Assembly: GCA_903827955.1 (NCBI GenBank)
Contig: CAIKKJ010000075.1
Coordinates: 1 to 64,000 of the forward strand
Direction of reading: 5' to 3'
DNA from: an uncultured Verrucomicrobia subdivision 3 bacterium
GTDB taxonomy: Bacteria > Verrucomicrobiota > Verrucomicrobiia > Limisphaerales > UBA11358
DNA length: 64,000 nt
Below are positions 1 to 64,000 of the stretch, piece by piece; the first letter of the stretch is position 1, and each line of letters begins with the position of its first letter. The translations under genes and the position numbers were made by a program. Under the pieces are notes generated by a model. It was not told where the DNA came from. It made no database searches and saw only the letters and a program-made list of their open reading frames with translations.

Positions 1-557
1 GCCATCAGCTCGTCGTCCTTGATGAAATCAATTCCGGCTTCGCAGAGAACCTTTACCAAGTCTGCCGTCTGCTGCGGCGTCAGACCGATGCTGGGCTTGA
101 TGATCGTGCCGATGAGTGGCCGGTCTTCAACATTCGTCAGCTTGCGGCAGCCCGTGACACCGAACTTCGGTCCGCGAAAATGTTGCGCGAACGATGATGG
201 CAATTCCAAGTCCATCAGTTTCAATCCAGTGAACGCGGTGATCTCGTAAAGATTTCCCTGAATCGTGGAGACGAGCGTGGGCAAATTATAGCCCACATTT
301 TCTAGCGACCACGACACGACGACTTCGGCTCTTTGAAATTTTCCGGATGCGGATTTCGTCCCCGGCAAACTCGGCGTGCTCACGGAATCAAGCACGGAAA
401 TTTTCTCCACGCGCGCCGCGAAACGCTGCTTTAATTCCTCCGTCTCGCCCGGCACGGCGACGAATGTGCCGGACGACTGTTCGCCCGCTAGCGTCGCGGC
501 GGCCTGCGCCACATCAAGCGGCGTTTCAATCAGGTAGGTGGCAAAAATTCTTTCCAT
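1..557 (-). CDS. RuBisCO-like protein (form IV RLP), 5' part, cut by window edge
   Basis: I translated this by hand because the ORF track omits it; the stop codon lies left of the window. From ATG at 557 it reads MERIFATYLIETPLD, then AGEQSSGTF, FRGPKFGVTGCRK, GTIIKPSIGLTP and, at the edge, DFIKDDELMA. These match the RuBisCO large-subunit superfamily: N-terminal domain, the loop with the K175-equivalent (IIKPS) and the K-D-D-E metal/carbamate motif. The KPS in place of the KPK of true RuBisCO points to a RuBisCO-like protein, not a CO2-fixing enzyme. Known RLPs act in methionine salvage or in (iso)apionate-type sugar-acid decarboxylation; the KDDELMA form resembles the latter from memory. 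About 185 residues are visible, mostly the N-terminal domain. I see no convincing promoter or Shine-Dalgarno upstream. Confidence 0.88.
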   Translation of the reverse strand, partial: MERIFATYLIETPLDVAQAAATLAGEQSSGTFVAVPGETEELKQRFAARVEKISVLDSVSTPSLPGTKSASGKFQRAEVVVSWSLENVGYNLPTLVSTIQGNLYEITAFTGLKLMDLELPSSFAQHFRGPKFGVTGCRKLTNVEDRPLIGTIIKPSIGLTPQQTADLVKVLCEAGIDFIKDDELM

Positions 558-906
558 GCGGCGATGCGACAGTGTGCGTTTTTCCCGCCGCAAATCCAAG
601 CCCGTGCTTTGCTAAAAAACTGCCGAAAGACTTTTGAAAATCGCCAGTGAAACCAACCGGCAGCACCACGCCGCTTTGGGCGCACGGAGCGGGTTGGGAA
701 ATCAAAAACGTATCGTCCGTGGGAAAGCGGTGTCGCGGCTCCCGCCTTGCCACCGCAGTCCAAGCCACTGGCGCACTGGTGGCAACGTTCGGAAACGCGG
801 AGCGTCTTGGAGTGCGGTAGTCCTCTACCGCTTGGCGGCTGGCTGGCACGCAAATGGAAAACCTCGCTGGACAGGTGGTTCAGTGAGAAATAATCTGCTC
901 AATGAA
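558..906. other. Intergenic gap holding a degenerate palindromic repeat
   Basis: About 350 bases lie between the start of the RLP gene (minus) and the SUFU gene (plus). The ORF track extends the SUFU frame back to 634, but that stretch has no domain-like sequence and contains the inverted repeat at 725-833, so I treat it as non-coding. Nothing else is recognisable apart from possible weak divergent promoters. Confidence 0.6.
725..833. repeat. Imperfect inverted repeat, dispersed-element type
   Basis: The left part begins AAGCGGT and ends ACCGCAGTCCAAG (725-764). The right part begins CTTGGAGTGCGGT and ends ACCGCTT (806-833). The two are inverted copies with one mismatch in the inner arm and an unequal spacer. 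A MITE or REP-like element is the likely explanation; only this one copy of the family is visible in the window. Confidence 0.6.
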
Positions 907-1479
907 ATGAGTGTTTCAAATCTTTCCAAAAATTTCTTTCGCCTCATTGATGGGGAAATTGGCCCTTTCGACCGGCCGTTTCAATTTCGTCTGTTCCCTT
1001 TTGATGCCGGCGGCTCACTAAATTTTTTGAAAATTGCCGCGAAAAATGACGAGGGATTTGCAACTTTTGTTTCGTGGGATTTATTTGGCCACGAAAAACA
1101 GAAGCACGGCAAGTTCGGACGCTACGAATTGCTGGCAGTATGTGACGATGAAAAGTGGTGTATGGATGTGCTGTCCCAGATTGGCCGGCAAGGTTTGAAT
1201 GAACTCATTGAACCCGGAGACACGTTTGACCTTGGTCCGCTGCTAAAACCAGAAGCCCCGGTGCAAGGCGTGGTGTTTGAAGCAGCTTTGCAATTCAAAT
1301 TGCGTCAATGGATTTGGAGTGAGGCGTGCGGTTTGTTGCGCTGCATTGGGGTTACGCGGGCAGAATTGGAATTTGCCAGAAAGCACGGCGTGCCAGTTTT
1401 AATTGAACGATTGAAACGTGCGGAAATTTACCCAAAAACAATTGTTCAAAGAAAAGCTTCAGTCGATCTTGCCGAATAA
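907..1479 (+). CDS. SUFU (suppressor of fused)-like domain protein, low GC
   Basis: A predicted 190-residue cytoplasmic protein. The segment YELLAVCDDEKWCMDVLSQIG followed by EPGDTFDLG resembles bacterial suppressor-of-fused domain proteins. In bacteria many SUFU and SUKH proteins are immunity partners of polymorphic toxins; no toxin gene is visible here. I chose ATG 907; GTG 883 in the same frame is possible (GGTGG lies upstream), and the track start at 634 runs through a repeat. Base composition is unlike the neighbours: 19 of 60 G+C in 901-960 and 25 of 60 in 1381-1440, which suggests foreign origin. It ends just before the convergent ntrC-type gene. Confidence 0.6.
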   Translation: MSVSNLSKNFFRLIDGEIGPFDRPFQFRLFPFDAGGSLNFLKIAAKNDEGFATFVSWDLFGHEKQKHGKFGRYELLAVCDDEKWCMDVLSQIGRQGLNELIEPGDTFDLGPLLKPEAPVQGVVFEAALQFKLRQWIWSEACGLLRCIGVTRAELEFARKHGVPVLIERLKRAEIYPKTIVQRKASVDLAE

Positions 1480-1484
1480 TTTTC

Positions 1485-2831
1485 TCACTCAAACTGAAAT
1501 CCCTGCTGCCGGAGGCGCTGCAATTTGTAGAGCAGCGCGCGGCGGCTGATGCCGAGGGCTTTGGCGGTTTCCGTGCGGTTTTGCTTGTGCTGCTTCAAGC
1601 CGGCAAGAATCGCGGTGCGTTCAATTTCATCCATCGTCTGTGAATCCAAACTTAAAACCGGCGCGGCGTTTTTGGCGGCGTCACGTAATTTTGTGGGGAG
1701 ATGCTCCGGCAAAATTAATTCGCTTTGCGAGAGCAGCGCGGCGCGCTCGATGGCGTTGCGGAGTTCGCGCACGTTGCCGGGCCACGCGTAATTTTTCAGG
1801 CAGTCGGCGGTGGCCTCGGCGAGTCGCGTGCGATTGCGCGCGAGTTCGGAGACGAACAGATTTGCGAGCGGCAAAATGTCCTCGCGACGTTCGCGCAACG
1901 GCGGGAGATTTAATTCCACAACATTGAGGCGGTAAAATAAATCTTCGCGGAAACGTCCGGCTTTCACCTCGGCTTCAAGATCGCGATTGCTGGCGGCAAT
2001 GATGCGGGCGTTGGTGCGGATTTCGCGATTGGAACCGATGCGCTGAAATTTTCCATCCTGCGTCACGCGCAGGATTTTCGCCTGCAACGGCGGGGTCATT
2101 TCGGCGATCTCATCCAGAAAAATCGTGCCGCCGTCGGCTTCCTCGAAGCGTCCGATGCGCATGGCGCTCGCGCCGGTGAACGCGCCTTTTTCGTGGCCGA
2201 ACAATTCGCTTTCCAAAAGCGTTTCGGGAATCGCGGCGCAATTCACTTTGATAATTTTTCCGGTCGCCCGCGCACTCCACAGGTGAATCACATCAGCGAC
2301 GACTTCCTTGCCGGTGCCGCTTTCGCCGGTGATGAGCACGCGCGTTTCGGATGGCGCGATGAGCGCGAGTTGTTCAAACAGCGCGATGGTGAGCGGGCTT
2401 TGGGCGATGACGTGCGGCGGGAGATTTTTTTGCGCGCCGAGATTCAGCGGCGCAGATTGCGCGATGCCGGTGGCGGCGCGCACGGTGGCGAGGAGTTCGT
2501 CGAGGTCAATCGGCTTGGCGAGATAGTTCAGCGCGCCGTCGCGCATGGCGGTGACGGCTTCGCGGATGTCGGTGTAAGCAGTGACCAAAAGGACGGGCAG
2601 GGACGGAAAACCTTTGCGCGCGCGTTGCAAGGTTTCCAAACCAGAAAGCCCCGGCATCCGCACATCGGAAATCATCATGGAAAATTTTCCGTTCGGCAAA
2701 AGTTTCAGTGCGTGTTCGCCGGAGTCGGCGACGACGGTGTCAAAGCCTTGGCTGCGCAGGAACGAGTCCAGTAGGCTGCGCTGGCCGGGGTCGTCGTCCA
2801 CAATGAGGAGGCGCGGCGTTTCGTTTGGCAC
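1485..2831 (-). CDS. NtrC-family sigma-54-dependent response regulator
   Basis: 448 residues in the classic order. A receiver domain (1-115) has the acidic pocket VDDD, phospho-acceptor Asp56 in SDVRMPG, and Lys106. An AAA+ domain has Walker A GESGTGKE at 169-176, the sigma-54 contact loop GAFTGA, and Walker B GGTIFLDEIAEM. A C-terminal Fis-type helix-turn-helix contains NRTETAKALGISRRALLYKL. It should activate sigma-54 promoters when phosphorylated. No partner kinase is adjacent; the hybrid kinase at 40.7-43.9 kb carries its own receivers, so the link is open. The start codon is GTG at 2831, six bases from a -10-like hexamer, so the message may be leaderless. Confidence 0.93.
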   Translation of the reverse strand: MPNETPRLLIVDDDPGQRSLLDSFLRSQGFDTVVADSGEHALKLLPNGKFSMMISDVRMPGLSGLETLQRARKGFPSLPVLLVTAYTDIREAVTAMRDGALNYLAKPIDLDELLATVRAATGIAQSAPLNLGAQKNLPPHVIAQSPLTIALFEQLALIAPSETRVLITGESGTGKEVVADVIHLWSARATGKIIKVNCAAIPETLLESELFGHEKGAFTGASAMRIGRFEEADGGTIFLDEIAEMTPPLQAKILRVTQDGKFQRIGSNREIRTNARIIAASNRDLEAEVKAGRFREDLFYRLNVVELNLPPLRERREDILPLANLFVSELARNRTRLAEATADCLKNYAWPGNVRELRNAIERAALLSQSELILPEHLPTKLRDAAKNAAPVLSLDSQTMDEIERTAILAGLKQHKQNRTETAKALGISRRALLYKLQRLRQQGFQFE

Positions 2832-2837
2832 ACGGCG

Positions 2838-2865
2838 AGGCTAGCGTAACCGACTTGCGGCCAAA
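2838..2865 (-). promoter_or_regulatory. Predicted promoter of the ntrC-like gene, leaderless geometry
   Basis: On the minus strand TTTGGC (2860-2865) and TAGCCT (2838-2843) are separated by 16 bases. The GTG start follows the -10 hexamer after 6 bases, so transcription would begin at or next to the start codon. No Shine-Dalgarno is visible. Confidence 0.45.
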
Positions 2866-3003
2866 AGAAATTTTCGGCGGGCGGATTTTAACCGCCAAAT
2901 ACGAAAAGCGCCGCGGTAGGTGTGCGGCGAAACGCACATAGCGAATGGTTGTATTTGCCGCAGGACGGGGCTAGGCTCTGGCCACCATCCCATAAACGTC
3001 TCC

Positions 3004-3008
3004 GGAGG
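3004..3008 (+). promoter_or_regulatory. Strong Shine-Dalgarno (GGAGG)
   Basis: GGAGG sits five bases before ATG 3014. This is one of the few clear ribosome binding sites in the window; it fixes the start of the large secreted protein and contrasts with the leaderless pattern elsewhere. Confidence 0.8.
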
Positions 3009-3013
3009 ATCGC

Positions 3014-6000
3014 ATGAACCAAAAAACTGTCCTGGCCATGGCCATTAGCGCAGGTGCACTGGTTGGTCTTTTCTTTTTCCACCATTTGCCCATCGCGACC
3101 GGCAGCCGGACGGAAAACGCTGGCAGTGTCCCGCTAAAATCGGCGGTGAAAACGCCGGCGGCCAGCCAGCCGAGGTCAGCTAGGCCAGCACATTCCAAAC
3201 AGAATAATTTCACCTCAGATACTTTAGCGGATGCATTTCAAAATTTTTCGCAATGGGCGAGGCAATTTACGAATGGAACAGTGACGCTCGTGGACGGCCA
3301 GCGGTTCGCGTGGAAACGGCGCGAGGTGATGCGCGATTTGATTGAGCACAATCCGCAGCGCGCGTTGGAAATGGCCGTGCCGTTTGAGTTGCGCCAAAGC
3401 CTGCCGCATGAGGTCAGCAGGTTTTTCGAGGAGCAAGTGGACGGACGCGGCGATCTGGAAGTTTTGGCGGCAACGGATTTTTCAACGAGCGCGACGACCA
3501 TTTCCCGCAAGGTGCAAATTGGTGGCCGGCGGTTTGACGCGTTTGTTTATGGCCGCCGCAACGGACAAGTTTCACAATTAAACATTCCGCTGCACGGCGT
3601 GGCACTGGACGGTAAACTCGCGGTGGCCGCGCAGCCGTTGCGTGAACTGTCGCTGGCCGAGGCGACGGCGCTGGATGCGAAAACGGTTTCCGCGAATGCC
3701 ATTTGTTCCGTGTCCGGCCGCGCGGCGGATTCACGCGGCCACCAGATTTTCGCCGAGAGCGGCGGTGGCGTGCTACATTTTTGCGGCGTGGATCATTTTG
3801 ATCTGGCGGACCGGCAACTCGCGCTGGCCGAGAGCGGCGGGACTTCCGCCGGCACGTTTCCGATTATTCCGTCGGCCGCGCAGGACAACTGGACACACGG
3901 CCGCAAGTCTGTGCTCTACATCCGCGTGAATTTTCCCGACGACCTGACCGAGCCGATTTCCGAACCGGCGGCTTACACGGCGATGAATGGCGTGAATTCT
4001 TTTTACACGGAAAATTCCTACGACCTGACGTCACTCACCGCCACAGTCACGCCCGTCATCACGATGCCGCAGACCAAGGCGTATTATTCCGCCGACGCCG
4101 GCTTGCTGCTCAACGATGCGCGGACGTGGGCGAAAAAGGCCGGTTACGTCACGGCGAATTACGAACGCGACATCGTGGCGCTGACGAGTGTGCCAGGTTT
4201 TTCGTGGGGCGGGCTGGCGTTTGTCGGCGGCAAAGGCGTGTGGTTGCAAAGTTTTGGCGTGGGCGTGACCGCGCACGAACTTGGCCACAACTACGGTTTG
4301 TGGCACGCGAATTTTTGGGACACGCGCACGAACTTCAGCATGGTCGGGCCAGGCACGAATCTGGAATACGGAAATATTTACGACACGATGGGCCCGGCGG
4401 CGGCGGGCAACGCGCTGTTCAATGCCGTGCATAAAAATATTCTCGACTGGCTCAAGGCGGACGCCGTGCAGACCATCACGAGCAACGGCATTTACCGGCT
4501 TTATCCGTTTGACGTGCCGGCGGCGAAACGCGTCGCGGGCAGAAATTATGCGGCGGCGATAAAACGTGATTCGCTCCGTGATTGCTGGCTGGAATTCCGC
4601 ACGAAATACACGGCCAACGCGTGGGACGAGAACGGCCTGCTGCTCAACTGGACGCCGTGGGACGAAAGCAACGGCGGCGCGCACTTGATTGACACCACGC
4701 CCGGTTCACCGGATGCCAACGACACCGCGAGCCGCAGCGACGCGGCGGTCACGATTGGCCGGACGTTCAATGACCACGCCGCCGGGCTGCACCTCACGCC
4801 TTTGCTGCGCGGCGCGAGCGGCGCGGAGCCTTGGATTGATTATCAGGTGAACCTCGGCACGTTCACCAATAATCATCCGCCGGTGCTCGCCATCGAAGCC
4901 GACTTGACCAACGCTGCGCCGGGAACGCTCGTGCATTTTCACGCGACGGCTGCCGACCCGGACGGCGATGCGCTGGCGTATGCGTGGACGTTCGATGATC
5001 TGACGTTCTCCACGAACAACCAGCCGTGGATTGCAAAAACTTTTTCCGGCTCCGGCGACCATCTCGTGCGCTGCGTGGTCAGCGACATGAAAGGCGGCGA
5101 GGCCAGCGCGAATGTCATCGTGAGCACCGGCGCGTCGGCGAAATTCCGTTTGAGCGGACGCGTGACGGATGTGAACGGTTCACCGCTCGGCGGCGTGCTC
5201 GTGGGCAACGGACAAATTGACGCGGCAAAATTCATCGGCGGCTGGACGGACAGTGACGGCCGTTACACCATCGTCAACGTCAGCGTCACGAACAGCTTCG
5301 ACTTGCTGCCGCACCAGTTCGGCTACACCTATTCTAACGCGAACTGGGCGAATCCAATTTTCCCGACGAACAACACGGATGGTTTGGATTTCGTCGCGAC
5401 GCCGCTGCCATTAGTGAATGTTTTTGCCGATACCAATGCCGTCGTCGAAAGCGACGGCGCGGCGCACACGTTCACCGTCACGCGCACCGGCAGCGTGAGC
5501 AATGACCTGACCGTGAACCTAGTTTTGAGCGGCACGGCCACGCTGAGATCAGATTATTCGCTGACGCCGACGATTGTCGCCACGAACGGCGTGACGATTC
5601 CCGCCGGGACGAACAGCGTTACGTTCACTTTTCACGTTATCAACGACTCGCTCGTCGAAGGGCCGGAAACCATTTCGCTGACGCTGCTCGACGACGACCA
5701 GAACACGAGCAATCCCAACTACGCCATCGCGCCGCTCGGCGATGCGACCGTGACCATCATTGACGACGATTCACTCGTGACGCCGACCGTGATGCTCACA
5801 ACCACCACGCCGCAGATTTCCGAAAACGGCATGGATCCCGGCCAGCTCATCTTCACACGCCTCGGCAGCACGGCGGGAGATTTGGCCGTGAATTATTCCG
5901 TCAGCGGCACGGCGACGGCGGGCGCGGATTATGTCACGCTGCCGGGCGTGGCGGTGATTCCGACGGGGCAAAGCAGCGTGACGATTCCGCTGGTGCCGAT

Positions 6001-9000
6001 TGATGACAAAAATTTTGAGACCAATGAAACGGTCACTGCCACCCTCGCCACAAATGTCACTTACATCATCGGTTCACCGTCCGCTGCGACCATCACGATT
6101 CTCGATGATGATTTCATGACCGTGTCAGTTTATGCCACGGGCGATGCCGCCGAACCGGCGACCGTCGGAAAATTCACCGTGAAGCGGGACGGTGATTTGA
6201 CCGAGGCGCTCGTAGTAAATTACAACGTCAGCGGCACAGCCAGCAACGGCGTGGATTATTCCGCATTGAGCGGCATTGTGACAATTCCCGCCGGCGCGGC
6301 CTCGGCGGATATTTCCGTTGCGCCCATTGACGATTCGCTGTTGGAAGGCGACGAGACGGTGATGCTTTCGCTAACCAACACGGTGAACTACGATGTCGGC
6401 ACACCGGGCAGCGCCACGGTTTTCATCCGCGACAGCGAGCGGCCGACCATCACCATCAGCTCAACCAATACGCCGATCTCCGAACAAGGTGCGACGACGG
6501 GGCAATTCATCATCACGCGCAACAGTTCCGTTGGCGACCTCACCGTGTTCCTAAACATCAGCGGCACGGCCACAGCCGGCAGTGATTATGTGCCGCTCGA
6601 CAATCAGGTCCTCATCCCCGACGGCGCGACTTCCGCGACGCTCGATGTGATTCCGTTTCACGATTTGATTTTGGAGCCGATGGAAACCGTCATCGTGACG
6701 TTGCCGACAAACGCCAATTATTTCGTGTCCTCCTCGGCGAGCGCCACGGTGGAAATTCTGGACGACGGCACAAGCACGATTCCCGGCATCGGTTTTTGTT
6801 TTGCGACTTCCGCATTTTTGGAAGGCGAATCGCCGGGCATAGCGGTGACGTTGAGCCAGACTTCCAGCGTGCCGGTGCAGGTCGGCTACCGCGTCATCGG
6901 CGGCACGGCCTCAAGCAACCGCTATTCGCTGCCGCAGGGAATTTTGATCATTCCGTCAAACACCTGGGTCGCGTTCGTGCCGCTGAAAATCACCAACGAC
7001 TCCCTCGTCGAACCGCCGCAGACCATCCGCGTCACGCTCTTCAACCCGGCGAACGCCACGCTCGACGGCATTAAAATCCACACCTACACCATCCTCGATG
7101 ACGACGTATGTTCCGTGAGCGTCACCGCCACGCAGACGAACGCGGCGGAAACCGGTTTAGTCGCGGGCAACTTCCGCATCACGCGCGTCGGCTCGACCAA
7201 TTCCGCGCAGCCCGTGAATTTCCAAATCACCGGCAGTGCCAGCGCGCCGACAGATTATTCGCCGCTCGGAAATTCTACGGTGATCCCGGCGGGCGCGACG
7301 TTTGTGGATCTGCCGGTCACGCCGACGGATGACAACATGATGGAATTTCCGCAGACCGTGGTGCTGACTTTGACCAGTGCCACCAATGCAAATATCATTT
7401 CGCCCAACGTCGCCACCGTAACCATTGCAGACAACGACACGAATAATCTGCCCGTCGTCACCGTCACTTCCACCGACCATCCCAATGCGCTCGAAGGCGG
7501 CGCGAACGGCGAGTTTTTATTCACCCGCACCGGCCCGGTGACAAACGCGCTGACCATTTTATTTTCTGTCAGCGGCACAGCCGGCAACGGCGTGGACTAC
7601 GCAGCCATCACGAACGGCGTGACGATTCCTGCCGGCCAGTCGAACGCCATTGTGAGCGTCGCCGCCGTGGACGACACTTTGGTCGAGGGCGACGAGACGG
7701 TCATCATTTCGTTGACCGAGGGTGCGGATTATCGGACTGCGTATCCGGCGTTCGCAACGGTGACGATCCAAGACAACGACCAGCGCGTGTGGATTGATGC
7801 GAGCGATTTCATCGCGTCTAAATACGCGCCGAATCTTCCCGACCCCGGCCAGTTCACGTTCTCGCGCTTCGGCACGACGAACACGCCGGTCACCATTTTC
7901 TACGCCATCAGTGGCACGGCGAGCAACGGCCTCGACTACGCCAGCATCACCAACTTCATCGTCATCCCCGCCGGCCAACTCACCACGACGCTACCCATTT
8001 TACCGCAGCACAGCGGCATCGTCGTCGGGCCGGTGACGGTGACGCTCACGTTGCTGACGAACACCGCCTTCGTCCTCGGCGCGAAGACGAATGGCACGGT
8101 GACCATCAACGACGACATGCCGGCAGTTTCGATTTCCGCCGTGGTGACAAATGTTTTGGAAGGCAGCGGCTCGAACGGCGTCTTCCGCGTCACGCGCAGC
8201 GGCGACCCAAAATATGATTTCACCGCGCTGCTCGGCGTCGGCGGTCAGGCGACGTTCGGCGTGGATTATCCGCCGTTCGCGACGAATGTTTATTTTTCCT
8301 GCGGCGTGACCTCCGTGGATTTGTTCATCACGCCGACAAACGAAGTTGTGGTGGAAGGCGATGAATCGGTGCTCGCGTTCCTGCTGCCGAGTTCAGCGTA
8401 TTCCATCCTTTCGCCGAGCAACGCCGTGCTAACCATCGCCGACGCGGGCACAAATCAAACGCCACAGGTCATCATCACCAGCCCAAAAACTTACGTCGCC
8501 TTCGCCAACGGCACGAACGCCGGCTTGGTGCTGAATGCGACGATCATTGACGACAGCACCAACGACGTGCTGAAGTGGACGAAGGTGAGCGGGCCGGACA
8601 GCTACGTTTTCGGCGACCCCACGACGAACAACACCACGGTGACCTTCACCAACTCCGGCGTTTATTTGTTGCGGCTCACCGCGGACGACGGCCAGTTGCA
8701 AGGCCACGCAGACATTCTGGTTTTCGTCAGCACGGATGTTTTGAGCGTGACGAACATTTTGCATTGGACGCTCGATGACGGCAGTGGCACGAACGTCCTC
8801 GACTCATCAACGAACGGGCGCAACGGCACGCTGGTCGGCCAGCCAGCATGGATAACGAATGGCGCCATCGCCGGCGCCTTGAATTTTCACGGCACGAATG
8901 ATTGCGTGCGCCAGACCGCCGGCTCCAACACGTTGAACGGTTTGTCCGCCTTCACCGTCGCGCTGTGGATCAAACCGGCGACGAACGCGAGCCAGGGATT

Positions 9001-10453
9001 TTTGACGGCGGATGACGTCAGCACCAATTCTACCTTCAGTTTTTCCACACACACTTTTGCGTCTTGCGGAAATTCCACAAACGTCATCGAGACGACCGTT
9101 TCCACCACGCAGGGCGTGTTTCACCGCAGCAGCGCCAGCGGCGCGCTCAAGCCCGGCGCGTGGTCGCACGTCACGCTGACGTGGACGAACGGCGAGGCAC
9201 TGAAACTTTACATCAACGGCCAACTCGACCAACCGAACGTCGGCTTCATTGCGGGCAGCGGCGCGTTGACGAATTGCCCACAGTTCATCATCGGCAAGGG
9301 CGCGTGGGACAGCCCGGCCTCGTGGAGCGGCGGCGTTGATGATGTGCGCGTATTTGACCAGGCATTGAGCGCGTCGGAAATTCTCGCCCTCGCCGCCGGG
9401 CCGGTGACGAATCACGCGCCAGTCGTGGACGCCGGGCCGGACGTGAGCGTGCAGATGGGAATTCCCGTCACGCTCATCGGCACGGTCAGTGACGATGGCT
9501 TGCCGAATCCGCCTGCGTCCATCACCAACTGGTGGACGTATCTCGGCACGAATAATATCACGATCACCAATCCCGCGAGCCTCACGAACACCTTCGTTTT
9601 CGACACGCCGGGCGATTACGTTTTCCGCCTCACCGCATTCGACGGCGAGCTGACGAGCTTTGATGACGTGACCATCACCGTGCTGGAGCCGATTTACGTC
9701 AGCGTCAATGCCTCCATCAGCGATGCGAACGAACTTGGCCCCGTGCCCGGCGAATTCACCCTCACGCGCACCGGCGACACCAACAGCCCGCTCACCGTTT
9801 ATCTCGGCCTCTCCGGCACGGCGAGCAACGCGGTGGATTATGTTGCGGTGACCAACGCCGTCACGTTCGCCGCGCTAACGAATACAGTTGTCCTGACGCT
9901 CACACCCATCCTCGACGACCGCATCGAAGGCGATGAATCAGTGATGGTCACCGTGCAGACGAACCTCGCCTATGTCATCACCGGCAGCCCGGCAACCGTG
10001 ACGATTCATGATTCACCCTACGGTTTGTGGAGCATCCAGAATTTCACGATCGAGCAGTTGACCTTTCCGAACATCAGCGGCGCGGCGGCGGATTTTGAGC
10101 ACGACGGCGTGAACAATTTTTCCGAATACGCCTTCAACCACGACCCGAAAGCCGCCGACGGCAACCCGCCGTATCAATGGGGTTTTGAAACCAGCACGAA
10201 TGACAACAAGCCGCATCTCACCCTGACGTGGACGCGCCGGCTGCCGCCGCGCGATGTAGAATATGGCGTGTATGTCTCGACAAACTTGTTGGACTGGAAC
10301 ACAGGGACAAATTATGTGCAGGAATTTTTGCACACGAACGACCCGAACGGCATCACCGAAACCGTGAAGACCCGCGCGCTGGCGCCATTTCCGAATTCCA
10401 TAAAACTGTTCATGAACATCCGCGTATGGTTACAGCAAGTTCCCGCGCCTTGA
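3014..10453 (+). CDS. Giant secreted metzincin / Calx-beta / LamG protein
   Basis: 2479 residues. An N-terminal hydrophobic export signal (about 7-22) is followed by a metalloprotease region with the zinc motif HELGHNYGLWH at 421-431 (HExxHxxGxxH, metzincin; closest to the M11 gametolysin type). Then come a PKD-like domain (about 620-705), a carboxypeptidase-regulatory-like domain (about 713-790), nine Calx-beta repeats (about 798-1815, most ending near DDD or DND), a PKD-like domain, a LamG/concanavalin-like domain (about 1915-2130), another PKD, a tenth Calx-beta and a C-terminal segment with DFEHDGVNNFSEYAFN. Calx-beta repeats bind calcium and act as stalks; LamG suggests glycan or matrix binding. 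I infer a surface or secreted protease with a long adhesive stalk. It is Thr/Asn-rich, as is usual for such stalks. Confidence 0.9.
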   Translation: MNQKTVLAMAISAGALVGLFFFHHLPIATGSRTENAGSVPLKSAVKTPAASQPRSARPAHSKQNNFTSDTLADAFQNFSQWARQFTNGTVTLVDGQRFAWKRREVMRDLIEHNPQRALEMAVPFELRQSLPHEVSRFFEEQVDGRGDLEVLAATDFSTSATTISRKVQIGGRRFDAFVYGRRNGQVSQLNIPLHGVALDGKLAVAAQPLRELSLAEATALDAKTVSANAICSVSGRAADSRGHQIFAESGGGVLHFCGVDHFDLADRQLALAESGGTSAGTFPIIPSAAQDNWTHGRKSVLYIRVNFPDDLTEPISEPAAYTAMNGVNSFYTENSYDLTSLTATVTPVITMPQTKAYYSADAGLLLNDARTWAKKAGYVTANYERDIVALTSVPGFSWGGLAFVGGKGVWLQSFGVGVTAHELGHNYGLWHANFWDTRTNFSMVGPGTNLEYGNIYDTMGPAAAGNALFNAVHKNILDWLKADAVQTITSNGIYRLYPFDVPAAKRVAGRNYAAAIKRDSLRDCWLEFRTKYTANAWDENGLLLNWTPWDESNGGAHLIDTTPGSPDANDTASRSDAAVTIGRTFNDHAAGLHLTPLLRGASGAEPWIDYQVNLGTFTNNHPPVLAIEADLTNAAPGTLVHFHATAADPDGDALAYAWTFDDLTFSTNNQPWIAKTFSGSGDHLVRCVVSDMKGGEASANVIVSTGASAKFRLSGRVTDVNGSPLGGVLVGNGQIDAAKFIGGWTDSDGRYTIVNVSVTNSFDLLPHQFGYTYSNANWANPIFPTNNTDGLDFVATPLPLVNVFADTNAVVESDGAAHTFTVTRTGSVSNDLTVNLVLSGTATLRSDYSLTPTIVATNGVTIPAGTNSVTFTFHVINDSLVEGPETISLTLLDDDQNTSNPNYAIAPLGDATVTIIDDDSLVTPTVMLTTTTPQISENGMDPGQLIFTRLGSTAGDLAVNYSVSGTATAGADYVTLPGVAVIPTGQSSVTIPLVPIDDKNFETNETVTATLATNVTYIIGSPSAATITILDDDFMTVSVYATGDAAEPATVGKFTVKRDGDLTEALVVNYNVSGTASNGVDYSALSGIVTIPAGAASADISVAPIDDSLLEGDETVMLSLTNTVNYDVGTPGSATVFIRDSERPTITISSTNTPISEQGATTGQFIITRNSSVGDLTVFLNISGTATAGSDYVPLDNQVLIPDGATSATLDVIPFHDLILEPMETVIVTLPTNANYFVSSSASATVEILDDGTSTIPGIGFCFATSAFLEGESPGIAVTLSQTSSVPVQVGYRVIGGTASSNRYSLPQGILIIPSNTWVAFVPLKITNDSLVEPPQTIRVTLFNPANATLDGIKIHTYTILDDDVCSVSVTATQTNAAETGLVAGNFRITRVGSTNSAQPVNFQITGSASAPTDYSPLGNSTVIPAGATFVDLPVTPTDDNMMEFPQTVVLTLTSATNANIISPNVATVTIADNDTNNLPVVTVTSTDHPNALEGGANGEFLFTRTGPVTNALTILFSVSGTAGNGVDYAAITNGVTIPAGQSNAIVSVAAVDDTLVEGDETVIISLTEGADYRTAYPAFATVTIQDNDQRVWIDASDFIASKYAPNLPDPGQFTFSRFGTTNTPVTIFYAISGTASNGLDYASITNFIVIPAGQLTTTLPILPQHSGIVVGPVTVTLTLLTNTAFVLGAKTNGTVTINDDMPAVSISAVVTNVLEGSGSNGVFRVTRSGDPKYDFTALLGVGGQATFGVDYPPFATNVYFSCGVTSVDLFITPTNEVVVEGDESVLAFLLPSSAYSILSPSNAVLTIADAGTNQTPQVIITSPKTYVAFANGTNAGLVLNATIIDDSTNDVLKWTKVSGPDSYVFGDPTTNNTTVTFTNSGVYLLRLTADDGQLQGHADILVFVSTDVLSVTNILHWTLDDGSGTNVLDSSTNGRNGTLVGQPAWITNGAIAGALNFHGTNDCVRQTAGSNTLNGLSAFTVALWIKPATNASQGFLTADDVSTNSTFSFSTHTFASCGNSTNVIETTVSTTQGVFHRSSASGALKPGAWSHVTLTWTNGEALKLYINGQLDQPNVGFIAGSGALTNCPQFIIGKGAWDSPASWSGGVDDVRVFDQALSASEILALAAGPVTNHAPVVDAGPDVSVQMGIPVTLIGTVSDDGLPNPPASITNWWTYLGTNNITITNPASLTNTFVFDTPGDYVFRLTAFDGELTSFDDVTITVLEPIYVSVNASISDANELGPVPGEFTLTRTGDTNSPLTVYLGLSGTASNAVDYVAVTNAVTFAALTNTVVLTLTPILDDRIEGDESVMVTVQTNLAYVITGSPATVTIHDSPYGLWSIQNFTIEQLTFPNISGAAADFEHDGVNNFSEYAFNHDPKAADGNPPYQWGFETSTNDNKPHLTLTWTRRLPPRDVEYGVYVSTNLLDWNTGTNYVQEFLHTNDPNGITETVKTRALAPFPNSIKLFMNIRVWLQQVPAP

Positions 10454-10478
10454 CGCCACGGCAACTCCAGCCAATCAT
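10450..10478 (+). promoter_or_regulatory. Predicted promoter of the cupin gene
   Basis: TTGACG (10450-10455), a 17-base spacer and AATCAT (10473-10478) lie 8 bases before ATG 10487. The -35 overlaps the stop codon of the preceding gene. The geometry predicts a leaderless transcript. Confidence 0.5.
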
Positions 10479-10486
10479 CCGCGAAT

Positions 10487-10816
10487 ATGTTTCCCTACCT
10501 CGCGCTTGCAAAAGATCAACCGTGGCAGCCCGGCCCTTATGCGGGCGTCGAATTGAAAGTGCTGCACAAAAATCCCGACTCCGGCGGCGTGGTGGTGCTG
10601 CGAAAATTTTCCGCCGGCAGCACCATCCCCGCCCACACGCATCCGCTCGCAAACGAATGGGCCTACGTTCTCACCGGCGAATGGGATGAGTCCGGCATGA
10701 CCTACACCAACGGCGCGCTATTCTTCGCGCCCAAGGGAATCCAGCACGGCCCGCATGTCGCGAAGACAGAAGTCACCAGCCTCACCATTTTTGACGGCCC
10801 GTTAACCGTCGTTTGA
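10487..10816 (+). CDS. Small cupin-domain protein
   Basis: 109 residues forming a single cupin barrel. The motif [18 protein letters not shown] followed by [15 protein letters not shown] supplies the His/Glu metal ligands typical of cupin_2 and ChrR-type cupins. No signal peptide, so cytoplasmic. Function is not predictable: it may be a small-molecule binding or isomerase-type cupin. It starts 33 bases after the giant gene but has its own promoter-like sequence. The downstream GGQ-protein gene follows after about 60 bases. Confidence 0.8.
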
Positions 10817-10838
10817 AATGGCGGCGGCCGGAGGGCCG

Positions 10839-10867
10839 TTGCTGAAACTTCACGCGGTCGCTATATT
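10839..10867 (+). promoter_or_regulatory. Promoter of the GGQ-protein gene; decides its start
   Basis: TTGCTG (10839-10844), 17 bases, TATATT (10862-10867). ATG 10875 follows 7 bases later, where transcription would start. This favours 10875 over the track start 10818, which would lie upstream of the promoter. Confidence 0.6.
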
Positions 10868-10874
10868 CAATCCC

Positions 10875-11285
10875 ATGGGCGCATTTCCGGTCAGCCTCGA
10901 AAAAGAAAACCAGCTCGCATCACGCATGGCCGCGCTCGGCGTGCGCGAGGCGGACATCGAAGAAAGTTTTGTCCGCTCCGGCGGCCACGGCGGACAGAAC
11001 GTCAATAAAGTTTCCACCTGCGTGATGCTCGTCCACCGCCCGACTGGCGTGACGGTAAAATGCCAGGAAACGCGCCAGCAGGGACTGAACCGCTACCTCG
11101 CGCGCCGGTTGTTGCTGGACAAAGTTGAAGAAAAGAAAAACGGCTTCATCGCCGCGCAACGCGCCGAGATCGAAAAAATTCGCCGTCAGAAACGTAAACG
11201 CTCCCGCCGCGCGAAAAACAAGATGCTCGCGGACAAATCCCATCACTCGGAAAAGAAAGCCGCGCGCCGTTCGCCGGGGGAATAA
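10875..11285 (+). CDS. Class-I release-factor-like GGQ protein (ArfB/PrfH type)
   Basis: 136 residues. It contains the catalytic peptidyl-tRNA hydrolysis loop [18 protein letters not shown], in which the GGQ is preceded by GGH, and a basic C-terminal tail ending [14 protein letters not shown] that can enter the ribosomal mRNA channel. The codon-recognition domain of RF1/RF2 is missing, so it resembles ArfB (YaeJ) or PrfH-like rescue factors that free stalled ribosomes or repaired messages. The start is ATG 10875, chosen from the upstream promoter. The gene converges with hpnJ. Which subfamily it belongs to needs an alignment. Confidence 0.82.
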
Positions 11286-11311
11286 AAAAGGCGCGTCAAT
11301 GCTGACGCGCC
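11284..11311 (-). terminator. Intrinsic terminator of the hpn operon
   Basis: A perfect 9-bp stem (GGCGCGTCA/TGACGCGCC) with a 4-base loop lies between the convergent genes. Read on the minus strand it is followed by a run of six T, so it terminates hpnJ transcription. Confidence 0.85.
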
Positions 11312-11329
11312 GTGAAAGTTGAAGGGCGC

Positions 11330-12781
11330 TTATGCCGCCGCGCGGGCCGCCGCCAGATCGCTCTTGCGCTGATTCAGACTCTTAAAGAATTCGTAGCCTT
11401 CGCGGCAGCGGCGCACCATCACATCCTTGTCTTCGAGCATCGTTTTAATGATGCGCAGAATCGGCTTCGGACGCAGATAGTAGCTGCGATAAAAACGGTC
11501 CACGGCCTCGAAGATTTCTTCCTTTGAGGCTTCCGGATATTCCAGCGTGCTTTGCTGTAAGCCGTCGGCGTGCAGAATGTCGCCCTTGTCCTTCTTGACG
11601 AACCAGCCGTTGAGCTTGGCCTGTTCGTAAAGCTCCGTGCCGGGATACGGCGCGGCGAGCGAGACTTGCAGCGAGAAGACGTCGAGTTCCTTCGCGAAGT
11701 TGATTGTCTGCTCAATCGTTTCTTTCGTCTCGACCGGCAAACCAAGAATGAACGTTCCGTGAATCACGACGCCAGCCTGATGGCAGGACTTGGTAAAGCG
11801 ACGCATCTCATCGGTGGTCACGCCTTTTTTGATGCGTGTGAGGGTTTCGTCATTGCCACTTTCGTAACCGACGAGAAACAGGCGCAGGCCGTTGTCTTTG
11901 AAACTTTTGATTGTATCGTAATCGAGATTCGCGCGGCTGTTACAGCTCCAATCCACACCGAGCGGGCCGAGTTTCTTGGCGATTTCGCGCGCGCGCGGGA
12001 GATTCGCGGTGAAGGTGTCGTCGTCGAAGAAAAATTCGCGCACCTGCGGGAAAATTTTCTTCATGTAGGCCATCTCGTCCGCGACGTTCTGCGGCGAACG
12101 CACGCGATATTTGTGTCCGCCAATCGTCTGCGGCCAGAGACAGAAACTGCACTGCGCCGGACAACCGCGACCGGTATACATCGAGACGTAAGGATGCTGG
12201 AGGTAGCCGATGAAATATTTTTCGATCTCCAGATCGCGCTTGTAAACGTCCGCGACCCACGGCAGCACATCCATGTCCGCGATCATTTCGCGTTCGGGAT
12301 TGTGGATGATCTTGCCGTCCTTGTTTTTGTAGGAGAGGCCGCTGATGGTCGAGAGGTCGCGGTCTTCGGCGACTTCCTTGCAGGTGTAATCGAATTCCTT
12401 GCGGCCGACCCAATCAATCGCCGGAGAAGCTTTCAACGTTTCCGTCGGGAGAACCATCGTGTGCGCACCGATGAAACCGATTTTCGTGTCGGGCTTCTGC
12501 GCCTTGATGGCTTCGGCCACCTTGCAGTCGTTCTTCAGCGACGGCGTCGAAGTATTGATGATGACGTGGTCAAAGTTCTTCGCCTCGGCGAGACATTTGG
12601 CGAGGTCGATGTTGTGTGGAGCACAATCCATCAGCTTGGAATTCGGCGTGAGCGCAGCGGGTTGCGCGAGCCACGTTGGATACCAATAGCTGGTGACTTC
12701 GCGCCGCGCCTGATACCGCGCGCCGGCGCCGCCGTCAAAGCCGTCGAAACTCGGAGGTGAAAGATAAAGGGTTCTGCTCAT
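11330..12781 (-). CDS. hpnJ: B12-binding radical SAM protein HpnJ
   Basis: 483 residues. An N-terminal cobalamin-binding-like domain (about 1-150) precedes a radical SAM core with the 4Fe-4S motif C207-PAQ-C211-SF-C214. The opening RTLYLSPPSFDGFDGGAGARYQ and the overall length match HpnJ, the hopanoid-associated enzyme linked to ring contraction that yields the cyclitol ether headgroup. It would act on bacteriohopanetetrol derivatives at the inner membrane. It lies 12 bases downstream of hpnH, clearly co-transcribed, and is followed by a strong terminator. No squalene-hopene cyclase or other hpn gene is nearby, so the rest of the pathway must be elsewhere. Confidence 0.88.
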   Translation of the reverse strand: MSRTLYLSPPSFDGFDGGAGARYQARREVTSYWYPTWLAQPAALTPNSKLMDCAPHNIDLAKCLAEAKNFDHVIINTSTPSLKNDCKVAEAIKAQKPDTKIGFIGAHTMVLPTETLKASPAIDWVGRKEFDYTCKEVAEDRDLSTISGLSYKNKDGKIIHNPEREMIADMDVLPWVADVYKRDLEIEKYFIGYLQHPYVSMYTGRGCPAQCSFCLWPQTIGGHKYRVRSPQNVADEMAYMKKIFPQVREFFFDDDTFTANLPRAREIAKKLGPLGVDWSCNSRANLDYDTIKSFKDNGLRLFLVGYESGNDETLTRIKKGVTTDEMRRFTKSCHQAGVVIHGTFILGLPVETKETIEQTINFAKELDVFSLQVSLAAPYPGTELYEQAKLNGWFVKKDKGDILHADGLQQSTLEYPEASKEEIFEAVDRFYRSYYLRPKPILRIIKTMLEDKDVMVRRCREGYEFFKSLNQRKSDLAAARAAA

Positions 12782-12793
12782 TTAAAATGGTGG

Positions 12794-14230
12794 TTATTCG
12801 GCTTTCTTGTTGGCGGAAATTTTGGCGAGCAACTCATCGCGTTCGCTGGTGTCGCTCGTGCCGCAATGGCTGCCGACGTGCGCTTCGTGATTGTGATTGG
12901 TTTCTTCTTTGCGCGAGAACGCGGCTTGCGCGCCATTCATGGCGGCGCGGGGGGAATTCAGCACGGCCTTCGCTTCGGCAAGATGGCCTTTGCCAATGGT
13001 GACGCCGTTGAAGGCGGTTTTGACCAGTTCGGATGAAGCCGGATACGGCTTGGGTTTCGAGCCGAAGTTGTAGGCGAAATTTTTCCAGTTGTCGCCGCGC
13101 TGGTAATTCGTGCCGAGCGCGCCGCTGGGATCGTAGCCGCAATGCACCATGCAATTTTCACAACGCGGATCGCGCGCCACGCCGTCCACCACGCCGTATT
13201 TGTCCCACGTTACTTTCGTGAGCATTTCCGTGTAGCCGTCATAATGACCGTCGGTCATCAGATAGCACGGAGCTTTCCAGCCCTTGACGTTGTAAGTCGG
13301 AATCGCCCAGGCGGTGCAGGTCAACTCACGTTTGCCCGCGAGAAATTCCTGATACACCGGTGTGCCAAAGATGGTGAACATCTTGCCCCACTCCTCGATC
13401 TTGGCGAATTTCTGGCGCGTCATTTTGCGGGTCAGGAAAAAATCTTCCGGCTGTTTGCCGAGGCGCGAAACCATGTCCTTCTTGGCGGCATCGTATTCGT
13501 AACCGGGCGAAATCGTGTGGCCGTCCACTTCGAGTGAACTCAGATACTTGAACATGTCTTCGAGTTCCTTCACGTCGGTTTCTTTATAGACCGTCGTGTT
13601 GGTCGCGACTTGGTAGCCGCAAATCTTCGCCATCTTGATGGCCTCGACACATTCTTTGAACACGCCCTCGCGTTCGACGATCAAGTCATGCGTGAATTCC
13701 AGACCGTCCACGTGAACGTTCCAATACATCCATTTCGTCGGACGGATGACAACTTTCTTGCGCGCTGCGTCGTTGGCGTTGCGGATGGCGTCGGCTTCCT
13801 TTTCGGAAATCAATTTTTCCGCAACGAGCTTTTTAAGCGTCGGCTCGGTTTCCGCCGTGTAAATCGCGGCAAGGTAATCGCGCATTTTTTTGCGCATGAA
13901 CACGCCGTTGGTGCAGACGTAAATCACGCGGCCCTGTTCCAGTAAACCGGCGATGAGTTCCTCAATCTTCGGATAAATCAGCGGCTCGCCGCCGCAAATG
14001 GAAACCATCGGCGCATCGCATTCCATCGCCACCGCGAGACATTTTTCCAACGGCACCATATCCTTGAGGTTCGTGGAATACTCGCGGATGCGCCCACAGC
14101 CGGTGCAGGTGAGGTTGCAGGTGTGGAGCGGTTCGAGCTGCAAGACCATCGCGAATTTCGGCGTCTTGCGGACTTTATGTTTGACGATGTGGCTGGCGAT
14201 TTTCATCGTCAGCGCGAGTGGGAAGCGCAT
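12794..14230 (-). CDS. hpnH: Radical SAM adenosyl-hopane synthase HpnH, extended
   Basis: 478 residues. The radical SAM cluster motif is C38-NLT-C42-TG-C45, and the region around SICGGEPLIYP, YVCTNGV and WNVHVDGL is characteristic of HpnH, which joins the adenosyl radical to diploptene to give adenosylhopane, the first step of side-chain synthesis. The protein is longer than the usual 330-390 residues: an insert of about 45 residues precedes WNVHVDG, and an approximately 90-residue C-terminal tail carries a His/Cys-rich stretch (NHNHEAHVGSHC). It sits five bases after the lipoprotein gene and 12 before hpnJ, in one operon. Confidence 0.92.
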   Translation of the reverse strand: MRFPLALTMKIASHIVKHKVRKTPKFAMVLQLEPLHTCNLTCTGCGRIREYSTNLKDMVPLEKCLAVAMECDAPMVSICGGEPLIYPKIEELIAGLLEQGRVIYVCTNGVFMRKKMRDYLAAIYTAETEPTLKKLVAEKLISEKEADAIRNANDAARKKVVIRPTKWMYWNVHVDGLEFTHDLIVEREGVFKECVEAIKMAKICGYQVATNTTVYKETDVKELEDMFKYLSSLEVDGHTISPGYEYDAAKKDMVSRLGKQPEDFFLTRKMTRQKFAKIEEWGKMFTIFGTPVYQEFLAGKRELTCTAWAIPTYNVKGWKAPCYLMTDGHYDGYTEMLTKVTWDKYGVVDGVARDPRCENCMVHCGYDPSGALGTNYQRGDNWKNFAYNFGSKPKPYPASSELVKTAFNGVTIGKGHLAEAKAVLNSPRAAMNGAQAAFSRKEETNHNHEAHVGSHCGTSDTSERDELLAKISANKKAE

Positions 14231-14235
14231 AAAAA

Positions 14236-14439
14236 TTAACGAACGGAGGCGATTTCGTTGGCGGAAGTTTCAATCAGCACAAACGGTGCGCTGTTCGTGC
14301 AAGGCGGGCAGGCCTTCAACAGTCCCGGCAGGAAGAAGCTCGCCGGTGACACGCTCTGACTGGCATTGATGCCGCCGCAGCCCGCGCCCAAAAGCGCGAC
14401 CGCCGGCAGCATTGCCATGAATTTCCAACTTAATCTCAC
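14236..14439 (-). CDS. Small lipoprotein heading the hpn operon
   Basis: 67 residues from GTG 14439 (ATG 14418 is the alternative). The hydrophobic signal ends in the lipobox LLGAGC, then a short Ser/Pro-rich mature part with a CPPC motif (KACPPCTNS). The track extends this frame to 14586, but that would cross the promoter at 14446-14473. It is the first gene of an operon with hpnH and hpnJ, five bases apart, so a role linked to hopanoid handling in the envelope is possible. The mature protein matches nothing I recognise. The CPPC could be redox-active or bind metal. Confidence 0.65.
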   Translation of the reverse strand: MRLSWKFMAMLPAVALLGAGCGGINASQSVSPASFFLPGLLKACPPCTNSAPFVLIETSANEIASVR

Positions 14440-14445
14440 TTGCCG

Positions 14446-14473
14446 AGTATAAAACACTCCGCCACGATGGCAA
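14446..14473 (-). promoter_or_regulatory. Promoter of the lipoprotein-hpnH-hpnJ operon
   Basis: On the minus strand TTGCCA (14468-14473), 16 bases, TATACT (14446-14451). The GTG at 14439 begins 6 bases after the -10, so the operon message should be leaderless. Confidence 0.65.
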
Positions 14474-14491
14474 CTTCTAATTGACCGGATC

Positions 14492-15298
14492 ATGCTGTTC
14501 AAACACGCCCATGCGGGGAAAGTCGCGCTTTTATTTCTGCTGTCCCTTGCCGCGGCGCTGGCTGGCCGGGCGACGGATAACAACACCTTTATCGAGCAGG
14601 CGGAAAAAGAATTTCAGCGCGCACAAAAAAGTTTTCAAACCGACCCGCAAAACTCCACAAACTCCTGGCGATTCGCGTCGGCCTGCTTTGACCGGGCCGA
14701 CCTCGCCACGAATGACGCGCGCCGCGCAGAATCTGCCCGGCTCGGCATTGCCGCGTGCCAGCAATTACTCGCCCGCGAGCCGAAGTCCGCGCCGGGACAT
14801 TATTATCTGGCGATGAATTTCGGCCAGCTCGCCGAGGCCGAGGCCCCGTCCATCGCCGCCTACAAGCTGGTGCACGAGGTTGAACACGAATTCAAAGCAG
14901 CGGCGGCAGTCGATGAACACTTTGATTTCGCTGGCCCGCCGCGATGCCTTGGCCTGCTTTACCGCGATGCGCCCGGCTGGCCCATCAGCATCGGCAGCAA
15001 ACGCAAGGCGAAAGATTTTTTAGAACAAGCCGCCCGGCTCGCGCCGGATTATCCCGAAAACCAGCTGAACCTCGCCGAATCATATTTGAACTGGCGACAG
15101 CGCGAGGAAGCCGAAAAGGCCTTGGCCAAACTCGACGCTCTCTGGCCAGCCGCGCAGACAAACCTCGGCGGCGAACTGTGGGGGAAAAGCTGGCACGATT
15201 GGTCGGTGCGCCGGGCGGCGGCGAAGACAGAATTTCAAAAAGTCTTCAAGCACGCACCCGGACACAGCAATTTAACTGGTGCAAAATTGAATGGATGA
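14492..15298 (+). CDS. Exported TPR-like protein of unknown function
   Basis: 268 residues. A signal peptide (KVALLFLLSLAAALAGRA, about 10-27) is followed by an all-helical protein with TPR-like spacing of alanine and tyrosine residues (EKEFQRAQKSFQTDPQNS; LLAREPKSAPGHYYLAMNF; EQAARLAPDYPENQLNLAESYLNW). Likely periplasmic and a protein-interaction scaffold. It is transcribed divergently from the hpn operon, and its end overlaps the longest possible reading of the next gene. I cannot assign a function. Confidence 0.75.
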   Translation: MLFKHAHAGKVALLFLLSLAAALAGRATDNNTFIEQAEKEFQRAQKSFQTDPQNSTNSWRFASACFDRADLATNDARRAESARLGIAACQQLLAREPKSAPGHYYLAMNFGQLAEAEAPSIAAYKLVHEVEHEFKAAAAVDEHFDFAGPPRCLGLLYRDAPGWPISIGSKRKAKDFLEQAARLAPDYPENQLNLAESYLNWRQREEAEKALAKLDALWPAAQTNLGGELWGKSWHDWSVRRAAAKTEFQKVFKHAPGHSNLTGAKLNG

Positions 15299-15332
15299 AC
15301 TAGACTGCCGCTCAAAGCTCGGTAAACCAGCC

Positions 15333-15917
15333 ATGGCAAAAAAACTCATCGCAGCATTGACTCACTCGACGGTGCTCCTGCGCGAGTGGGTAGCCAATCC
15401 ACAAGGCACCGGTTCCATCGCGCCCAGTTCCCCGCAGCTCGGCGCCGCGATGGCACGCTGGCTGCCACGCAACCCCGACAGCTACGTGCTCGAGCTTGGC
15501 CCCGGCACCGGCGCGGTCACGGATGCGCTGCTCAAATACGGCCTGCGCGAAGACCGACTCATTGCCATTGAATTTAACCCCAACCTCGCCAAATTGCTGC
15601 GCAAAAGATTTAGGCACGCCCACATCATCACCGGCGACGCGTGGGAACTCGACACCCTGCTCGCCGAATTGCCGTTGCCGGTGGAGTCCGTCGGCGCGGT
15701 GATTTCCAGCCTGCCGCTGCTGAATTTTCCCAAGGAAAAAGCCGATGAACTCGCGCAAAAAATCCGTTCCATCCTCGAACCACGCGGCCGCTGGGTGCAA
15801 TACAGCTACCAGATCGTGAAAGATCGCGCGCGGGGCGGTGAAGATTTCCGGCTGCTTGCCTCGAAGATTGTCTGGCTGAATTTTCCGCCCGCCCGCGTCA
15901 GCGTTTTTCAGAAATAG
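15333..15917 (+). CDS. Class I SAM methyltransferase (phospholipid or rRNA dimethylase-like)
   Basis: 194 residues from ATG 15333. The SAM-binding motif I is VLELGPGTGAVTDALL, followed by the acidic LIAIEFNPNLA and a DAW/ISSLPLLNF motif IV region. The combination resembles bacterial phospholipid N-methyltransferases (PmtA of the Rhodobacter type) and KsgA relatives. It probably acts at the membrane on phosphatidylethanolamine, but the substrate is an inference. The track start at 15291 overlaps the preceding gene; ATG 15333 begins at MAKKLIAALTHS, a more natural N-terminus. It converges with the SpmAB-like gene three bases away. Confidence 0.72.
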   Translation: MAKKLIAALTHSTVLLREWVANPQGTGSIAPSSPQLGAAMARWLPRNPDSYVLELGPGTGAVTDALLKYGLREDRLIAIEFNPNLAKLLRKRFRHAHIITGDAWELDTLLAELPLPVESVGAVISSLPLLNFPKEKADELAQKIRSILEPRGRWVQYSYQIVKDRARGGEDFRLLASKIVWLNFPPARVSVFQK

Positions 15918-15920
15918 TTT

Positions 15921-17270
15921 TCAGCCGAAAACCATTTTGCAGACCGTCACCGCCACGACCACGCTGACAAAATCCGCAGTCAATCCCGCCAGCAGCGCGT
16001 GCCGTGTGCGCTTGATGGCCACCGAGCCGAAATAAACCGCCAGCACATAAAACGTCGTCTCCGTGCTGCCGTAAATCGTTCCCGCCGTCCGCGCAATCAA
16101 ACTGTCCGGCCCGAATTGCTTCACCAGCTCCGTGAAAAATCCCAGCGAGCCACTGCCGCTCAACGGCCGCACCAAAACCATCGGCAGCAAATCCGTCGGG
16201 AAGCCGAGCTGATTCAGCACCGGCGACAGCGCGCGACTCAACATATCAATCCCGCCCGCCGCGCGGAACATTCCCACCGCGACGAGCATCGCCACGAGAT
16301 ACGGGATGATGCGGATGGCCACATCAAAACCTTCCTTCGCGCCATCCACGAATTCTTCATAGACCTTCACCCGCCGCAACATGGCGAACAGCGGAATGGC
16401 CGAGAGCAGAAACGGAATCGAAAGCAGCGACACCGCGCCGACGATGCGGATGAAAAGATTTTTTTTCGTTTCCTCTTCTGAAACCGGTAGCCCGAACGTT
16501 TCCGGAAAAACCATCCGCAAAAAGAAAAACGCAAAACACAGCAAGAACGCGGCAAAAATAAAATTCCCCCACCACTGCATCGGCTGAAGCGTCACGGCTT
16601 CCTTCACCGTCGGCTTGTCACTTTCAGCCCTCCCGCCTTCCGCTTTGGCAATTTCCGGTTTCAGGTTTCCAATTTCAGCCTTCACCGCAAACATCGGCAA
16701 CTTGCTCAAAAATTTTGCCATCAGCACGCCGCTGACCGCTGCGCACGCGGTGCAGATGATACTCGTGCCAACGATGGCTGTGGGGTTCGTGGATTTGTTC
16801 GCCGCGAGAATCGCGATGGCCGTGACGGGAATGAGCTGGATGCCGCTGGTGTTGATCGCGAGGAAGGTGCACATCGCATTGGTCGCCGTGCCGGGAGTTT
16901 TGTTGAGCGATTCCAGATCCTTCATCGCACGCAGGCCGAGCGGCGTGGCGGCGTTGCCGAGACCGAGCATGTTCGCGGCGATGTTCATGAGCATGGAACC
17001 CATCGCGGGATGTTCCGGCGGCACTTCGGGGAAAATGCGTTTCATCAGCGGACGCAACGCCCGCGCGAGCAGCGCGACCAGTCCAGCGCGTTCCGCCAGA
17101 CGCATGATGCCAAGCCACAACGCCATCACGCCGATAAGCGCGAAGGCGATGCCGACGACAGCGGTGTTCACCATCTCCAGCGCCTTGTCGGCGACCTCCT
17201 TGAGCTGGCCGTTCCAGCCGCCGATGAGCACGGCGCACAACATCAGCCCCAGCCAGATGTAATTCAGCAT
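15921..17270 (-). CDS. SpmA-SpmB-like fused membrane protein (nucleoside-recognition/Gate domains)
   Basis: 449 residues, polytopic. The N-terminal half (1-200) resembles SpmA with MNIAANMLGLGNAATPLGLRAM, and the C-terminal half (about 270-449) resembles SpmB with a Gate-type SGSGSLGFFTELVKQFG. In Firmicutes the two are separate spore-maturation proteins; fused versions are common in non-sporulating bacteria, where the role is uncertain (possibly transport). The linker at about 195-222 (AEIGNLKPEIAKAEGG) is encoded by imperfect 7-bp tandem repeats at 16649-16683 and may be a repeat insertion. Confidence 0.82.
   Translation of the reverse strand: MLNYIWLGLMLCAVLIGGWNGQLKEVADKALEMVNTAVVGIAFALIGVMALWLGIMRLAERAGLVALLARALRPLMKRIFPEVPPEHPAMGSMLMNIAANMLGLGNAATPLGLRAMKDLESLNKTPGTATNAMCTFLAINTSGIQLIPVTAIAILAANKSTNPTAIVGTSIICTACAAVSGVLMAKFLSKLPMFAVKAEIGNLKPEIAKAEGGRAESDKPTVKEAVTLQPMQWWGNFIFAAFLLCFAFFFLRMVFPETFGLPVSEEETKKNLFIRIVGAVSLLSIPFLLSAIPLFAMLRRVKVYEEFVDGAKEGFDVAIRIIPYLVAMLVAVGMFRAAGGIDMLSRALSPVLNQLGFPTDLLPMVLVRPLSGSGSLGFFTELVKQFGPDSLIARTAGTIYGSTETTFYVLAVYFGSVAIKRTRHALLAGLTADFVSVVVAVTVCKMVFG
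16649..16683. repeat. Five imperfect 7-bp tandem repeats inside a gene
   Basis: Plus-strand units are CAATTTC, CGGTTTC, AGGTTTC, CAATTTC and AGCCTTC, perfectly in a 7-base phase. They encode a linker between the two halves of the SpmA-SpmB-like protein. Confidence 0.7.
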
Positions 17271-17328
17271 GACGCAACGCTACACAAGCCGCCAAAAAAA
17301 TGCGCGCGGAAAATTCAGGCGGGTTTCA

Positions 17329-17347
17329 ATTTAGAATTATTCTAAAT
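17329..17347. promoter_or_regulatory. Fur/PerR-type operator
   Basis: A perfect 9-1-9 inverted repeat, ATTTAGAAT-T-ATTCTAAAT. Its 7-1-7 core TTAGAAT-N-ATTCTAA has the architecture of the PerR box (TTATAAT-N-ATTATAA). It ends two bases before the -35 of the fur-sufB-sufC operon, so the regulator probably controls its own operon. Confidence 0.85.
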
Positions 17348-17348
17348 C

Positions 17349-17376
17349 TTGACCGATCATTCACGCTGTGTAAATT
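17349..17376 (+). promoter_or_regulatory. Promoter of the fur-sufBC operon
   Basis: TTGACC (17349-17354), 16 bases, TAAATT (17371-17376). ATG 17388 follows after 11 bases. The TTG used as a start in the ORF track is the -35 element itself, so translation cannot begin there. Confidence 0.7.
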
Positions 17377-17387
17377 GTCTGTCGGCA

Positions 17388-17816
17388 ATGAAACCGCGCA
17401 GCCAGCAACCAGACGACCAGCACCTGACCGAACAGTTGGGCGCCACCGGGCTGCGCCTCACGCCGCAACGCCAGCAGGTCTATGATGTGCTGCGGCACAA
17501 GCGCGATCATCCCACGGCGGAAGAGGTTTTTATCCGCGCCAAGAAGTCGATGCCGGAAATTTCCCACGCCACCGTTTACAACTGCCTTGACGCGCTCGTG
17601 AAGTCCGGCCTTGCGCGGCAGGTCACGCTGGATCGCGGCGCGACGCGCTATTGCCCGAACATGCACGAGCACGGCCATTTTCATTGCGATGTGTGCGCGA
17701 CGGTATTTGATGTGGATTTGCCGGAACAGGCGATGAAGCTGCCCAAAGGTTTCAAGGCCGATCATTTTGACATCGCCATTCACGGCGTTTGCGCGGATTG
17801 CGCGAAGAAAAAATAA
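17388..17816 (+). CDS. Fur-family regulator (PerR-like), autoregulated
   Basis: 142 residues. A winged helix (LRLTPQRQQVYDVLRHKRDHPTAEEVFIRAKK) is followed by the dimerisation domain with the His-rich metal motif MHEHGHFHCDVC. Two CxxC motifs (CDVC and CADC) form the structural zinc site, as in PerR and Fur. Because a PerR-like box precedes the gene and sufB starts six bases after its stop, this protein probably controls Fe-S assembly in response to iron or peroxide, taking the place SufR or IscR has in other bacteria. Whether the regulatory metal site is PerR-like (peroxide) or Fur-like (iron) is not decided by the sequence. Confidence 0.88.
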   Translation: MKPRSQQPDDQHLTEQLGATGLRLTPQRQQVYDVLRHKRDHPTAEEVFIRAKKSMPEISHATVYNCLDALVKSGLARQVTLDRGATRYCPNMHEHGHFHCDVCATVFDVDLPEQAMKLPKGFKADHFDIAIHGVCADCAKKK

Positions 17817-17822
17817 ATTACG

Positions 17823-19271
17823 ATGAGCACTGCTACCGAGACAATTGAGGAATTGGTCAAGACGGAATACAAATACGGCTTCGTCACCGATGTCGAGACC
17901 GAATCCACGCCGCCGGGCTTGAGCGAGGAGACCATCCGCCACATTTCCGCCAAAAAAAACGAGCCAGCGTGGCTGACCGACTGGCGTATCAAGGCTTATC
18001 AATACTGGCTGAAAATGCCGGAGCCGACGTGGCAGTTCGTTAAGTATCCGAAGATTGATTTCCAAGCCATCAGCTATTTCTCGCAACCAAAGCCGAACGC
18101 AAATGCGCCCAAGAGCCTCGACGAAGTGGATCCCAAGTTGCTGGAGACTTACGAGAAGCTCGGCATTCCGTTGCGCGAACGCAGCCGGCTCGCCGGCGTG
18201 GCGGTGGACGCGATTTTTGATTCCGTCAGCGTCGGCACGACGTATCGCGAAGATTTGGCGAAGAAAGGAATTATCTTTTGCTCGTTCAGCGAAGCGGTGC
18301 ACGAACATCCAGAACTCGTCAAAAAATATCTCGGATCGGTCGTGCCTTACACGGACAACTATTACGCCGCGCTGAATTCCGCCGTGTTCACAGACGGTTC
18401 GTTCTGCTACATCCCGAAAGGCGTGCGCTGCCCGATGGAGCTTTCGACGTATTTCCGCATCAACGCCGCCAAGTCCGGCCAGTTCGAGCGGACGCTGATT
18501 GTCGCGGACGAATCGGCGAGCGTGAGCTATCTTGAAGGCTGCACCGCGCCGATGCGCGATGAAAATCAGTTGCACGCCGCCGTGGTAGAACTCGTCGCGC
18601 TCGACTGCGCGGAAATCAAATACAGCACGGTGCAGAACTGGTATCCCGGCGACGAAAACGGCGTGGGCGGCATCTACAATTTCGTGACCAAGCGCGGTCT
18701 GTGCAAAGGCAAAAATTCGCGCATCACTTGGACGCAAGTCGAGACCGGTTCGGCGATCACCTGGAAATATCCTAGCTGCATTTTGCTAGGCGATGGCTCG
18801 AAGGGAGAATTTTATTCCGTCGCCGTGGTGAACAACATGCAGCAAGCCGACACCGGCACGAAGATGATCCACATCGGCAAGAACACGAAAAGCACCATTG
18901 TTTCCAAGGGTATTTCTGCTGGTCGCGGCCAGAACAGTTATCGCGGCCTTGTGGAAATCCGCAAGAGCGCCGAGAACGCGCGCAACTTTTCGCAGTGCGA
19001 CTCGATGCTCATCGGCGCGAAGTGCGGCGCGCACACGTTTCCCTATATCGAAGTCAAGAACACGACGGCGAGCGTGGAGCATGAAGCCTCGACCTCGAAG
19101 ATCGGCGAAGACCAGATTTTTTACTGCAACTCGCGCGGCCTCGCCACGCAGGACGCGGTGAACATGATCGTGAACGGCTTCTGCAAAGAAGTGTTCAAGG
19201 AACTCCCGATGGAATTCGCCGTGGAAGCGCAGAAACTTCTGGGCGTGAGCTTGGAAGGCAGCGTCGGCTAG
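17823..19271 (+). CDS. sufB: Fe-S cluster assembly scaffold SufB
   Basis: 482 residues, full length for SufB. It contains [37 protein letters not shown], and the C-terminal motif [18 protein letters not shown]. SufB forms the SufBC2D or SufB2C2 scaffold on which Fe-S clusters are built. It follows the Fur-type regulator by six bases and is followed by sufC after a 77-base gap holding a hairpin. sufD and sufS are not in the window, so the operon is shorter than usual, and the missing parts are presumably elsewhere. Confidence 0.97.
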
Positions 19272-19329
19272 ACACAGATTTCACGAATTAACACGAATTT
19301 GATTAGTGAAAATTCGTGCGATTCGTGTC
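19270..19329. repeat. Hairpin repeat between sufB and sufC
   Basis: The arms 19270-19289 and 19310-19329 are inverted copies matching at 16 of 20 positions (AGACAC....CACGAATT against its complement). Two tandem copies of CACGAAT lie in the left arm and two 9-base units starting ATTCGTG in the right. It begins in the sufB stop codon and could attenuate transcription into sufC or be a dispersed element. Confidence 0.6.
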
Positions 19330-19348
19330 TGAATAATTTTTTAGAAAA

Positions 19349-20110
19349 ATGAGCAAGCAACCTATTCTTGAAATCAAAAATCTTCACGCGGGCGTGGAGA
19401 ATAAACAAATCCTCAAAGGCTTCAGCCTGACGATCAATGCGGGCGAAGTCCACGCGTTGATGGGCCTGAACGGCAGCGGCAAGAGCACGCTCGCTGCGAT
19501 TCTCGCTGGCCGCGATGGCTACGAAGTGACTGAGGGCACGGTGAATTATCTCGGCAAAGATTTGCTGGAACTTGATCCCGAAGAGCGCGCCCGCGAAGGC
19601 GTGTTTCTCGCATTCCAGTATCCGGTGGAAATCCCCGGTGTGAACAGCACCTACTTTTTGAAGGCTGCGCTGAACGAAATCCGCAAGCACCACGGCTTGC
19701 AGGAACTCGACGCGATTGAATTTCTCGCGCTCGTGAAGGACAAAATTAAGCTGCTCGACCTCAACGAGGATTTGCTCAAGCGCTCCGTCAACGAAGGCTT
19801 TTCCGGCGGCGAAAAAAAGCGCGCGGAAATTTTCCAGATGGCCGTGCTCGAACCGAAGCTGGCGATTCTCGACGAGACGGATTCCGGTTTGGACATTGAC
19901 GCGTTGAAAATTGTTTCCAGCGGCGTGAACAAATTGCGTCGCCCGGATTCCTGCCAGCTTGTTATCACGCATTATCAGCGACTGCTGAATCACATCATTC
20001 CCGATGTCGTTCACGTTATGGCCGATGGCCGCATCGTGAAATCCGGCGGCAAGGAACTTGCGTTCGAGCTGGAGGCCAATGGTTACGATGGCATCTTGAA
20101 AAATCTTTGA
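19349..20110 (+). CDS. sufC: Fe-S cluster assembly ATPase SufC
   Basis: 253 residues. An ABC ATPase with Walker A GLNGSGKST at 39-47, a FLAFQYPVEIPGV Q-loop region typical of SufC, the SufC-type signature NEGFSGGEKKRAE, and Walker B LAILDETDSGLDID. It drives conformational changes of SufB/SufD during cluster assembly. The family is soluble and cytoplasmic. No clear Shine-Dalgarno is seen; the message may be translated by coupling or from an internal promoter within the hairpin-containing gap. Confidence 0.97.
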   Translation: MSKQPILEIKNLHAGVENKQILKGFSLTINAGEVHALMGLNGSGKSTLAAILAGRDGYEVTEGTVNYLGKDLLELDPEERAREGVFLAFQYPVEIPGVNSTYFLKAALNEIRKHHGLQELDAIEFLALVKDKIKLLDLNEDLLKRSVNEGFSGGEKKRAEIFQMAVLEPKLAILDETDSGLDIDALKIVSSGVNKLRRPDSCQLVITHYQRLLNHIIPDVVHVMADGRIVKSGGKELAFELEANGYDGILKNL

Positions 20111-20123
20111 TTAAGCTGCGCGC

Positions 20124-20612
20124 ATGAAATTAGACGAAGCCCAGCGGCAAGCGGTCAGCAAATGGATAGCTGAAGGCGCAAAACTTTCGGAAATCCAAAA
20201 CCGTCTCGCCGCCGAATTCGGCATCAAGCTCACCTACATGGAAGCGCGCTTCCTCGTAGATGATTTGAAGCTCACGCCGAAAGATCCGGAGCCGCCGAAA
20301 GTAGTCGCGCCGCCCGAACCCGCAAAGCCGCTCGCGACCAAGCCGGTTCCCGCTGGCGAAACGCCCGTCGCCGATGAAGTCCTGCCGCCCCTCGGCGGCA
20401 ACGTTTCGGTGAGCGTGGATCAAATCACCCGCCCCGGCGCGGTCATCAGCGGCAAAGTGAATTTCAGCGACGGCCAAATCGCCGATTGGTATCTCGATCA
20501 AACCGGACGCCTCGGCGTCGTGCCGAAAGTGGCGGGCTACAAGCCTTCCGCCGAAGACGTCAAAGAATTCCAACTCGCGTTGCAGCAGGAAGTGGCGAAG
20601 CTCGGCTACTGA
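20124..20612 (+). CDS. Unknown protein following sufC
   Basis: 162 residues, 13 bases after sufC and in the same direction, so probably in the same operon. The N-terminal 50 residues are helical (DEAQRQAVSKWIAEGAKLSEIQNRLA, then LTYMEARFLVDDLKL) and resemble a small helix-turn-helix-like fold. A Pro/Ala-rich linker (about 52-88) leads to a C-terminal beta-rich domain with SVDQITRPGAVISGKVNFSDGQ. No signal peptide or membrane segment. I do not recognise the family. A role in Fe-S assembly is suggested only by position. Confidence 0.7.
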   Translation: MKLDEAQRQAVSKWIAEGAKLSEIQNRLAAEFGIKLTYMEARFLVDDLKLTPKDPEPPKVVAPPEPAKPLATKPVPAGETPVADEVLPPLGGNVSVSVDQITRPGAVISGKVNFSDGQIADWYLDQTGRLGVVPKVAGYKPSAEDVKEFQLALQQEVAKLGY

Positions 20613-20615
20613 GGC

Positions 20616-20702
20616 AGTTTTTAGTTTTAAGTTTTTAATGTTTAGTTGGAACGCAAACCTTGCGCTCAACTAAAAACTGAAAATTAAAAATTCAAAACTC
20701 CC
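20616..20702. repeat. Heptamer repeat array forming a hairpin
   Basis: Five 7-base units (AGTTTTT, AGTTTTA, AGTTTTT, AATGTTT, AGTTGGA) lead into a stem TTTAGTTG...CAACTAAA with an inner CGCAA/TTGCG stem (20641-20674), then five complementary-type units (AACTAAA, AACTGAA, AATTAAA, AATTCAA, AACTCCC). It occupies most of the gap before lpxK and may also act as a terminator, though no clean T-run follows. Confidence 0.7.
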
Positions 20703-20727
20703 TCCAGACTTGGCACATTGATGCCCA

Positions 20728-21900
20728 ATGCGTGAAAAATTCCGTGACTGGGCAGAATTCATCGAAACGTTCTTCATCGAAGTCGTCTTCGAAGAACGCC
20801 ATGATTGGAAAGCCAAACTCACGCGCGCCATTCTTTTCGGCACTTCAAAGTTTTACCTCGTCGCCGTCAAAATCCATCGCGGCCTCATCAACTACCGCAT
20901 CCTGCGCGACAAAACGCTCGGCGTGCAAGTCATCGCCATCGGCAACCTCACCGTCGGCGGCACGGGCAAGACGCCCGTCGTAGAAAAATTCGCGCGCGAA
21001 CTTCAGAACGCCGGCCGCAAGGTTGCCATTCTCTCACGCGGTTACCGTTCGCGCCCCGCGCCGCTGCACCGGCGCATCGTGAACAAAATTCTTTTGCGCG
21101 ACGACCAGACGCCGCCGCGCGTGGTGTCGGACGGAAAATCTCTTTTGCTCGATTCCGAAATGGCGGGCGACGAGCCTTACATGCTCGCGTCAAATCTCAA
21201 AGACGTCATCGTGCTGGTGGACAAAGACCGCGTGAAGAGTGGACGTTACGCGATTGAAAAATTCGGCTGCGACACACTGCTGCTCGACGACGGTTTTCAA
21301 TACTGGCGGCTGCGCGGCCGCCGGCACGACGTGGTGCTGATTGACCGCCAGCAGCCGTTCGGCAACGAGCATTTGTTTCCGCGCGGCACCTTGCGCGAAC
21401 CGCATTCGCATCTGGCGCGGGCGCACACCATTTTTATTACCAAGAGCGACGGCAAAACGGCCGAGCTGCGCCAGCGCATTGCGAAATTAAATTCCACCGC
21501 CGCCGTCATCGAGTGCGTGCATCAGCCGCTTTATTTTGAGGACGTGTTCACCGGCGAACGCAAGGGGTTGGAACTGCTCGCGGGAAAAAAAGTTGCGTCG
21601 TTGAGCGGCATCGCGCAGCCGGAAAGTTTTGAGCAAAGCCTCGTCCGGCTAGGCGGTGAATTGGTTTATGCCAAACGTTTCGCCGATCATCACCGCTTCA
21701 CGCAGCAGGAAATCCTGAACACCATCAACCGCGCGAAGAAACGCCAGGCCCACATCATTCTCACCACGCAAAAAGACGCCGTGCGCTTCCCCAAAATTGA
21801 CCGGCGCGACTTGCCATTTTATTTCATGCGCGTTGAAATCAAGATTGTGGACGGCGCGGACGACTTTCAGGATTGCGTGGGTAAAATCTGTTTTCGTTGA
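20728..21900 (+). CDS. lpxK: Tetraacyldisaccharide 4'-kinase (lipid A synthesis)
   Basis: 390 residues. The P-loop [12 protein letters not shown] (about 72-83), the motif [10 protein letters not shown] and [20 protein letters not shown] are hallmarks of LpxK, which phosphorylates the 4' position of the lipid A precursor at the inner membrane. The protein has a long N-terminal region, with a hydrophobic stretch near 36-48, that may anchor it. First gene of an overlapping envelope operon: its TGA overlaps the ATG of the acyltransferase gene. Confidence 0.93.
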
Positions 21901-22792
21901 TGAACACGTTGCTTTATTGGCTTGGACGCGCAGTGATCGGCTGTGTGCAGGCACTGCCGCTGACCTTCGTGGCACGCGTCGGCCGTTGCCTTGGCGCGCT
22001 GGCATGGCTGGTGGACATCAAGCACCGCCGCGTGGTCGTCAAAAATTTGAACCTTGTTTTTCACACGGAAAAATCGGCGGAAGAAATCCGCGCCATCGCC
22101 CGGGAATGTTTCCGGCGCATCGGCGAGAACATGGCTTGCAGCGTCAAAACCGCAGCCATGACCAGAGCGGAACTGCAACCGCATTTGGAACTCGTGCTGG
22201 GCGGTTTTGCGCCGGCCCCCAACGCCGATGGCACAAAGCCCAATTACATATTTGCCGCCGGCCATTTTGGGAACTTCGAGATCTATGCCCGCACGCATGG
22301 TATTTTCCCCGACTACCAGCTCGCCACCACCTACCGAGCCATGAAACAACCCGGCCTCAACCGGCTGGTGCAGGAAATGCGCCAACGCAGCGGCTGCCGG
22401 TTTTTTGAACGGCGCACCGAAGGCGCAGAATTGCGGGCGGCAATGAATCAAGGCGGCCTCTTCCTCGGCCTGCTGGGCGACCAATATGCCCGCGGCCTGC
22501 GCGCCCCGTTTTTCGGCCACATTTGCGACACCGGCCTCGCCCCCGCCGTCCTGGCGTTGCGCTATGATTGCCGGCTATACACGGTAATCTGCTACCGCAC
22601 CGCGCTGGCCAGTTGGCGACTGGAATTCGATGACCAAATTGCGACCCACGAAAACGGCCAGCCGCGCCGCGCCGAGGACATCATTCTCGACGTGAATCGC
22701 GCCTACGAAAAAGCTATCCGCCGCGACCCCGCCAACTGGTTCTGGGTGCACGACCGCTGGAAAGTCCGCCGCCTCCGCCGCCTCGTTCCCGA

Positions 22793-22796
<4 letters not shown>
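21900..22796 (+). CDS. Lipid A acyltransferase (LpxL/HtrB family)
   Basis: 298 residues. An N-terminal membrane segment (LLYWLGRAVIGCVQALPL) precedes the acyltransferase motif AAGHFGNFE (HX4E) and FFERRTEGAEL. It would add a secondary acyl chain to lipid A after LpxK. The start is ATG 21900, overlapping the lpxK stop by one base, rather than the TTG used in the track; the next gene starts in its stop codon. Chain specificity cannot be read from the sequence. Confidence 0.88.
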
Positions 22797-23923
<1,127 letters not shown>

Positions 23924-23951
23924 CCTAACTTCCCGGCTGAAAAATAAATTC

Positions 23952-23989
23952 TTGACGCGCACATCTGTCTGTCCTATTGTCATATGACA
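23952..23989 (+). promoter_or_regulatory. Promoter and palindromic operator of the GntR-ABC operon
   Basis: TTGACG (23952-23957), 17 bases, TATTGT (23975-23980). A perfect 12-bp palindrome, TGTCATATGACA (23978-23989), overlaps the end of the -10, placing a bound repressor over the transcription start. This is the expected autoregulatory site of the GntR protein encoded next. Confidence 0.75.
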
Positions 23990-23999
23990 GTCACCGCGT

Positions 24000-24401
24000 A
24001 TGCTCCTGCAAATTGATTTCAAGTCCGGCACACCAGTCTATCTACAACTGGTGGACCAGATCCGCCATGCCGCGGCGTCCGGCGGGCTGCGCACGGGCGA
24101 ACCGCTGCCATCCATCCGCCCGCTGGCGGAGGAATTGCGCGTGAACCGCAACACTGTGGCCAAGGCCTACGCGGAACTGGAAAGCCAGGGTGTCATCGAG
24201 ACGATTCCAGGCAAGGGTTGTTTTCTCAAGGCGGTCGGTTCCCCGCTCACCAAGTCAGCGCGCAACGATCTCGTCGTGCAGGAAATTGACCGCGCCATCG
24301 TCGCCGCGCATCACTTGCAGATTGGCGATGCGGATTTGATTTCGCTGGTGAAGAAACGGCTGGAGGCGTTTGAAAAGAAGCACAAGGCCACGAACGATTG
24401 A
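24000..24401 (+). CDS. GntR-family regulator, YtrA type
   Basis: 133 residues. The N-terminal winged helix (FKSGTPVYLQLVDQIRHAAASGGLRTGEPLPSIR, then LRVNRNTVAKAYAELESQGVIET) is typical of GntR. The C-terminal part is only about 60 residues of helix, as in the YtrA subfamily, which regulates adjacent ABC transporters and often responds to envelope stress. It lies directly upstream of an ABC ATPase and permease, with a perfect palindrome over its own promoter. I infer repression of the operon. The effector is unknown. Confidence 0.88.
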   Translation: MLLQIDFKSGTPVYLQLVDQIRHAAASGGLRTGEPLPSIRPLAEELRVNRNTVAKAYAELESQGVIETIPGKGCFLKAVGSPLTKSARNDLVVQEIDRAIVAAHHLQIGDADLISLVKKRLEAFEKKHKATND

Positions 24402-24417
24402 ATTTAAAAGGACACGC

Positions 24418-25323
24418 ATGAAAACGGAAAACCCAGTCATCGAAATCCAAAACCTCGTGCGGCGCTACGGCAAACACGATGCCGTGGACGGCCTCTCGCT
24501 CACCGTGCAGCCCGGCAGATGCTATGGCTTCTTCGGCCGCAACGGCGCGGGTAAAACCACGACCATCAAGTGCCTGCTTAATTTGCTGCGGCCGGATTCC
24601 GGCAGCGTGCGCGTGTTTGGTCTCGACCCGCGCAAGGATGAAGTCGCCATCAAATCGCGCATCGCCTATGTGCCGGACGTGGTGGCGTTTTATCCGTGGA
24701 TGACCGTGGCCGACACGCTGGAATACTACGCCTCCTTCCGCACCAACTGGAATCGCGACATCGAGGCCGATTTGCTCAAACGCTTTCAGCTCGATGCCGC
24801 CAAGAAAACCACGAGTCTCTCGAAAGGCCAGCGCACACAGCTCGCGCTCATCGGCGCGATTTGTCCCGAACCGGAACTGCTCGTGCTCGATGAGCCGACG
24901 AGCGGCCTCGACCCGATTGTCCGCCGCGAATTCATCGAAACCGTCATCGGCGCGTATCAATCCGGCGACCCCGGCAAGCGCACGGTGTTTGTTTCCACGC
25001 ATTTGATTTCCGAGTTCGAGGGTTTGATTGACGAATTCACCATCGTTGAAAACGGCAAAAATCTTTTGACGATGGAAGCCGACGCCGCGCGGGATCGTTT
25101 CAAAAAAATTCGGGCCCGCTTGCCGCAAGAAACCAAACTGAACCTGTCTGCCGCATTGAGCGTGAAGCAAAGCGGACGCGACGTAGAAATTCTCGCTAAC
25201 GGCAACAGCGAACAGTTGCTCGCGGAATTGAAGGCGCACAAGCCGGAGGAATTAAAAATCGAGGCGCTGACGCTGGAAGAAATCTTCGTGGCGTCGGATG
25301 TTTTGAAAAAGGCAACCACATGA
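24418..25323 (+). CDS. ABC transporter ATPase, partner of the RCC1-fused permease
   Basis: 301 residues from ATG 24418 (AAAAGGA about six bases upstream). Walker A FGRNGAGKTTT at about 40-50, signature region SLSKGQRTQLAL, Walker B LLVLDEPTSGLDP and the His switch STHLISE are intact. About 75 C-terminal residues extend beyond the ATPase core. The sequence is closest to YtrB/CcmA-type exporters. The next gene overlaps by four bases, so the permease is its partner. The track start at 24370 overlaps the regulator gene and lacks support. Confidence 0.93.
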   Translation: MKTENPVIEIQNLVRRYGKHDAVDGLSLTVQPGRCYGFFGRNGAGKTTTIKCLLNLLRPDSGSVRVFGLDPRKDEVAIKSRIAYVPDVVAFYPWMTVADTLEYYASFRTNWNRDIEADLLKRFQLDAAKKTTSLSKGQRTQLALIGAICPEPELLVLDEPTSGLDPIVRREFIETVIGAYQSGDPGKRTVFVSTHLISEFEGLIDEFTIVENGKNLLTMEADAARDRFKKIRARLPQETKLNLSAALSVKQSGRDVEILANGNSEQLLAELKAHKPEELKIEALTLEEIFVASDVLKKATT

Positions 25324-28136
25324 CCCCGCTCGTCAAAAAAGAAATCCGCCTGCTGCTGCCGAGCTTTCTCCTCGGTTGCCTGCTGGCATTTTCCAACTGG
25401 CTGCTGCCCATCATAGCGCGAGATTTCGACGGAATATTTTACCTGTTCCCATTCGTATTCTGCCCGGCGATGGTGGCCATGATGGCACTCAATCCGTTTG
25501 GCGGCGAGGTGAGCGCGGGCACGCTGGCCAACCTGTTGGCGCAACCCATTTCGCGGCTGCGGCTGTGGCAGACGAAAATTGTGCTGTTGGCGCTCGCGCT
25601 GTTGATTATCGGCCTGCTCTGGTGTGGATCTTTTATTTTACAATTACATTTTTACGGTAACCACGGTGATTTCAAAAATCCGCTGGATGCGCTTATTACC
25701 GCCGTCCTCTTCGGCCTCGTGGTTTTTTCCGGCGGACTGTGGACGGTGCTGCTGCTGCGGCAGGTGGCAGCGGCGTTTTGGTTCACGCTACTCGTGCCGG
25801 GCGTGTTGCTGGTGATTGTCTTCGCCATCTTCGGCGGCGAATCGGACGAACTCATCACCGCCGTGAGCGTGACGGTGCTGGGGCTTTACAGCCTCGCGGG
25901 ATTTTTCTTTGCGCGCTGGCTGTTTTTCCGCGCGCAGGATTTGCAATGGTCGGGCGGCAGCATCGTCATGCCGGAAATGCGCGGGCTAAAGTGGTGGGGC
26001 GAGCGTCCTCGCGAGCCGCACGTCGTGGGTGCCAGCGGCTCGTCAGTAGCCTCGCCCCACCGAAGACATCCGCGCGCGGCACTGTGGCGCAAGGAATTCA
26101 TGCTGCACCAGTCGCAATACGTCATGGCCTTCGTGCTGCTCGTGCTGCACCTCGGCGTGCTGGGCGTGCGACGTTTTTACGACTTGAGCCATTCGCGCGA
26201 CTTGAAATTCACGCTCGAAATTTTCTGGGGTCTGTGGTTTGTGATGCCGCTGCTCGTCGGTTGCGCGGCGGTGGCGGAGGAACGCAAAATCGGCACGCTC
26301 GAAGGCCAGCTCTGCCTGCCGGTAAAACGGCGCTCGCAGTTCGCCATCAAATTTATCGTGATGCTCTTTCTGTCCGTGCTGCTCGGCGTGGTGATGCCGT
26401 TGCTACTGGAAGGTAAACGGATTTTGCCGGGCGGCGGCCTTGATTTCTCAACGGCCACCGGGGTCATGGGACAAATTGCCTCCACAAATTATCCATTCTC
26501 CACCATAGAAACGATTTTGTTGAACACGGTGGTCATGGTGTGTCTTTATTTACCGGTGCTTTTTTTGGTCGGCATTGCTTTGCTGATTGGCGGCATGGCG
26601 TTTTACGCGTCGTCGCTGGCCCGCAACACGCTGCAATCGCTTGCGCCGGCAGTGCTGGGAATTTTGGTCATGTGTTTTCTGCTGGCGGCGGCGGGTATTC
26701 CGGCGGTTCCCACAGTTGATTTTATGTGGCGCGGGCCGCTGGCGTATTTCATCGGCGTGCCGCTGGTGCTGCTCACGCTGGTGGGCTTGGCGTTTTGGAA
26801 TTTTCAGCAGGTCAAAGCCAGCGCACAAATGGGCTGGCGCAACCTGCTGGCGTTCGTGCTGGCCGTGGGGCTGGGCGTGGTGACGACGGCGGCGGTGTAT
26901 CATCGCGCGTGGGAAAAACTCACGCCGTTCGAGCCGGCGCACGGCGCGGCGCGGTTGGCGCTGGCGGATTCTGTCCGGTTGGAAAACCCTTGGAACGACT
27001 TGAGCGTCCGTTTGCCGGAGGGAAAAATCTGGAAAGCCTGGTCCAAATACAACCGACCTGACCCGCTTGATGTGTTGCTGGGAAATTTCAAAGTCGCGAA
27101 GCAGGAAGGCGCATATCTCGGCGGCTCGAATTGGACAGCCGTGGTTGATTGTCTTTGGTATCAACAGGCGGGCATCAAGTCGGACGGGACGCTGTGGGTT
27201 TCGCCAAAGCCAAAACGTCCCAGCGCCTCCGAAAGATTCCGGTCCGTCTTGCCAAAACGAGAAGCACTCGCGCAATTTGGCAGCGAGACCAACTGGAGCA
27301 GTCTGGGCTCGCGAGGAATTTTTGCGTTGCTCGTTAAAAATGACGGAACCTTGTGGCGCTGGGGCGTGACGAATTTTGACTCGAAGCACGAAACCTGGCC
27401 CGGCCTGCAAGCCTTCACGCCCCAGCGGCTCGGAACGGAATCAAACTGGGCGGAGGTTTCCGAACATAACTACCGGTTTCAACTTCGCGAGACCGACGGC
27501 AGCGTCTGGACTTGGAATGACTACGGCAGCACAAACAATCTGACCCGGCTTGAAATTGAACCGGGGTTCACCGTCGAATCCATGACTAGCTTCAAAAATT
27601 TTCGCAGCAAGGCATACATAAATCCTGGATTGCAATACCGCGTCGGCGTGCGCGACGACGGCACCTTCCGCATCTGGTCTGGTGATCGTGTGGTTATCAA
27701 TAAAACTTCACGCTACAATTCTTACGAGCAGTTTCCGATGGATTTGCAAATCGGCAGCGAAACCAACTGGCTCGCCGTCGCTGGCGGCGGCGAAAAAATC
27801 ATCACGCTCAAAAACGACGGAACGCTCTGGCTGTGGAATTTTCAGCGGAGTCAATTCAGCGGTGGAGCACAAAACGAATTTGAATCGGAAATCCAAAAGA
27901 CCGTCCCCGTCCGCCTCGGCAAGCATGCGGACTGGATAGCCATTTCCGGCGGTTGGGAGGCCACCACTCTCGCCGCCGACGGCAGCCTCTGGTATTGGCC
28001 GCTGCAAACCGGCAACCGCTATGACGGTGCCTACAGCACATACGACGACCGGAATGATTTCAGCCACATCCGCCCGCTGCTGGAAAGCTCGCGCAAGCCG
28101 CAGTTGCTGGGAAATGTGTTTGCCGGCGGACAGTGA
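25320..28136 (+). CDS. ABC permease fused to C-terminal RCC1-like repeats
   Basis: 938 residues. The N-terminal half (about 1-530) has roughly 13 hydrophobic segments of an ABC-2 type exporter permease. The C-terminal part (about 575-938) holds about six RCC1-like units, each with NW/DW...DGTLW(R/L)W spacing (KNDGTLWRWG, KNDGTLWLWN, AADGSLWYWP). RCC1 propellers are protein- or ligand-binding and are not usual parts of permeases. With an odd number of membrane segments the propeller would be extracytoplasmic; this is an inference. Residues 225-247 (ERPREPHVVGASGSSVASPH) are encoded by a dispersed palindromic element also found in leuS. The gene overlaps the ATPase gene by four bases. Confidence 0.85.
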   Translation: MTPLVKKEIRLLLPSFLLGCLLAFSNWLLPIIARDFDGIFYLFPFVFCPAMVAMMALNPFGGEVSAGTLANLLAQPISRLRLWQTKIVLLALALLIIGLLWCGSFILQLHFYGNHGDFKNPLDALITAVLFGLVVFSGGLWTVLLLRQVAAAFWFTLLVPGVLLVIVFAIFGGESDELITAVSVTVLGLYSLAGFFFARWLFFRAQDLQWSGGSIVMPEMRGLKWWGERPREPHVVGASGSSVASPHRRHPRAALWRKEFMLHQSQYVMAFVLLVLHLGVLGVRRFYDLSHSRDLKFTLEIFWGLWFVMPLLVGCAAVAEERKIGTLEGQLCLPVKRRSQFAIKFIVMLFLSVLLGVVMPLLLEGKRILPGGGLDFSTATGVMGQIASTNYPFSTIETILLNTVVMVCLYLPVLFLVGIALLIGGMAFYASSLARNTLQSLAPAVLGILVMCFLLAAAGIPAVPTVDFMWRGPLAYFIGVPLVLLTLVGLAFWNFQQVKASAQMGWRNLLAFVLAVGLGVVTTAAVYHRAWEKLTPFEPAHGAARLALADSVRLENPWNDLSVRLPEGKIWKAWSKYNRPDPLDVLLGNFKVAKQEGAYLGGSNWTAVVDCLWYQQAGIKSDGTLWVSPKPKRPSASERFRSVLPKREALAQFGSETNWSSLGSRGIFALLVKNDGTLWRWGVTNFDSKHETWPGLQAFTPQRLGTESNWAEVSEHNYRFQLRETDGSVWTWNDYGSTNNLTRLEIEPGFTVESMTSFKNFRSKAYINPGLQYRVGVRDDGTFRIWSGDRVVINKTSRYNSYEQFPMDLQIGSETNWLAVAGGGEKIITLKNDGTLWLWNFQRSQFSGGAQNEFESEIQKTVPVRLGKHADWIAISGGWEATTLAADGSLWYWPLQTGNRYDGAYSTYDDRNDFSHIRPLLESSRKPQLLGNVFAGGQ
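25993..26061. repeat. Palindromic element copy A, in frame inside the permease gene
   Basis: 69 bases starting GGTGGGGCGAGCGTCC and ending AGCCTCGCCCCACC. The arms GGTGGGGCGAG...CGAGCCG and their inverted copy are separated by a variable loop. The second copy lies at 47673-47734 in leuS. Both keep the host frame open. Confidence 0.9.
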
Positions 28137-28146
28137 AGCAAAAACT

Positions 28147-28174
28147 TTGTGTCCGAGCGGCTTCGTGCTAGTTT
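28147..28174 (+). promoter_or_regulatory. Predicted promoter of the serine acetyltransferase gene
   Basis: TTGTGT (28147-28152), 16 bases, TAGTTT (28169-28174). GTG 28181 follows after 6 bases, implying a leaderless message. Confidence 0.5.
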
Positions 28175-28180
28175 TCCGCC

Positions 28181-29095
28181 GTGGAAACCGTCACGCAACT
28201 CACGAACCAGCTCGTCGCATCCTACGCGAAGGCGGGCGGCATCAATCATCTGGACGGAAAAAACCTGCCGTCCAAACGCGTCGTCACCGAATTGACGTGC
28301 GGTTTGCTGCGCCTGCTCTTCCCCGGATTTTTTGACGAGAAGCTGATTCATTCGTCCGAGATCAAAGTCGAGACGGCGGCGTTGTTAGATTCCATTCTCG
28401 GCACGCTGGAAGATGAAATCCGCAAGGCGCTTGAATACCAAACGCCCGCTGGCCTCGCGAAAAGTGACGTGGCAAATGAGGCGCACAAGCTGACGGTGGA
28501 ATTTCTCGGCAGCCTGCCGCGTGTCCGCGAAATTTTGCAGACGGACGTAGACGCGGCCTTCGACGGCGACCCGGCGGCGGCGAGCAAAGAGGAAATTATT
28601 GTTTCGTATCCGTTCATCGAAGCCATCGCCGTGCAACGGCTGGCGCATGAGCTTTACCTCAAGAACATCGCGCTCATTCCGCGCATCATGAGCGAATGGG
28701 CGCACGCGCGCACAGGCATGGACCTGCATCCGGGCGCGAAGATTGGGACGCATTTTTTTGTGGATCATTGCACCGGCACAGTTGTCGGCGAGACGGCCAT
28801 CATCGGCAACCATGTGAAGATGTATCACGGCGTGACGCTTGGCGCAAAATCCACGGCAGGCGGGCAATTGCTCAAGGGCAAGAAACGCCATCCGACCATC
28901 GAAGATCGCGTAACGATTTATCCCGGCGCGACCATTCTCGGCGGCGAAACCATCATTGGCGTGGGCAGCACCATCGGCGGCAACGTGTTCATCATGGATA
29001 GCGTGCAGCCGAACTCGCTCGTCATCTACGACGGCCTTGATATGCGTGTGTTGAGCAAGGCGGATAAAAATTCCGGGCTCGATTTTCAGATTTGA
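28181..29095 (+). CDS. cysE: Serine O-acetyltransferase
   Basis: 304 residues from GTG 28181. An N-terminal helical domain (1-170) is followed by the left-handed beta-helix with HPGAKIGTHFFVDHCTGTVVGE, MYHGVTLGAKS, KKRHPTIEDRVTIYPGATILGG and GSTIGGNVFIM, as in serine acetyltransferases of the long N-terminal (EpsC-like) type. It makes O-acetylserine from serine and acetyl-CoA, the first step of cysteine synthesis. No cysK is adjacent. It ends at a bidirectional terminator facing rhaT. Confidence 0.92.
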   Translation: METVTQLTNQLVASYAKAGGINHLDGKNLPSKRVVTELTCGLLRLLFPGFFDEKLIHSSEIKVETAALLDSILGTLEDEIRKALEYQTPAGLAKSDVANEAHKLTVEFLGSLPRVREILQTDVDAAFDGDPAAASKEEIIVSYPFIEAIAVQRLAHELYLKNIALIPRIMSEWAHARTGMDLHPGAKIGTHFFVDHCTGTVVGETAIIGNHVKMYHGVTLGAKSTAGGQLLKGKKRHPTIEDRVTIYPGATILGGETIIGVGSTIGGNVFIMDSVQPNSLVIYDGLDMRVLSKADKNSGLDFQI

Positions 29096-29113
29096 AATAT
29101 CCCGGAGCAAAAC

Positions 29114-29157
29114 AACGCCGCGCTTCGACGTGAGTCAAAGCGCGGCGTTTTGTTTTT
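29114..29157. terminator. Terminator between cysE and rhaT
   Basis: A 12-bp stem (AACGCCGCGCTT/AAGCGCGGCGTT) with a 12-base loop, followed on the plus strand by a T-rich run. The minus-strand side has a shorter T-rich stretch, so it may serve both convergent genes. Confidence 0.9.
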
Positions 29158-29163
29158 TGAGAA

Positions 29164-30411
29164 TTATTTTTTGAGCGCGTCCACAGCGTTCTTGGTGGCA
29201 TCCGCTGTTGCTTGCGCGGCGTCTTTGACCGTTTCCACCGCCGTTGCCGCTGCACCTTTCAACGTGGCCGCGGCGTCTTCCGACTTCTTGTTGCCCCAGC
29301 CGATGATGCAAGTCGAGCCGACGAGCAGCGCGAGCATCAGCACGACCAGTTTTTTCGTGAACGGCTGTGCGCCGCGCCATTCCTTGAAGAAAATTCCCCA
29401 CAGCGTGCTGAAAATGATGATGCTCGCCATATGCAGCGTCCAACTGGAAAATTTATACGCGCCCATCTGGCTCTCACCCATCTGGTAGAAGAAAAATTGC
29501 AGATACCAGAACGTGCCGGCGAGGATGCAGAAAAACCAGTTGCCGCCGAGCGGCACGGCGCTGCCGATCTCGAACGATTGCACGGAAGTTTTTCCACCGT
29601 GGCCGTCGCCGCCCGTTGTCTGGCTGTTCACTGGTTTGACCGTGGGACTGAAGTATTGGTGCGCCGAGCCGTTCTTGATGTGCAGCATCACGCACCAGAG
29701 AAAATTCGTCGTCAGGCCGCCGAGCAAAATCGTGACCACCACCGGCAGACCGGCAAATTTGGGGTCGGTTCCGTGCGCGAGCGACAGGTCGTGAATCGGC
29801 CCGCCGTATTGAAAGCCAAACGAGAAACACGCGCTCATCACGCCGGAGAACGTCGCGATGGCGAGGCCTTTCCACAAATTAAATTCCGGCAGCACGCTGT
29901 TGCTCCCGCTCATTTCCTTTTCCTTGCGCACACCAGCAACGCCACCAATGAAAATTCCCAGCAAACAGACGAACACGCCGAGCAGCACCAACGGCCCGCC
30001 AACGCTCGTGCCGGAATGGTTCAGCAGCTTGTCGGCGAATTCACCCTTCACAATCGGCGGGACGAGCGTGCCGAACGCCGCGCAGTAGCCCAGCGCCACC
30101 GCCATGCCCAGCGACATGCCGAGATAACGCATCGTCAGCCCGAATGTCAATCCGCCGAAACCCCACAACGCGCCCATCAGATATGTCATCCAAAACGTGT
30201 GGCTTGGCGTCTCGTGTAACACTTGGAGCAAATCTTTCGACAGCACAAACGCGCCAATCCACGGGCAAATGAGCCAGCTGAACATTCCGCCCGCCAGCCA
30301 GAAAGTTTCCCACGACCATTTGCGGACGCCTTTGAAGGGAACGTAAAAACTGCCGGACGCGAGACCGCCGAGCCAGTGAAAGACGACGCCAAGTAAGGGA
30401 TTCGGTTGCAT
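29164..30411 (-). CDS. rhaT: L-rhamnose-proton symporter RhaT
   Basis: 415 residues with ten hydrophobic segments. The N-terminus MQPNPLLGVVFHWLGGLASGSFYVPFK and the motif ALGYCAAFGTLVPP are typical of RhaT, which imports L-rhamnose with a proton. It lies 13 bases downstream of rhaA. Unlike the approximately 345-residue enterobacterial protein it has a C-terminal tail rich in Ala, Thr, Lys and Asp (VKDAAQATADATKNAVDALKK), predicted to be an amphipathic helix. It is the last gene of the minus-strand rhamnose operon. Confidence 0.9.
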   Translation of the reverse strand: MQPNPLLGVVFHWLGGLASGSFYVPFKGVRKWSWETFWLAGGMFSWLICPWIGAFVLSKDLLQVLHETPSHTFWMTYLMGALWGFGGLTFGLTMRYLGMSLGMAVALGYCAAFGTLVPPIVKGEFADKLLNHSGTSVGGPLVLLGVFVCLLGIFIGGVAGVRKEKEMSGSNSVLPEFNLWKGLAIATFSGVMSACFSFGFQYGGPIHDLSLAHGTDPKFAGLPVVVTILLGGLTTNFLWCVMLHIKNGSAHQYFSPTVKPVNSQTTGGDGHGGKTSVQSFEIGSAVPLGGNWFFCILAGTFWYLQFFFYQMGESQMGAYKFSSWTLHMASIIIFSTLWGIFFKEWRGAQPFTKKLVVLMLALLVGSTCIIGWGNKKSEDAAATLKGAAATAVETVKDAAQATADATKNAVDALKK

Positions 30412-30424
30412 GATTTATTTTGGT

Positions 30425-31678
30425 TTAGTTGCGTTTGCTCAAAACTGTTTTCTCGTAATTCTTCGCTTCTGTCAGCCAATGTTCGCCGACGGGAACGCCC
30501 TGACTTTCGCAGTAATAGTCCCAGACCGCGCCGAACGGCAGCGTCTTGGCTTCTTCCTGCAATGCGAGACGCGTGGTGAAATCTCCCGCCGCTTCCGCCG
30601 TGCGGATGAGCGGGGTTTCGAGCAGCGCGATGAGCAGGGCGCGAATCATGTTGCGCGTGCCGATGGTCCACGCGGCGACGCGATTGATGCTGGCGTCGAA
30701 ATAGTCGAGGCCGATGTGAACGCGCTTCTCAAAACCGTTCACCGCGATTTCGCGGGCGATGGCGAGCAGGTCGTCGTTGAGAATCACGACGTGATCGCTG
30801 TCCCAGCGCACGCCGCGGCTGACGTGCAGCAAAATCTCCGGCATGAATTGCAACACGCTGGAAATCTTGTCAGCGATGCCTTCGGTCGGATGATAATGGC
30901 CGGCATCGAGCGTTAGCAGCTTCTTCCGACTGACCGCATAGCCCAGATAAAATTCATGCGAGCCGACCACAAAACTTTCACTGCCGATGCCGAACAGTTT
31001 CGGCTCCACCGCATCGAGATTAAGCTTCGGCGAAATCTGTTTCTTGAAAATCGCGTCGAGCGATTCCGCCAAGCGTTCACGGGGCGAAACGCGATCCGCC
31101 GGCGTGTCCTTCATGCCGTCGGGTATCCACACATTCGTCACGCAGGTCTTGCCGAGCGCCTTACCCATCGCCGCGCCGATCTCGCGCGAGCGGATGCAAT
31201 GCTCAATCCAGAATTTCCGCACACCCTTATCCGCGTGCGACAGCGTGAAGCCATCCGCCGCCTGCGGATGCGAGAAGCACGTCGGATTAAAGTCGAGGCC
31301 GAGGCCGTTCTTCTTCGCCCAAGAAATCCAGTTCGCGAAATGCTTCGGCTCGATGGCGTCGCGATCCACTTTTTTGCCACCAAATTCGCCGTAGAAGGCG
31401 TGCAGGTTCAAGCGATGCTTGCCGGGAATGAGCGAGAGGGATTTATCGAGGTCAGCGCGGAGTTCATCCGGCGTGCGGGCTTTGCCGGGATAATTTCCGG
31501 TGACCGCCAGACCGTTGACCAACGCGCCGCCGGCATTTTCAAAACCACCCACATCATCACCCTGCCAGCAGTGCAGTGAAATGGGAATCGTGGCCAGCGT
31601 TTGCAACGCGTGTTCCACATCCACGCCGAGACCGGCATAACGTTCTTGGGCGAGGCAAAATGATTTGGCAATGCTCAT
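30425..31678 (-). CDS. rhaA: L-rhamnose isomerase
   Basis: 417 residues from ATG 31678, equal in length to E. coli RhaA (419). The track's start at 31894 lies in non-coding sequence. Typical stretches are [33 protein letters not shown] and DAGHYHPTE, including the metal-binding Glu, Asp and His residues of the family. It converts L-rhamnose to L-rhamnulose in the cytoplasm. Its partner rhaT follows at 13 bases. Rhamnulokinase and aldolase are not in the window. Confidence 0.95.
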
Positions 31679-31767
31679 GTCGTAAAATTCAAATAATATG
31701 GGATTTTGTCCGCGCAGGCTAGTCACGCAAGCGCGGGCGGGCAATCCCCAATTGTGGTTAGGTAATT

Positions 31768-32889
31768 TTATTTCGTGCCGTTTGCTTGCAGATGAGCTCT
31801 CAAATCTTTGGACGTAGCCAGCGCGATTACGCGACCTTCGCTGCCGACGGCGCAGTAGAAGTGATAGACCACGCCGTTCCATTTCACGACCCACGGTTTG
31901 TGCGCGTAGGTTTGGTCGAATGGCTCGCTAGGCTGAATTAATTTTTTCCCATCCCATTTGGTCCAGTGAACGAGGTCGTAGGAACACGCAAACGTGTCGA
32001 ACGCGTGCGGCTGCCAGCCGGCTCCAAAATAAAACATCGTCCACACGTCACCCAGCTTCACGATTTGCGGGTCACCGCTGATGCCGTTCTTTTTCGCCTC
32101 GCCGTTGACGATGACGGAGTTGGTTCCGTAGCGGCTCCAGTTTTTCAGGTCGCTGGAAACGGCCATGCCGATTTGTTCGTAGCCGTTTTTATATTTCGCG
32201 TTGTAAAACATCACAAACGGCCAGCCGAGCGACTGAGCCTCGTCGTGGATGATCTGGCTTTTGTAGAGCGTCTTGGTTTCAAACTCGCGCGCGTCCGGCT
32301 GCTTCGGCGACAGCACGGGGTTTTCTGCAAGCCGCGTCCACTCCTTCGCTTTCGTCGGCGATTTTGTCCACGCCACGCCGAGTGAAAGCGGGTCGGTCTC
32401 GTAGCCTTGCTTCGCGCCGCCGATGTAGGTGAGCCAAAACTTGCCGGCGAATTTTTCTAGTGCGTGCGTGCCGTCCCAATGGTAATCGCACAACGCAATT
32501 CCGCCGTCCGCCTGCCACGCGTCCCACTGGTTCGTGGGCGTGAAGGTAAGAATTTTTCCCAGCTTCTCCCAATGCAACAGGTCGTCGCTCTTCGCAAGGA
32601 ACGTCTGGTAGCCCACCTTGTTCGTGATGGCAACATACAGCATGAACCAATGCTTGCCGCTGCGGAAAATGCTCGGGCAATCCACGAGCACGTTCGTGCT
32701 TTCGCCGCGCAGCACTACGCCATATTTAAACGGCGTCTTCACCTCGTCGTAAATCTGCTGCATCACGTTCGTGTCCACAAGCCGGCCTTCGGGGATGGCG
32801 GGGATGACCGTGCGATGGGAATCAGCGGCGTGAACACTCTGGAGTGCCAGACCAGACAAGCACACAGATAGCAGCAACAGTAGTTTCAT
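31768..32889 (-). CDS. Exported glycosidase, GH43/GH32-like beta-propeller
   Basis: 373 residues from ATG 32889. A signal peptide ([20 protein letters not shown]) precedes a five-bladed propeller pattern: [62 protein letters not shown] and [21 protein letters not shown]. This resembles families 43, 32 and 130. It probably releases sugars from rhamnose-containing polysaccharides, as its operon neighbours rhaA and rhaT suggest, but substrate and family need a profile search. It lies 89 bases upstream of rhaA. Confidence 0.72.
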
Positions 32890-32911
32890 AATCAATTTCA
32901 GTTTGGGAATA

Positions 32912-33985
32912 TCAATGGCCGGAATTTTTCGTCGCGCGGATGATTTCATTGCGACCGCTTTGCGCCGAACTGCAGGCGGCGGCGATGATTTCCATCGAGG
33001 CGAGGCCAAGTTCGCCCGACGAACCATTGGCAGCATTGCCGAGAATCGCCTCGATAAAATTTAGCGCGGGTGATTGCGCCGGATAGATTTCTTCCGCCGC
33101 GAGCGGTTTGAATTCCGTGCGTTGGTTCGCAAAATCGGTCAGCGTCATCGTGCCGCGCCACAGTTCCAGTTGCAAAATGGCTTGGCTGCCGAAAACACGA
33201 ACCTCGTAATTTTTTTCCGCCAACGGCGTTGCGGCCGTGCTGGCGAGCGAAACAAGCGCGCCGTTTTCCATTGTAATGGTTAGGGCGTTGTAGAGGTCGT
33301 TCGGCGAGCCGTCGCGGTCGAAGCGCGCGAAGACTTCGGCCGGGCGCAGTCCGGTGAGAAACGTCAGATACGCCGCCGCGTGCGAGACCTGACAGTAGAT
33401 TTGCCCGCCGCCGGCGATGGCCGGGTCGTTGTAAGAACCGCGCCCCGGCTGGACATAGACGTTGTCCATCCCGTGTGTCGGCGAGGTGTTGATGCCGCGC
33501 AGCAACTGGTCAATCGGGTTGGTCATCAGCACGGAAATCATTTTGACTTCGCCCAGCGCACCGGCATGAATCAAACGCCGCGCCTCGATGCCGTGCCGCG
33601 TGAAATGCCACGGGCAACTGATAAGCAATTGCAAATTTTTCTGTGCCGCCAATTCCACGAGCTCACGCGCTTCGGCGGCGGTGAAAGTCATCGGCTTTTC
33701 CACCAGCACATGCAGCCCGCGTTCGAGCGCAGCCTTGGCTTGCGCGTAGTGGACGTTCGGCGTGGAGGCCACGATGACAGCGTCGAGCGGTTGCAGCGCG
33801 AGCAAGGACTCAACTTCAGTGCAGGCGTGGGCCGCGCCAAAATCCCGCGCGATTTTTTCCGCCTGCTCGCGACCGCGTGTCTGGATGGCGACGAGTTTTG
33901 CCGCCGGATGCGATCGCACCGCCGGCAGGTGAGCGAAGGTCGCCCACCATCCCGCGCCAATCACGCCAATGGAAATTTGCTTCAT
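32912..33985 (-). CDS. Gfo/Idh/MocA-family oxidoreductase
   Basis: 357 residues from ATG 33985. A Rossmann fold (IGVIGAGWWATFAHLPAV), the family motif VLVEKPMTFTAAEA with the catalytic-region Lys, and a C-terminal alpha/beta domain. These NAD(P)-dependent enzymes oxidise sugars or cyclitols. It precedes the glycosidase by 22 bases and so heads the rhamnose operon; it may act on a sugar released from the same polysaccharide. The track's extension to 34051 adds a low-complexity N-terminus and is less likely. Confidence 0.87.
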   Translation of the reverse strand: MKQISIGVIGAGWWATFAHLPAVRSHPAAKLVAIQTRGREQAEKIARDFGAAHACTEVESLLALQPLDAVIVASTPNVHYAQAKAALERGLHVLVEKPMTFTAAEARELVELAAQKNLQLLISCPWHFTRHGIEARRLIHAGALGEVKMISVLMTNPIDQLLRGINTSPTHGMDNVYVQPGRGSYNDPAIAGGGQIYCQVSHAAAYLTFLTGLRPAEVFARFDRDGSPNDLYNALTITMENGALVSLASTAATPLAEKNYEVRVFGSQAILQLELWRGTMTLTDFANQRTEFKPLAAEEIYPAQSPALNFIEAILGNAANGSSGELGLASMEIIAAACSSAQSGRNEIIRATKNSGH

Positions 33986-34078
33986 GCCGGAAACAGCTGA
34001 CGGCGCGCTTAACTGGTTGCCGCCAAATTTTGGTTTGCCCGACGGTGTCAAAAAAAATGCGCGTTGCCGAGAATTTTG

Positions 34079-34732
34079 TCAGAAAGCGGCGGTCTGCTGC
34101 ACTGCCGCCGCGAGCAGTCCGAGGTAGCTGCTGCGCGAAATTACTTTTGCTCCGAAAGGTTCGGTCGCGGGCGTGACCATTTGGATGTCGAACAATGAAA
34201 ACTTTCTTTCACGCAAATGCGCCGCGAGTTTTACGAGCGCGACCTTCGAGGCGTTGTCTGCGCGGTGGAACATGGATTCGCCCGCGAACAATCCGCCAAC
34301 ACTTACGCCGTAGATGCCGCCCACAAGTTTTCCGGACTGCCAGCACTCGACGCTGTGCGCGTGACCGAGTTCGTGCAGCCGCGTGTAGGCCGCGATGAAC
34401 TCCGGCGAAATCCAAGTGCCGCCGCGTTTCGGATCCGGCGCGGCGCACGCGGTCATTACCTTGCGGAACGCAGTGTTCACGGTGACTTCAAACGGACAGC
34501 GGCGAATAAATTTTGCTAGGCTCGCGGAAACATGAAACGTATCCAGCGGCATCACGCCGCGTGGTTCCGGGGACCACCAAGAAATCGGATTCACGCTCCA
34601 CGGAAAAATTCCGCTGCGATACGCGAGCAGCAGCCTTTCAGGCGAAAGGTCGCCGCCGACCGCGAGCAGGCCATCCGCGTCGGCCGCGTTTACGTCGGGA
34701 AACCAGAGTCGCTGATCCAGCATCGCGGGCAT
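34079..34732 (-). CDS. aat: Leucyl/phenylalanyl-tRNA-protein transferase
   Basis: 217 residues, family length. Motifs LLAVGGDLSPERLLLAYRSGIFPW, WWSPEPRGVMPL, and GIYGVSVGGLFAGESMFH are diagnostic. Aat adds Leu or Phe to proteins with N-terminal Lys or Arg, creating N-degrons. It is preceded on the same strand by a DUF2017 gene and clpS, so the modifying enzyme and the adaptor for the same degradation pathway are in one operon. Confidence 0.95.
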   Translation of the reverse strand: MPAMLDQRLWFPDVNAADADGLLAVGGDLSPERLLLAYRSGIFPWSVNPISWWSPEPRGVMPLDTFHVSASLAKFIRRCPFEVTVNTAFRKVMTACAAPDPKRGGTWISPEFIAAYTRLHELGHAHSVECWQSGKLVGGIYGVSVGGLFAGESMFHRADNASKVALVKLAAHLRERKFSLFDIQMVTPATEPFGAKVISRSSYLGLLAAAVQQTAAF

Positions 34733-34735
34733 GGT

Positions 34736-35227
34736 TCACTCCGGCAGTTCCGGCGGCACGTCGCCGTTGATGATGCCGAGGAAAAACATTTCGAACGCCC
34801 CGGCGATCTCCATAAACATCGCGCGCCGCGCGCCCTCGGAGTTTGGCGCAATTTTTTTCTTTGGTTCATAGCCCGGCGAACCCAGCGCAAGCCAGCAGCC
34901 GATGCGCACGTCGTTGACGACTTGCAGCAGCCATTCCAAATCAGTTCGGGAGAAAGCAGCCTGGCTTGCATTTTCTTTATCCGTGAACCGCCCCGGCTCG
35001 TTGATCAGCGCGAGAACTTCCTGCTGGTTTTGCTGGCGTTGCGCCTTGAGCGCGTCGTCGAGCAACTGCTGGTTTTCCTCGCGTCGCGGAAATTTTTTAT
35101 CCTTCGTCAACCGGTGGTGCGCGGCTGGCACGAGCGGATACATGGAAAGCAGATGCAGCAGCAGCAGCTTTTCCTCGGTGGCAAACTCAATCAAAAAGTT
35201 TCCACCGTCATGGCCAAGAAATTTCAT
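34736..35227 (-). CDS. DUF2017-like protein between clpS and aat
   Basis: 163 residues, all-helical (FATEEKLLLLHLLSMYPLVP; EENQQLLDDALKAQRQQNQQEVLALI; RTDLEWLLQVVNDVRIGCWLALG; MFMEIAGAFEMFFLGIINGD). This pattern resembles DUF2017, a family best known next to clpS in actinobacteria. Here it overlaps clpS by four bases and ends three bases from aat, so it is translationally coupled to the N-degron genes. Its function is unknown; a ClpS/ClpP-related cofactor is inferred from context only. Confidence 0.7.
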   Translation of the reverse strand: MKFLGHDGGNFLIEFATEEKLLLLHLLSMYPLVPAAHHRLTKDKKFPRREENQQLLDDALKAQRQQNQQEVLALINEPGRFTDKENASQAAFSRTDLEWLLQVVNDVRIGCWLALGSPGYEPKKKIAPNSEGARRAMFMEIAGAFEMFFLGIINGDVPPELPE

Positions 35228-35529
35228 TTGCCATCGCGCTCCAGCGTGGCATTGAGCGTGTATTTCTGAAGCTGGTGAACGTAGAACTCCGCTTTCTCCA
35301 AACTCTCCCGCGTCAGCACGCTCTTGCCGTTTTTGTGAACTTCCAGCATGTGCTTCTCGGCTTTCTTGCGCTCCCAGCCGAAGACGGTTTGGAAAACATG
35401 CGTCACATAATCCATCAAATTCACCGGGTCGTCCCAGCAGATGACGAGATAGCCCGGCTCGTGTTCGCTGGCGGAATCCGCCGCATGCGAAATGTCCGGG
35501 GCGACTTCAGGAAAAGCGGTGGCGGGCAT
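35224..35529 (-). CDS. clpS: ClpS adaptor of the Clp protease
   Basis: 101 residues. The ClpS core runs VICWDDPVNLMDYVTHVFQTVFGW, then KAEKHMLEVHKNGKSVL and AEFYVHQLQ, including the acidic pair and the His used to grip N-degron residues. The first 27 residues form the flexible tail that contacts the AAA+ unfoldase. First gene of clpS-DUF2017-aat, overlapping the second by four bases. No clpA or clpP is in the window. Confidence 0.93.
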   Translation of the reverse strand: MPATAFPEVAPDISHAADSASEHEPGYLVICWDDPVNLMDYVTHVFQTVFGWERKKAEKHMLEVHKNGKSVLTRESLEKAEFYVHQLQKYTLNATLERDGK

Positions 35530-35561
35530 GATTCAATTTATTTCAGTCGCACAAAAAAACT

Positions 35562-36989
35562 TTAGCACACCCGCGCCACTTCAATGCCAAGCAATTTGCC
35601 CAGCTTGTCAATTTTGTCTGCAATGTGACTCACGCCGACCGCGCAATGATGCGCCGGGCCGTGCGCGTTCCAGTCGTTGACAAATTTCCGCGCGCCGATG
35701 GAAAATTTGTAACGACTGTTCGTATTTCCAATTTCTAAAATTGGTCCGGAAACGGATTCACCTTCGGCCACGAGCAGTTTTAATTTTCCATCTTTCGTTT
35801 CCACGACAGACAGCAACGTCACCGCGCCGTGCTTCACGGACATTTCCACCGACAAGCCGCGTCCGACTTTGCCGTGATAAACCTTAAGCGGACGCACTTT
35901 AGTTTTTCCTTCAGCGATGGCTATGTGACCCGGCCCGTCGTGCCCCATGAGCACCACGTCAGCGGCAAAATCCAGCGCGTAATATTCCGTGAACGAGCCG
36001 CCCACGCCGAAGGTGTCCATGATCTTCATGGCCTGGGCGTTTTTCACTTCGTATTCGCCGGCGACGGGAATGCCGCGCGCGGTCAAAAGTGAATTGCCCA
36101 AAATAATCGAGCTGATGGCGTCTTCGTTTTCTGCATTGCCCGTGCCGCTGTAAAAATACGCGAGCGAGCCGAGGTCGTGTTCCTTCACCAAGCGGTCGAG
36201 CGCGACGGAAGTTTTCGCGGCGCGCTCCAACTCCGCTTGCGAACAATCCGACTGCACGGCAAAAACTTTTTTGAACTTCGCGACGCGCTCCTTGATCTGG
36301 GCGGCAGAAACATCGCGGCGCAGCGCGGCGAGTTCGTCCACCTCCAAAATTTCCAGATGGCCGCCGAACGTCGCGCATTGCAGCGTGGTGTCGGAATAAA
36401 TATCCAGCATCCCGCCGTAATAATGTCCCATCAAACCGAGGCGATTGTGAAACATCTTGTGTGCGACGCGCGCAGCTTCGATCCACGCATCCACTTCGTT
36501 CCAGCAAACCGGATCGTCATGCAGCATTCCGGTGACTTGGTGAAAATCAATGCCGGCGCGGCTGAAAACATTGGCGATTTCCGGCACGGGACACGCGGCG
36601 CAATACGCCAGCCAGTCGCCAGTCATCGCGGTGCGATCGCCCATGCGGTTAAATTTTTCGTAATCAATCGCGGCGGCGGGCGCGAGATTCAAAATGATGA
36701 CGGGAACTTTCGCGCGTTGCACCACGGGCAAAACCGTGGACGAAAGCGCATAAGTTGTGACGTGGAGAAAAATCACATCCACATCGGCCGCACGAAATTG
36801 ATGTCCGGCTTCCAACGCCTTCACCGGATTGTCAATCAGGCCGAGATTCACCACTTCGACGCCGGGACGTTCCAATTTTTTCTGAACGGTGCGAACGTAG
36901 CTTTCAAGACGCGGCTTGAGTCCTTTGAACTGCGGCCAGTAAGTGTCGAGGCCAATGCCGAAGAGACCGACGCGGAGATTACGTTTCAT
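35562..36989 (-). CDS. L-arabinose/L-fucose isomerase-family protein
   Basis: 475 residues. Two Rossmann-like N-terminal domains (VGLFGIGLDTYWPQFKGLK; DVIFLHVTTYALSSTVLPVVQ) and a C-terminal domain with SSIILGNSLLTARGIPVAGEYEVKNA and MGHDGPGHI. This is the architecture of AraA/FucI-type isomerases. The exact sugar is not clear; L-arabinose and L-fucose are both candidates. An RbsD/FucU-type mutarotase is encoded just upstream on the same strand, which fits a sugar-isomerisation role. The 115-base gap between them holds a nonamer inverted repeat. Confidence 0.78.
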   Translation of the reverse strand: MKRNLRVGLFGIGLDTYWPQFKGLKPRLESYVRTVQKKLERPGVEVVNLGLIDNPVKALEAGHQFRAADVDVIFLHVTTYALSSTVLPVVQRAKVPVIILNLAPAAAIDYEKFNRMGDRTAMTGDWLAYCAACPVPEIANVFSRAGIDFHQVTGMLHDDPVCWNEVDAWIEAARVAHKMFHNRLGLMGHYYGGMLDIYSDTTLQCATFGGHLEILEVDELAALRRDVSAAQIKERVAKFKKVFAVQSDCSQAELERAAKTSVALDRLVKEHDLGSLAYFYSGTGNAENEDAISSIILGNSLLTARGIPVAGEYEVKNAQAMKIMDTFGVGGSFTEYYALDFAADVVLMGHDGPGHIAIAEGKTKVRPLKVYHGKVGRGLSVEMSVKHGAVTLLSVVETKDGKLKLLVAEGESVSGPILEIGNTNSRYKFSIGARKFVNDWNAHGPAHHCAVGVSHIADKIDKLGKLLGIEVARVC

Positions 36990-37012
36990 ATGGAAAAAGC
37001 TTCAGAGTTCAA

Positions 37013-37090
37013 ACCGCGAACCACGCGAAATACACGAACGAATTAATTTTTGATTTCGAGTATTTCGAGTGTTTCGTGTGTTTCGCGGTC
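37013..37090. repeat. Inverted repeat built of 9-bp tandem units
   Basis: The left arm has units CGCGAACCA, CGCGAAATA and CACGAACGA. The right arm has ATTTCGAGT twice, then GTTTCGTGT and GTTTCGCGG. The two arms are inverted complements. It fills the gap between the isomerase-like and RbsD-like genes. Confidence 0.8.
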
Positions 37091-37104
37091 AAAATTGTTT
37101 TTGT

Positions 37105-37494
37105 TCAACCCGAAATCAAAATGGTGTTCGCATATTGCGTCGTGTCGCCGGTGCGGATCAAGCCGATGGCGTGCGGCACGCGTTTTTTGAAATCCACATG
37201 CGGCTCGAATTTTGTCGGCACGCCGCGCAGCGCGGTGGCGAATTTTGCGCGCGTGGCGGGGGAATTGTTTCTCAGGAACTCCTTCGCCTGAAATGCCTGG
37301 GTGAAATTGTGGTTCGCGCGCACGGCGGCGATGAGTTGCAGCACCGTCGGCAAATCGTCCACGATGGAGATGTCTACCGTTTCAATCATCGGCCAGAACG
37401 GAAAGCCGCGGTCGGCAATGACGAGCGCGTTCGTATGCCGCACGCGCGCGAGCAGCGAGAGGATTTGCGGATTGAGAATACCGTGGTTAATCAT
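37105..37494 (-). CDS. RbsD/FucU-family sugar mutarotase
   Basis: 129 residues, family length. HTNALVIADRGFPFWP and the C-terminal RTGDTTQYANTILISG correspond to the conserved His and the GE/GD-T-x-YAN motif of D-ribose pyranase (RbsD) and L-fucose mutarotase (FucU). It would interconvert pyranose and furanose or anomeric forms of an imported sugar. The Gly normally before the His (GHTD) is Arg here (RHTN). ATG 37494 lies 6 bases after a -10, so the gene is likely leaderless. The isomerase-like gene follows on the same strand. Confidence 0.85.
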   Translation of the reverse strand: MINHGILNPQILSLLARVRHTNALVIADRGFPFWPMIETVDISIVDDLPTVLQLIAAVRANHNFTQAFQAKEFLRNNSPATRAKFATALRGVPTKFEPHVDFKKRVPHAIGLIRTGDTTQYANTILISG

Positions 37495-37500
37495 GCTTGG

Positions 37501-37528
37501 ATTATCGGAGAAACCGGCTCCCCGTCAA
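37501..37528 (-). promoter_or_regulatory. Promoter of the RbsD-like gene, leaderless geometry
   Basis: On the minus strand TTGACG (37523-37528), 16 bases, GATAAT (37501-37506), then 6 bases to ATG 37494. This is one of the best sigma-70-like matches in the window. Confidence 0.7.
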
Positions 37529-37555
37529 TCCGTCAAAAACCGCCGCCGGTAATTT

Positions 37556-38533
37556 TTAAATTCTAAAATGGCTGCCCGTGAACTTTGGAAAAATCTGCAT
37601 GACCCACGCTCCGATTAGCCGGCAATGCCAATACACCAACACCACGCCCAAGGCGAGCGGCACTTCACGCCGGGCCAGGCCGGCTTTTTTTCGCTGCCAA
37701 AAAATGGCTTTGCCTCCCTCGAACATTGCGGCATACGAGCGGCGCAGCTCGCGGTAGCTTTCACGCCCAAACCAGGATTGGCCACGAAATGTCCGGCGCA
37801 GCAGCAAATCATCGCGTCCCTGGGCCAGACCACGAATTAAAAAATGCCGTCCACCGTTAGGCGGCGGGTGGCTGACCTGTGCCCCGGTGTGCTGGTGGAT
37901 TTTCATCCCGCTGTTCCGCCATACCACGGCAAGCTGCACACAGGCACCACGGGTCGCCCCCGCTGCCATCCTGGGAAATTCAAATTTCCCCAGCAAGCAT
38001 CTGCGGATAGCAAAATTGTTTGCGTGAAAAACCGGTGACTCCTTTAACACCGCTTCGGTTGCACGCAGCGGAAAAAACCAGCTCAACGCCATCGCCCGCC
38101 CCAGAAAATCTGACTGGTCGAGATAAGTATGCCCGGCCACCACGTTCACCTCCGGGTGGACGAACGATTGCAGGAGCGTGACCAGCCAGCCCGGGTCGGG
38201 AATGACGTCACTATCCAAAAAAACGATGATTTTGCCCTCCGCCGACCGTGCACCGAAATTTTTTAGCTCGTAATAGTTCAGCCCGGCCGCCGCTGCCAAT
38301 CGCCATTCTATGTGCGCATCGCCCGCTTGAAATACCTGCGCCAGTTCATTCCGGACGAGTGCCGCCGGAATGTATTCGTTCAAGGCGACAATGATTTCAA
38401 AGTCCACCGCTGGCTGGGCGGCTGCGTTCAGTTCCAAAATCTGTCGGCGAACTTCCCGCAACATCCGGCGGCAGCGGTCCATTTCTGACAGCCGCACGTT
38501 TTCCCATTCAATGACGATAGAGAATTTTTCCAT
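37556..38533 (-). CDS. Family 2 glycosyltransferase
   Basis: 325 residues. The GT-A fold pattern runs FSIVIEWENVRLSE, EIIVALNEY, NYYELKNFGARSAEGKIIVFLDSDVIPDPGWL (DXD-type DSD) and AGHTYLDQSDFLGRAMALSWFF. The C-terminus has a hydrophobic segment (VPLALGVVLVYWHCRLIGAWVMQIF), so it is membrane-associated and probably acts in polysaccharide or lipid glycosylation. It starts one base after the phosphohexomutase stop and ends the operon rpe-mutase-GT2. Confidence 0.82.
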   Translation of the reverse strand: MEKFSIVIEWENVRLSEMDRCRRMLREVRRQILELNAAAQPAVDFEIIVALNEYIPAALVRNELAQVFQAGDAHIEWRLAAAAGLNYYELKNFGARSAEGKIIVFLDSDVIPDPGWLVTLLQSFVHPEVNVVAGHTYLDQSDFLGRAMALSWFFPLRATEAVLKESPVFHANNFAIRRCLLGKFEFPRMAAGATRGACVQLAVVWRNSGMKIHQHTGAQVSHPPPNGGRHFLIRGLAQGRDDLLLRRTFRGQSWFGRESYRELRRSYAAMFEGGKAIFWQRKKAGLARREVPLALGVVLVYWHCRLIGAWVMQIFPKFTGSHFRI

Positions 38534-38534
38534 G

Positions 38535-39962
38535 TCAGACCGTTTGCGTCAATCGTCGGCCGAGTTGTAAAAGTTTTTCCATGTCCGCAGCGGACTTGCC
38601 CTCGGCGTAAATGCGCAGCACCGGCTCGGTGCCGGAGCCACGCAGCATTAGCCACGTTGAATCCCCGGCGACAAATTTCACGCCGTCGCGCGCGTCCACT
38701 TTTGCGAGCGGCGAACGGAGAAGTTTTTTTGGCGGATTGGTTTTCAGCGATTCCATGAGCGCGGCGCGTTTCTCCAGCGGATAATGCGCGTCGTAACGGC
38801 CGTAGCGATGCGGGCCAAACTCCTTTTCCAGCCGCGCGTAAATTCTATTCACGGAAATTTTTTCCATCGCCAGCATTTCCAGCAGAAACAAACCGGCCGC
38901 CAAACCATCCCGTTCGGGAATGTGGTTGGCAAAACCGACCGAGCCGCTTTCTTCTGCGCCGAAGAGCGCGCCCGGCTTCATCATTTCCGGCGCGATGAAG
39001 CGAAAGCCGATGCCGACTTCGGTGAGCGGCAGATTCCACGCCCCGCACATTTTGTCCACCATCGCCGTGGTGTTAAAAGTTTTCGTCACCGTGCCGCGCC
39101 CGCCGCGGTTGCGCACGAGATGATGCAGCAACAGCGCGATGACTTGCTGATTCGTCAGCGGATTGCCGCGCCCGTCCATCGCGCCGATGCGGTCGGAATC
39201 GCCATCGGTCACGAGGCAGATGGCGTGCGGATTCTTTTTTAACTGCGCGCCGCCGAGTGCGTAATTTTTCGGCAACGGCTCCGGGCAGATGCCGCCGAAT
39301 AAAACATCATGCTTGGAATTCAGCGTGGTGACGGTGCAATTTGTCTTCGCCAGTAGTGTTTCAAAAACTCCCGCGCCGACGCCGAACAACGGATCATGCG
39401 CCACGCGCAATTTGGATTTGGCGATGAGCTTGAAATCCACGAGTTTTTTGATGGCAGCGAAATGTGCGGGGCGAATGTCTTGAACGGAAATTTTTAGTTT
39501 TGAATTTTTAGTTTTTGGTTGCGGCTGACTGCGGTCCAAAAACCTTTCAACGGCCTTGCACGTCTCCGCGTCGCTGCTGCCGCCGAAGTGCGACTTGAGC
39601 TTGAAGCCGTTGAAGATCGGTGGATTATGGCTGGCGGTGATCACCACGCCGCCGACCGCACCGAGATTTTTCACCGCAAAGGAAACGCACGGCGCCGGCG
39701 TCGGCGTGGAGGTGAGGATGACTTGAAAATTATTCCCCGCAAAAACCTCGGCGGTGATTTGTGCAAAACGGTCGGAGAAAAAACGGCGGTCGTAGCCGAC
39801 AATTACTTTTGGCTCGCGCCCAAAAATTTCAGATTGCGGATTTGAAATTTCAGATTTCCAAAAATCCGCCGTGGCTTGCGCGACGCGCGCGACGTTGGCA
39901 AAGGTAAAATCTTCCGCGATGACCGCGCGCCAGCCGTCCGTGCCGAATTTGATCTGGCTCAT
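38535..39962 (-). CDS. Phosphoglucomutase/phosphomannomutase
   Basis: 475 residues from ATG 39962; the track's longer start runs into rpe. The active-site serine lies in ITASHNPP (Ser111), the metal loop is DGDSDRIG, and the C-terminal phosphate loop is RGSGTEPVLRIY. It interconverts hexose 1- and 6-phosphates. Two stretches, EISNPQSEI (about 38-46) and QPQPKTKNSKLKISV (about 147-161), are encoded by 7-bp tandem repeats and look like inserts, each in a position where a loop could accept them. The gene overlaps rpe by four bases. Confidence 0.92.
   Translation of the reverse strand: MSQIKFGTDGWRAVIAEDFTFANVARVAQATADFWKSEISNPQSEIFGREPKVIVGYDRRFFSDRFAQITAEVFAGNNFQVILTSTPTPAPCVSFAVKNLGAVGGVVITASHNPPIFNGFKLKSHFGGSSDAETCKAVERFLDRSQPQPKTKNSKLKISVQDIRPAHFAAIKKLVDFKLIAKSKLRVAHDPLFGVGAGVFETLLAKTNCTVTTLNSKHDVLFGGICPEPLPKNYALGGAQLKKNPHAICLVTDGDSDRIGAMDGRGNPLTNQQVIALLLHHLVRNRGGRGTVTKTFNTTAMVDKMCGAWNLPLTEVGIGFRFIAPEMMKPGALFGAEESGSVGFANHIPERDGLAAGLFLLEMLAMEKISVNRIYARLEKEFGPHRYGRYDAHYPLEKRAALMESLKTNPPKKLLRSPLAKVDARDGVKFVAGDSTWLMLRGSGTEPVLRIYAEGKSAADMEKLLQLGRRLTQTV
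39489..39530. repeat. 7-bp tandem repeats inside the phosphohexomutase gene (site 1)
   Basis: Plus-strand units are AATTTTT, AGTTTTG, AATTTTT and AGTTTTT, continuing weakly as GGTTGCG and GCTGACT. They encode the Lys/Gln/Ser-rich linker near residues 147-161. Confidence 0.7.
39826..39860. repeat. 7-bp tandem repeats inside the phosphohexomutase gene (site 2)
   Basis: Five units: ATTTCAG, ATTGCGG, ATTTGAA, ATTTCAG, ATTTCCA. They encode the peptide around EISNPQSEI near the N-terminus. Confidence 0.75.
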
Positions 39963-40675
39963 AGCGCAAACGATGGTGGCGGTAGCGAAGGCACGGCAAG
40001 GTCGGCGAGCGCCGGGTCGCTGGCGCAGGCGATCTTCCGCATTTTTTTGACGGCCGCGCCCATGTTGCGCTGGCTGAACAGCGCGGTCCCGGCCACAAAC
40101 GTATCCGCCCCGGCGCGGGCGCATTCGGCGACAGTTTGGTTGTTGATGCCGCCGTCCACCTCGATGCGATAATTCAATTTCCGTTCGCGCCGCCAAGTTT
40201 CCGCCTGCTGGATTTTGGGCAGGCATTCGTGGATAAAACTTTGCCCGCCGAAGCCGGGATTAACAGTCATCACGAGCAGCAAATCAATTTTGTCGAGATA
40301 CGGCGCGGCTTCGGCGATGGCGGTGGGCGGGTTGACGGCGAGACCGACTTTTTTGCCGAGCGATTTTATTTTCCAGAGGAGCTGCGGAACTTTGTCGCCG
40401 AGTTCTACGTGGACGATGATTTGGTCCGCGCCGGCTTTGACAAACGGCTCCAGCAAAATTTCCGGCTTGCCGCACATCAGATGCACGTCGAAGAAAAGTT
40501 TTTTGGCGTGCGGCCGAACGGCGGCGACGACGGCGGGGCCGAAGGAAATGTTCGGCACGAACTGGCCGTCCATGATGTCGAGGTGCAGCCAGTCGGCCCC
40601 GGCGCGTTCGGCGCGTTCAGCCTCCTTGCCAAGGCGGGTGAAGTCGGCGGCGAGCAGTGACGGCGCAATTATCAT
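39959..40675 (-). CDS. rpe: Ribulose-phosphate 3-epimerase
   Basis: 238 residues. IAPSLLAADFTRLG, DWLHLDIMDGQFVPNISFGP, VHLMCGKPE, MTVNPGFGGQSF and IEVDGGINNQT carry the catalytic Asp pair and metal-binding His/Asp of Rpe, which interconverts ribulose-5-P and xylulose-5-P. The C-terminal 20 residues (ALADLAVPSLPPPSFAL) go beyond the usual end. It overlaps the phosphohexomutase gene by four bases. A -10-like TATCCT six bases before the ATG suggests a leaderless message, with a weak -35. Confidence 0.95.
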   Translation of the reverse strand: MIIAPSLLAADFTRLGKEAERAERAGADWLHLDIMDGQFVPNISFGPAVVAAVRPHAKKLFFDVHLMCGKPEILLEPFVKAGADQIIVHVELGDKVPQLLWKIKSLGKKVGLAVNPPTAIAEAAPYLDKIDLLLVMTVNPGFGGQSFIHECLPKIQQAETWRRERKLNYRIEVDGGINNQTVAECARAGADTFVAGTALFSQRNMGAAVKKMRKIACASDPALADLAVPSLPPPSFAL

Positions 40676-40731
40676 GGCGCGAGGATAGCGGATGAAGGCT
40701 GGCGGATGGAAGATGGAAAATTTCCGCCGTG

Positions 40732-43700
40732 TTATTTTTTCTTCGCGTCGAGGCTTTTGCGGACGATCCGGGCCAGCGCATGCGGCAGATACGGCTTTTG
40801 CAAATAATTCAAATCCGGGTCAAGCTTGAACCCCTTGCCCAGCGCATCGGCACCGTAGCCGGTGGAAAAAACGACTTTTAAATCCGGCTTCTCCGCCCAC
40901 AGTTTTTCGGCCAGCTCGCGGCCGTTCATGCCGCCGGGCATGATGACATCGGTGAATACGAGCTGGATTTCGTTTTTGTAATCGCGCCAGATTTGCAGGG
41001 CGTTGTTGCCATCTACCGCCTGAAACACGCGGTAGCCGTGGCGGTTTAGCGTGCGGGTGATAATCTCGCGCAAGTCACGCTCGTCCTCGACCACGAGCAC
41101 GGTCTCCGTGCCGCCGAGCGCGCGGAACTGCGTCTCGGTGGCGGCCTCAATCTCCGGTGCGAGCACGGCACTGGCGGGCAGAAAAATATTGAACGTGGTG
41201 CCCTTGCCCATTTCACTATCAATCTCAATCCAACCTTTGTGCTGTTTGACAATGCCATAGACGGTCGCCAAGCCAAGGCCTGTGCCTTTGCCAAGTTCCT
41301 TCGTGGTAAAAAACGGCTCAAAAATGCGCGGCAAATTTTCCGGCGGAATGCCATCGCCCGTGTCGGTGTGGCTCAAACAGACAAATTTTCCCGGCGTGGC
41401 CTCGACGGATTTGCGGATGTGCGCCGTGTCCACGTCGCGCATCGAAATGCGGATTGCCAGCCGTCCGCCCCGCGGCATCGCGTCGCGCGAGTTCACGGAC
41501 AGGTTCAATAAGATCTGTTCCAGCATCGTCGGGTCGGCCTCGACAATCGCCGGCTGGCCGTTGAAATGTATCTGCAACGCGATGTCCTCGCCGAGCAACC
41601 GGCTGAGCATTTCCTTCATGCCGCCAACCACGCGATTCAAATCCAGCGGACGCGGATTGACGATTTGTTTGCGGCCGAACGCCAGCAACTGCCGGGTGAG
41701 ACCAGCGGCGCGTTCGGATGCTTGCTTGATCTGGTTGGCGGAGACGAGCGCCTTCGGCTCCAGCGGCGTCATCGCCAGCAGCGATGCGTGCCCGAGGATG
41801 ATGGTGAGGATGTTGTTGAAATCGTGCGCCACGCCGCCGGCGAGCTGGCCGATGGCCTCCATCTTTTGCGACTGGCGCAATTGCTCTTCCAAGCGTTTAT
41901 GCAGCGTGATGTCGCGGAATAGGCTCAACAGGAGGCGCGGCTTGCCGCCCGCGCTGACGTAGGAATCGGTGACTTCCAAAACCAGCCGGCGGCCATCTTG
42001 CAACACGGCCTGATGCTCCACATTACTACGGGCGATGCAAGCGGTGAAATTAGTGCGGTATTGAAGTAACACCTGTTCCGTGTCCGCATCTGCCGCGTAG
42101 GCCACGCTCAATGGCCGGCCTTCAAGTTTTTCCTGCGGCAGACCTACGAGGCGGCAATACGCGCCGTTCACCGCCACGATACTTCCGTTTTCATCGGTGA
42201 GCCGCATGCCGTCCACGGAATTTTCCCAGACGGAGCGAAACAACGTTTCCGAGCTGCGCAACGCCATCTCCGCCGCATGGCGCTCGCTGACATCGCGGAC
42301 ATGGAACAGCAGTGCCGGGCGGCCCTCAAATTCCACGCGCACCACGCGGCCCTCCACCGGAATGATGTTCCCGTTCGAGGCCACGCTTTCGCTCTCGAAC
42401 CATTTGACTTCGCCGGCGGCGATCTTCACGAGATTTTCCCGTGCGTATTCGCGGCGCGACGGCGGGATGAGCTGCTCGATGGCGTTCTGGCCAATCAAAG
42501 CCTCACGCGGCAATCCATGCAACCGGCAGGCGGCGGCATTCACGTCCAACACATTCGCCTGCAAGTCCTCGACAAAAATTGCATCCGGCGAATTTTCAAA
42601 CAGATCATGGAACCGCTGCTGGCTATGTCGCAATTCTTCCTCGGCGTGCACGCGCTGCAACGCGCCACCGCATTGATCGGCCAGTGTCTGCAACGTCTGC
42701 GCATCGTTAGCGGCAAAACTGTGCGACCGGCGGCTCTGGATGAATAGCACGCCGATGACGCGTTCGCCGTTGCGGATGGGTGCCACCATCGTGGTGCCGA
42801 TTTTCTCGCCGGTTTCCTGCGCCGAAATCACCTCCGCACCCCGGGTGACGACGCGGCGGACAATCGCATTCGCATGCTGCGGCTGGGTTGAGCCGGGGAT
42901 TTCCACTCGTTTGCCGTCAATCGTCGTGATGGTCAGCAGCGAAACCACCTCGTCTTTTTCCGACGAATACAAATCCAACGCGAAATCATCCCAGCGGAAC
43001 AGTTCGTCCGCCGCCTCGCAGATGAACATCGCCGCCTCGGCCGCCGTCGTGACCGCGCTCAACTGGTGGCTTAACTTTCCGAACAGCGCATTGTGGTGCG
43101 CGGCGCGACGGCGCACGGTCACATCCGTGGCCATTGTGAGCGCGGCGAGTTTGCCGTGAAAGGCGAGCGGCGACCAAACGACCTCCATGTCCATCGTCGT
43201 GCCGTCCTTGCGGCGATGACGCCAGACGAGGCCGCTGGCATTCGCGTCCGGCAACGCAGATTTGAGCTGGCCGGCAAACTCACCCGCGCGCAAATCCGCG
43301 AGGCTCATCTTCAAAAATTCATCGCGCGCGTAGCCGTAGTGCTGCACCGCCGCCTCGTTGATCTCCAAAATTTTCAATGTTTCCAGATCGAAGACCCACA
43401 TCGGATGCGGGTTGCCCTGGAACAAAAGCCGGTATTGTTTCTCACTGCGCTTGAGTTCCTCCTGCGTCTCATGGCGCAAGACGCGTTCCGCCGCCTCGGC
43501 CACCGCCCGGCGCACGGCGGACGGCAGACGGTCGCGGTTTTGTTTGAGGACGTAGTCCGTCGCGCCGGCCTTGAGGCTTTCAATGGCCGCGTGTTCACCA
43601 ATGGTGCCGGACATCAGGATGAATGGCAGGAGCGGAAGTTTTTCGCGGACGATTTTCAACGCGTCCAGCCCCGTGAAGTCCGGCAGCTTGTAATCCGAGA

Positions 43701-43863
43701 TGAGCACATCCCATTTCTGCGACTCGAGCGCTGCGAGAAATTCCGCGCGGTTGCTGACCAGCCGGATGTCCGCCGACAGGCTGTCGTGCTCCAGCAAATC
43801 GCGCACCAGCAGCGCGTCGGCCGGGTTGTCTTCCAGATGCAGGATGCGGAGCGTTGGGTTCAT
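40732..43863 (-). CDS. Hybrid histidine kinase: REC-PAS-GAF-PAS-PAS-HK-REC
   Basis: 1043 residues from ATG 43863 (the track adds nine residues). An N-terminal receiver ([20 protein letters not shown]...[14 protein letters not shown]) is followed by a PAS (about 145-260), a GAF (about 270-420), two PAS domains (about 425-665), a HisKA dimerisation domain with phospho-His in [17 protein letters not shown], an HATPase_c domain (N-box, then [22 protein letters not shown] and [13 protein letters not shown]), and a C-terminal receiver ([13 protein letters not shown]...VFTDVIMPG). No membrane segment, so it senses cytoplasmic signals. Its target regulator is not adjacent. Confidence 0.9.
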
Positions 43864-44033
43864 TCCGAAAAATTTCTCCAAAACGAGCAAATTTCACGCC
43901 GCACACACGGCATCACGGTAAAAGAGCAGCCGGCGACAAAAATGTAAAGAACAGACGGTTTTCCGAGCCAATCCCACGCAGAGCGCCGAAATGGGCGCGT
44001 TCAAGATTGGGACAGAATGAAAGTTTTTAGACG

Positions 44034-44061
44034 TTGACTTCTCCAACGCATCCGCTAGATT
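44034..44061 (+). promoter_or_regulatory. Promoter of rpsT
   Basis: TTGACT (44034-44039), 16 bases, TAGATT (44056-44061). ATG 44092 lies 30 bases on, so this message has a short leader. Confidence 0.7.
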
Positions 44062-44091
44062 TTGCGGCCTTTTACGCAACTAGAATAATTT

Positions 44092-44370
44092 ATGCCGAAC
44101 ACGAAGTCAGCCGAACGCCGCATGCGCGGCAGCGCCCGCAAAAACCTGCACAACCGCAGCATCGCCTCCAACCTGCGCCGCGTGGAAAAAGAATTCCGCG
44201 CCGTGGTTGCCGCCGGCAAAAAAGATGAAGCGGTCAAGCTGCTCCCCGGCGTTCATTCCGCCTACGATAAGGCCGTGAAATCCGGCGTCGTCAAGCGCCC
44301 CACCGCCAACCGCAAGAAATCACGTCTAGCGCTCACGCTAGCCGCCAAGCCAGCCGCCGCGAAGAAATAA
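44092..44370 (+). CDS. rpsT: Small-subunit ribosomal protein bS20
   Basis: 92 residues, basic and helical, with the bS20 N-terminus NTKSAERRMRGSARKNLHNRS and the core AYDKAVKSGVVKRPTANRKKSRL. It binds 16S rRNA early in 30S assembly. It is a single-gene unit with a clear promoter and a strong bidirectional terminator before the convergent aspS. No obvious Shine-Dalgarno is seen before the ATG. Confidence 0.95.
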   Translation: MPNTKSAERRMRGSARKNLHNRSIASNLRRVEKEFRAVVAAGKKDEAVKLLPGVHSAYDKAVKSGVVKRPTANRKKSRLALTLAAKPAAAKK

Positions 44371-44388
44371 TTTTCCGCAAACGAAAAT

Positions 44389-44424
44389 AAAAAGCCGGAG
44401 CAATTTTGCTCCGGCTTTTTTGTT
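44389..44424. terminator. Bidirectional terminator between rpsT and aspS
   Basis: A near-perfect stem AAAAAGCCGGAGCAA/TTGCTCCGGCTTTTT with a 2-base apex. T-runs follow on both strands, so it ends rpsT and the convergent aspS. Confidence 0.95.
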
Positions 44425-44447
44425 TTTCAAAGTTTCGGCAATCTGCC

Positions 44448-46280
44448 TCACGCCTTGACCGGACTCGCTGCTGGAGCCGGAGCGGCGGCTGGCTTCACTT
44501 TCACTTCGATGTAAAGGTCGCGCAGCTGCTTCGGTGAAACCTGACTCGGTGAATCGGTCATCATGCAAGTGCCCTTCGCGGTTTTCGGGAAGGCGATGAC
44601 GTCGCGGATACTAGACGTGCCACACAGAATCGCGATGAGTCGGTCGAAGCCCAGAGCGATGCCGCCGTGCGGGGGCGCACCATATTTGAACGCGTCCAGC
44701 ATGTAGCCGAAACGCAATTTCGTTTCTTCCGGCGGAATGGCGAGCAGTTCCTCGAAGATGGTTTTCTGCACGTCGGGCTGGTGGATACGAATGGAGCCGC
44801 CACCGAGTTCCACGCCGTTCACCACGATGTCGTAGTGCTGGCCGCGAACTTTCTTCGGGTCGGTCTTGAGCAACGGAACGTCCTCGGCCACGGGCGCGGT
44901 GAACGGATGATGGCTGGAATACCAGCGGTTTTGTTCGCGGTCGAAACCAAGCAGCGGAAATTCGATGACCCAGAGAAAATTAAATTGTTTCGGATCAATC
45001 ACCAGCTTGCCCTGCGTCTTCAAAACGTCGGCGCAATACAAACGGATCTTGCCGAGAATTTCGCAGGCGTTGAGCCATTGGTCGGCGGCGAACAAAATCA
45101 AATCGCCTTCCTGAATCGCCAGCTTCTGTGTGAGCGCGGCCTTCTCGGCCTCGCTGAAAAATTTCACGATGGGTGATTTCCATTCCCCGTTTTCCACTTT
45201 GATGAACGCAAGGCCTTTCGCGCCAAAACTCTTGGCGTATTCGGTCATCGTCTCGATCTGGCCTTGCGTCGCGCCGGCCATGCCTTTCGCGTTGAGCGCT
45301 TTCACCACGCCGCCGTTGGCGATGGTGCCGCTGAACACTTTGAACGTGCTCGCTTTGAAATCTTCCGTCATGTCCACCAGCTCCATGCCAAAGCGCGTGT
45401 CGGGCTTATCAATGCCGTAGCGGTTCAGCGCTTCCTCGAAAGAGATGCGCTTAAACGGCGTCGGCACGTCCATGTTCAACGCCGTTTTCCAGACGCGCTT
45501 GAGCAAGCCTTCGATGAGCGGATAAATATCTTCGCGATCAATGAAGCTCATCTCGATATCTACCTGCGTGAACTCGGGCTGGCGATCCGCGCGCAAATCT
45601 TCATCGCGATAGCAGCGGGCGAGTTGGAAATATTTTTCCACGCCGGCGACCATCAAGATTTGTTTGAACTGCTGCGGCGATTGCGGCAACGCATAAAACG
45701 TCCCGGCCTCGCGACGGTTCGGCACAAGAAACTCGCGCGCACCTTCGGGCGTGGACTTGAAGAGCGTCGGCGTTTCGACTTCGAGGAAGCCTTGTTCGTC
45801 CATGTAGCTGCGCGTGGCGATGGCGACTTTGCTGCGGACTTTTAGGTTGCGCGCCATTTCCGGACGGCGCAGGTCGAGATAGCGATACTGCAAACGCAAT
45901 TCCTCGTTCACCTTGCTGGCGACTTCGGGATCGTCCACCGCGAACGGCAGCACTTCCGCCATGTTCAAGACTTCGAACGCGGTGATGCCGACTTCGATTT
46001 CGCCGGTGGGGATTTTAGAATTGTTCGTGCCTTCGGGACGGTGACGCACCTTGCCGGTGAGGCTCACGACGCATTCGCTGCGGAGCGACGCGGCTTGCGT
46101 GAAAAGTTCCGGCGTCAAATCGCTCGGATCAAAAACCGTTTGCGTGCGGCCTTCGCGGTCGCGGATGTCGATGAAGATGAGGCCGCCGAGATCGCGGCGG
46201 GAATGGACCCAACCCGAGAGCGTGACGGTTTGCCCGATGTGAGCCGGGCGCAGTTCGTTGCAATGATGCGTGCGTTTCAT
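44448..46280 (-). CDS. aspS: Aspartyl-tRNA synthetase, bacterial type
   Basis: 610 residues. An N-terminal anticodon-binding OB fold (VTLSGWVHSRRDLGGLIFIDIRDREG) precedes class II motifs: motif 2 FQLARCYRDEDLRADRQPEFTQVDIEMSF, the bacterial insertion (GAD-type) domain, and motif 3 GIALGFDRLIAILCG. It charges tRNA-Asp, and possibly also tRNA-Asn if non-discriminating, which needs gatCAB data from elsewhere. The C-terminus carries an extra Ala/Pro-rich tail (KPAAAPAPAASPVKA). Confidence 0.96.
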   Translation of the reverse strand: MKRTHHCNELRPAHIGQTVTLSGWVHSRRDLGGLIFIDIRDREGRTQTVFDPSDLTPELFTQAASLRSECVVSLTGKVRHRPEGTNNSKIPTGEIEVGITAFEVLNMAEVLPFAVDDPEVASKVNEELRLQYRYLDLRRPEMARNLKVRSKVAIATRSYMDEQGFLEVETPTLFKSTPEGAREFLVPNRREAGTFYALPQSPQQFKQILMVAGVEKYFQLARCYRDEDLRADRQPEFTQVDIEMSFIDREDIYPLIEGLLKRVWKTALNMDVPTPFKRISFEEALNRYGIDKPDTRFGMELVDMTEDFKASTFKVFSGTIANGGVVKALNAKGMAGATQGQIETMTEYAKSFGAKGLAFIKVENGEWKSPIVKFFSEAEKAALTQKLAIQEGDLILFAADQWLNACEILGKIRLYCADVLKTQGKLVIDPKQFNFLWVIEFPLLGFDREQNRWYSSHHPFTAPVAEDVPLLKTDPKKVRGQHYDIVVNGVELGGGSIRIHQPDVQKTIFEELLAIPPEETKLRFGYMLDAFKYGAPPHGGIALGFDRLIAILCGTSSIRDVIAFPKTAKGTCMMTDSPSQVSPKQLRDLYIEVKVKPAAAPAPAASPVKA

Positions 46281-46375
46281 GAAATTATTCGCCAGAGCGA
46301 ACAGGAATCTTGGCTGGAAACGCCACAGTTTTCAAAGACTTTTTGCGTTCGTCAGCGGGTGCGCGCTAGCCGGCA

Positions 46376-46978
46376 TCATTGCGCCCGGACGCGGATGAAG
46401 ACATTATTGCCGGGCGGCTTGCCGCAGATGACGTCGTTGGTGCCGTTCGGTGCGGCGTTGGTCTGGACGACGGTGAGGGCAAACCAGTTGGTCGAGGCGA
46501 GGTTGGTGTTGTATTCCGGAAAATAGGAAAACGTGTTCGAGCCGGTAAACTTGAGATTCAAATTGGTGCCGACCGCGAACGTGAGAATTTTCGGCGGCAA
46601 CGGCGTGGGCGGGTTCACCATCACGATGCTGCCGTTAAAACCATGAATGCCGCAGTAGTAGAAGCAATCGGAGGCGTTTGCCGGCACCGCGAACGTGACC
46701 GTTCCCGAACTCGTGTTCTCGCCCGTCACGCCGGCTGGAACTGTTCCAAAAACTGTCGCACCAATTCTAAACGGATGGAAACCAGCCGTGTTCACCGCGA
46801 AGGTGTAAGTTTTGCCGCGCTGCAAGGTGATGGTGGGATTTCCGTTCACGCCATTGATCAAGAAGGCGAATTGTGAACCGGGCGTGGTGACGCTGAAATC
46901 CGCCGCCTGCGCTGCGGGCGTAACCGCCGTCAACCACAGCAGGCCAAAGGTGAATAAAATCAGGTTTTTTAATTTCAT
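46376..46978 (-). CDS. Exported cupredoxin-like protein
   Basis: 200 residues. A signal peptide (NLILFTFGLLWLTAVTPAAQA) is followed by a plastocyanin/azurin-like fold (TYTFAVNTAGFHPFRIG; FAVPANASDCFYYCGIHGFNGSIVMV). The His in GFHPF and the C-x-x-H of YYCGIH fit copper ligands. The C-terminal 70 residues (FSYFPEYNTNLASTNWFALT, ending NNVFIRVRAQ) resemble a domain common at the ends of secreted verrucomicrobial proteins. It may be a periplasmic copper or electron carrier; the partner is unknown. Divergent from leuS. Confidence 0.72.
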   Translation of the reverse strand: MKLKNLILFTFGLLWLTAVTPAAQAADFSVTTPGSQFAFLINGVNGNPTITLQRGKTYTFAVNTAGFHPFRIGATVFGTVPAGVTGENTSSGTVTFAVPANASDCFYYCGIHGFNGSIVMVNPPTPLPPKILTFAVGTNLNLKFTGSNTFSYFPEYNTNLASTNWFALTVVQTNAAPNGTNDVICGKPPGNNVFIRVRAQ

Positions 46979-47041
46979 GGTAAAGTAAGGATGCTTTCAT
47001 TTCCGATTTGTTCCAGACAATTTCACCCCCAAATTCCGCGA

Positions 47042-47069
47042 TTGAGTCAGGGGATTTCTTGCGTATCAT
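47042..47069 (+). promoter_or_regulatory. Promoter of leuS; decides its start
   Basis: TTGAGT (47042-47047), 16 bases, TATCAT (47064-47069). ATG 47080 follows after 10 bases. The track start at 47008 lies upstream of this promoter and is therefore unlikely. Confidence 0.65.
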
Positions 47070-47079
47070 TCAGCGCTCT

Positions 47080-50000
47080 ATGTCCAGCAGCCGCAGACAA
47101 TATCCGTTTCACCTGATCGAACCCAAGTGGCAGCAAACTTGGGAGCAGCAGCAGGCTTTCCGCGCGTTTAATCCGAACGAGGAAATTCCCGCGAACCATC
47201 CTTTCGCCGTGCGCCATAAGCTTTCCGGCAAAGTTTCCGCCACGCAACTGCCTGAAAAATTTTACATCCTCGACATGTTTCCGTATCCGAGCGGCGCGGG
47301 CTTACACGTCGGGCATCCCGAAGGCTATACAGCCACGGACATTCTCGCGCGCTACCGTCGCGCGTGCGGATTCAACGTGCTGCATCCGATGGGCTGGGAT
47401 TCGTTCGGTTTGCCTGCCGAGCAATACGCCGTCAAGACCGGCCAGCATCCGCGCGTGACGACCGAGGCGAACATCGCCAACTTCACGCGCCAGATCAAGA
47501 GTCTCGGCTTCAGCTACGACTGGTCGCGCGAACTCGCCACGACGGATGTGGAATATTTCAAGTGGACGCAGTGGATTTTCCTAAAGCTTTACAATTCGTG
47601 GTTCAATCCCGAAACGAACAGGGCTGAACCGATTGAAACGCTGAAATTTCCGGCAGAATTGGAATCAACGTCGGTGGGGCGAGCGTCCTCGCGAGCCGAC
47701 GCGTGGGACGGCTCGTCAGTAGCCTCGCCCCACCAAGACCTCGAATCGCGCCGCCGCGCTTATCGCGATTCCAAACGCCTCGCCTATGTCAGCGAAGCGC
47801 CGGTGAACTGGTGTCCTGAACTCGGCACGGTGCTGGCCAATGAGGAAGTCATAGACGGCAAGAGCGAAGTCGGCGGCTTTCCAGTCATCCGCAAGCCGAT
47901 GCGCCAATGGATGCTCCGCATCACCGCCTACGCCGAGAAATTGCTGGCCGACCTCGACACGATTGACTGGAGCGATTCGCTCAAGGAAATGCAGCGGAAC
48001 TGGATTGGGGGCAGCGAAGGCGCGGAAGTAGAATTTCGAGCTGGTGGAAAATATGTTCGGCGCAGCGATAATGCCGAATCAGAATTTCAAATAGGCCCAA
48101 AAATTCCAGTGTTCACAACACGTCCAGACACGTTGTGCGGCGCAACCTATTTGGTCATGTCGCCAGAAAATAAATTGTTGGATGAAATTGTCGAAGACAA
48201 ATGGCCGTTTTGGGCATACGCAGAATTGAAAGGAACGTCATTATTTGGCAAAGAGCCGGCAACGCCAAAGGAAGCTCTGGAATTGTATCGCAAATATGCG
48301 GCTTCAAAGAGCGATTTGGAACGAACTGATCTCAATCGAGAAAAAACAGGCGTGTATATTGGCGAATCAGCGGTTGAACCCATTCGCGAAAACATAATCC
48401 CCATCTTTGTCGCAGATTATGTTTTAGCAAACTACGGGACGGGCGCAATAATGGCTGTTCCAGCCCACGACGAGCGTGATTGGGAATTTGCGAAAAAATA
48501 CCGACTGTCAATTCGCGCGGTCGTCATGCCACCGGACGAATGGCTCATGAACGCGGTCGGTTCACCGCCGGCGGAATGGTTCACTAACGCATTCAAACTT
48601 TTGAACTTGTCAATGGATTCAATGGATTTGCTGACGGCAGCACGGAAGTTATACGAGCGAGACTGCGGTCTTTTCCCTTATCCGTTTGTTGGAACTGGCA
48701 CTGCAATTAATTCCAGTGGGACTGATGATCTCCAAGTTAATGGCTTATCCACCGCCGAAGCCAAAGCGAAAATCACCGCTTGGCTCGAAGAAAAAAAACT
48801 CGGCAAGCGCACCATCAACTACAAATTGCGCGACTGGCTGTTCAGCCGCCAGCGTTACTGGGGCGAACCGTTCCCGATTGTTTGGAAAAAGGACGCCGCC
48901 GGGAATTTGCACCACGAAGCATTGCCGGAAAGTTCGTTGCCACTGTTGCCGCCGTCGCTCGAAGATTACAAGCCCACTGCCGACGGCCAGCCACCGCTCG
49001 CCCGCGCGAAGGATTGGTTGAATCTGCCCGACGGTTCCGTGCGCGAAACGAACACCATGCCGCAGTGGGCCGGCTCGTGCTGGTATTATTTGCGTTACAC
49101 CGATGCGAAGAACGTGCAGTCGTTCGTCGGCAAGGATGCGGACAATTATTGGATGGCCTCGAATGGCAAGGCGGCGGGCGTGGACCTTTACGTCGGCGGC
49201 ACGGAACACGCCGTGTTGCATCTGCTTTACGCGCGGTTCTGGCACAAAGTTTTGTTCGACCTCGGCCACGTTTCGACGCCCGAACCGTTTTACAAACTCG
49301 TCAATCAAGGTCTTATCCTCGGCGAGGATATGCAGAAGATGTCCAAGGCTCGTGGTAATGTGGTGAATCCTGACGCTGTCGTCGAAGAATACGGCGCGGA
49401 TGCGCTCCGGCTTTACGAGATGTTCATGGGGCCGTTGCAGGACACCAAGCCATGGAACACCAAGGGCGTCGAAGGCGTCTATCGTTTCCTCGGCCGCGCG
49501 TGGCGTTTGTTCGTGGACGAGAAAGCGGAAACGGCTTTTGAACAGGCTGAGACTACGACTGAACCGTCCAAGCACGCAGAGTTGCTTGATTTAATTTTAC
49601 TCGATGGCGGCATTACCGACACGGACGCCACGCCCGCGCAACTCAAGACACTCCACGCCTGCATCAAAAAAGTCACTGAGGATTTGGACGGCATGCGCTT
49701 CAACACAGCGATTTCCGCGATGATGGTGTTCATCAACGAGGCGATGACGTGGCAGACGAAGCCGTTGTCGGTGATGAAAACTTTTCTGCAACTGCTCGCG
49801 CCGTTCGCGCCGCACATCGCGGAAGAATTGTGGGCGCGGCTGCATTCCACGTTCGGCCAAACCGCGCCGTCACTGGCTTATGCGGTGTGGCCGAAGTTTG
49901 ATGCGGCTTTGCTCGTCGAAAGCGAGATCGAACTGCCGGTGCAAGTGAATGGCAAGTTCCGTGACACGATCAAGGTGGCGGTGGACGCCGATAACACAGC

Positions 50001-50112
50001 CATCGAGGCGGCGGCGAAAGCTTCGGAAAAAGTCCAAACGTTTATCGCAGGCAAGGCCATCAAGAAAGTCATCATCGTGCCGAAGCGGATGGTGAATTTA
50101 ATTGTCGGCTAA
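47080..50112 (+). CDS. leuS: Leucyl-tRNA synthetase with element insertion and mosaic editing domain
   Basis: 1010 residues from ATG 47080 (most bacterial LeuRS are about 860). The HIGH motif is HVGH in YPSGAGLHVGHPEGYT, and KMSKS is KMSKA. The CP1 editing domain has TTRPDTLCGATYLV and GTGAIMAVPAHDERDWEFA. The C-terminal domain ends VNGKFRDTIKV...VPKRMVNLIVG. Residues about 198-219 (GRASSRADAWDGSSVASPH) come from the palindromic element shared with the ABC permease. The editing region, roughly 48025-48745, averages about 46% GC by hand count, against about 60% in the rest of the gene, with AT-ending codons, suggesting gene conversion or recombination. Confidence 0.95.
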   Translation: MSSSRRQYPFHLIEPKWQQTWEQQQAFRAFNPNEEIPANHPFAVRHKLSGKVSATQLPEKFYILDMFPYPSGAGLHVGHPEGYTATDILARYRRACGFNVLHPMGWDSFGLPAEQYAVKTGQHPRVTTEANIANFTRQIKSLGFSYDWSRELATTDVEYFKWTQWIFLKLYNSWFNPETNRAEPIETLKFPAELESTSVGRASSRADAWDGSSVASPHQDLESRRRAYRDSKRLAYVSEAPVNWCPELGTVLANEEVIDGKSEVGGFPVIRKPMRQWMLRITAYAEKLLADLDTIDWSDSLKEMQRNWIGGSEGAEVEFRAGGKYVRRSDNAESEFQIGPKIPVFTTRPDTLCGATYLVMSPENKLLDEIVEDKWPFWAYAELKGTSLFGKEPATPKEALELYRKYAASKSDLERTDLNREKTGVYIGESAVEPIRENIIPIFVADYVLANYGTGAIMAVPAHDERDWEFAKKYRLSIRAVVMPPDEWLMNAVGSPPAEWFTNAFKLLNLSMDSMDLLTAARKLYERDCGLFPYPFVGTGTAINSSGTDDLQVNGLSTAEAKAKITAWLEEKKLGKRTINYKLRDWLFSRQRYWGEPFPIVWKKDAAGNLHHEALPESSLPLLPPSLEDYKPTADGQPPLARAKDWLNLPDGSVRETNTMPQWAGSCWYYLRYTDAKNVQSFVGKDADNYWMASNGKAAGVDLYVGGTEHAVLHLLYARFWHKVLFDLGHVSTPEPFYKLVNQGLILGEDMQKMSKARGNVVNPDAVVEEYGADALRLYEMFMGPLQDTKPWNTKGVEGVYRFLGRAWRLFVDEKAETAFEQAETTTEPSKHAELLDLILLDGGITDTDATPAQLKTLHACIKKVTEDLDGMRFNTAISAMMVFINEAMTWQTKPLSVMKTFLQLLAPFAPHIAEELWARLHSTFGQTAPSLAYAVWPKFDAALLVESEIELPVQVNGKFRDTIKVAVDADNTAIEAAAKASEKVQTFIAGKAIKKVIIVPKRMVNLIVG
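47673..47734. repeat. Palindromic element copy B, in frame inside leuS
   Basis: 62 bases starting GGTGGGGCGAGCGTCC and ending AGCCTCGCCCCACC, the same arms as copy A at 25993-26061 but with a shorter loop and a different reading frame at the start. Both copies end in the same frame (SSVASPH). Confidence 0.9.
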
Positions 50113-50145
50113 AACTTGGTTGAACGGTGAAAGTGTGGATGAAGG

Positions 50146-50174
50146 TTGAATTGCACCGGGCAACCTTCTAGTGT
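50146..50174 (+). promoter_or_regulatory. Predicted promoter of the Wzz-like gene
   Basis: TTGAAT (50146-50151), 17 bases, TAGTGT (50169-50174). The -10 lies inside the inverted repeat at 50167-50184. Confidence 0.5.
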
Positions 50175-50184
50175 GAACTAGAAA
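50167..50184. promoter_or_regulatory. Inverted repeat over the Wzz-like promoter
   Basis: TTCTAGT-GTGA-ACTAGAA, a perfect 7-4-7 inverted repeat covering the -10 and the likely transcription start. A plausible operator; the regulator is unknown. Confidence 0.55.
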
Positions 50185-50189
50185 TTCCC

Positions 50190-50864
50190 ATGAGCAACCC
50201 GCCCATCATCCAAGGTTCACCAGTGCTTCAGTCCGACCCGCCGTTACGCGGGGCGGTGGCACTCGGTCTCACAGTTTTTCTGATCGTGATGATCATCAGC
50301 ACCGCGATCACCTTTGTTTTGCCGGAGTCGTATTCCAGCACGGCGCGAATCAAGGTGGAAATCACGCCGGCGAATCGCGGCCCTAATTTTCTTCAAACCG
50401 AATTTGAAGTCATCCAGTCACAAATCGTGTTGAGCAATGTGGTCCGGCAGTTGAACTTGAACGATTATTGGGGGAAGAAATATTTCAACGGCGAAACCCT
50501 CAAGACCACCGAGTCTTTGCAAATCTTGAAAGCCCGATTGAGCTTGGAAAGTGTTCGTGGCGCCGACCTCATCGCCATCACCGCTTTCAGTGACGACCGG
50601 CGGGAAGCCGCCCAAATCGCCAACGCCATTGCCACCGCCTACCAGAATTTTTGCAGCGAACGACAAAAGGCCGATGGCGCGAAGCCGCTTGATCCACGCA
50701 TCATCGCTGATGCGATGGTAATCTTCGTCGACCCCGCTGAACCGGCTTCCAAGCCGTGCAAACCAAACAAACCACTGAACCTCGCGCTCGGTGCGATAGC
50801 GGGCGCTGGTCTCGGTGCCATGGCCGGTGGTTTGCTGCTGCTGTTTCGGCGCGGACAAAGATAA
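50190..50864 (+). CDS. Wzz-type polysaccharide chain-length protein
   Basis: 224 residues. A first membrane segment (AVALGLTVFLIVMIISTAITFVL, about 27-49), a periplasmic Wzz domain (YSSTARIKVEITPANRGPNFLQTEFEVIQSQIVLSNVVRQLNL) and a second segment (NLALGAIAGAGLGAMAGGLLLLF) near the C-terminus preceded by a Pro-rich region. This is the co-polymerase layout that sets O-antigen or exopolysaccharide length. It lacks the tyrosine kinase domain of fused forms. Glycosyltransferase and deacetylase genes follow nearby. Confidence 0.82.
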   Translation: MSNPPIIQGSPVLQSDPPLRGAVALGLTVFLIVMIISTAITFVLPESYSSTARIKVEITPANRGPNFLQTEFEVIQSQIVLSNVVRQLNLNDYWGKKYFNGETLKTTESLQILKARLSLESVRGADLIAITAFSDDRREAAQIANAIATAYQNFCSERQKADGAKPLDPRIIADAMVIFVDPAEPASKPCKPNKPLNLALGAIAGAGLGAMAGGLLLLFRRGQR

Positions 50865-50954
50865 TTCTGCGAAGTTGCTGTTAGCTGAATTGTCAGAATT
50901 AAAAATCAGCCAACCCAATTTTGAAAACCTGGTCAACTCTGTCCAAGCCTTCGG

Positions 50955-52067
50955 TTACCGGCGCGTCTTGGCGGCGAGTTCCAGAATACCTTCCGCCGCT
51001 TCCTCGTCGCCGTTGATTTCAAATTTCGGCGGCATCGGCTTGCGGCCTACCCACGAATCTTTCGCGTGCATGTCCATCATGCGGTCGAGCAGGTCGGCTT
51101 CGGTGACGTGGTAGCCGAGGCCGAGATCTTCGGTCATGCGCGCGTTGATGAATTGCTCGGCGTGACCCGGCACAGGCAAAACAAACGTCGGCTTGCGAAA
51201 CGCGAACGCCTCGGACAGCGCGGAGTAACCGCCGTTGATGACGAGCGCGTCGGCGCGGGCGAGGATCTCGGTGTTGCTCATCAGGCGACCGTGGAATTTC
51301 ACGTTGCCGTGCGAGTTGCCGTCGCGCCCGACGACGTCCACGTTGAAGGGGAATTCACGGTTGTCAAAATTCACCAGCGTCGCGTGGACGGAACCGCTCA
51401 ACATGAAGACGACGTTCTTCAACTGTTTCGGCGAAAGATTTTTCACTGGCGTCTGGCCAATGATTTCACGGACGTTTTTCCGCACAATCAAACCAATGCG
51501 CTTAAACTTCGGATGCCGCGTGGGTGTTCGTAGCGGATACGGACTCAAAATCAGGTCGCAAAATTTGCGGTGGAACAGGTAGTCGGAAAATTCCACGAAC
51601 CAAAAATGGCTGCGGACGCCTTTGGCATCGCGCCGATGCTTGAAGAATTCCGTGACGACGACTTCGGAATTATTGATGGCTGCGATGGGAATTCTTTTGC
51701 GGCGTAACGGCGCGGTGGCGTATTCGGAGTCCGTCACGGCGATGTCGGGCTTCACCTCGGCGATGATCTGTTCGAGCTTGGCGCGCTTGGCCTGCGCCAG
51801 TTTTGCGAGGTTGCCGACGGTCTTAATCGTGGCCCAGCCGCTCACGCCGCCGTTGCTGCCGGAATAATAAAACGACGCCATCTCATGCAGCGACGCGATG
51901 CCGGGACGGTTGGAAAAATATTTCAACCCGTTGCCGGAGGTCAGCACATGGACTTTTACGCCCGCTGCCGCAAGATTTTCGATCACCGCGTGGCATCGCG
52001 TGCTATTGCCCATGCCAAGGCCGTTGATGAGGAAAAGACAGGAAAAGGACACGCGACAGGTTGGCAT
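50955..52067 (-). CDS. MurG-like (GT28-type) glycosyltransferase
   Basis: 370 residues. The N-terminus has FLINGLGMGNSTRCHAVIENLAAAGVKVHVLTSG, matching the nucleotide-sugar GT-B pattern (usually EGLGHATR). The C-terminal donor site runs ADALVINGGYSALSEAFAFRKPTFVLPVPGHAEQFINA. Related proteins glycosylate lipids or cell-wall precursors. The conserved His of the GT-B loop is replaced by Met/Asn here (GLGMGN). It is divergent from the deacetylase gene with a 42-base AT-rich shared promoter region. Confidence 0.78.
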   Translation of the reverse strand: MPTCRVSFSCLFLINGLGMGNSTRCHAVIENLAAAGVKVHVLTSGNGLKYFSNRPGIASLHEMASFYYSGSNGGVSGWATIKTVGNLAKLAQAKRAKLEQIIAEVKPDIAVTDSEYATAPLRRKRIPIAAINNSEVVVTEFFKHRRDAKGVRSHFWFVEFSDYLFHRKFCDLILSPYPLRTPTRHPKFKRIGLIVRKNVREIIGQTPVKNLSPKQLKNVVFMLSGSVHATLVNFDNREFPFNVDVVGRDGNSHGNVKFHGRLMSNTEILARADALVINGGYSALSEAFAFRKPTFVLPVPGHAEQFINARMTEDLGLGYHVTEADLLDRMMDMHAKDSWVGRKPMPPKFEINGDEEAAEGILELAAKTRR

Positions 52068-52109
52068 TGTCCGCTTGACAAAATCAATAAATATTCAGAC
52101 AAGCCAGCG

Positions 52110-52880
52110 ATGATTATTTGCGCCGACGACTACGGAATGCGCGCGGACATTGACCGCGCCATCCTCCAGCTCTGCGATAACGGCAAGCTCGCCGCCGTGT
52201 CGTGCATGGTCTTGTTCGAGCGTTGCGACGGCGCGCTGATGGAAAAAATCCGCGCGCACGAAAGCCGCGTGGACCTCGGCCTGCACTTTTGCCTAACGAA
52301 TGAAAACCTGCCGCTCTCCGCGCCGCTGGATAAAAACGTGCTGCCGGAGTTTGGAAAATTATTTCGGCGCGCAATATTCCGGCGATTGAAGCACGAGGAA
52401 ATTTTATCACTGCTCGCGGCGCAATACGATTTGTTCGTCAAAAAATCCGGGCGCGCGCCGGACTACATTGACGGGCATTTGCATTCGCATCAACTGCCGG
52501 TGGTGGCGGGCGCGCTGGTGGATTTTGTTAGTCAGTTGCCAACGGAAAAACGGCCTTACATCCGCAACACGCGGCTTTGCACGCGCGAACTCCAGCGCAA
52601 AAATCTGCCGCCCATGAAAGCTGGTTTCATCGGCGCGTTCGGCGCGCGGCTGGAGAAAAGGCTGCGCGCGGCAGGCATCGCCACGAACGACGGCTTCTCC
52701 GGCATCTACGATTTCAAAGAGTGGCGGCGCTACTCGGAATTTTTCCAAAAGTTCGCCGCGTGCTTGCCGGAGAAAAATGGAATCCTCGTCACGCATCCCG
52801 GCTTCGACGAAGACTGGCGGCGCAGCGAATTTGAAACATTGGAAAAATTTCCTGGCGGTGCGAATCGCTTTCAGCGCTGA
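52110..52880 (+). CDS. ChbG/YdjC-family carbohydrate deacetylase (HpnK-like)
   Basis: 256 residues from ATG 52110; the track's longer frame overlaps the divergent gene. The N-terminal ADDYGMRADIDRAI holds the metal Asp pair, followed by VDLGLHFCLTNE and DGHLHSHQLPVV, supplying the His ligands of YdjC/ChbG enzymes, which deacetylate N-acetylated sugars. The hopanoid protein HpnK belongs to the same family, so a link to the hpn genes at 11-14 kb is possible but unproven. It lies between glycosyltransferase genes. Confidence 0.85.
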   Translation: MIICADDYGMRADIDRAILQLCDNGKLAAVSCMVLFERCDGALMEKIRAHESRVDLGLHFCLTNENLPLSAPLDKNVLPEFGKLFRRAIFRRLKHEEILSLLAAQYDLFVKKSGRAPDYIDGHLHSHQLPVVAGALVDFVSQLPTEKRPYIRNTRLCTRELQRKNLPPMKAGFIGAFGARLEKRLRAAGIATNDGFSGIYDFKEWRRYSEFFQKFAACLPEKNGILVTHPGFDEDWRRSEFETLEKFPGGANRFQR

Positions 52881-52881
52881 A

Positions 52882-54474
52882 TCATTGCGGCACGGCGACG
52901 AGCGCGATGCCGTTGCCGTAAAATGTCACCGCCGAGTCGTTGGAATTCACCAAGGTCGCGGCGCGTAGTTCAAAAAAGTTGGTCCGCGAAAACAGCGCGC
53001 CCGCCGCCTGTAATTCCAGTTCGCGCGACTTGACGTAGTGGCTGATCAGCCGTGCGTGACGGAAAATATTATTCTTTTCGCCCGGCGGCACGGCGGCGAT
53101 GTAATCCGCATCGCGCACCTCGACGCGGCCTGCCGCCCGCGCTTTCAATTGCTGATAAACCAGATTCATCTTCGCGCAGCTCGGCACGAAGATCGGGCCG
53201 TTTGCGATGCGGTCGCCCTCGAATTTGCAAATCACCGGCATGAACCACAAATCAGCGGCGACCGTGACGAGCAGCGCCGGCAGGAAAATCTTTTTCAGCC
53301 ACGGCAATTCCAGACAGCGCGCCGCGCCGACGCCGGCGAGCGTGAACAACAGCGGCGAAATCAGCAGGCAATAGCGCGAGTGAAACGGCTTGCCCGCGAC
53401 GAAGCTGAACGCCAGATACGCGAGAAAAACAAAGGCGGCGGTCAGCAGACCGGGCGGTTGCGCCAGCGTTTCGCGTAGTGTGGCGGAACGATTTTTTAAC
53501 GCCGACTTCACGGCGAGGATTGCGCCCAGCAAAATCCCCAGCGCAAAAATCACCGAGACGGCGTTCACCGCAATCAGTGCCGGCACGCCGCCGAAAGCAC
53601 GTTGCGCCAGAGTTTGAAAATCACCGGGCGCATAAGTCCAGCCGGGGTTCCAAAAATTCACGAGGAAGGTGAACGGCGAGGAAAAAATTTTCAGCGCGTC
53701 CGGCGAGAAACCGCCGTTGCCGCCGGTCAGCATCCCGCGCGTATTGGCCCAGTCGTGCCGCGCGTCGCCGAGAACGTAGGGGACGTAGCTCGCTGCCGCC
53801 GCGAGCAGGCCGATGACAAGCCAGCACCAGTTCACGCACAGCCGCGCAAACCAGCCGAACGCGATGAGCGGCAGAATCAGCGACAGCGTGCTCATGTGAA
53901 ATTGCGCGCCGGCGAGCAGCAGCAGCGGCAGCAAAAAAATCGCGCGCGATTTTTGAATTCGCACGCAGCGGAACAGCGCGAGGAAAATCACCGCGCCCAG
54001 CAACGGCATCGGCGAAGGATTCCAGACAATTGAAGAATATTGCACCATCCACAGCGACACGGCCATGAACAGCGCGCCAAAACTTGCCGCTGTGACGCCA
54101 ACCAATTCACGCGCCAGCCGCCACGTCAGCGCGATGGCGGCGAGGTTCACGGCGATCATGAGCAGCACCACTCCGTCGAGCGAGCCGTAGAGCTTGAGTC
54201 CGGCGACGCAAAAAAGCGTCCACAGCGGGCCGGGAAGTTTGGAGTGCGGATTGCAGTTGGGCTGGCCGATGTAGAGTGCGCGTTCGCCACCGTTCTCAAA
54301 ATTCGCGGCGACCTCGTAGGCCTCGATACCGTCCACCTGATAGCCGAGCGCGTGGCTTTGCGCCCAGCCGAAATAGCCCAGGCGCAACGCCAGCGCGACG
54401 AGCAAGATGACCGGCAGATGCCAGGCGGAATATTTTTTCAGCCAACCAACGGCAGGATTGGATGGCGGCTGCAT
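52882..54474 (-). CDS. GT39/ArnT-like membrane glycosyltransferase
   Basis: 530 residues from ATG 54474. About ten hydrophobic segments. The first periplasmic loop carries QVDGIEAYEVAANFENGG, and LVGVTAASFGALFMAVSLW lies near the following membrane segments, as in polyprenyl-phosphate-sugar-dependent transferases (PMT/ArnT type). The C-terminal approximately 110 residues are soluble. It probably adds a sugar to lipid or protein on the periplasmic side. It lies five bases downstream of the SNF2 gene on the same strand. Confidence 0.75.
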   Translation of the reverse strand: MQPPSNPAVGWLKKYSAWHLPVILLVALALRLGYFGWAQSHALGYQVDGIEAYEVAANFENGGERALYIGQPNCNPHSKLPGPLWTLFCVAGLKLYGSLDGVVLLMIAVNLAAIALTWRLARELVGVTAASFGALFMAVSLWMVQYSSIVWNPSPMPLLGAVIFLALFRCVRIQKSRAIFLLPLLLLAGAQFHMSTLSLILPLIAFGWFARLCVNWCWLVIGLLAAAASYVPYVLGDARHDWANTRGMLTGGNGGFSPDALKIFSSPFTFLVNFWNPGWTYAPGDFQTLAQRAFGGVPALIAVNAVSVIFALGILLGAILAVKSALKNRSATLRETLAQPPGLLTAAFVFLAYLAFSFVAGKPFHSRYCLLISPLLFTLAGVGAARCLELPWLKKIFLPALLVTVAADLWFMPVICKFEGDRIANGPIFVPSCAKMNLVYQQLKARAAGRVEVRDADYIAAVPPGEKNNIFRHARLISHYVKSRELELQAAGALFSRTNFFELRAATLVNSNDSAVTFYGNGIALVAVPQ

Positions 54475-54478
54475 CTTC

Positions 54479-57400
54479 TTATTCTTCCGCGAACAGATAT
54501 TCCAAATCTGTCGCCGTGAGGCTGCGGGCGAAGCCTTCTTCGCCAAGCACGTCGGCGATGGTCTTGGCCTTGCTCTGTTGCAGTTCCCAGATTTTTTCCT
54601 CCACCGTGCCGGGCGCGATGAGGCGATACGCGTTCACCGTCTGCGTCTGGCCAATGCGATGCGAGCGGTCAATGGCCTGCGCCTCGACTGCCGGATTCCA
54701 CCAAGGATCGTAAAGCACAACGTAGCTGGCGTTCGTCAGATTCAATCCCGTTCCCGCCGCGCGCAAACTCAAGAGGAACACGCACGCGCCGGATTCTTTT
54801 TGGAAATCGTTCACGACGGACTGGCGATCTTTTGTCTGGCCGGTTAGGACGTGCGTGTGGATGTTGCGCGCTTTACATTCCTTTTGGAGGAGTTCGAGCA
54901 TCTGCACAAATTGCGAGAAGACCAAAACTTTTTGGCCGTCGGCAATGAGCGGATCGAGCAATTCAAAGAGCGTATCGGTCTTGCCGCTGGCGGTGTCGCT
55001 GCCGACGAGCGCGGGATGGCAGCACACCTGGCGCAACCGCGTGAGCGCGGCGAGGACGTGCATCTTGGATTTGTTCAAGCCCTGCGTCTCGACCGCCTTC
55101 ATCACCTGATCGCGGCTGCGGCGCAACTCGGCGAGATACAGTTTCCGCTGGTCTTCACCGAGCGGACAATCGCGGCGCTCCTCGATGCGGTCGGGCAAAT
55201 CTTTCGCGACGTGTTTTTTCAAACGGCGCAGCAGGAGCGGGCGCAGCTTGGCGGACAGACGGCGGCGCGCGATGCGCTGCTCGGATTCGGCATTCTCGCC
55301 GCCTTTGGGTTCGTAGGTGTCGAGAAATTGATCCTGCGTGCCGAGATAACCGGGCTGGATGAAATCCACGATGCTCCACAGATCGAGCAAGCGGTTTTCC
55401 AGCGGCGTGCCGGTGAGCGCGATTTTGTTTTCGCACTTCAATTGCTTCACCGACTGCGTGACCTGCGCGCCGGGATTTTTGATGAACTGCGCCTCGTCCA
55501 AAATCACCGCACGGAAACTGAACTTGTGAAACTCTTCCAAGTCGCGCCGCAACAGCGCGTAGTTCGTGACGATCAAATCGTGCTGTGGAATCTGTTTCCG
55601 CAAATTGTGCCGCGCCGCGCCGCTTTCCAGCACGAGCACTTTCATGTCGGGCGTAAACTTCTCCGCTTCGCGCCGCCAGTTGTGCAGCACGGACGCGGGG
55701 CAAATCACCAATGACGGCTTGGGATTTTTCACATTGCGTTCCTTGAGCCAGTCGAGCCACGTCAACGTCTGCAAGGTTTTGCCGAGCCCCATGTCGTCGG
55801 CAAGAATGCCGCCGAGTTTGACCTGCACGAGGTGCGCGAGGAAATCAAAACCGTCTTTTTGATACGGGCGCAATTCCGCCTGCAAACCTTTCGGCAATTG
55901 CGCGTTCGGCACGCCTTTGAAATCACGGACTCGCTCGCGCAACGCCTGCGCCTCGGGTGAATCCACAAAACGCATCAACCCGTTTTCGTCCAGATGTGCG
56001 ACGTGTTCCAGCCCGACTTTTTGCGGCACGGCAATGAGTCCAGCCACGCCCATGTCGGCCATCGCTTCGTGCGCACTCTGCACGGCGTTCGTGTCAAGCT
56101 CCACCCAGCCGGCGTTCGGCAATTTCACGAACCGGCTGGTCGCGGCGGCGAGGCGATCCAAATCGGCCTTGGAAAGTTTCATGCCTTCCGCCTCCCATTC
56201 GGCACTCACGGACAACCAGTCAATGCCGCTGCCTTTGACAATTAATTTTGGCTTGAGTGCACGCGGCTTGAGAAACAGGTGATGGAACGCGGGGTTGCCA
56301 AGAAATTCTGCATCAGCCGGCCGGGAAGCCCAGGCTTCCGCCAGCAGGCCGAGAAAGTTTTCATTCGCATCGCCGATCCACAACCCGGGCTCCTGCATGA
56401 ACCAGTCGAGTTTCCGCAGCCAATGCACGGACGGATCGAGGCGCGGGTCATCAAGGATTTCCGGTTTGTCGCCGGCCTTGATGCTGCGGTTGTGCGGTGC
56501 CCATTCGTGGCCGTTCCAAACCCAGGTGCTTTTGTCGCGCAAACTTTTCGCGAGCAACCGCAGCTGCACGGTGTCATCCATCAGTTCAAAGACAAACTGC
56601 GGCGTGGCCTGATGCGCCACGCAAAGCTGCTCCCAGTCCACGCCGTGATTCGCCTGCGTCTTGCGCAAGTGCAGCAGCAAGCGATGGCTCAGTTTGCGCA
56701 CGGGCACGGACGGTTTTTGTGAAAGATATTTCAGCACGCCGTTCGGCGGCGCGTTGCGCAGCAGGAAAAATGTGTTGCCGATGAGGGCGATGGGCGCCTG
56801 GCGGTTGAAAAATTTTGCGTCGGCGATCGCGTGGGAAGTGCCATCCTGCAACGTGATGCGATGCGTGAAGGAAAGTTCTTGCGTGCCGTTCTCCAGCTGG
56901 GGCGTGAGCGAAACCACATCGCCATGAAAATGGATCATCTGGCCGTTGGCCGCGAGTTCGAGCCGGCCAGTGTTGCCCCAGCGCGCGAGCCACTGCAGCA
57001 GTTCCGCATCGGTCAGCAGCAGCGACGTCTCGTGGCCGGCGCGTTCGCGGTGCGTGTCGTAAATCCACTGGACGAATTCCCAGTCCCACGGGGTGAACAG
57101 CTCCTGCTCGTGCGCGGCGCGAACGACGAGATCCACAAGGTCATGCAGCGAACGCGCTTTTTCGCCGGTGCGCGGACGGAGCAAAAGAAATTGCAGCGCG
57201 AGCCGGTGGCGCGAAGGTTCCGCCACATCCGGTTGCGGTTTGCACACGACGCGCAGCGTGGCGCGCGGCGTGTCGAGGTGCAGCGGCGCGGGCGGCGAGA
57301 GCCAGTTTTCCAATTCCTTGACGAGGCGTTGTTCCTGCTCGGCTTCCTCGGCCTTGGCAAAACGCTCCGGGCTGGCGTGCGTCTGCAATTCCGGCGGCAC

Positions 57401-57748
57401 GGAACGCTTGGCGCGCAAAAACAAAAACGCGAGTTCCTCCAGCCGGTTTTTGCCGGTCGCGGCGAGCAACTTTGGCCACCAGTCCGTCGCGGGAAAATCG
57501 CGGCGCGAGAGCGAGAGTTTTTCAAAATAATCCTCAAGCAGCAGCCACGAGCGTTGCGAATCCGGGCAGGTGGCAAAGCCTTTCAGGATGTCCTCACGCT
57601 CGCAGACGGTGTTCTTGGAGTCGGAAAGTTCGCGGCGCAAATCGGCGAAGGCACCGTAAGTCTGCGACAAAACCTTGTGGTGGGCGTCGTATTTATTCGC
57701 GCCCGTGCGGGTCGCGCCATTCCCGTTTCTGATTGGAGTTCTCGGCAT
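54479..57748 (-). CDS. SNF2-family ATPase/helicase
   Basis: 1089 residues. The C-terminal half is a Swi2/Snf2 motor: motif I DDMGLGKTLQTLTW (about 650), motif II LDEAQFIKNP, KIALTGTPLENRLLDLWSIVDFIQPGYLG, then the second RecA lobe with KVLVFSQFVQMLELL and DPWWNPAVEAQAIDRSHRIGQTQ. The N-terminal half (about 1-600) is a large bacterial-type region without a motif I recognise. Such proteins translocate on duplex DNA and remodel bound proteins, including RNA polymerase; some act in phage defence, but no partner defence gene is adjacent. Confidence 0.9.
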   Translation of the reverse strand: MPRTPIRNGNGATRTGANKYDAHHKVLSQTYGAFADLRRELSDSKNTVCEREDILKGFATCPDSQRSWLLLEDYFEKLSLSRRDFPATDWWPKLLAATGKNRLEELAFLFLRAKRSVPPELQTHASPERFAKAEEAEQEQRLVKELENWLSPPAPLHLDTPRATLRVVCKPQPDVAEPSRHRLALQFLLLRPRTGEKARSLHDLVDLVVRAAHEQELFTPWDWEFVQWIYDTHRERAGHETSLLLTDAELLQWLARWGNTGRLELAANGQMIHFHGDVVSLTPQLENGTQELSFTHRITLQDGTSHAIADAKFFNRQAPIALIGNTFFLLRNAPPNGVLKYLSQKPSVPVRKLSHRLLLHLRKTQANHGVDWEQLCVAHQATPQFVFELMDDTVQLRLLAKSLRDKSTWVWNGHEWAPHNRSIKAGDKPEILDDPRLDPSVHWLRKLDWFMQEPGLWIGDANENFLGLLAEAWASRPADAEFLGNPAFHHLFLKPRALKPKLIVKGSGIDWLSVSAEWEAEGMKLSKADLDRLAAATSRFVKLPNAGWVELDTNAVQSAHEAMADMGVAGLIAVPQKVGLEHVAHLDENGLMRFVDSPEAQALRERVRDFKGVPNAQLPKGLQAELRPYQKDGFDFLAHLVQVKLGGILADDMGLGKTLQTLTWLDWLKERNVKNPKPSLVICPASVLHNWRREAEKFTPDMKVLVLESGAARHNLRKQIPQHDLIVTNYALLRRDLEEFHKFSFRAVILDEAQFIKNPGAQVTQSVKQLKCENKIALTGTPLENRLLDLWSIVDFIQPGYLGTQDQFLDTYEPKGGENAESEQRIARRRLSAKLRPLLLRRLKKHVAKDLPDRIEERRDCPLGEDQRKLYLAELRRSRDQVMKAVETQGLNKSKMHVLAALTRLRQVCCHPALVGSDTASGKTDTLFELLDPLIADGQKVLVFSQFVQMLELLQKECKARNIHTHVLTGQTKDRQSVVNDFQKESGACVFLLSLRAAGTGLNLTNASYVVLYDPWWNPAVEAQAIDRSHRIGQTQTVNAYRLIAPGTVEEKIWELQQSKAKTIADVLGEEGFARSLTATDLEYLFAEE

Positions 57749-57844
57749 CTAAACTAAAAAATAATGTTCTATCATTTCGACAGAACCCGCGTGGCCGGTC
57801 AATCGCAAATGAAAAGTTTTTTGGTCGGGACGTGGGCGACGCGA

Positions 57845-57872
57845 TTGACGATGGCGTTTTTTTTGATAGATT
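57845..57872 (+). promoter_or_regulatory. Promoter of asd
   Basis: TTGACG (57845-57850), 16 bases, TAGATT (57867-57872), 12 bases before ATG 57885. The leader would be only about 6 bases. Confidence 0.65.
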
Positions 57873-57884
57873 GTCCGGCCTTTT

Positions 57885-58889
57885 ATGAATCGCAATCCGC
57901 ATGTCGCAATTGTCGGTGCCACGGGAGCCGTGGGCATCGAGATGATCAAGACCTTGGAAAAAAGAAAATTTCCCGTGGGCAAACTCACCCTGCTCGCCTC
58001 GGCGCGCTCGGCGGGGAAAAAATTAAAATTTCGCGGCAAGGCGATCACGATCAAGGAACTCACCAAGGATTCATTCGCGGGCGTGGACATCGCGCTGTTC
58101 AGCGCGGGCGGCGGCATCTCGCGGGAATTCGCACCGATCGCGGCCAAGGCCGGCTGCGTAGTCGTGGATAATTCCAGCGCGTTCCGCCAAGATCCGAACG
58201 TCCCGCTCGTCGTGCCGGAAATCAACGCGGCGGACGTCAAGAAGCACAAGGGCATCATCGCGAATCCGAATTGCACCACGGCCATCACGCTGATGGCGTT
58301 GTATCCGCTGCACAAAAAATTCGGCGTGAAACGCATTTTTGCTTCGAGCTACCAAGCGGTTTCTGGCACGGGCGCACAGGCGATTGAAGAATTGAAGCGG
58401 CAGGTCGGCCAGGTCGTCGCCGGCAAAAAGGTGACGAAGGAAGTGTATCCCCACCAGATTGCCTTCAACGTGCTGCCCCATGTGGATTCATTTTTGCCGA
58501 CCGGTTACACGAAGGAAGAGATGAAGATGGAGAACGAAGGCCGCAAAATCATGCACCACGACAAATTTCGCGCGAGCGTGACCTGCGTGCGCGTGCCGGT
58601 CTATCGTTCGCATTCGGTCGCCGTGAGCGCGGAATTTGCCAAGCCCATCACCGTGGCCGCCGCGCGGGCGGTGTTGAACAAAGCGCCCGGTCTCGACGTG
58701 GTGGATGAACCGGAAAATAAAAAATATCCGATGCCGCTCAACACGTCCGAGCAATACAACTGCCAGGTTGGCCGGATTCGTCTGGACTGCGCGTTGGACA
58801 ACGGCTTGTGCTTCTGGGTCTCGGGTGATCAGTTGCTCAAGGGCGCGGCGCTGAACGCGGTGCAGATCGCCGAGGAACTGCTGAAGTAA
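57885..58889 (+). CDS. asd: Aspartate-semialdehyde dehydrogenase
   Basis: 334 residues, family length. NADP-binding VAIVGATGAVGIEMIKTLEKR, the catalytic Cys130 in ANPNCTTA, SYQAVSGTGAQAIEEL and the substrate-binding RVPVYRSHS. It reduces aspartyl phosphate to the semialdehyde for Lys, Met, Thr and diaminopimelate synthesis. It is transcribed divergently from the SNF2 gene. The stop codon lies in a perfect 16-bp palindrome. Confidence 0.96.
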   Translation: MNRNPHVAIVGATGAVGIEMIKTLEKRKFPVGKLTLLASARSAGKKLKFRGKAITIKELTKDSFAGVDIALFSAGGGISREFAPIAAKAGCVVVDNSSAFRQDPNVPLVVPEINAADVKKHKGIIANPNCTTAITLMALYPLHKKFGVKRIFASSYQAVSGTGAQAIEELKRQVGQVVAGKKVTKEVYPHQIAFNVLPHVDSFLPTGYTKEEMKMENEGRKIMHHDKFRASVTCVRVPVYRSHSVAVSAEFAKPITVAAARAVLNKAPGLDVVDEPENKKYPMPLNTSEQYNCQVGRIRLDCALDNGLCFWVSGDQLLKGAALNAVQIAEELLK

Positions 58890-58901
58890 CCAGCTGGTTA
58901 C
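58886..58901. promoter_or_regulatory. Perfect 16-bp palindrome at the asd stop codon
   Basis: GTAACCAGCTGGTTAC reads identically on both strands and contains the asd TAA. It lies 16 bases before the -35 of the next gene and could be a regulator site; it has no loop and so is a poor hairpin. Confidence 0.55.
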
Positions 58902-58916
58902 AAAATTAAAAGTCCA

Positions 58917-58951
58917 TTGAGCGTCCGCCAAAGTGTGATAGCTTTGGCGGA
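58917..58951 (+). promoter_or_regulatory. Promoter inside a strong hairpin before the NlpC-like gene
   Basis: TTGAGC (58917-58922), 16 bases, TAGCTT (58939-58944). The inverted repeat GTCCGCCAAAG/CTTTGGCGGAC (11 bp, 8-base loop) covers the spacer and the -10 and is followed by a T-rich stretch, so it could terminate asd and also hold the promoter of the next gene. Confidence 0.55.
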
Positions 58952-58961
58952 CTTTCATTTT

Positions 58962-60227
58962 ATGGCAAAACGCAGGCAGCAGCAGGAATCCGGGCAGGCG
59001 GCGAACAATTTCCAATTCACCCTCGCGGGACTGATTATCTTTAGCCTAGCGCTGATGGGCGGCGCGTCGCTAATCACTTGGAAGCTGTCGCAGAAGAGCG
59101 CGGCGCGCACGGAGCCTTACGCGGTGGATACCAAGGACAAGTCCGCCACCGTCCGCAGCGGGGCGTGGGGCACGCTGCTCACGCGTGACATCGAACTGGA
59201 ACGGCCAGCGGAATACCTCACGGAAGAAGTCGCGTTGCCGAAGCCGGAAATCTGGTCGTTCGCTGGGATGCGCCCGGAGGCGGTGAAAAAACTGTTCGCG
59301 GCGAACGGGGTTTCCGCCGGACAGATCGCCTCAGCCTTCGCGCCGGGAAGTTATTCGGAGAAAAACTCCGGCACGGAATTAAAGCCGTCGGAGTCATTTC
59401 TGACTTCATTCACCCCGGAGCAGCGTCAGAAACTCTACCTCGCGCTAGCCGGCGCGGGCGTGAACCTGTATCTGGATTTCCCTTACATTTTTCCGGGCAA
59501 TGATTTTGCGGACATCTGCACCAGCGGACATCTGCTGCCGGAGGAAGTGGCTTTGCTGAAGCAACTCGCCTATCCAAATGGAACGGCGCAGCAGTTGTCC
59601 GATTATTTTTTCCTGCTGGAAAAAATTCCCACACTGGAACGGCGCACGAAGGTAACGCAGGCGCTTTCGCGGCAGTCCGCCGTGCTCGCGCGCCTCGCGG
59701 TGCAACCGGACACGGACATTGACAAGATTGCGAGCTACTGGGGCAACGTGCCGAACGTGCGCTTCACCAACATCCGCCCGCTGATGGAATCACTCAAGCA
59801 ACTGCCGGAGGGTGGCAGCCTGAGCCTGCTGTATTTCCTGCCCAAGTTTGCGCGCGAACGGCTCTACACCTTTCCGCTGCCCGCGCAGACTGGCGACCCG
59901 GTGATGGACTGCCATTGGACGACGTTCAACTTTTTCAACGAGACGCCCGACAACCGTTTCAATGACGCCAACTATGCCGTGCAGTTCATCCAGAAAAATT
60001 ATTATCAGATTTCCGCGCCGTCGCAGTATGGCGACATCTTGCTGTTGATGAATGAAAAACAGGAGGTGAAACATTCCGCCGTCTTCATTGCCGACGACAT
60101 CGTCTTCACGAAAAACGGCAACAACTATCGCCAGCCGTGGATGCTCATGCGGATTCCTGACCTGCTCACGACCTATCCCGCCACACCGCCCATGAAGACA
60201 GTTTACATGCGGCGCAAGACCGATTGA
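58962..60227 (+). CDS. Membrane-anchored protein with NlpC/P60-like C-terminal domain
   Basis: 421 residues from ATG 58962 (the track's TTG start is the -35). A single N-terminal membrane anchor (FTLAGLIIFSLALMGGASLITW, about 20-41), a long helical middle region, then a papain-like pattern: Cys317 in VMDCHWTTFNFFNE, the YGDILLLMNE turn and His371 in HSAVFIADDIVFTKNG. This fits NlpC/P60 hydrolases that cleave cell-wall peptides or amide bonds, but the match is by motif order only. It converges with the ExbB/ExbD/TonB-like operon. Confidence 0.6.
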   Translation: MAKRRQQQESGQAANNFQFTLAGLIIFSLALMGGASLITWKLSQKSAARTEPYAVDTKDKSATVRSGAWGTLLTRDIELERPAEYLTEEVALPKPEIWSFAGMRPEAVKKLFAANGVSAGQIASAFAPGSYSEKNSGTELKPSESFLTSFTPEQRQKLYLALAGAGVNLYLDFPYIFPGNDFADICTSGHLLPEEVALLKQLAYPNGTAQQLSDYFFLLEKIPTLERRTKVTQALSRQSAVLARLAVQPDTDIDKIASYWGNVPNVRFTNIRPLMESLKQLPEGGSLSLLYFLPKFARERLYTFPLPAQTGDPVMDCHWTTFNFFNETPDNRFNDANYAVQFIQKNYYQISAPSQYGDILLLMNEKQEVKHSAVFIADDIVFTKNGNNYRQPWMLMRIPDLLTTYPATPPMKTVYMRRKTD

Positions 60228-60230
60228 AAA

Positions 60231-60668
60231 TTATTTTACGCCCGCTTCCTTCATGTAGGCGCTGGAAATCCTGATGTTCGCCGCTTTGGCGACATCCATC
60301 ACCCGCACAATCTGCCCCCACGGCGCGGCCTTGTCCGCCCGCACGGCCAGCTTGGCTTCATTGCCGGTGGCACGGGCTTTTTCGGCATCCACAATCAACC
60401 GGCCGCGCAACTGGTCTGGCGTCACCACATCGCCCGCCAGGCCGTAGCGCAAAGTGCCGGAAGCCTCGATGCTCACGAGCAACGGCGGATTTTCATTCGC
60501 GCCGGATCGCAAGGCGGAATTGGATTCCGGCAACGCCAGCCGCAGCGCGGGCTGCTGCCGAAACGTCGTCGTCACCAGCAGAAAAATCACCAGCACGATC
60601 AGCACATCAATCAGGGCGACGATGATGACCGCCGGCGCGGTGCGGCGTTTGTGCAGGATGAATCTCAT
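60231..60668 (-). CDS. ExbD/TolR-family protein
   Basis: 145 residues from ATG 60668. One N-terminal membrane helix with the conserved acidic residue (ALIDVLIVLVIFLLVTTTF) and a periplasmic domain ending NEAKLAVRADKAAPWGQIVRVMDVAKAANI. It forms the proton channel with ExbB/TolQ and drives a TonB-like protein. It overlaps the ExbB-like gene by four bases. Confidence 0.92.
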   Translation of the reverse strand: MRFILHKRRTAPAVIIVALIDVLIVLVIFLLVTTTFRQQPALRLALPESNSALRSGANENPPLLVSIEASGTLRYGLAGDVVTPDQLRGRLIVDAEKARATGNEAKLAVRADKAAPWGQIVRVMDVAKAANIRISSAYMKEAGVK

Positions 60669-61264
60669 TTCTTCTCCGCAGATTGGCGGCGGATGAATTC
60701 CGCGCACAGCGTTTCCATTTCCACGGCGAGCACTTCAACCTTTTTTGAAAAATAACTCCAGGCCACCAGCGACGGGATGGAAATCAGCAGGCCGATGAGC
60801 GTCGTCCGCAAAATCAAACTGATACCCTGCGCCAGTTTGGAAGCGTCGTTGATGTTCGTCAAACCCGTCTGCCCGATGTCGCCGAACACCGTCATCATGC
60901 CGAAAATGGTTCCGACCAGGCCGAGCAGCGGCGCGATGCCTACGATGACTTCCAGCACGACCAACCCCTGCTCCAACTTCACGACTTCATGACGCGCGGC
61001 TGTTTCCACCGCCGCCTCGGTGTCGGCTTTGGGCCAGTCACGATGCGCATCGGCAACCCGCAGCAGGCGACCGAGCGACGACGGCTGCGCTTCACAAAGC
61101 TGCCGGAGATTTTTCAAATCTTCGTCCGTGCGGCAAACCGCGACCGCAGCGGCGAGCCGCGCCGGCACGACGCTGCCCCAGCGCAATGTCCACGCGCGCC
61201 AGATGATCACACCCAGTCCCGCCACCGAGGTCAGGCCGAGTAACACATAAACAATTTTATCCAT
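60665..61264 (-). CDS. ExbB/TolQ-family proton channel protein
   Basis: 199 residues with three membrane helices: VYVLLGLTSVAGLGVIIWRAW, the pair around LEVIVGIAPLLGLVGTIFGMMTVF, and ISLILRTTLIGLLISIPSLVAWSYF. This is the MotA/TolQ/ExbB channel signature. Together with the ExbD-like protein it energises the TonB-like protein encoded upstream. Confidence 0.93.
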   Translation of the reverse strand: MDKIVYVLLGLTSVAGLGVIIWRAWTLRWGSVVPARLAAAVAVCRTDEDLKNLRQLCEAQPSSLGRLLRVADAHRDWPKADTEAAVETAARHEVVKLEQGLVVLEVIVGIAPLLGLVGTIFGMMTVFGDIGQTGLTNINDASKLAQGISLILRTTLIGLLISIPSLVAWSYFSKKVEVLAVEMETLCAEFIRRQSAEKK

Positions 61265-61288
61265 AAATTTTTCGAGTCGCGAACCGGT

Positions 61289-62257
61289 TTAATAATAATA
61301 AAACGTAAAGGAAATTTCCCGATAATTCGCATTGATCATGCGCTTCATGTCCGCCGGCCATTTGCCGAAAGGCGCAGCATCCTGCACGGCTTCCTCGCAA
61401 ACGTAGCCGAGCAACTGGCCGACGGTATTCTCCAAAAATTTCACTTCCATGATTGTGCCGTCAGCCTGCAACTTGAAATGCACGATGACCTTGCCGGTGC
61501 GGTCCTCGGCGAAACGATGGCTGTCCAGCAAATCATACCAGCGCTGCGTGACCGCCTCGACAATTGCGCGGTCGTAATCACCAAACGCCGTGGATTTCAC
61601 GTCGAGCGACGACCATTGTAACTGTCGCTTCACGCCGCCGTCCTGATGCATCGCCTGGCCGGGCAGCTGTTGCGTCTGCGCCTGTGCCTGTTTCAAAGTG
61701 CGCGGCCGCTGTTGCGCCGGTGCTGATTCGGGTTTGGGCTGGACCGGCTTGCTCAATTTCAAATCGCCCAGGCTCATCGGGTCATGCGGATGCGCTTCCT
61801 CTACCGGTTTGGTTTCTGGCGCTGCTTCCGCCGGCGGCGGGGTAGACGGCTGCAATTTCGGCAGCATCGGCACGTCCTCGGTTTTCGGCACATCCTTCTG
61901 CTTGCCGTTCACCTTTGGCTGGCTGGAATTTTTCTCCGGCTCGGGATTGGCCGCTTGGGAATTTTTGTTGGAATAATATTTCGTCTGCTTCGGCGGCTCC
62001 GGCGCGGCGTGGCTCACGTCCACAAAAATCAACGGCGGCTCGGCCTCGTGCTTGGCCGCCAGCATGGTGGTATTTTTTTTCTCGGGTTTTTTGAACCATG
62101 AGATCGCCTGCAACCGTTTCCACCAGCCAAGCTTTTTTCCCGCTTCGTAGCCCGACCACGCGCCGAGGTGTAACATCAGCGAAATCAAAAGCGCGACGAC
62201 CAGCCGGCTGGAGCCAAGCCGGCCGGGACGCAACGACTGGATTTCAGCGCGAGCCAT
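61289..62257 (-). CDS. TonB-like energy transducer
   Basis: 322 residues from ATG 62257. An N-terminal membrane helix (RLVVALLISLMLHLGAWSGY), a Pro/Lys/Glu-rich periplasmic spacer (about 45-210) and a C-terminal domain with VIVHFKLQADGTIMEVKFLEN, like TonB/TolA C-terminal folds. It would couple proton flow to outer-membrane transport. First gene of the three-gene operon, with ExbB-like 24 bases downstream. TTGCCG-N17-CAAAAT upstream is a candidate promoter. Confidence 0.82.
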   Translation of the reverse strand: MARAEIQSLRPGRLGSSRLVVALLISLMLHLGAWSGYEAGKKLGWWKRLQAISWFKKPEKKNTTMLAAKHEAEPPLIFVDVSHAAPEPPKQTKYYSNKNSQAANPEPEKNSSQPKVNGKQKDVPKTEDVPMLPKLQPSTPPPAEAAPETKPVEEAHPHDPMSLGDLKLSKPVQPKPESAPAQQRPRTLKQAQAQTQQLPGQAMHQDGGVKRQLQWSSLDVKSTAFGDYDRAIVEAVTQRWYDLLDSHRFAEDRTGKVIVHFKLQADGTIMEVKFLENTVGQLLGYVCEEAVQDAAPFGKWPADMKRMINANYREISFTFYYY

Positions 62258-62357
62258 GAACGGAAATTTTGCCTCATGGACGCGTCTCCGGCAACAGCAG
62301 GGTTTGACGTCCGTTTTCCCGCCTTGCAGTTTCACCGCGTTTTGCTTTCATCGCGCC

Positions 62358-63119
62358 ATGCCGAAAGTTCCGCTCGCCCAAATCGTCACACACTGCGATA
62401 AAATCCTCCGCACCGCCGAAATCGGCGACTACGACGGCGCAGTGAACGGCTTGCAGATGGAAAATTCCGGCCACGTCACGCGTATCGCCGCGACCGTGGA
62501 TGCCAGCCTCGCCACGGTGAAGCTTGCCATTGCGGCGCAAGCGGATTTGCTCATTGTGCATCATGGCTTGTTTTGGTCAAAGATGCAGCCACTGACGGGC
62601 AAAAAATTTGAGCTGCTGCAATTGCTCGTTGAAAACAACCTCGCCATTTACAGCTCGCATCTGCCGCTCGACGCACACCCGAGGCTGGGTAACAATGCGC
62701 AGCTCGCCGAAGCGCTGGGCTTGAAAAATCTAAAACCATTTTTCTTCAGCCACGGGCAGAACATCGGGCTAAAAACTTTTGCCAAAATTTCCCGCGCCGA
62801 ACTGGCCAAAAGGCTAGAACGTGCGACCGGCGCGAAACCAAAATTGCTTCCCGGTGGAAAAGAAGCCTGCGGGCGCATCGGCATTGTCACCGGCGGCGCG
62901 GGCGGCGAGTTGAAACAGGCGGCGGCGGAAGGCGTGGACACCTTCATCACCGGCGAAGGCCCGCACTGGACTTATGCGCTTGCCGAAGAACTGGGCGTGA
63001 ATGTTTTTTACGCCGGCCATTACGCCACGGAAACATTTGGCGTGAAGGCACTGGCGGCGGAGCTGGCCAAAAAATTCCGTGTGCCGTGGGAATTTCTCGA
63101 CCACCCGACGGGGTTATAG
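62358..63119 (+). CDS. Nif3-like dinuclear metal center protein
   Basis: 253 residues from ATG 62358. VNGLQMENSG, the metal-ligand stretch LLIVHHGLFWS, IYSSHLPLDAHPRLGNNAQLAEALGL and the C-terminal FITGEGPHWTYALAEELGVNVFYAGHYATETFG are the conserved blocks of the NIF3/YbgI (DUF34) family. The biochemical role of the family is not settled; GTP cyclohydrolase I type 2 annotations are common but doubtful. Its stop overlaps the end of the convergent glycosyltransferase gene. TTGCAG-N16-TTTCAT is a weak candidate promoter. Confidence 0.92.
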   Translation: MPKVPLAQIVTHCDKILRTAEIGDYDGAVNGLQMENSGHVTRIAATVDASLATVKLAIAAQADLLIVHHGLFWSKMQPLTGKKFELLQLLVENNLAIYSSHLPLDAHPRLGNNAQLAEALGLKNLKPFFFSHGQNIGLKTFAKISRAELAKRLERATGAKPKLLPGGKEACGRIGIVTGGAGGELKQAAAEGVDTFITGEGPHWTYALAEELGVNVFYAGHYATETFGVKALAAELAKKFRVPWEFLDHPTGL

Positions 63120-64000
63120 GTCGGGCTTGATCTTCGGATCGCGCGGATTTTTTTTCTGCGCGGCGATACCGTCGCGCACGCCGCGTAAATCTTCACGAAA
63201 GACGCGGGCGAGTTCCTTTTTCCCAGTGAGCGAGTATTGCGCAATCTTGATGTAGAGTTGCACGAAACGGCCGACCTTCATGCAAAACATCAGCGGGTTG
63301 CCGGAGTTTTCGTGCATGAGCGCCGCGCCACCAAAGCTGTAGGCGTAACGGGTTTTAAATACATCCTCGGTGGTCATGCGGTGATGATTGTGCCGCACCA
63401 CGGCGCGCGGTTCGTAAATCAGGCAATGGCCGGAACGCAGCACGCGATAATTGATGTCAATGTCTTCGCCGCTGCGCAACGGCGCGCCGGCACCAAGGCG
63501 GTTGTCGAAACCGCCGAGCTGGTCGAGTGCGAGCTTACGGAACGACATGCTGCTGCCGTGGCCGACATTCCACGGTGCCATGCCTTTTCCCTTCAGATGC
63601 TTGGCGAAAACTTTCAGGACATTCCGCAAAACTAGGCCAATGCTGAAACGCACTTCGTCCGGCATGAATTCGCGGCGCACTTCGCCCAGATCCTGCCCGG
63701 CGACTTCCTCAAACAAATCGGCGGCGGTTTCATTGCGATGCGGCACGACCCGGCCGGAGCAGCCCCAGACTTCGGGACGGGAATAATTTTCGACGAGTAA
63801 CGAAAGCCAGTTGGTCGCGGGCAGGCAGTCGTCATCGGTGAAGGCGATGATTTCGCCGGTGCAATGCGGCAGTCCGGAATTGCGGGCGAGCGACTGGCCG
63901 AGGCGCGGTTCGACAATGTATTTGGCGCGGAACTGCTCCGCAATTTTCGCGGATTTTTCTTTTTCCTCGCCATTGCTACTGTCCACGATGACGACTTCAA
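63114..64000 (-). CDS. Family 2 glycosyltransferase, 5' end cut by window edge
   Basis: At least 295 residues. The frame runs to the window edge, where the reverse strand reads EVVIVDSSNGEE, so the GTG at 63986 in the track is internal and the start lies outside. GT-A motifs: LGQSLARNSGLPHCTGEIIAFTDDDCLPATNW (DDD), GCSGRVVPHR and FDNRLGAGAPLRSGEDIDINYRVL. The C-terminal part resembles rhamnosyl- or galactosyl-type family 2 transferases of cell-surface polysaccharides. Confidence 0.85.
   Translation of the reverse strand, partial: EVVIVDSSNGEEKEKSAKIAEQFRAKYIVEPRLGQSLARNSGLPHCTGEIIAFTDDDCLPATNWLSLLVENYSRPEVWGCSGRVVPHRNETAADLFEEVAGQDLGEVRREFMPDEVRFSIGLVLRNVLKVFAKHLKGKGMAPWNVGHGSSMSFRKLALDQLGGFDNRLGAGAPLRSGEDIDINYRVLRSGHCLIYEPRAVVRHNHHRMTTEDVFKTRYAYSFGGAALMHENSGNPLMFCMKVGRFVQLYIKIAQYSLTGKKELARVFREDLRGVRDGIAAQKKNPRDPKIKPDL

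Follow-up and report, generated by a model that had tools for sequence, protein, structure and literature searches.

An RCC1-like propeller fused to an ABC-2 permease in a YtrA-type operon of one Verrucomicrobiota order

The window, a stretch of 64,000 nucleotides from a draft genome (213 contigs, 3.86 Mb), carries a permease gene whose 3′ portion encodes an RCC1-like propeller, and this permease-propeller fusion is real and conserved within the order. The sequence indicates that the permease gene forms a single unit with the genes for a YtrA-type GntR repressor and an ABC ATPase. A three-gene ABC system had been proposed in an original prediction for this DNA, and the GntR, ABC_tran, and ABC2_membrane_2 models agree with it at the same coordinates. 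The architecture is built from known parts but is apparently undescribed as a whole, and our search of the literature found no published description of an RCC1 domain fused to a permease. The features of the locus are as follows.

23952-23980, + strand: putative promoter, read from the sequence, with a −35 element TTGACG (23952-23957), a 17-bp spacer, and a −10-like element TATTGT (23975-23980)
23968-23991, + strand: predicted 24-bp operator TCTGTCCTATTGTCATATGACAGT, overlapping the −10 element, from a phylogenetic footprint
24000-24401, + strand: YtrA-type GntR repressor, 133 aa (Pfam GntR, E 4.8e-16)
24418-25323, + strand: ABC-transporter ATPase, 301 aa (Pfam ABC_tran, E 2.5e-26)
25320-28136, + strand: permease, 938 aa (Pfam ABC2_membrane_2, E 3.4e-10)
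25320-26914, + strand: membrane part of the permease (residues 1-532), consisting of two homologous ABC-2 domains fused to each other (6+6 helices) and a 13th helix (ABC2_membrane_2; hydropathy of 23 relatives; hhalign)
25993-26061, no strand assigned: 69-bp inverted repeat of the REP type (REPIN-like) that keeps the reading frame within the cytosolic loop joining TM6 and TM7 (inverted arms; genome copies)
26940-28133, + strand: C-terminal RCC1-like propeller, residues 541-938, seven blade units (WD40_RLD; family profile against the PDB; blade spacing)

Occurrence and composition of the operon

A search for the permease began with 59 near relatives and was extended to 320 genomes of the order, 71 of which, from 19 families, encode a relative (E 1e-20 or better). 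Forty loci were read together with their neighbors. The arrangement GntR-ATPase-permease/propeller is present in 32 of these, with one permease frame and one ATPase frame broken among them, whereas four loci are cut by contig ends and four (L140-L143) encode a permease without the propeller. As originally anticipated, the permease and its RCC1-like extension are one polypeptide in the loci read. A C-terminal part encoded as a separate open reading frame, which would have pointed to a fusion artefact, was encountered only at L147, at the edge of a contig, where the two frames overlap and look like the product of a sequencing frameshift. The propeller-less permeases (L140-L143) form a separate branch (support 100/99) in a tree of 45 permeases and are not fragments of a split permease-propeller protein. 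No fusion was found outside the order in a sample of ~386 genomes from the same phylum, in which every match was either an ordinary half-size permease or an unrelated propeller protein; this search scored few candidates per genome, and rare cases there could be missed. Viral contigs yielded no relative.

The GntR domain of the regulator occupies residues 14-75 of 133 according to Pfam, and 58 residues remain. The YtrA subfamily is defined by an N-terminal GntR winged helix followed by a short C-terminal domain of ~50 residues (PMC6746942), and the predicted domains of the regulator conform to this definition. Another trait of the subfamily is that the regulator gene comes first in an operon that also encodes membrane transport proteins, as is the case here and in the relatives, whose GntR copies are 48-91% identical to that of the window. 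The ATPase retains all of the expected motifs, namely Walker A (GRNGAGKTT), the signature (LSKGQ), Walker B (LLVLDEP), and the H-loop (STH). Its gene overlaps that of the permease by ATGA, which is the four-base overlap noted previously. The permease exceeds the cut-offs of two ABC-2 models (PF12679, 40.1 bits versus 27.2; PF12730, 30.4 versus 27). These motifs and scores place the system in the ABC-2 exporter class, with ATP-dependent transport as its predicted activity.

The upstream regions of the operons share a putative 24-bp operator whose consensus, ACTGTCmTAnnGTCmTAkGACAGT, is found with five or fewer mismatches at 36 of 37 loci when these regions are aligned, and in 0 of 3,700 shuffles. 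The single locus that lacks a match lies at a contig end. The operator begins mostly 16 nt 3′ of TTGAC, a sequence that lies 15-17 nt ahead in 32 of the 36 operator loci, and ends mostly 7-11 nt before the start codon; propeller-less operons are preceded by it as well. A perfect palindrome over the promoter had been pointed out earlier. This 12-bp sequence (TGTCATATGACA, 23978-23989) is real, with 0.02 occurrences expected when up to one mismatch is allowed, but it constitutes only the right part of the conserved site, and the footprint replaced it as the candidate for the operator. The 24-bp site overlaps the −10 box, a position at which a repressor would be expected to bind. An operator of ~24 bp with distant half sites, along with a short C-terminal domain, is typical of the YtrA subfamily (PMC6746942), and the length suggested by the footprint is in keeping with this. 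Because the operator occurs only once in the genome, control by the regulator is probably confined to its own operon.

Membrane topology, propeller, and repeat insertion

Hydropathy averaged over 23 relatives reveals 13 peaks arranged as six, six, and one, in line with the approximately 13 membrane segments estimated originally. Alignment of one half of the membrane part against the other shows them to be homologous (hhalign E 9.5e-11), and the ABC-2 coupling motif E-x-x-x-G-T-...-P-x-x-R recurs in both (EVSAGTLANLLAQPISR and EERKIGTLEGQLCLPVKR), within the loop that joins the second and third helix of each half. In ABC-2 permeases, the loop with the coupling motif faces the ATPase. Loops predicted to be inside contain ~29 lysine and arginine residues per protein, versus ~7 for those predicted to be outside. 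An odd number of helices combined with a cytosolic N-terminus would leave the C-terminus of the permease outside. Thus, hydropathy, the positive-inside balance, and the positions of the coupling loops strongly indicate that the N-terminus and coupling loops are cytosolic and that the propeller is periplasmic, a prediction that favors the earlier proposal of a propeller outside the cytoplasm. Given that both membrane halves reside in one chain, two copies of the ATPase and one permease would make a complete transporter.

Propeller-less relatives have 12-13 hydrophobic segments, and those of L140 and L141 stop directly after the 13th, which suggests that the propeller was either gained or lost at an outward-facing end. 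The second membrane half is also matched (E 1e-12 to 1e-17) by ordinary half-size ABC-2 permeases of other Verrucomicrobiota orders; these proteins of ~250-380 aa differ in that their halves are unfused and the 13th helix and propeller are absent. An AlphaFold model of the whole permease, based on a two-sequence alignment (window and L035), has a pLDDT of 33.

The Pfam RCC1-like domain (WD40_RLD) is recognized with an E value of 1.4e-7 in the whole permease and 8.8e-9 in the C-terminus alone, and the RCC1-like Pfam model matches 30 of 37 related C-termini. The curated cut-off of the RCC1-like model PF25390 is not reached (35.6 bits versus 150), and the propeller is therefore a divergent RCC1-like relative rather than a member of the model. 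When a profile of 37 C-termini was compared with the PDB, structures of HERC2, RCC1, and UVR8 were matched with E values of 1e-6 to 1e-5 (best 1.1e-6); a PDB search with the window sequence alone gave no significant match. The RCC1 resemblance that had been suspected was thus recovered by Pfam and by the family profile. Repeats of the DGTLWxW type are real as well, but the original count of about six gives way to seven, comprising residues 561-571, 603-626, 654-681, 705-732, ~758-786, 812-839, and 869-893 with a spacing of ~51-57 residues. A blade model scores five of the seven units in the window protein (two weak) and all seven in the relative at L119. The predicted blades accordingly have the number and size expected for RCC1, which is seven repeats of ~50-60 residues each. 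An AlphaFold model of the propeller, again from the window and L035 sequences, has a pLDDT of 46, and a Foldseek search with this low-confidence model ranked RCC1-like domains first (E 2.6e-10) with a TM-score of only 0.24, an agreement that we weigh lightly; no conclusion was drawn from either AlphaFold model. The propeller is the least conserved part of the permease; its blade tryptophans and DG motifs are invariant or nearly so across relatives.

Permease residues ~225-248 (about 24) are a translated REP-type mobile palindrome, which had previously been counted as permease sequence. The insertion is absent from 22 relatives, leaves the window permease with 13 net extra residues in the TM6-TM7 loop, and keeps the reading frame. 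The same element is present in ~16 places of the genome, including the leucyl-tRNA synthetase gene of the window. Further in-frame copies lie in the genes for MutS, PurL, and PriA and in two DNA glycosylase genes, and a REP-transposase-like gene (L050) is flanked by inverted copies. REPs within coding genes, especially repair genes, have already been described in Opitutus terrae and others (PMC3733652), and the insertion in the window is therefore a further case of a known phenomenon.

Permease paralogues and possible functions

Within the genus, the regulator and the ATPase are ~70-90% identical, whereas the permeases fall into two groups with identities of 51-63% within the group of the window, 42-52% within the other, and 31-35% between them. 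At L144, which has the same flanking genes as the window operon, the regulator is 91% and the ATPase 86-89% identical to their window counterparts, but the permease only 33%. The operon in the window has one permease gene, whereas five relative loci carry tandem permease pairs, and both kinds of permease stand in tandem at L126. This pattern would follow from an ancestral tandem pair that underwent differential loss or from an exchange of the permease alone. A rather unlikely but more far-reaching possibility is that the permease-propeller is an exchangeable specificity cassette, such that a conserved repressor/ATPase pair works with either of two very different paralogues in one and the same chromosomal location, and the choice of ligand or partner rests with the external propeller. 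Such a cassette would play a part in ABC-2 systems comparable to that of the external domains that sense antibiotics in other ABC systems. The frequent site of the operon in this genus lies between a heptosyltransferase gene and a serine-acetyltransferase-like gene, and no lipid A/heptose genes were seen beside the operon outside the genus.

The anatomy of the operon is well supported, and its function is predicted from it. We favor the reading that the operon encodes an autoregulated PmtR/YtrA-like ABC-2 exporter with the propeller as an external binding module, and we give this reading an even chance of being correct. The repressor would hold the operon off until a compound entering the membrane or cytosol binds it directly, by analogy with the action of phenol-soluble modulins on PmtR, which is directly released by the peptides that its pump exports (PMC5080381). 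The pump would then expel the same compound, and the propeller, located where the compound leaves the pump, would bind either the compound itself or an envelope protein that receives it. The inducing compound would probably be an amphipathic peptide, a lipid-linked precursor, or an antibiotic. This reading draws support from the gene order at 32 of the 40 loci, the operator at 36 of 37 loci and its single genomic site, the operator length typical of YtrA regulators, the homologous halves with their coupling motifs, the 13 helices with their charge balance, the propeller-less relatives that end after the 13th helix, the presence of PmtR and PmtA among the nearest models, and the frequent position of the operon between a heptosyltransferase gene and a serine-acetyltransferase-like gene in this genus. 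Counted against it are PmtR/PmtA scores far below the cut-offs, AlphaFold models of low confidence in which neither the closure nor the orientation of the propeller could be seen, a topology that rests on hydropathy, flanking lipid A/heptose genes that were seen beside the operon only within the genus, and the fact that a consistent role of Bacillus subtilis ytr in antibiotic survival was not confirmed (PMC12772383).

The observation that the process affected by B. subtilis ytr is cell-wall synthesis and not antibiotic survival (PMC12772383), together with the YtrA-type control seen here, would agree with an envelope-homeostasis device in which ATP-driven movements of the membrane domain alter which partner is bound by the periplasmic propeller, perhaps an enzyme of the cell wall or outer membrane. 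B. subtilis YtrBCDEF is currently viewed in a similar way, as a system that acts on the lipid II cycle. A homeostasis device would also suit the facts that RCC1/BLIP-II propellers are secreted protein binders in bacteria (PMC9218822) and that the operon adjoins lipid A/heptosyltransferase genes in this genus. However, ABC-2 type permeases are classically exporters, and the fast divergence of the permease (31-63%) relative to the regulator and ATPase (~70-90%) fits changing substrates at least as well, such that we consider a homeostasis device possible but somewhat unlikely.

An opposite placement of the propeller, in the cytosol behind 12 or 14 helices, would make it a regulatory rather than an external module that contacts the ATPase or the repressor. 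A simple hydropathy cut-off does give 12 segments in 4 of 10 singly scanned proteins, and the best-known RCC1 domains belong to intracellular eukaryotic proteins. Nevertheless, the family average has 13 peaks, the 12-segment propeller proteins miss a weak helix among the first six and retain the pre-propeller helix, and the positive charges and both coupling loops follow the alternation that 13 helices would produce, all of which makes a cytosolic propeller improbable. Finally, a draft genome in 213 contigs, a repeat element inside the gene, and the low conservation of the propeller might raise the suspicion of a fusion or assembly artefact, or of a decaying and functionless propeller. This suspicion merits hardly any credence because the same one-piece protein, with near-invariant blade tryptophans and DG motifs, occurs in independent genomes of many families, and because the frame is preserved through the repeat insertion. 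The artefact hypothesis was rejected on the basis of the relatives in 19 families, the loci read, and the permease tree.

Comparison with known systems

YtrA-type systems are common markers of cell-wall stress whose true function is debated. A fused single permease with a discrete, expressible external domain makes the binding partner of the propeller testable by a simple pull-down. The putative exporter with its external binding module has in common with B. subtilis ytrGABCDEF a YtrA-type repressor within the operon, a long operator, and ABC exporter parts. The ytr operon encodes a separate permease and further subunits, whereas the operon in the window encodes a single ATPase and a single fused permease that bears the propeller; having only this permease gene, it departs from the YtrBCDEF type with its separate permease and accessory subunits. 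Staphylococcus PmtR-PmtABCD, in which a repressor likewise stands beside a one-purpose exporter, is among the nearest curated relatives of the regulator and the ATPase. PmtA is the nearest NCBIfam model for the ATPase, but the scores for PmtR (59.7 of 200 bits) and PmtA (152.7 of 350 bits) fall well short of the equivalog cut-offs. The Pmt exporter is composed of two ATPases and two permeases and has no propeller.

The propeller shares its seven blade units and the DGTLWxW pattern with the RCC1/BLIP-II group, of which BLIP-II is a secreted bacterial member (PMC9218822). The best-known members of this group are soluble, whereas the domain in the window forms the tail of a transporter subunit. 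Most external domains of ABC exporters take the form of loops or of inserts between helices. A whole RCC1-type propeller at the exit of an ABC-2 pump, retained by many families within a single order, would represent a novel means of equipping such a pump with an external binding site.

Permease-propeller lineages and their chromosomal site

The genes that flank the operon are retained beside it in several species of the genus, and the genome that includes the window also encodes a second RCC1-like protein.

Window 21897-23923 and 28181-29095: lipid A acyltransferase, heptosyltransferase and hexapeptide acetyltransferase genes flanking the operon
Contig C159, about 16450-17433 (L002-L005): second RCC1-like repeat protein, a 687-aa open frame

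At three loci from relatives (L144, L126 and L138), the regulator, the ATPase and the chromosomal site are the same as in the window, whereas the permease-propeller is from a different lineage. Locus L126 carries both permease-propeller lineages, the window's and the other, in tandem. The propeller-less permeases of relatives' loci L142 and L143 continue for about 120 to 150 residues beyond the final hydrophobic segment, and terminate in repeated motifs such as MSPELMRRYGLQ.

REP pairs within coding genes and their candidate mover

Two genes of the window carry in-frame insertions of the REPIN-like inverted REP pair.

25993-26061: REP pair in the permease gene
47673-47741: REP pair in the leucyl-tRNA synthetase gene (ORF 47008-50112)
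Contig C211, about 5734-6300 (L050): REP-associated tyrosine transposase-like gene (NCBIfam match of 65.6 bits, below the cut-off of 80)

Further in-frame copies, read among loci L036-L060 of the same genome, are present in the genes for MutS, PurL, PriA and squalene/phytoene synthase, and in each of the MutY-like and OGG-like glycosylase genes. Inverted REP copies lie on both sides of the transposase-like gene, and this sequence arrangement is a candidate REPtron, which could mobilise the REP repeats. On contig C191, a Y1_Tnp match is located about 3.5 kb from a REP copy. REP insertion within coding genes is a type of event that is already known (PMC3733652).
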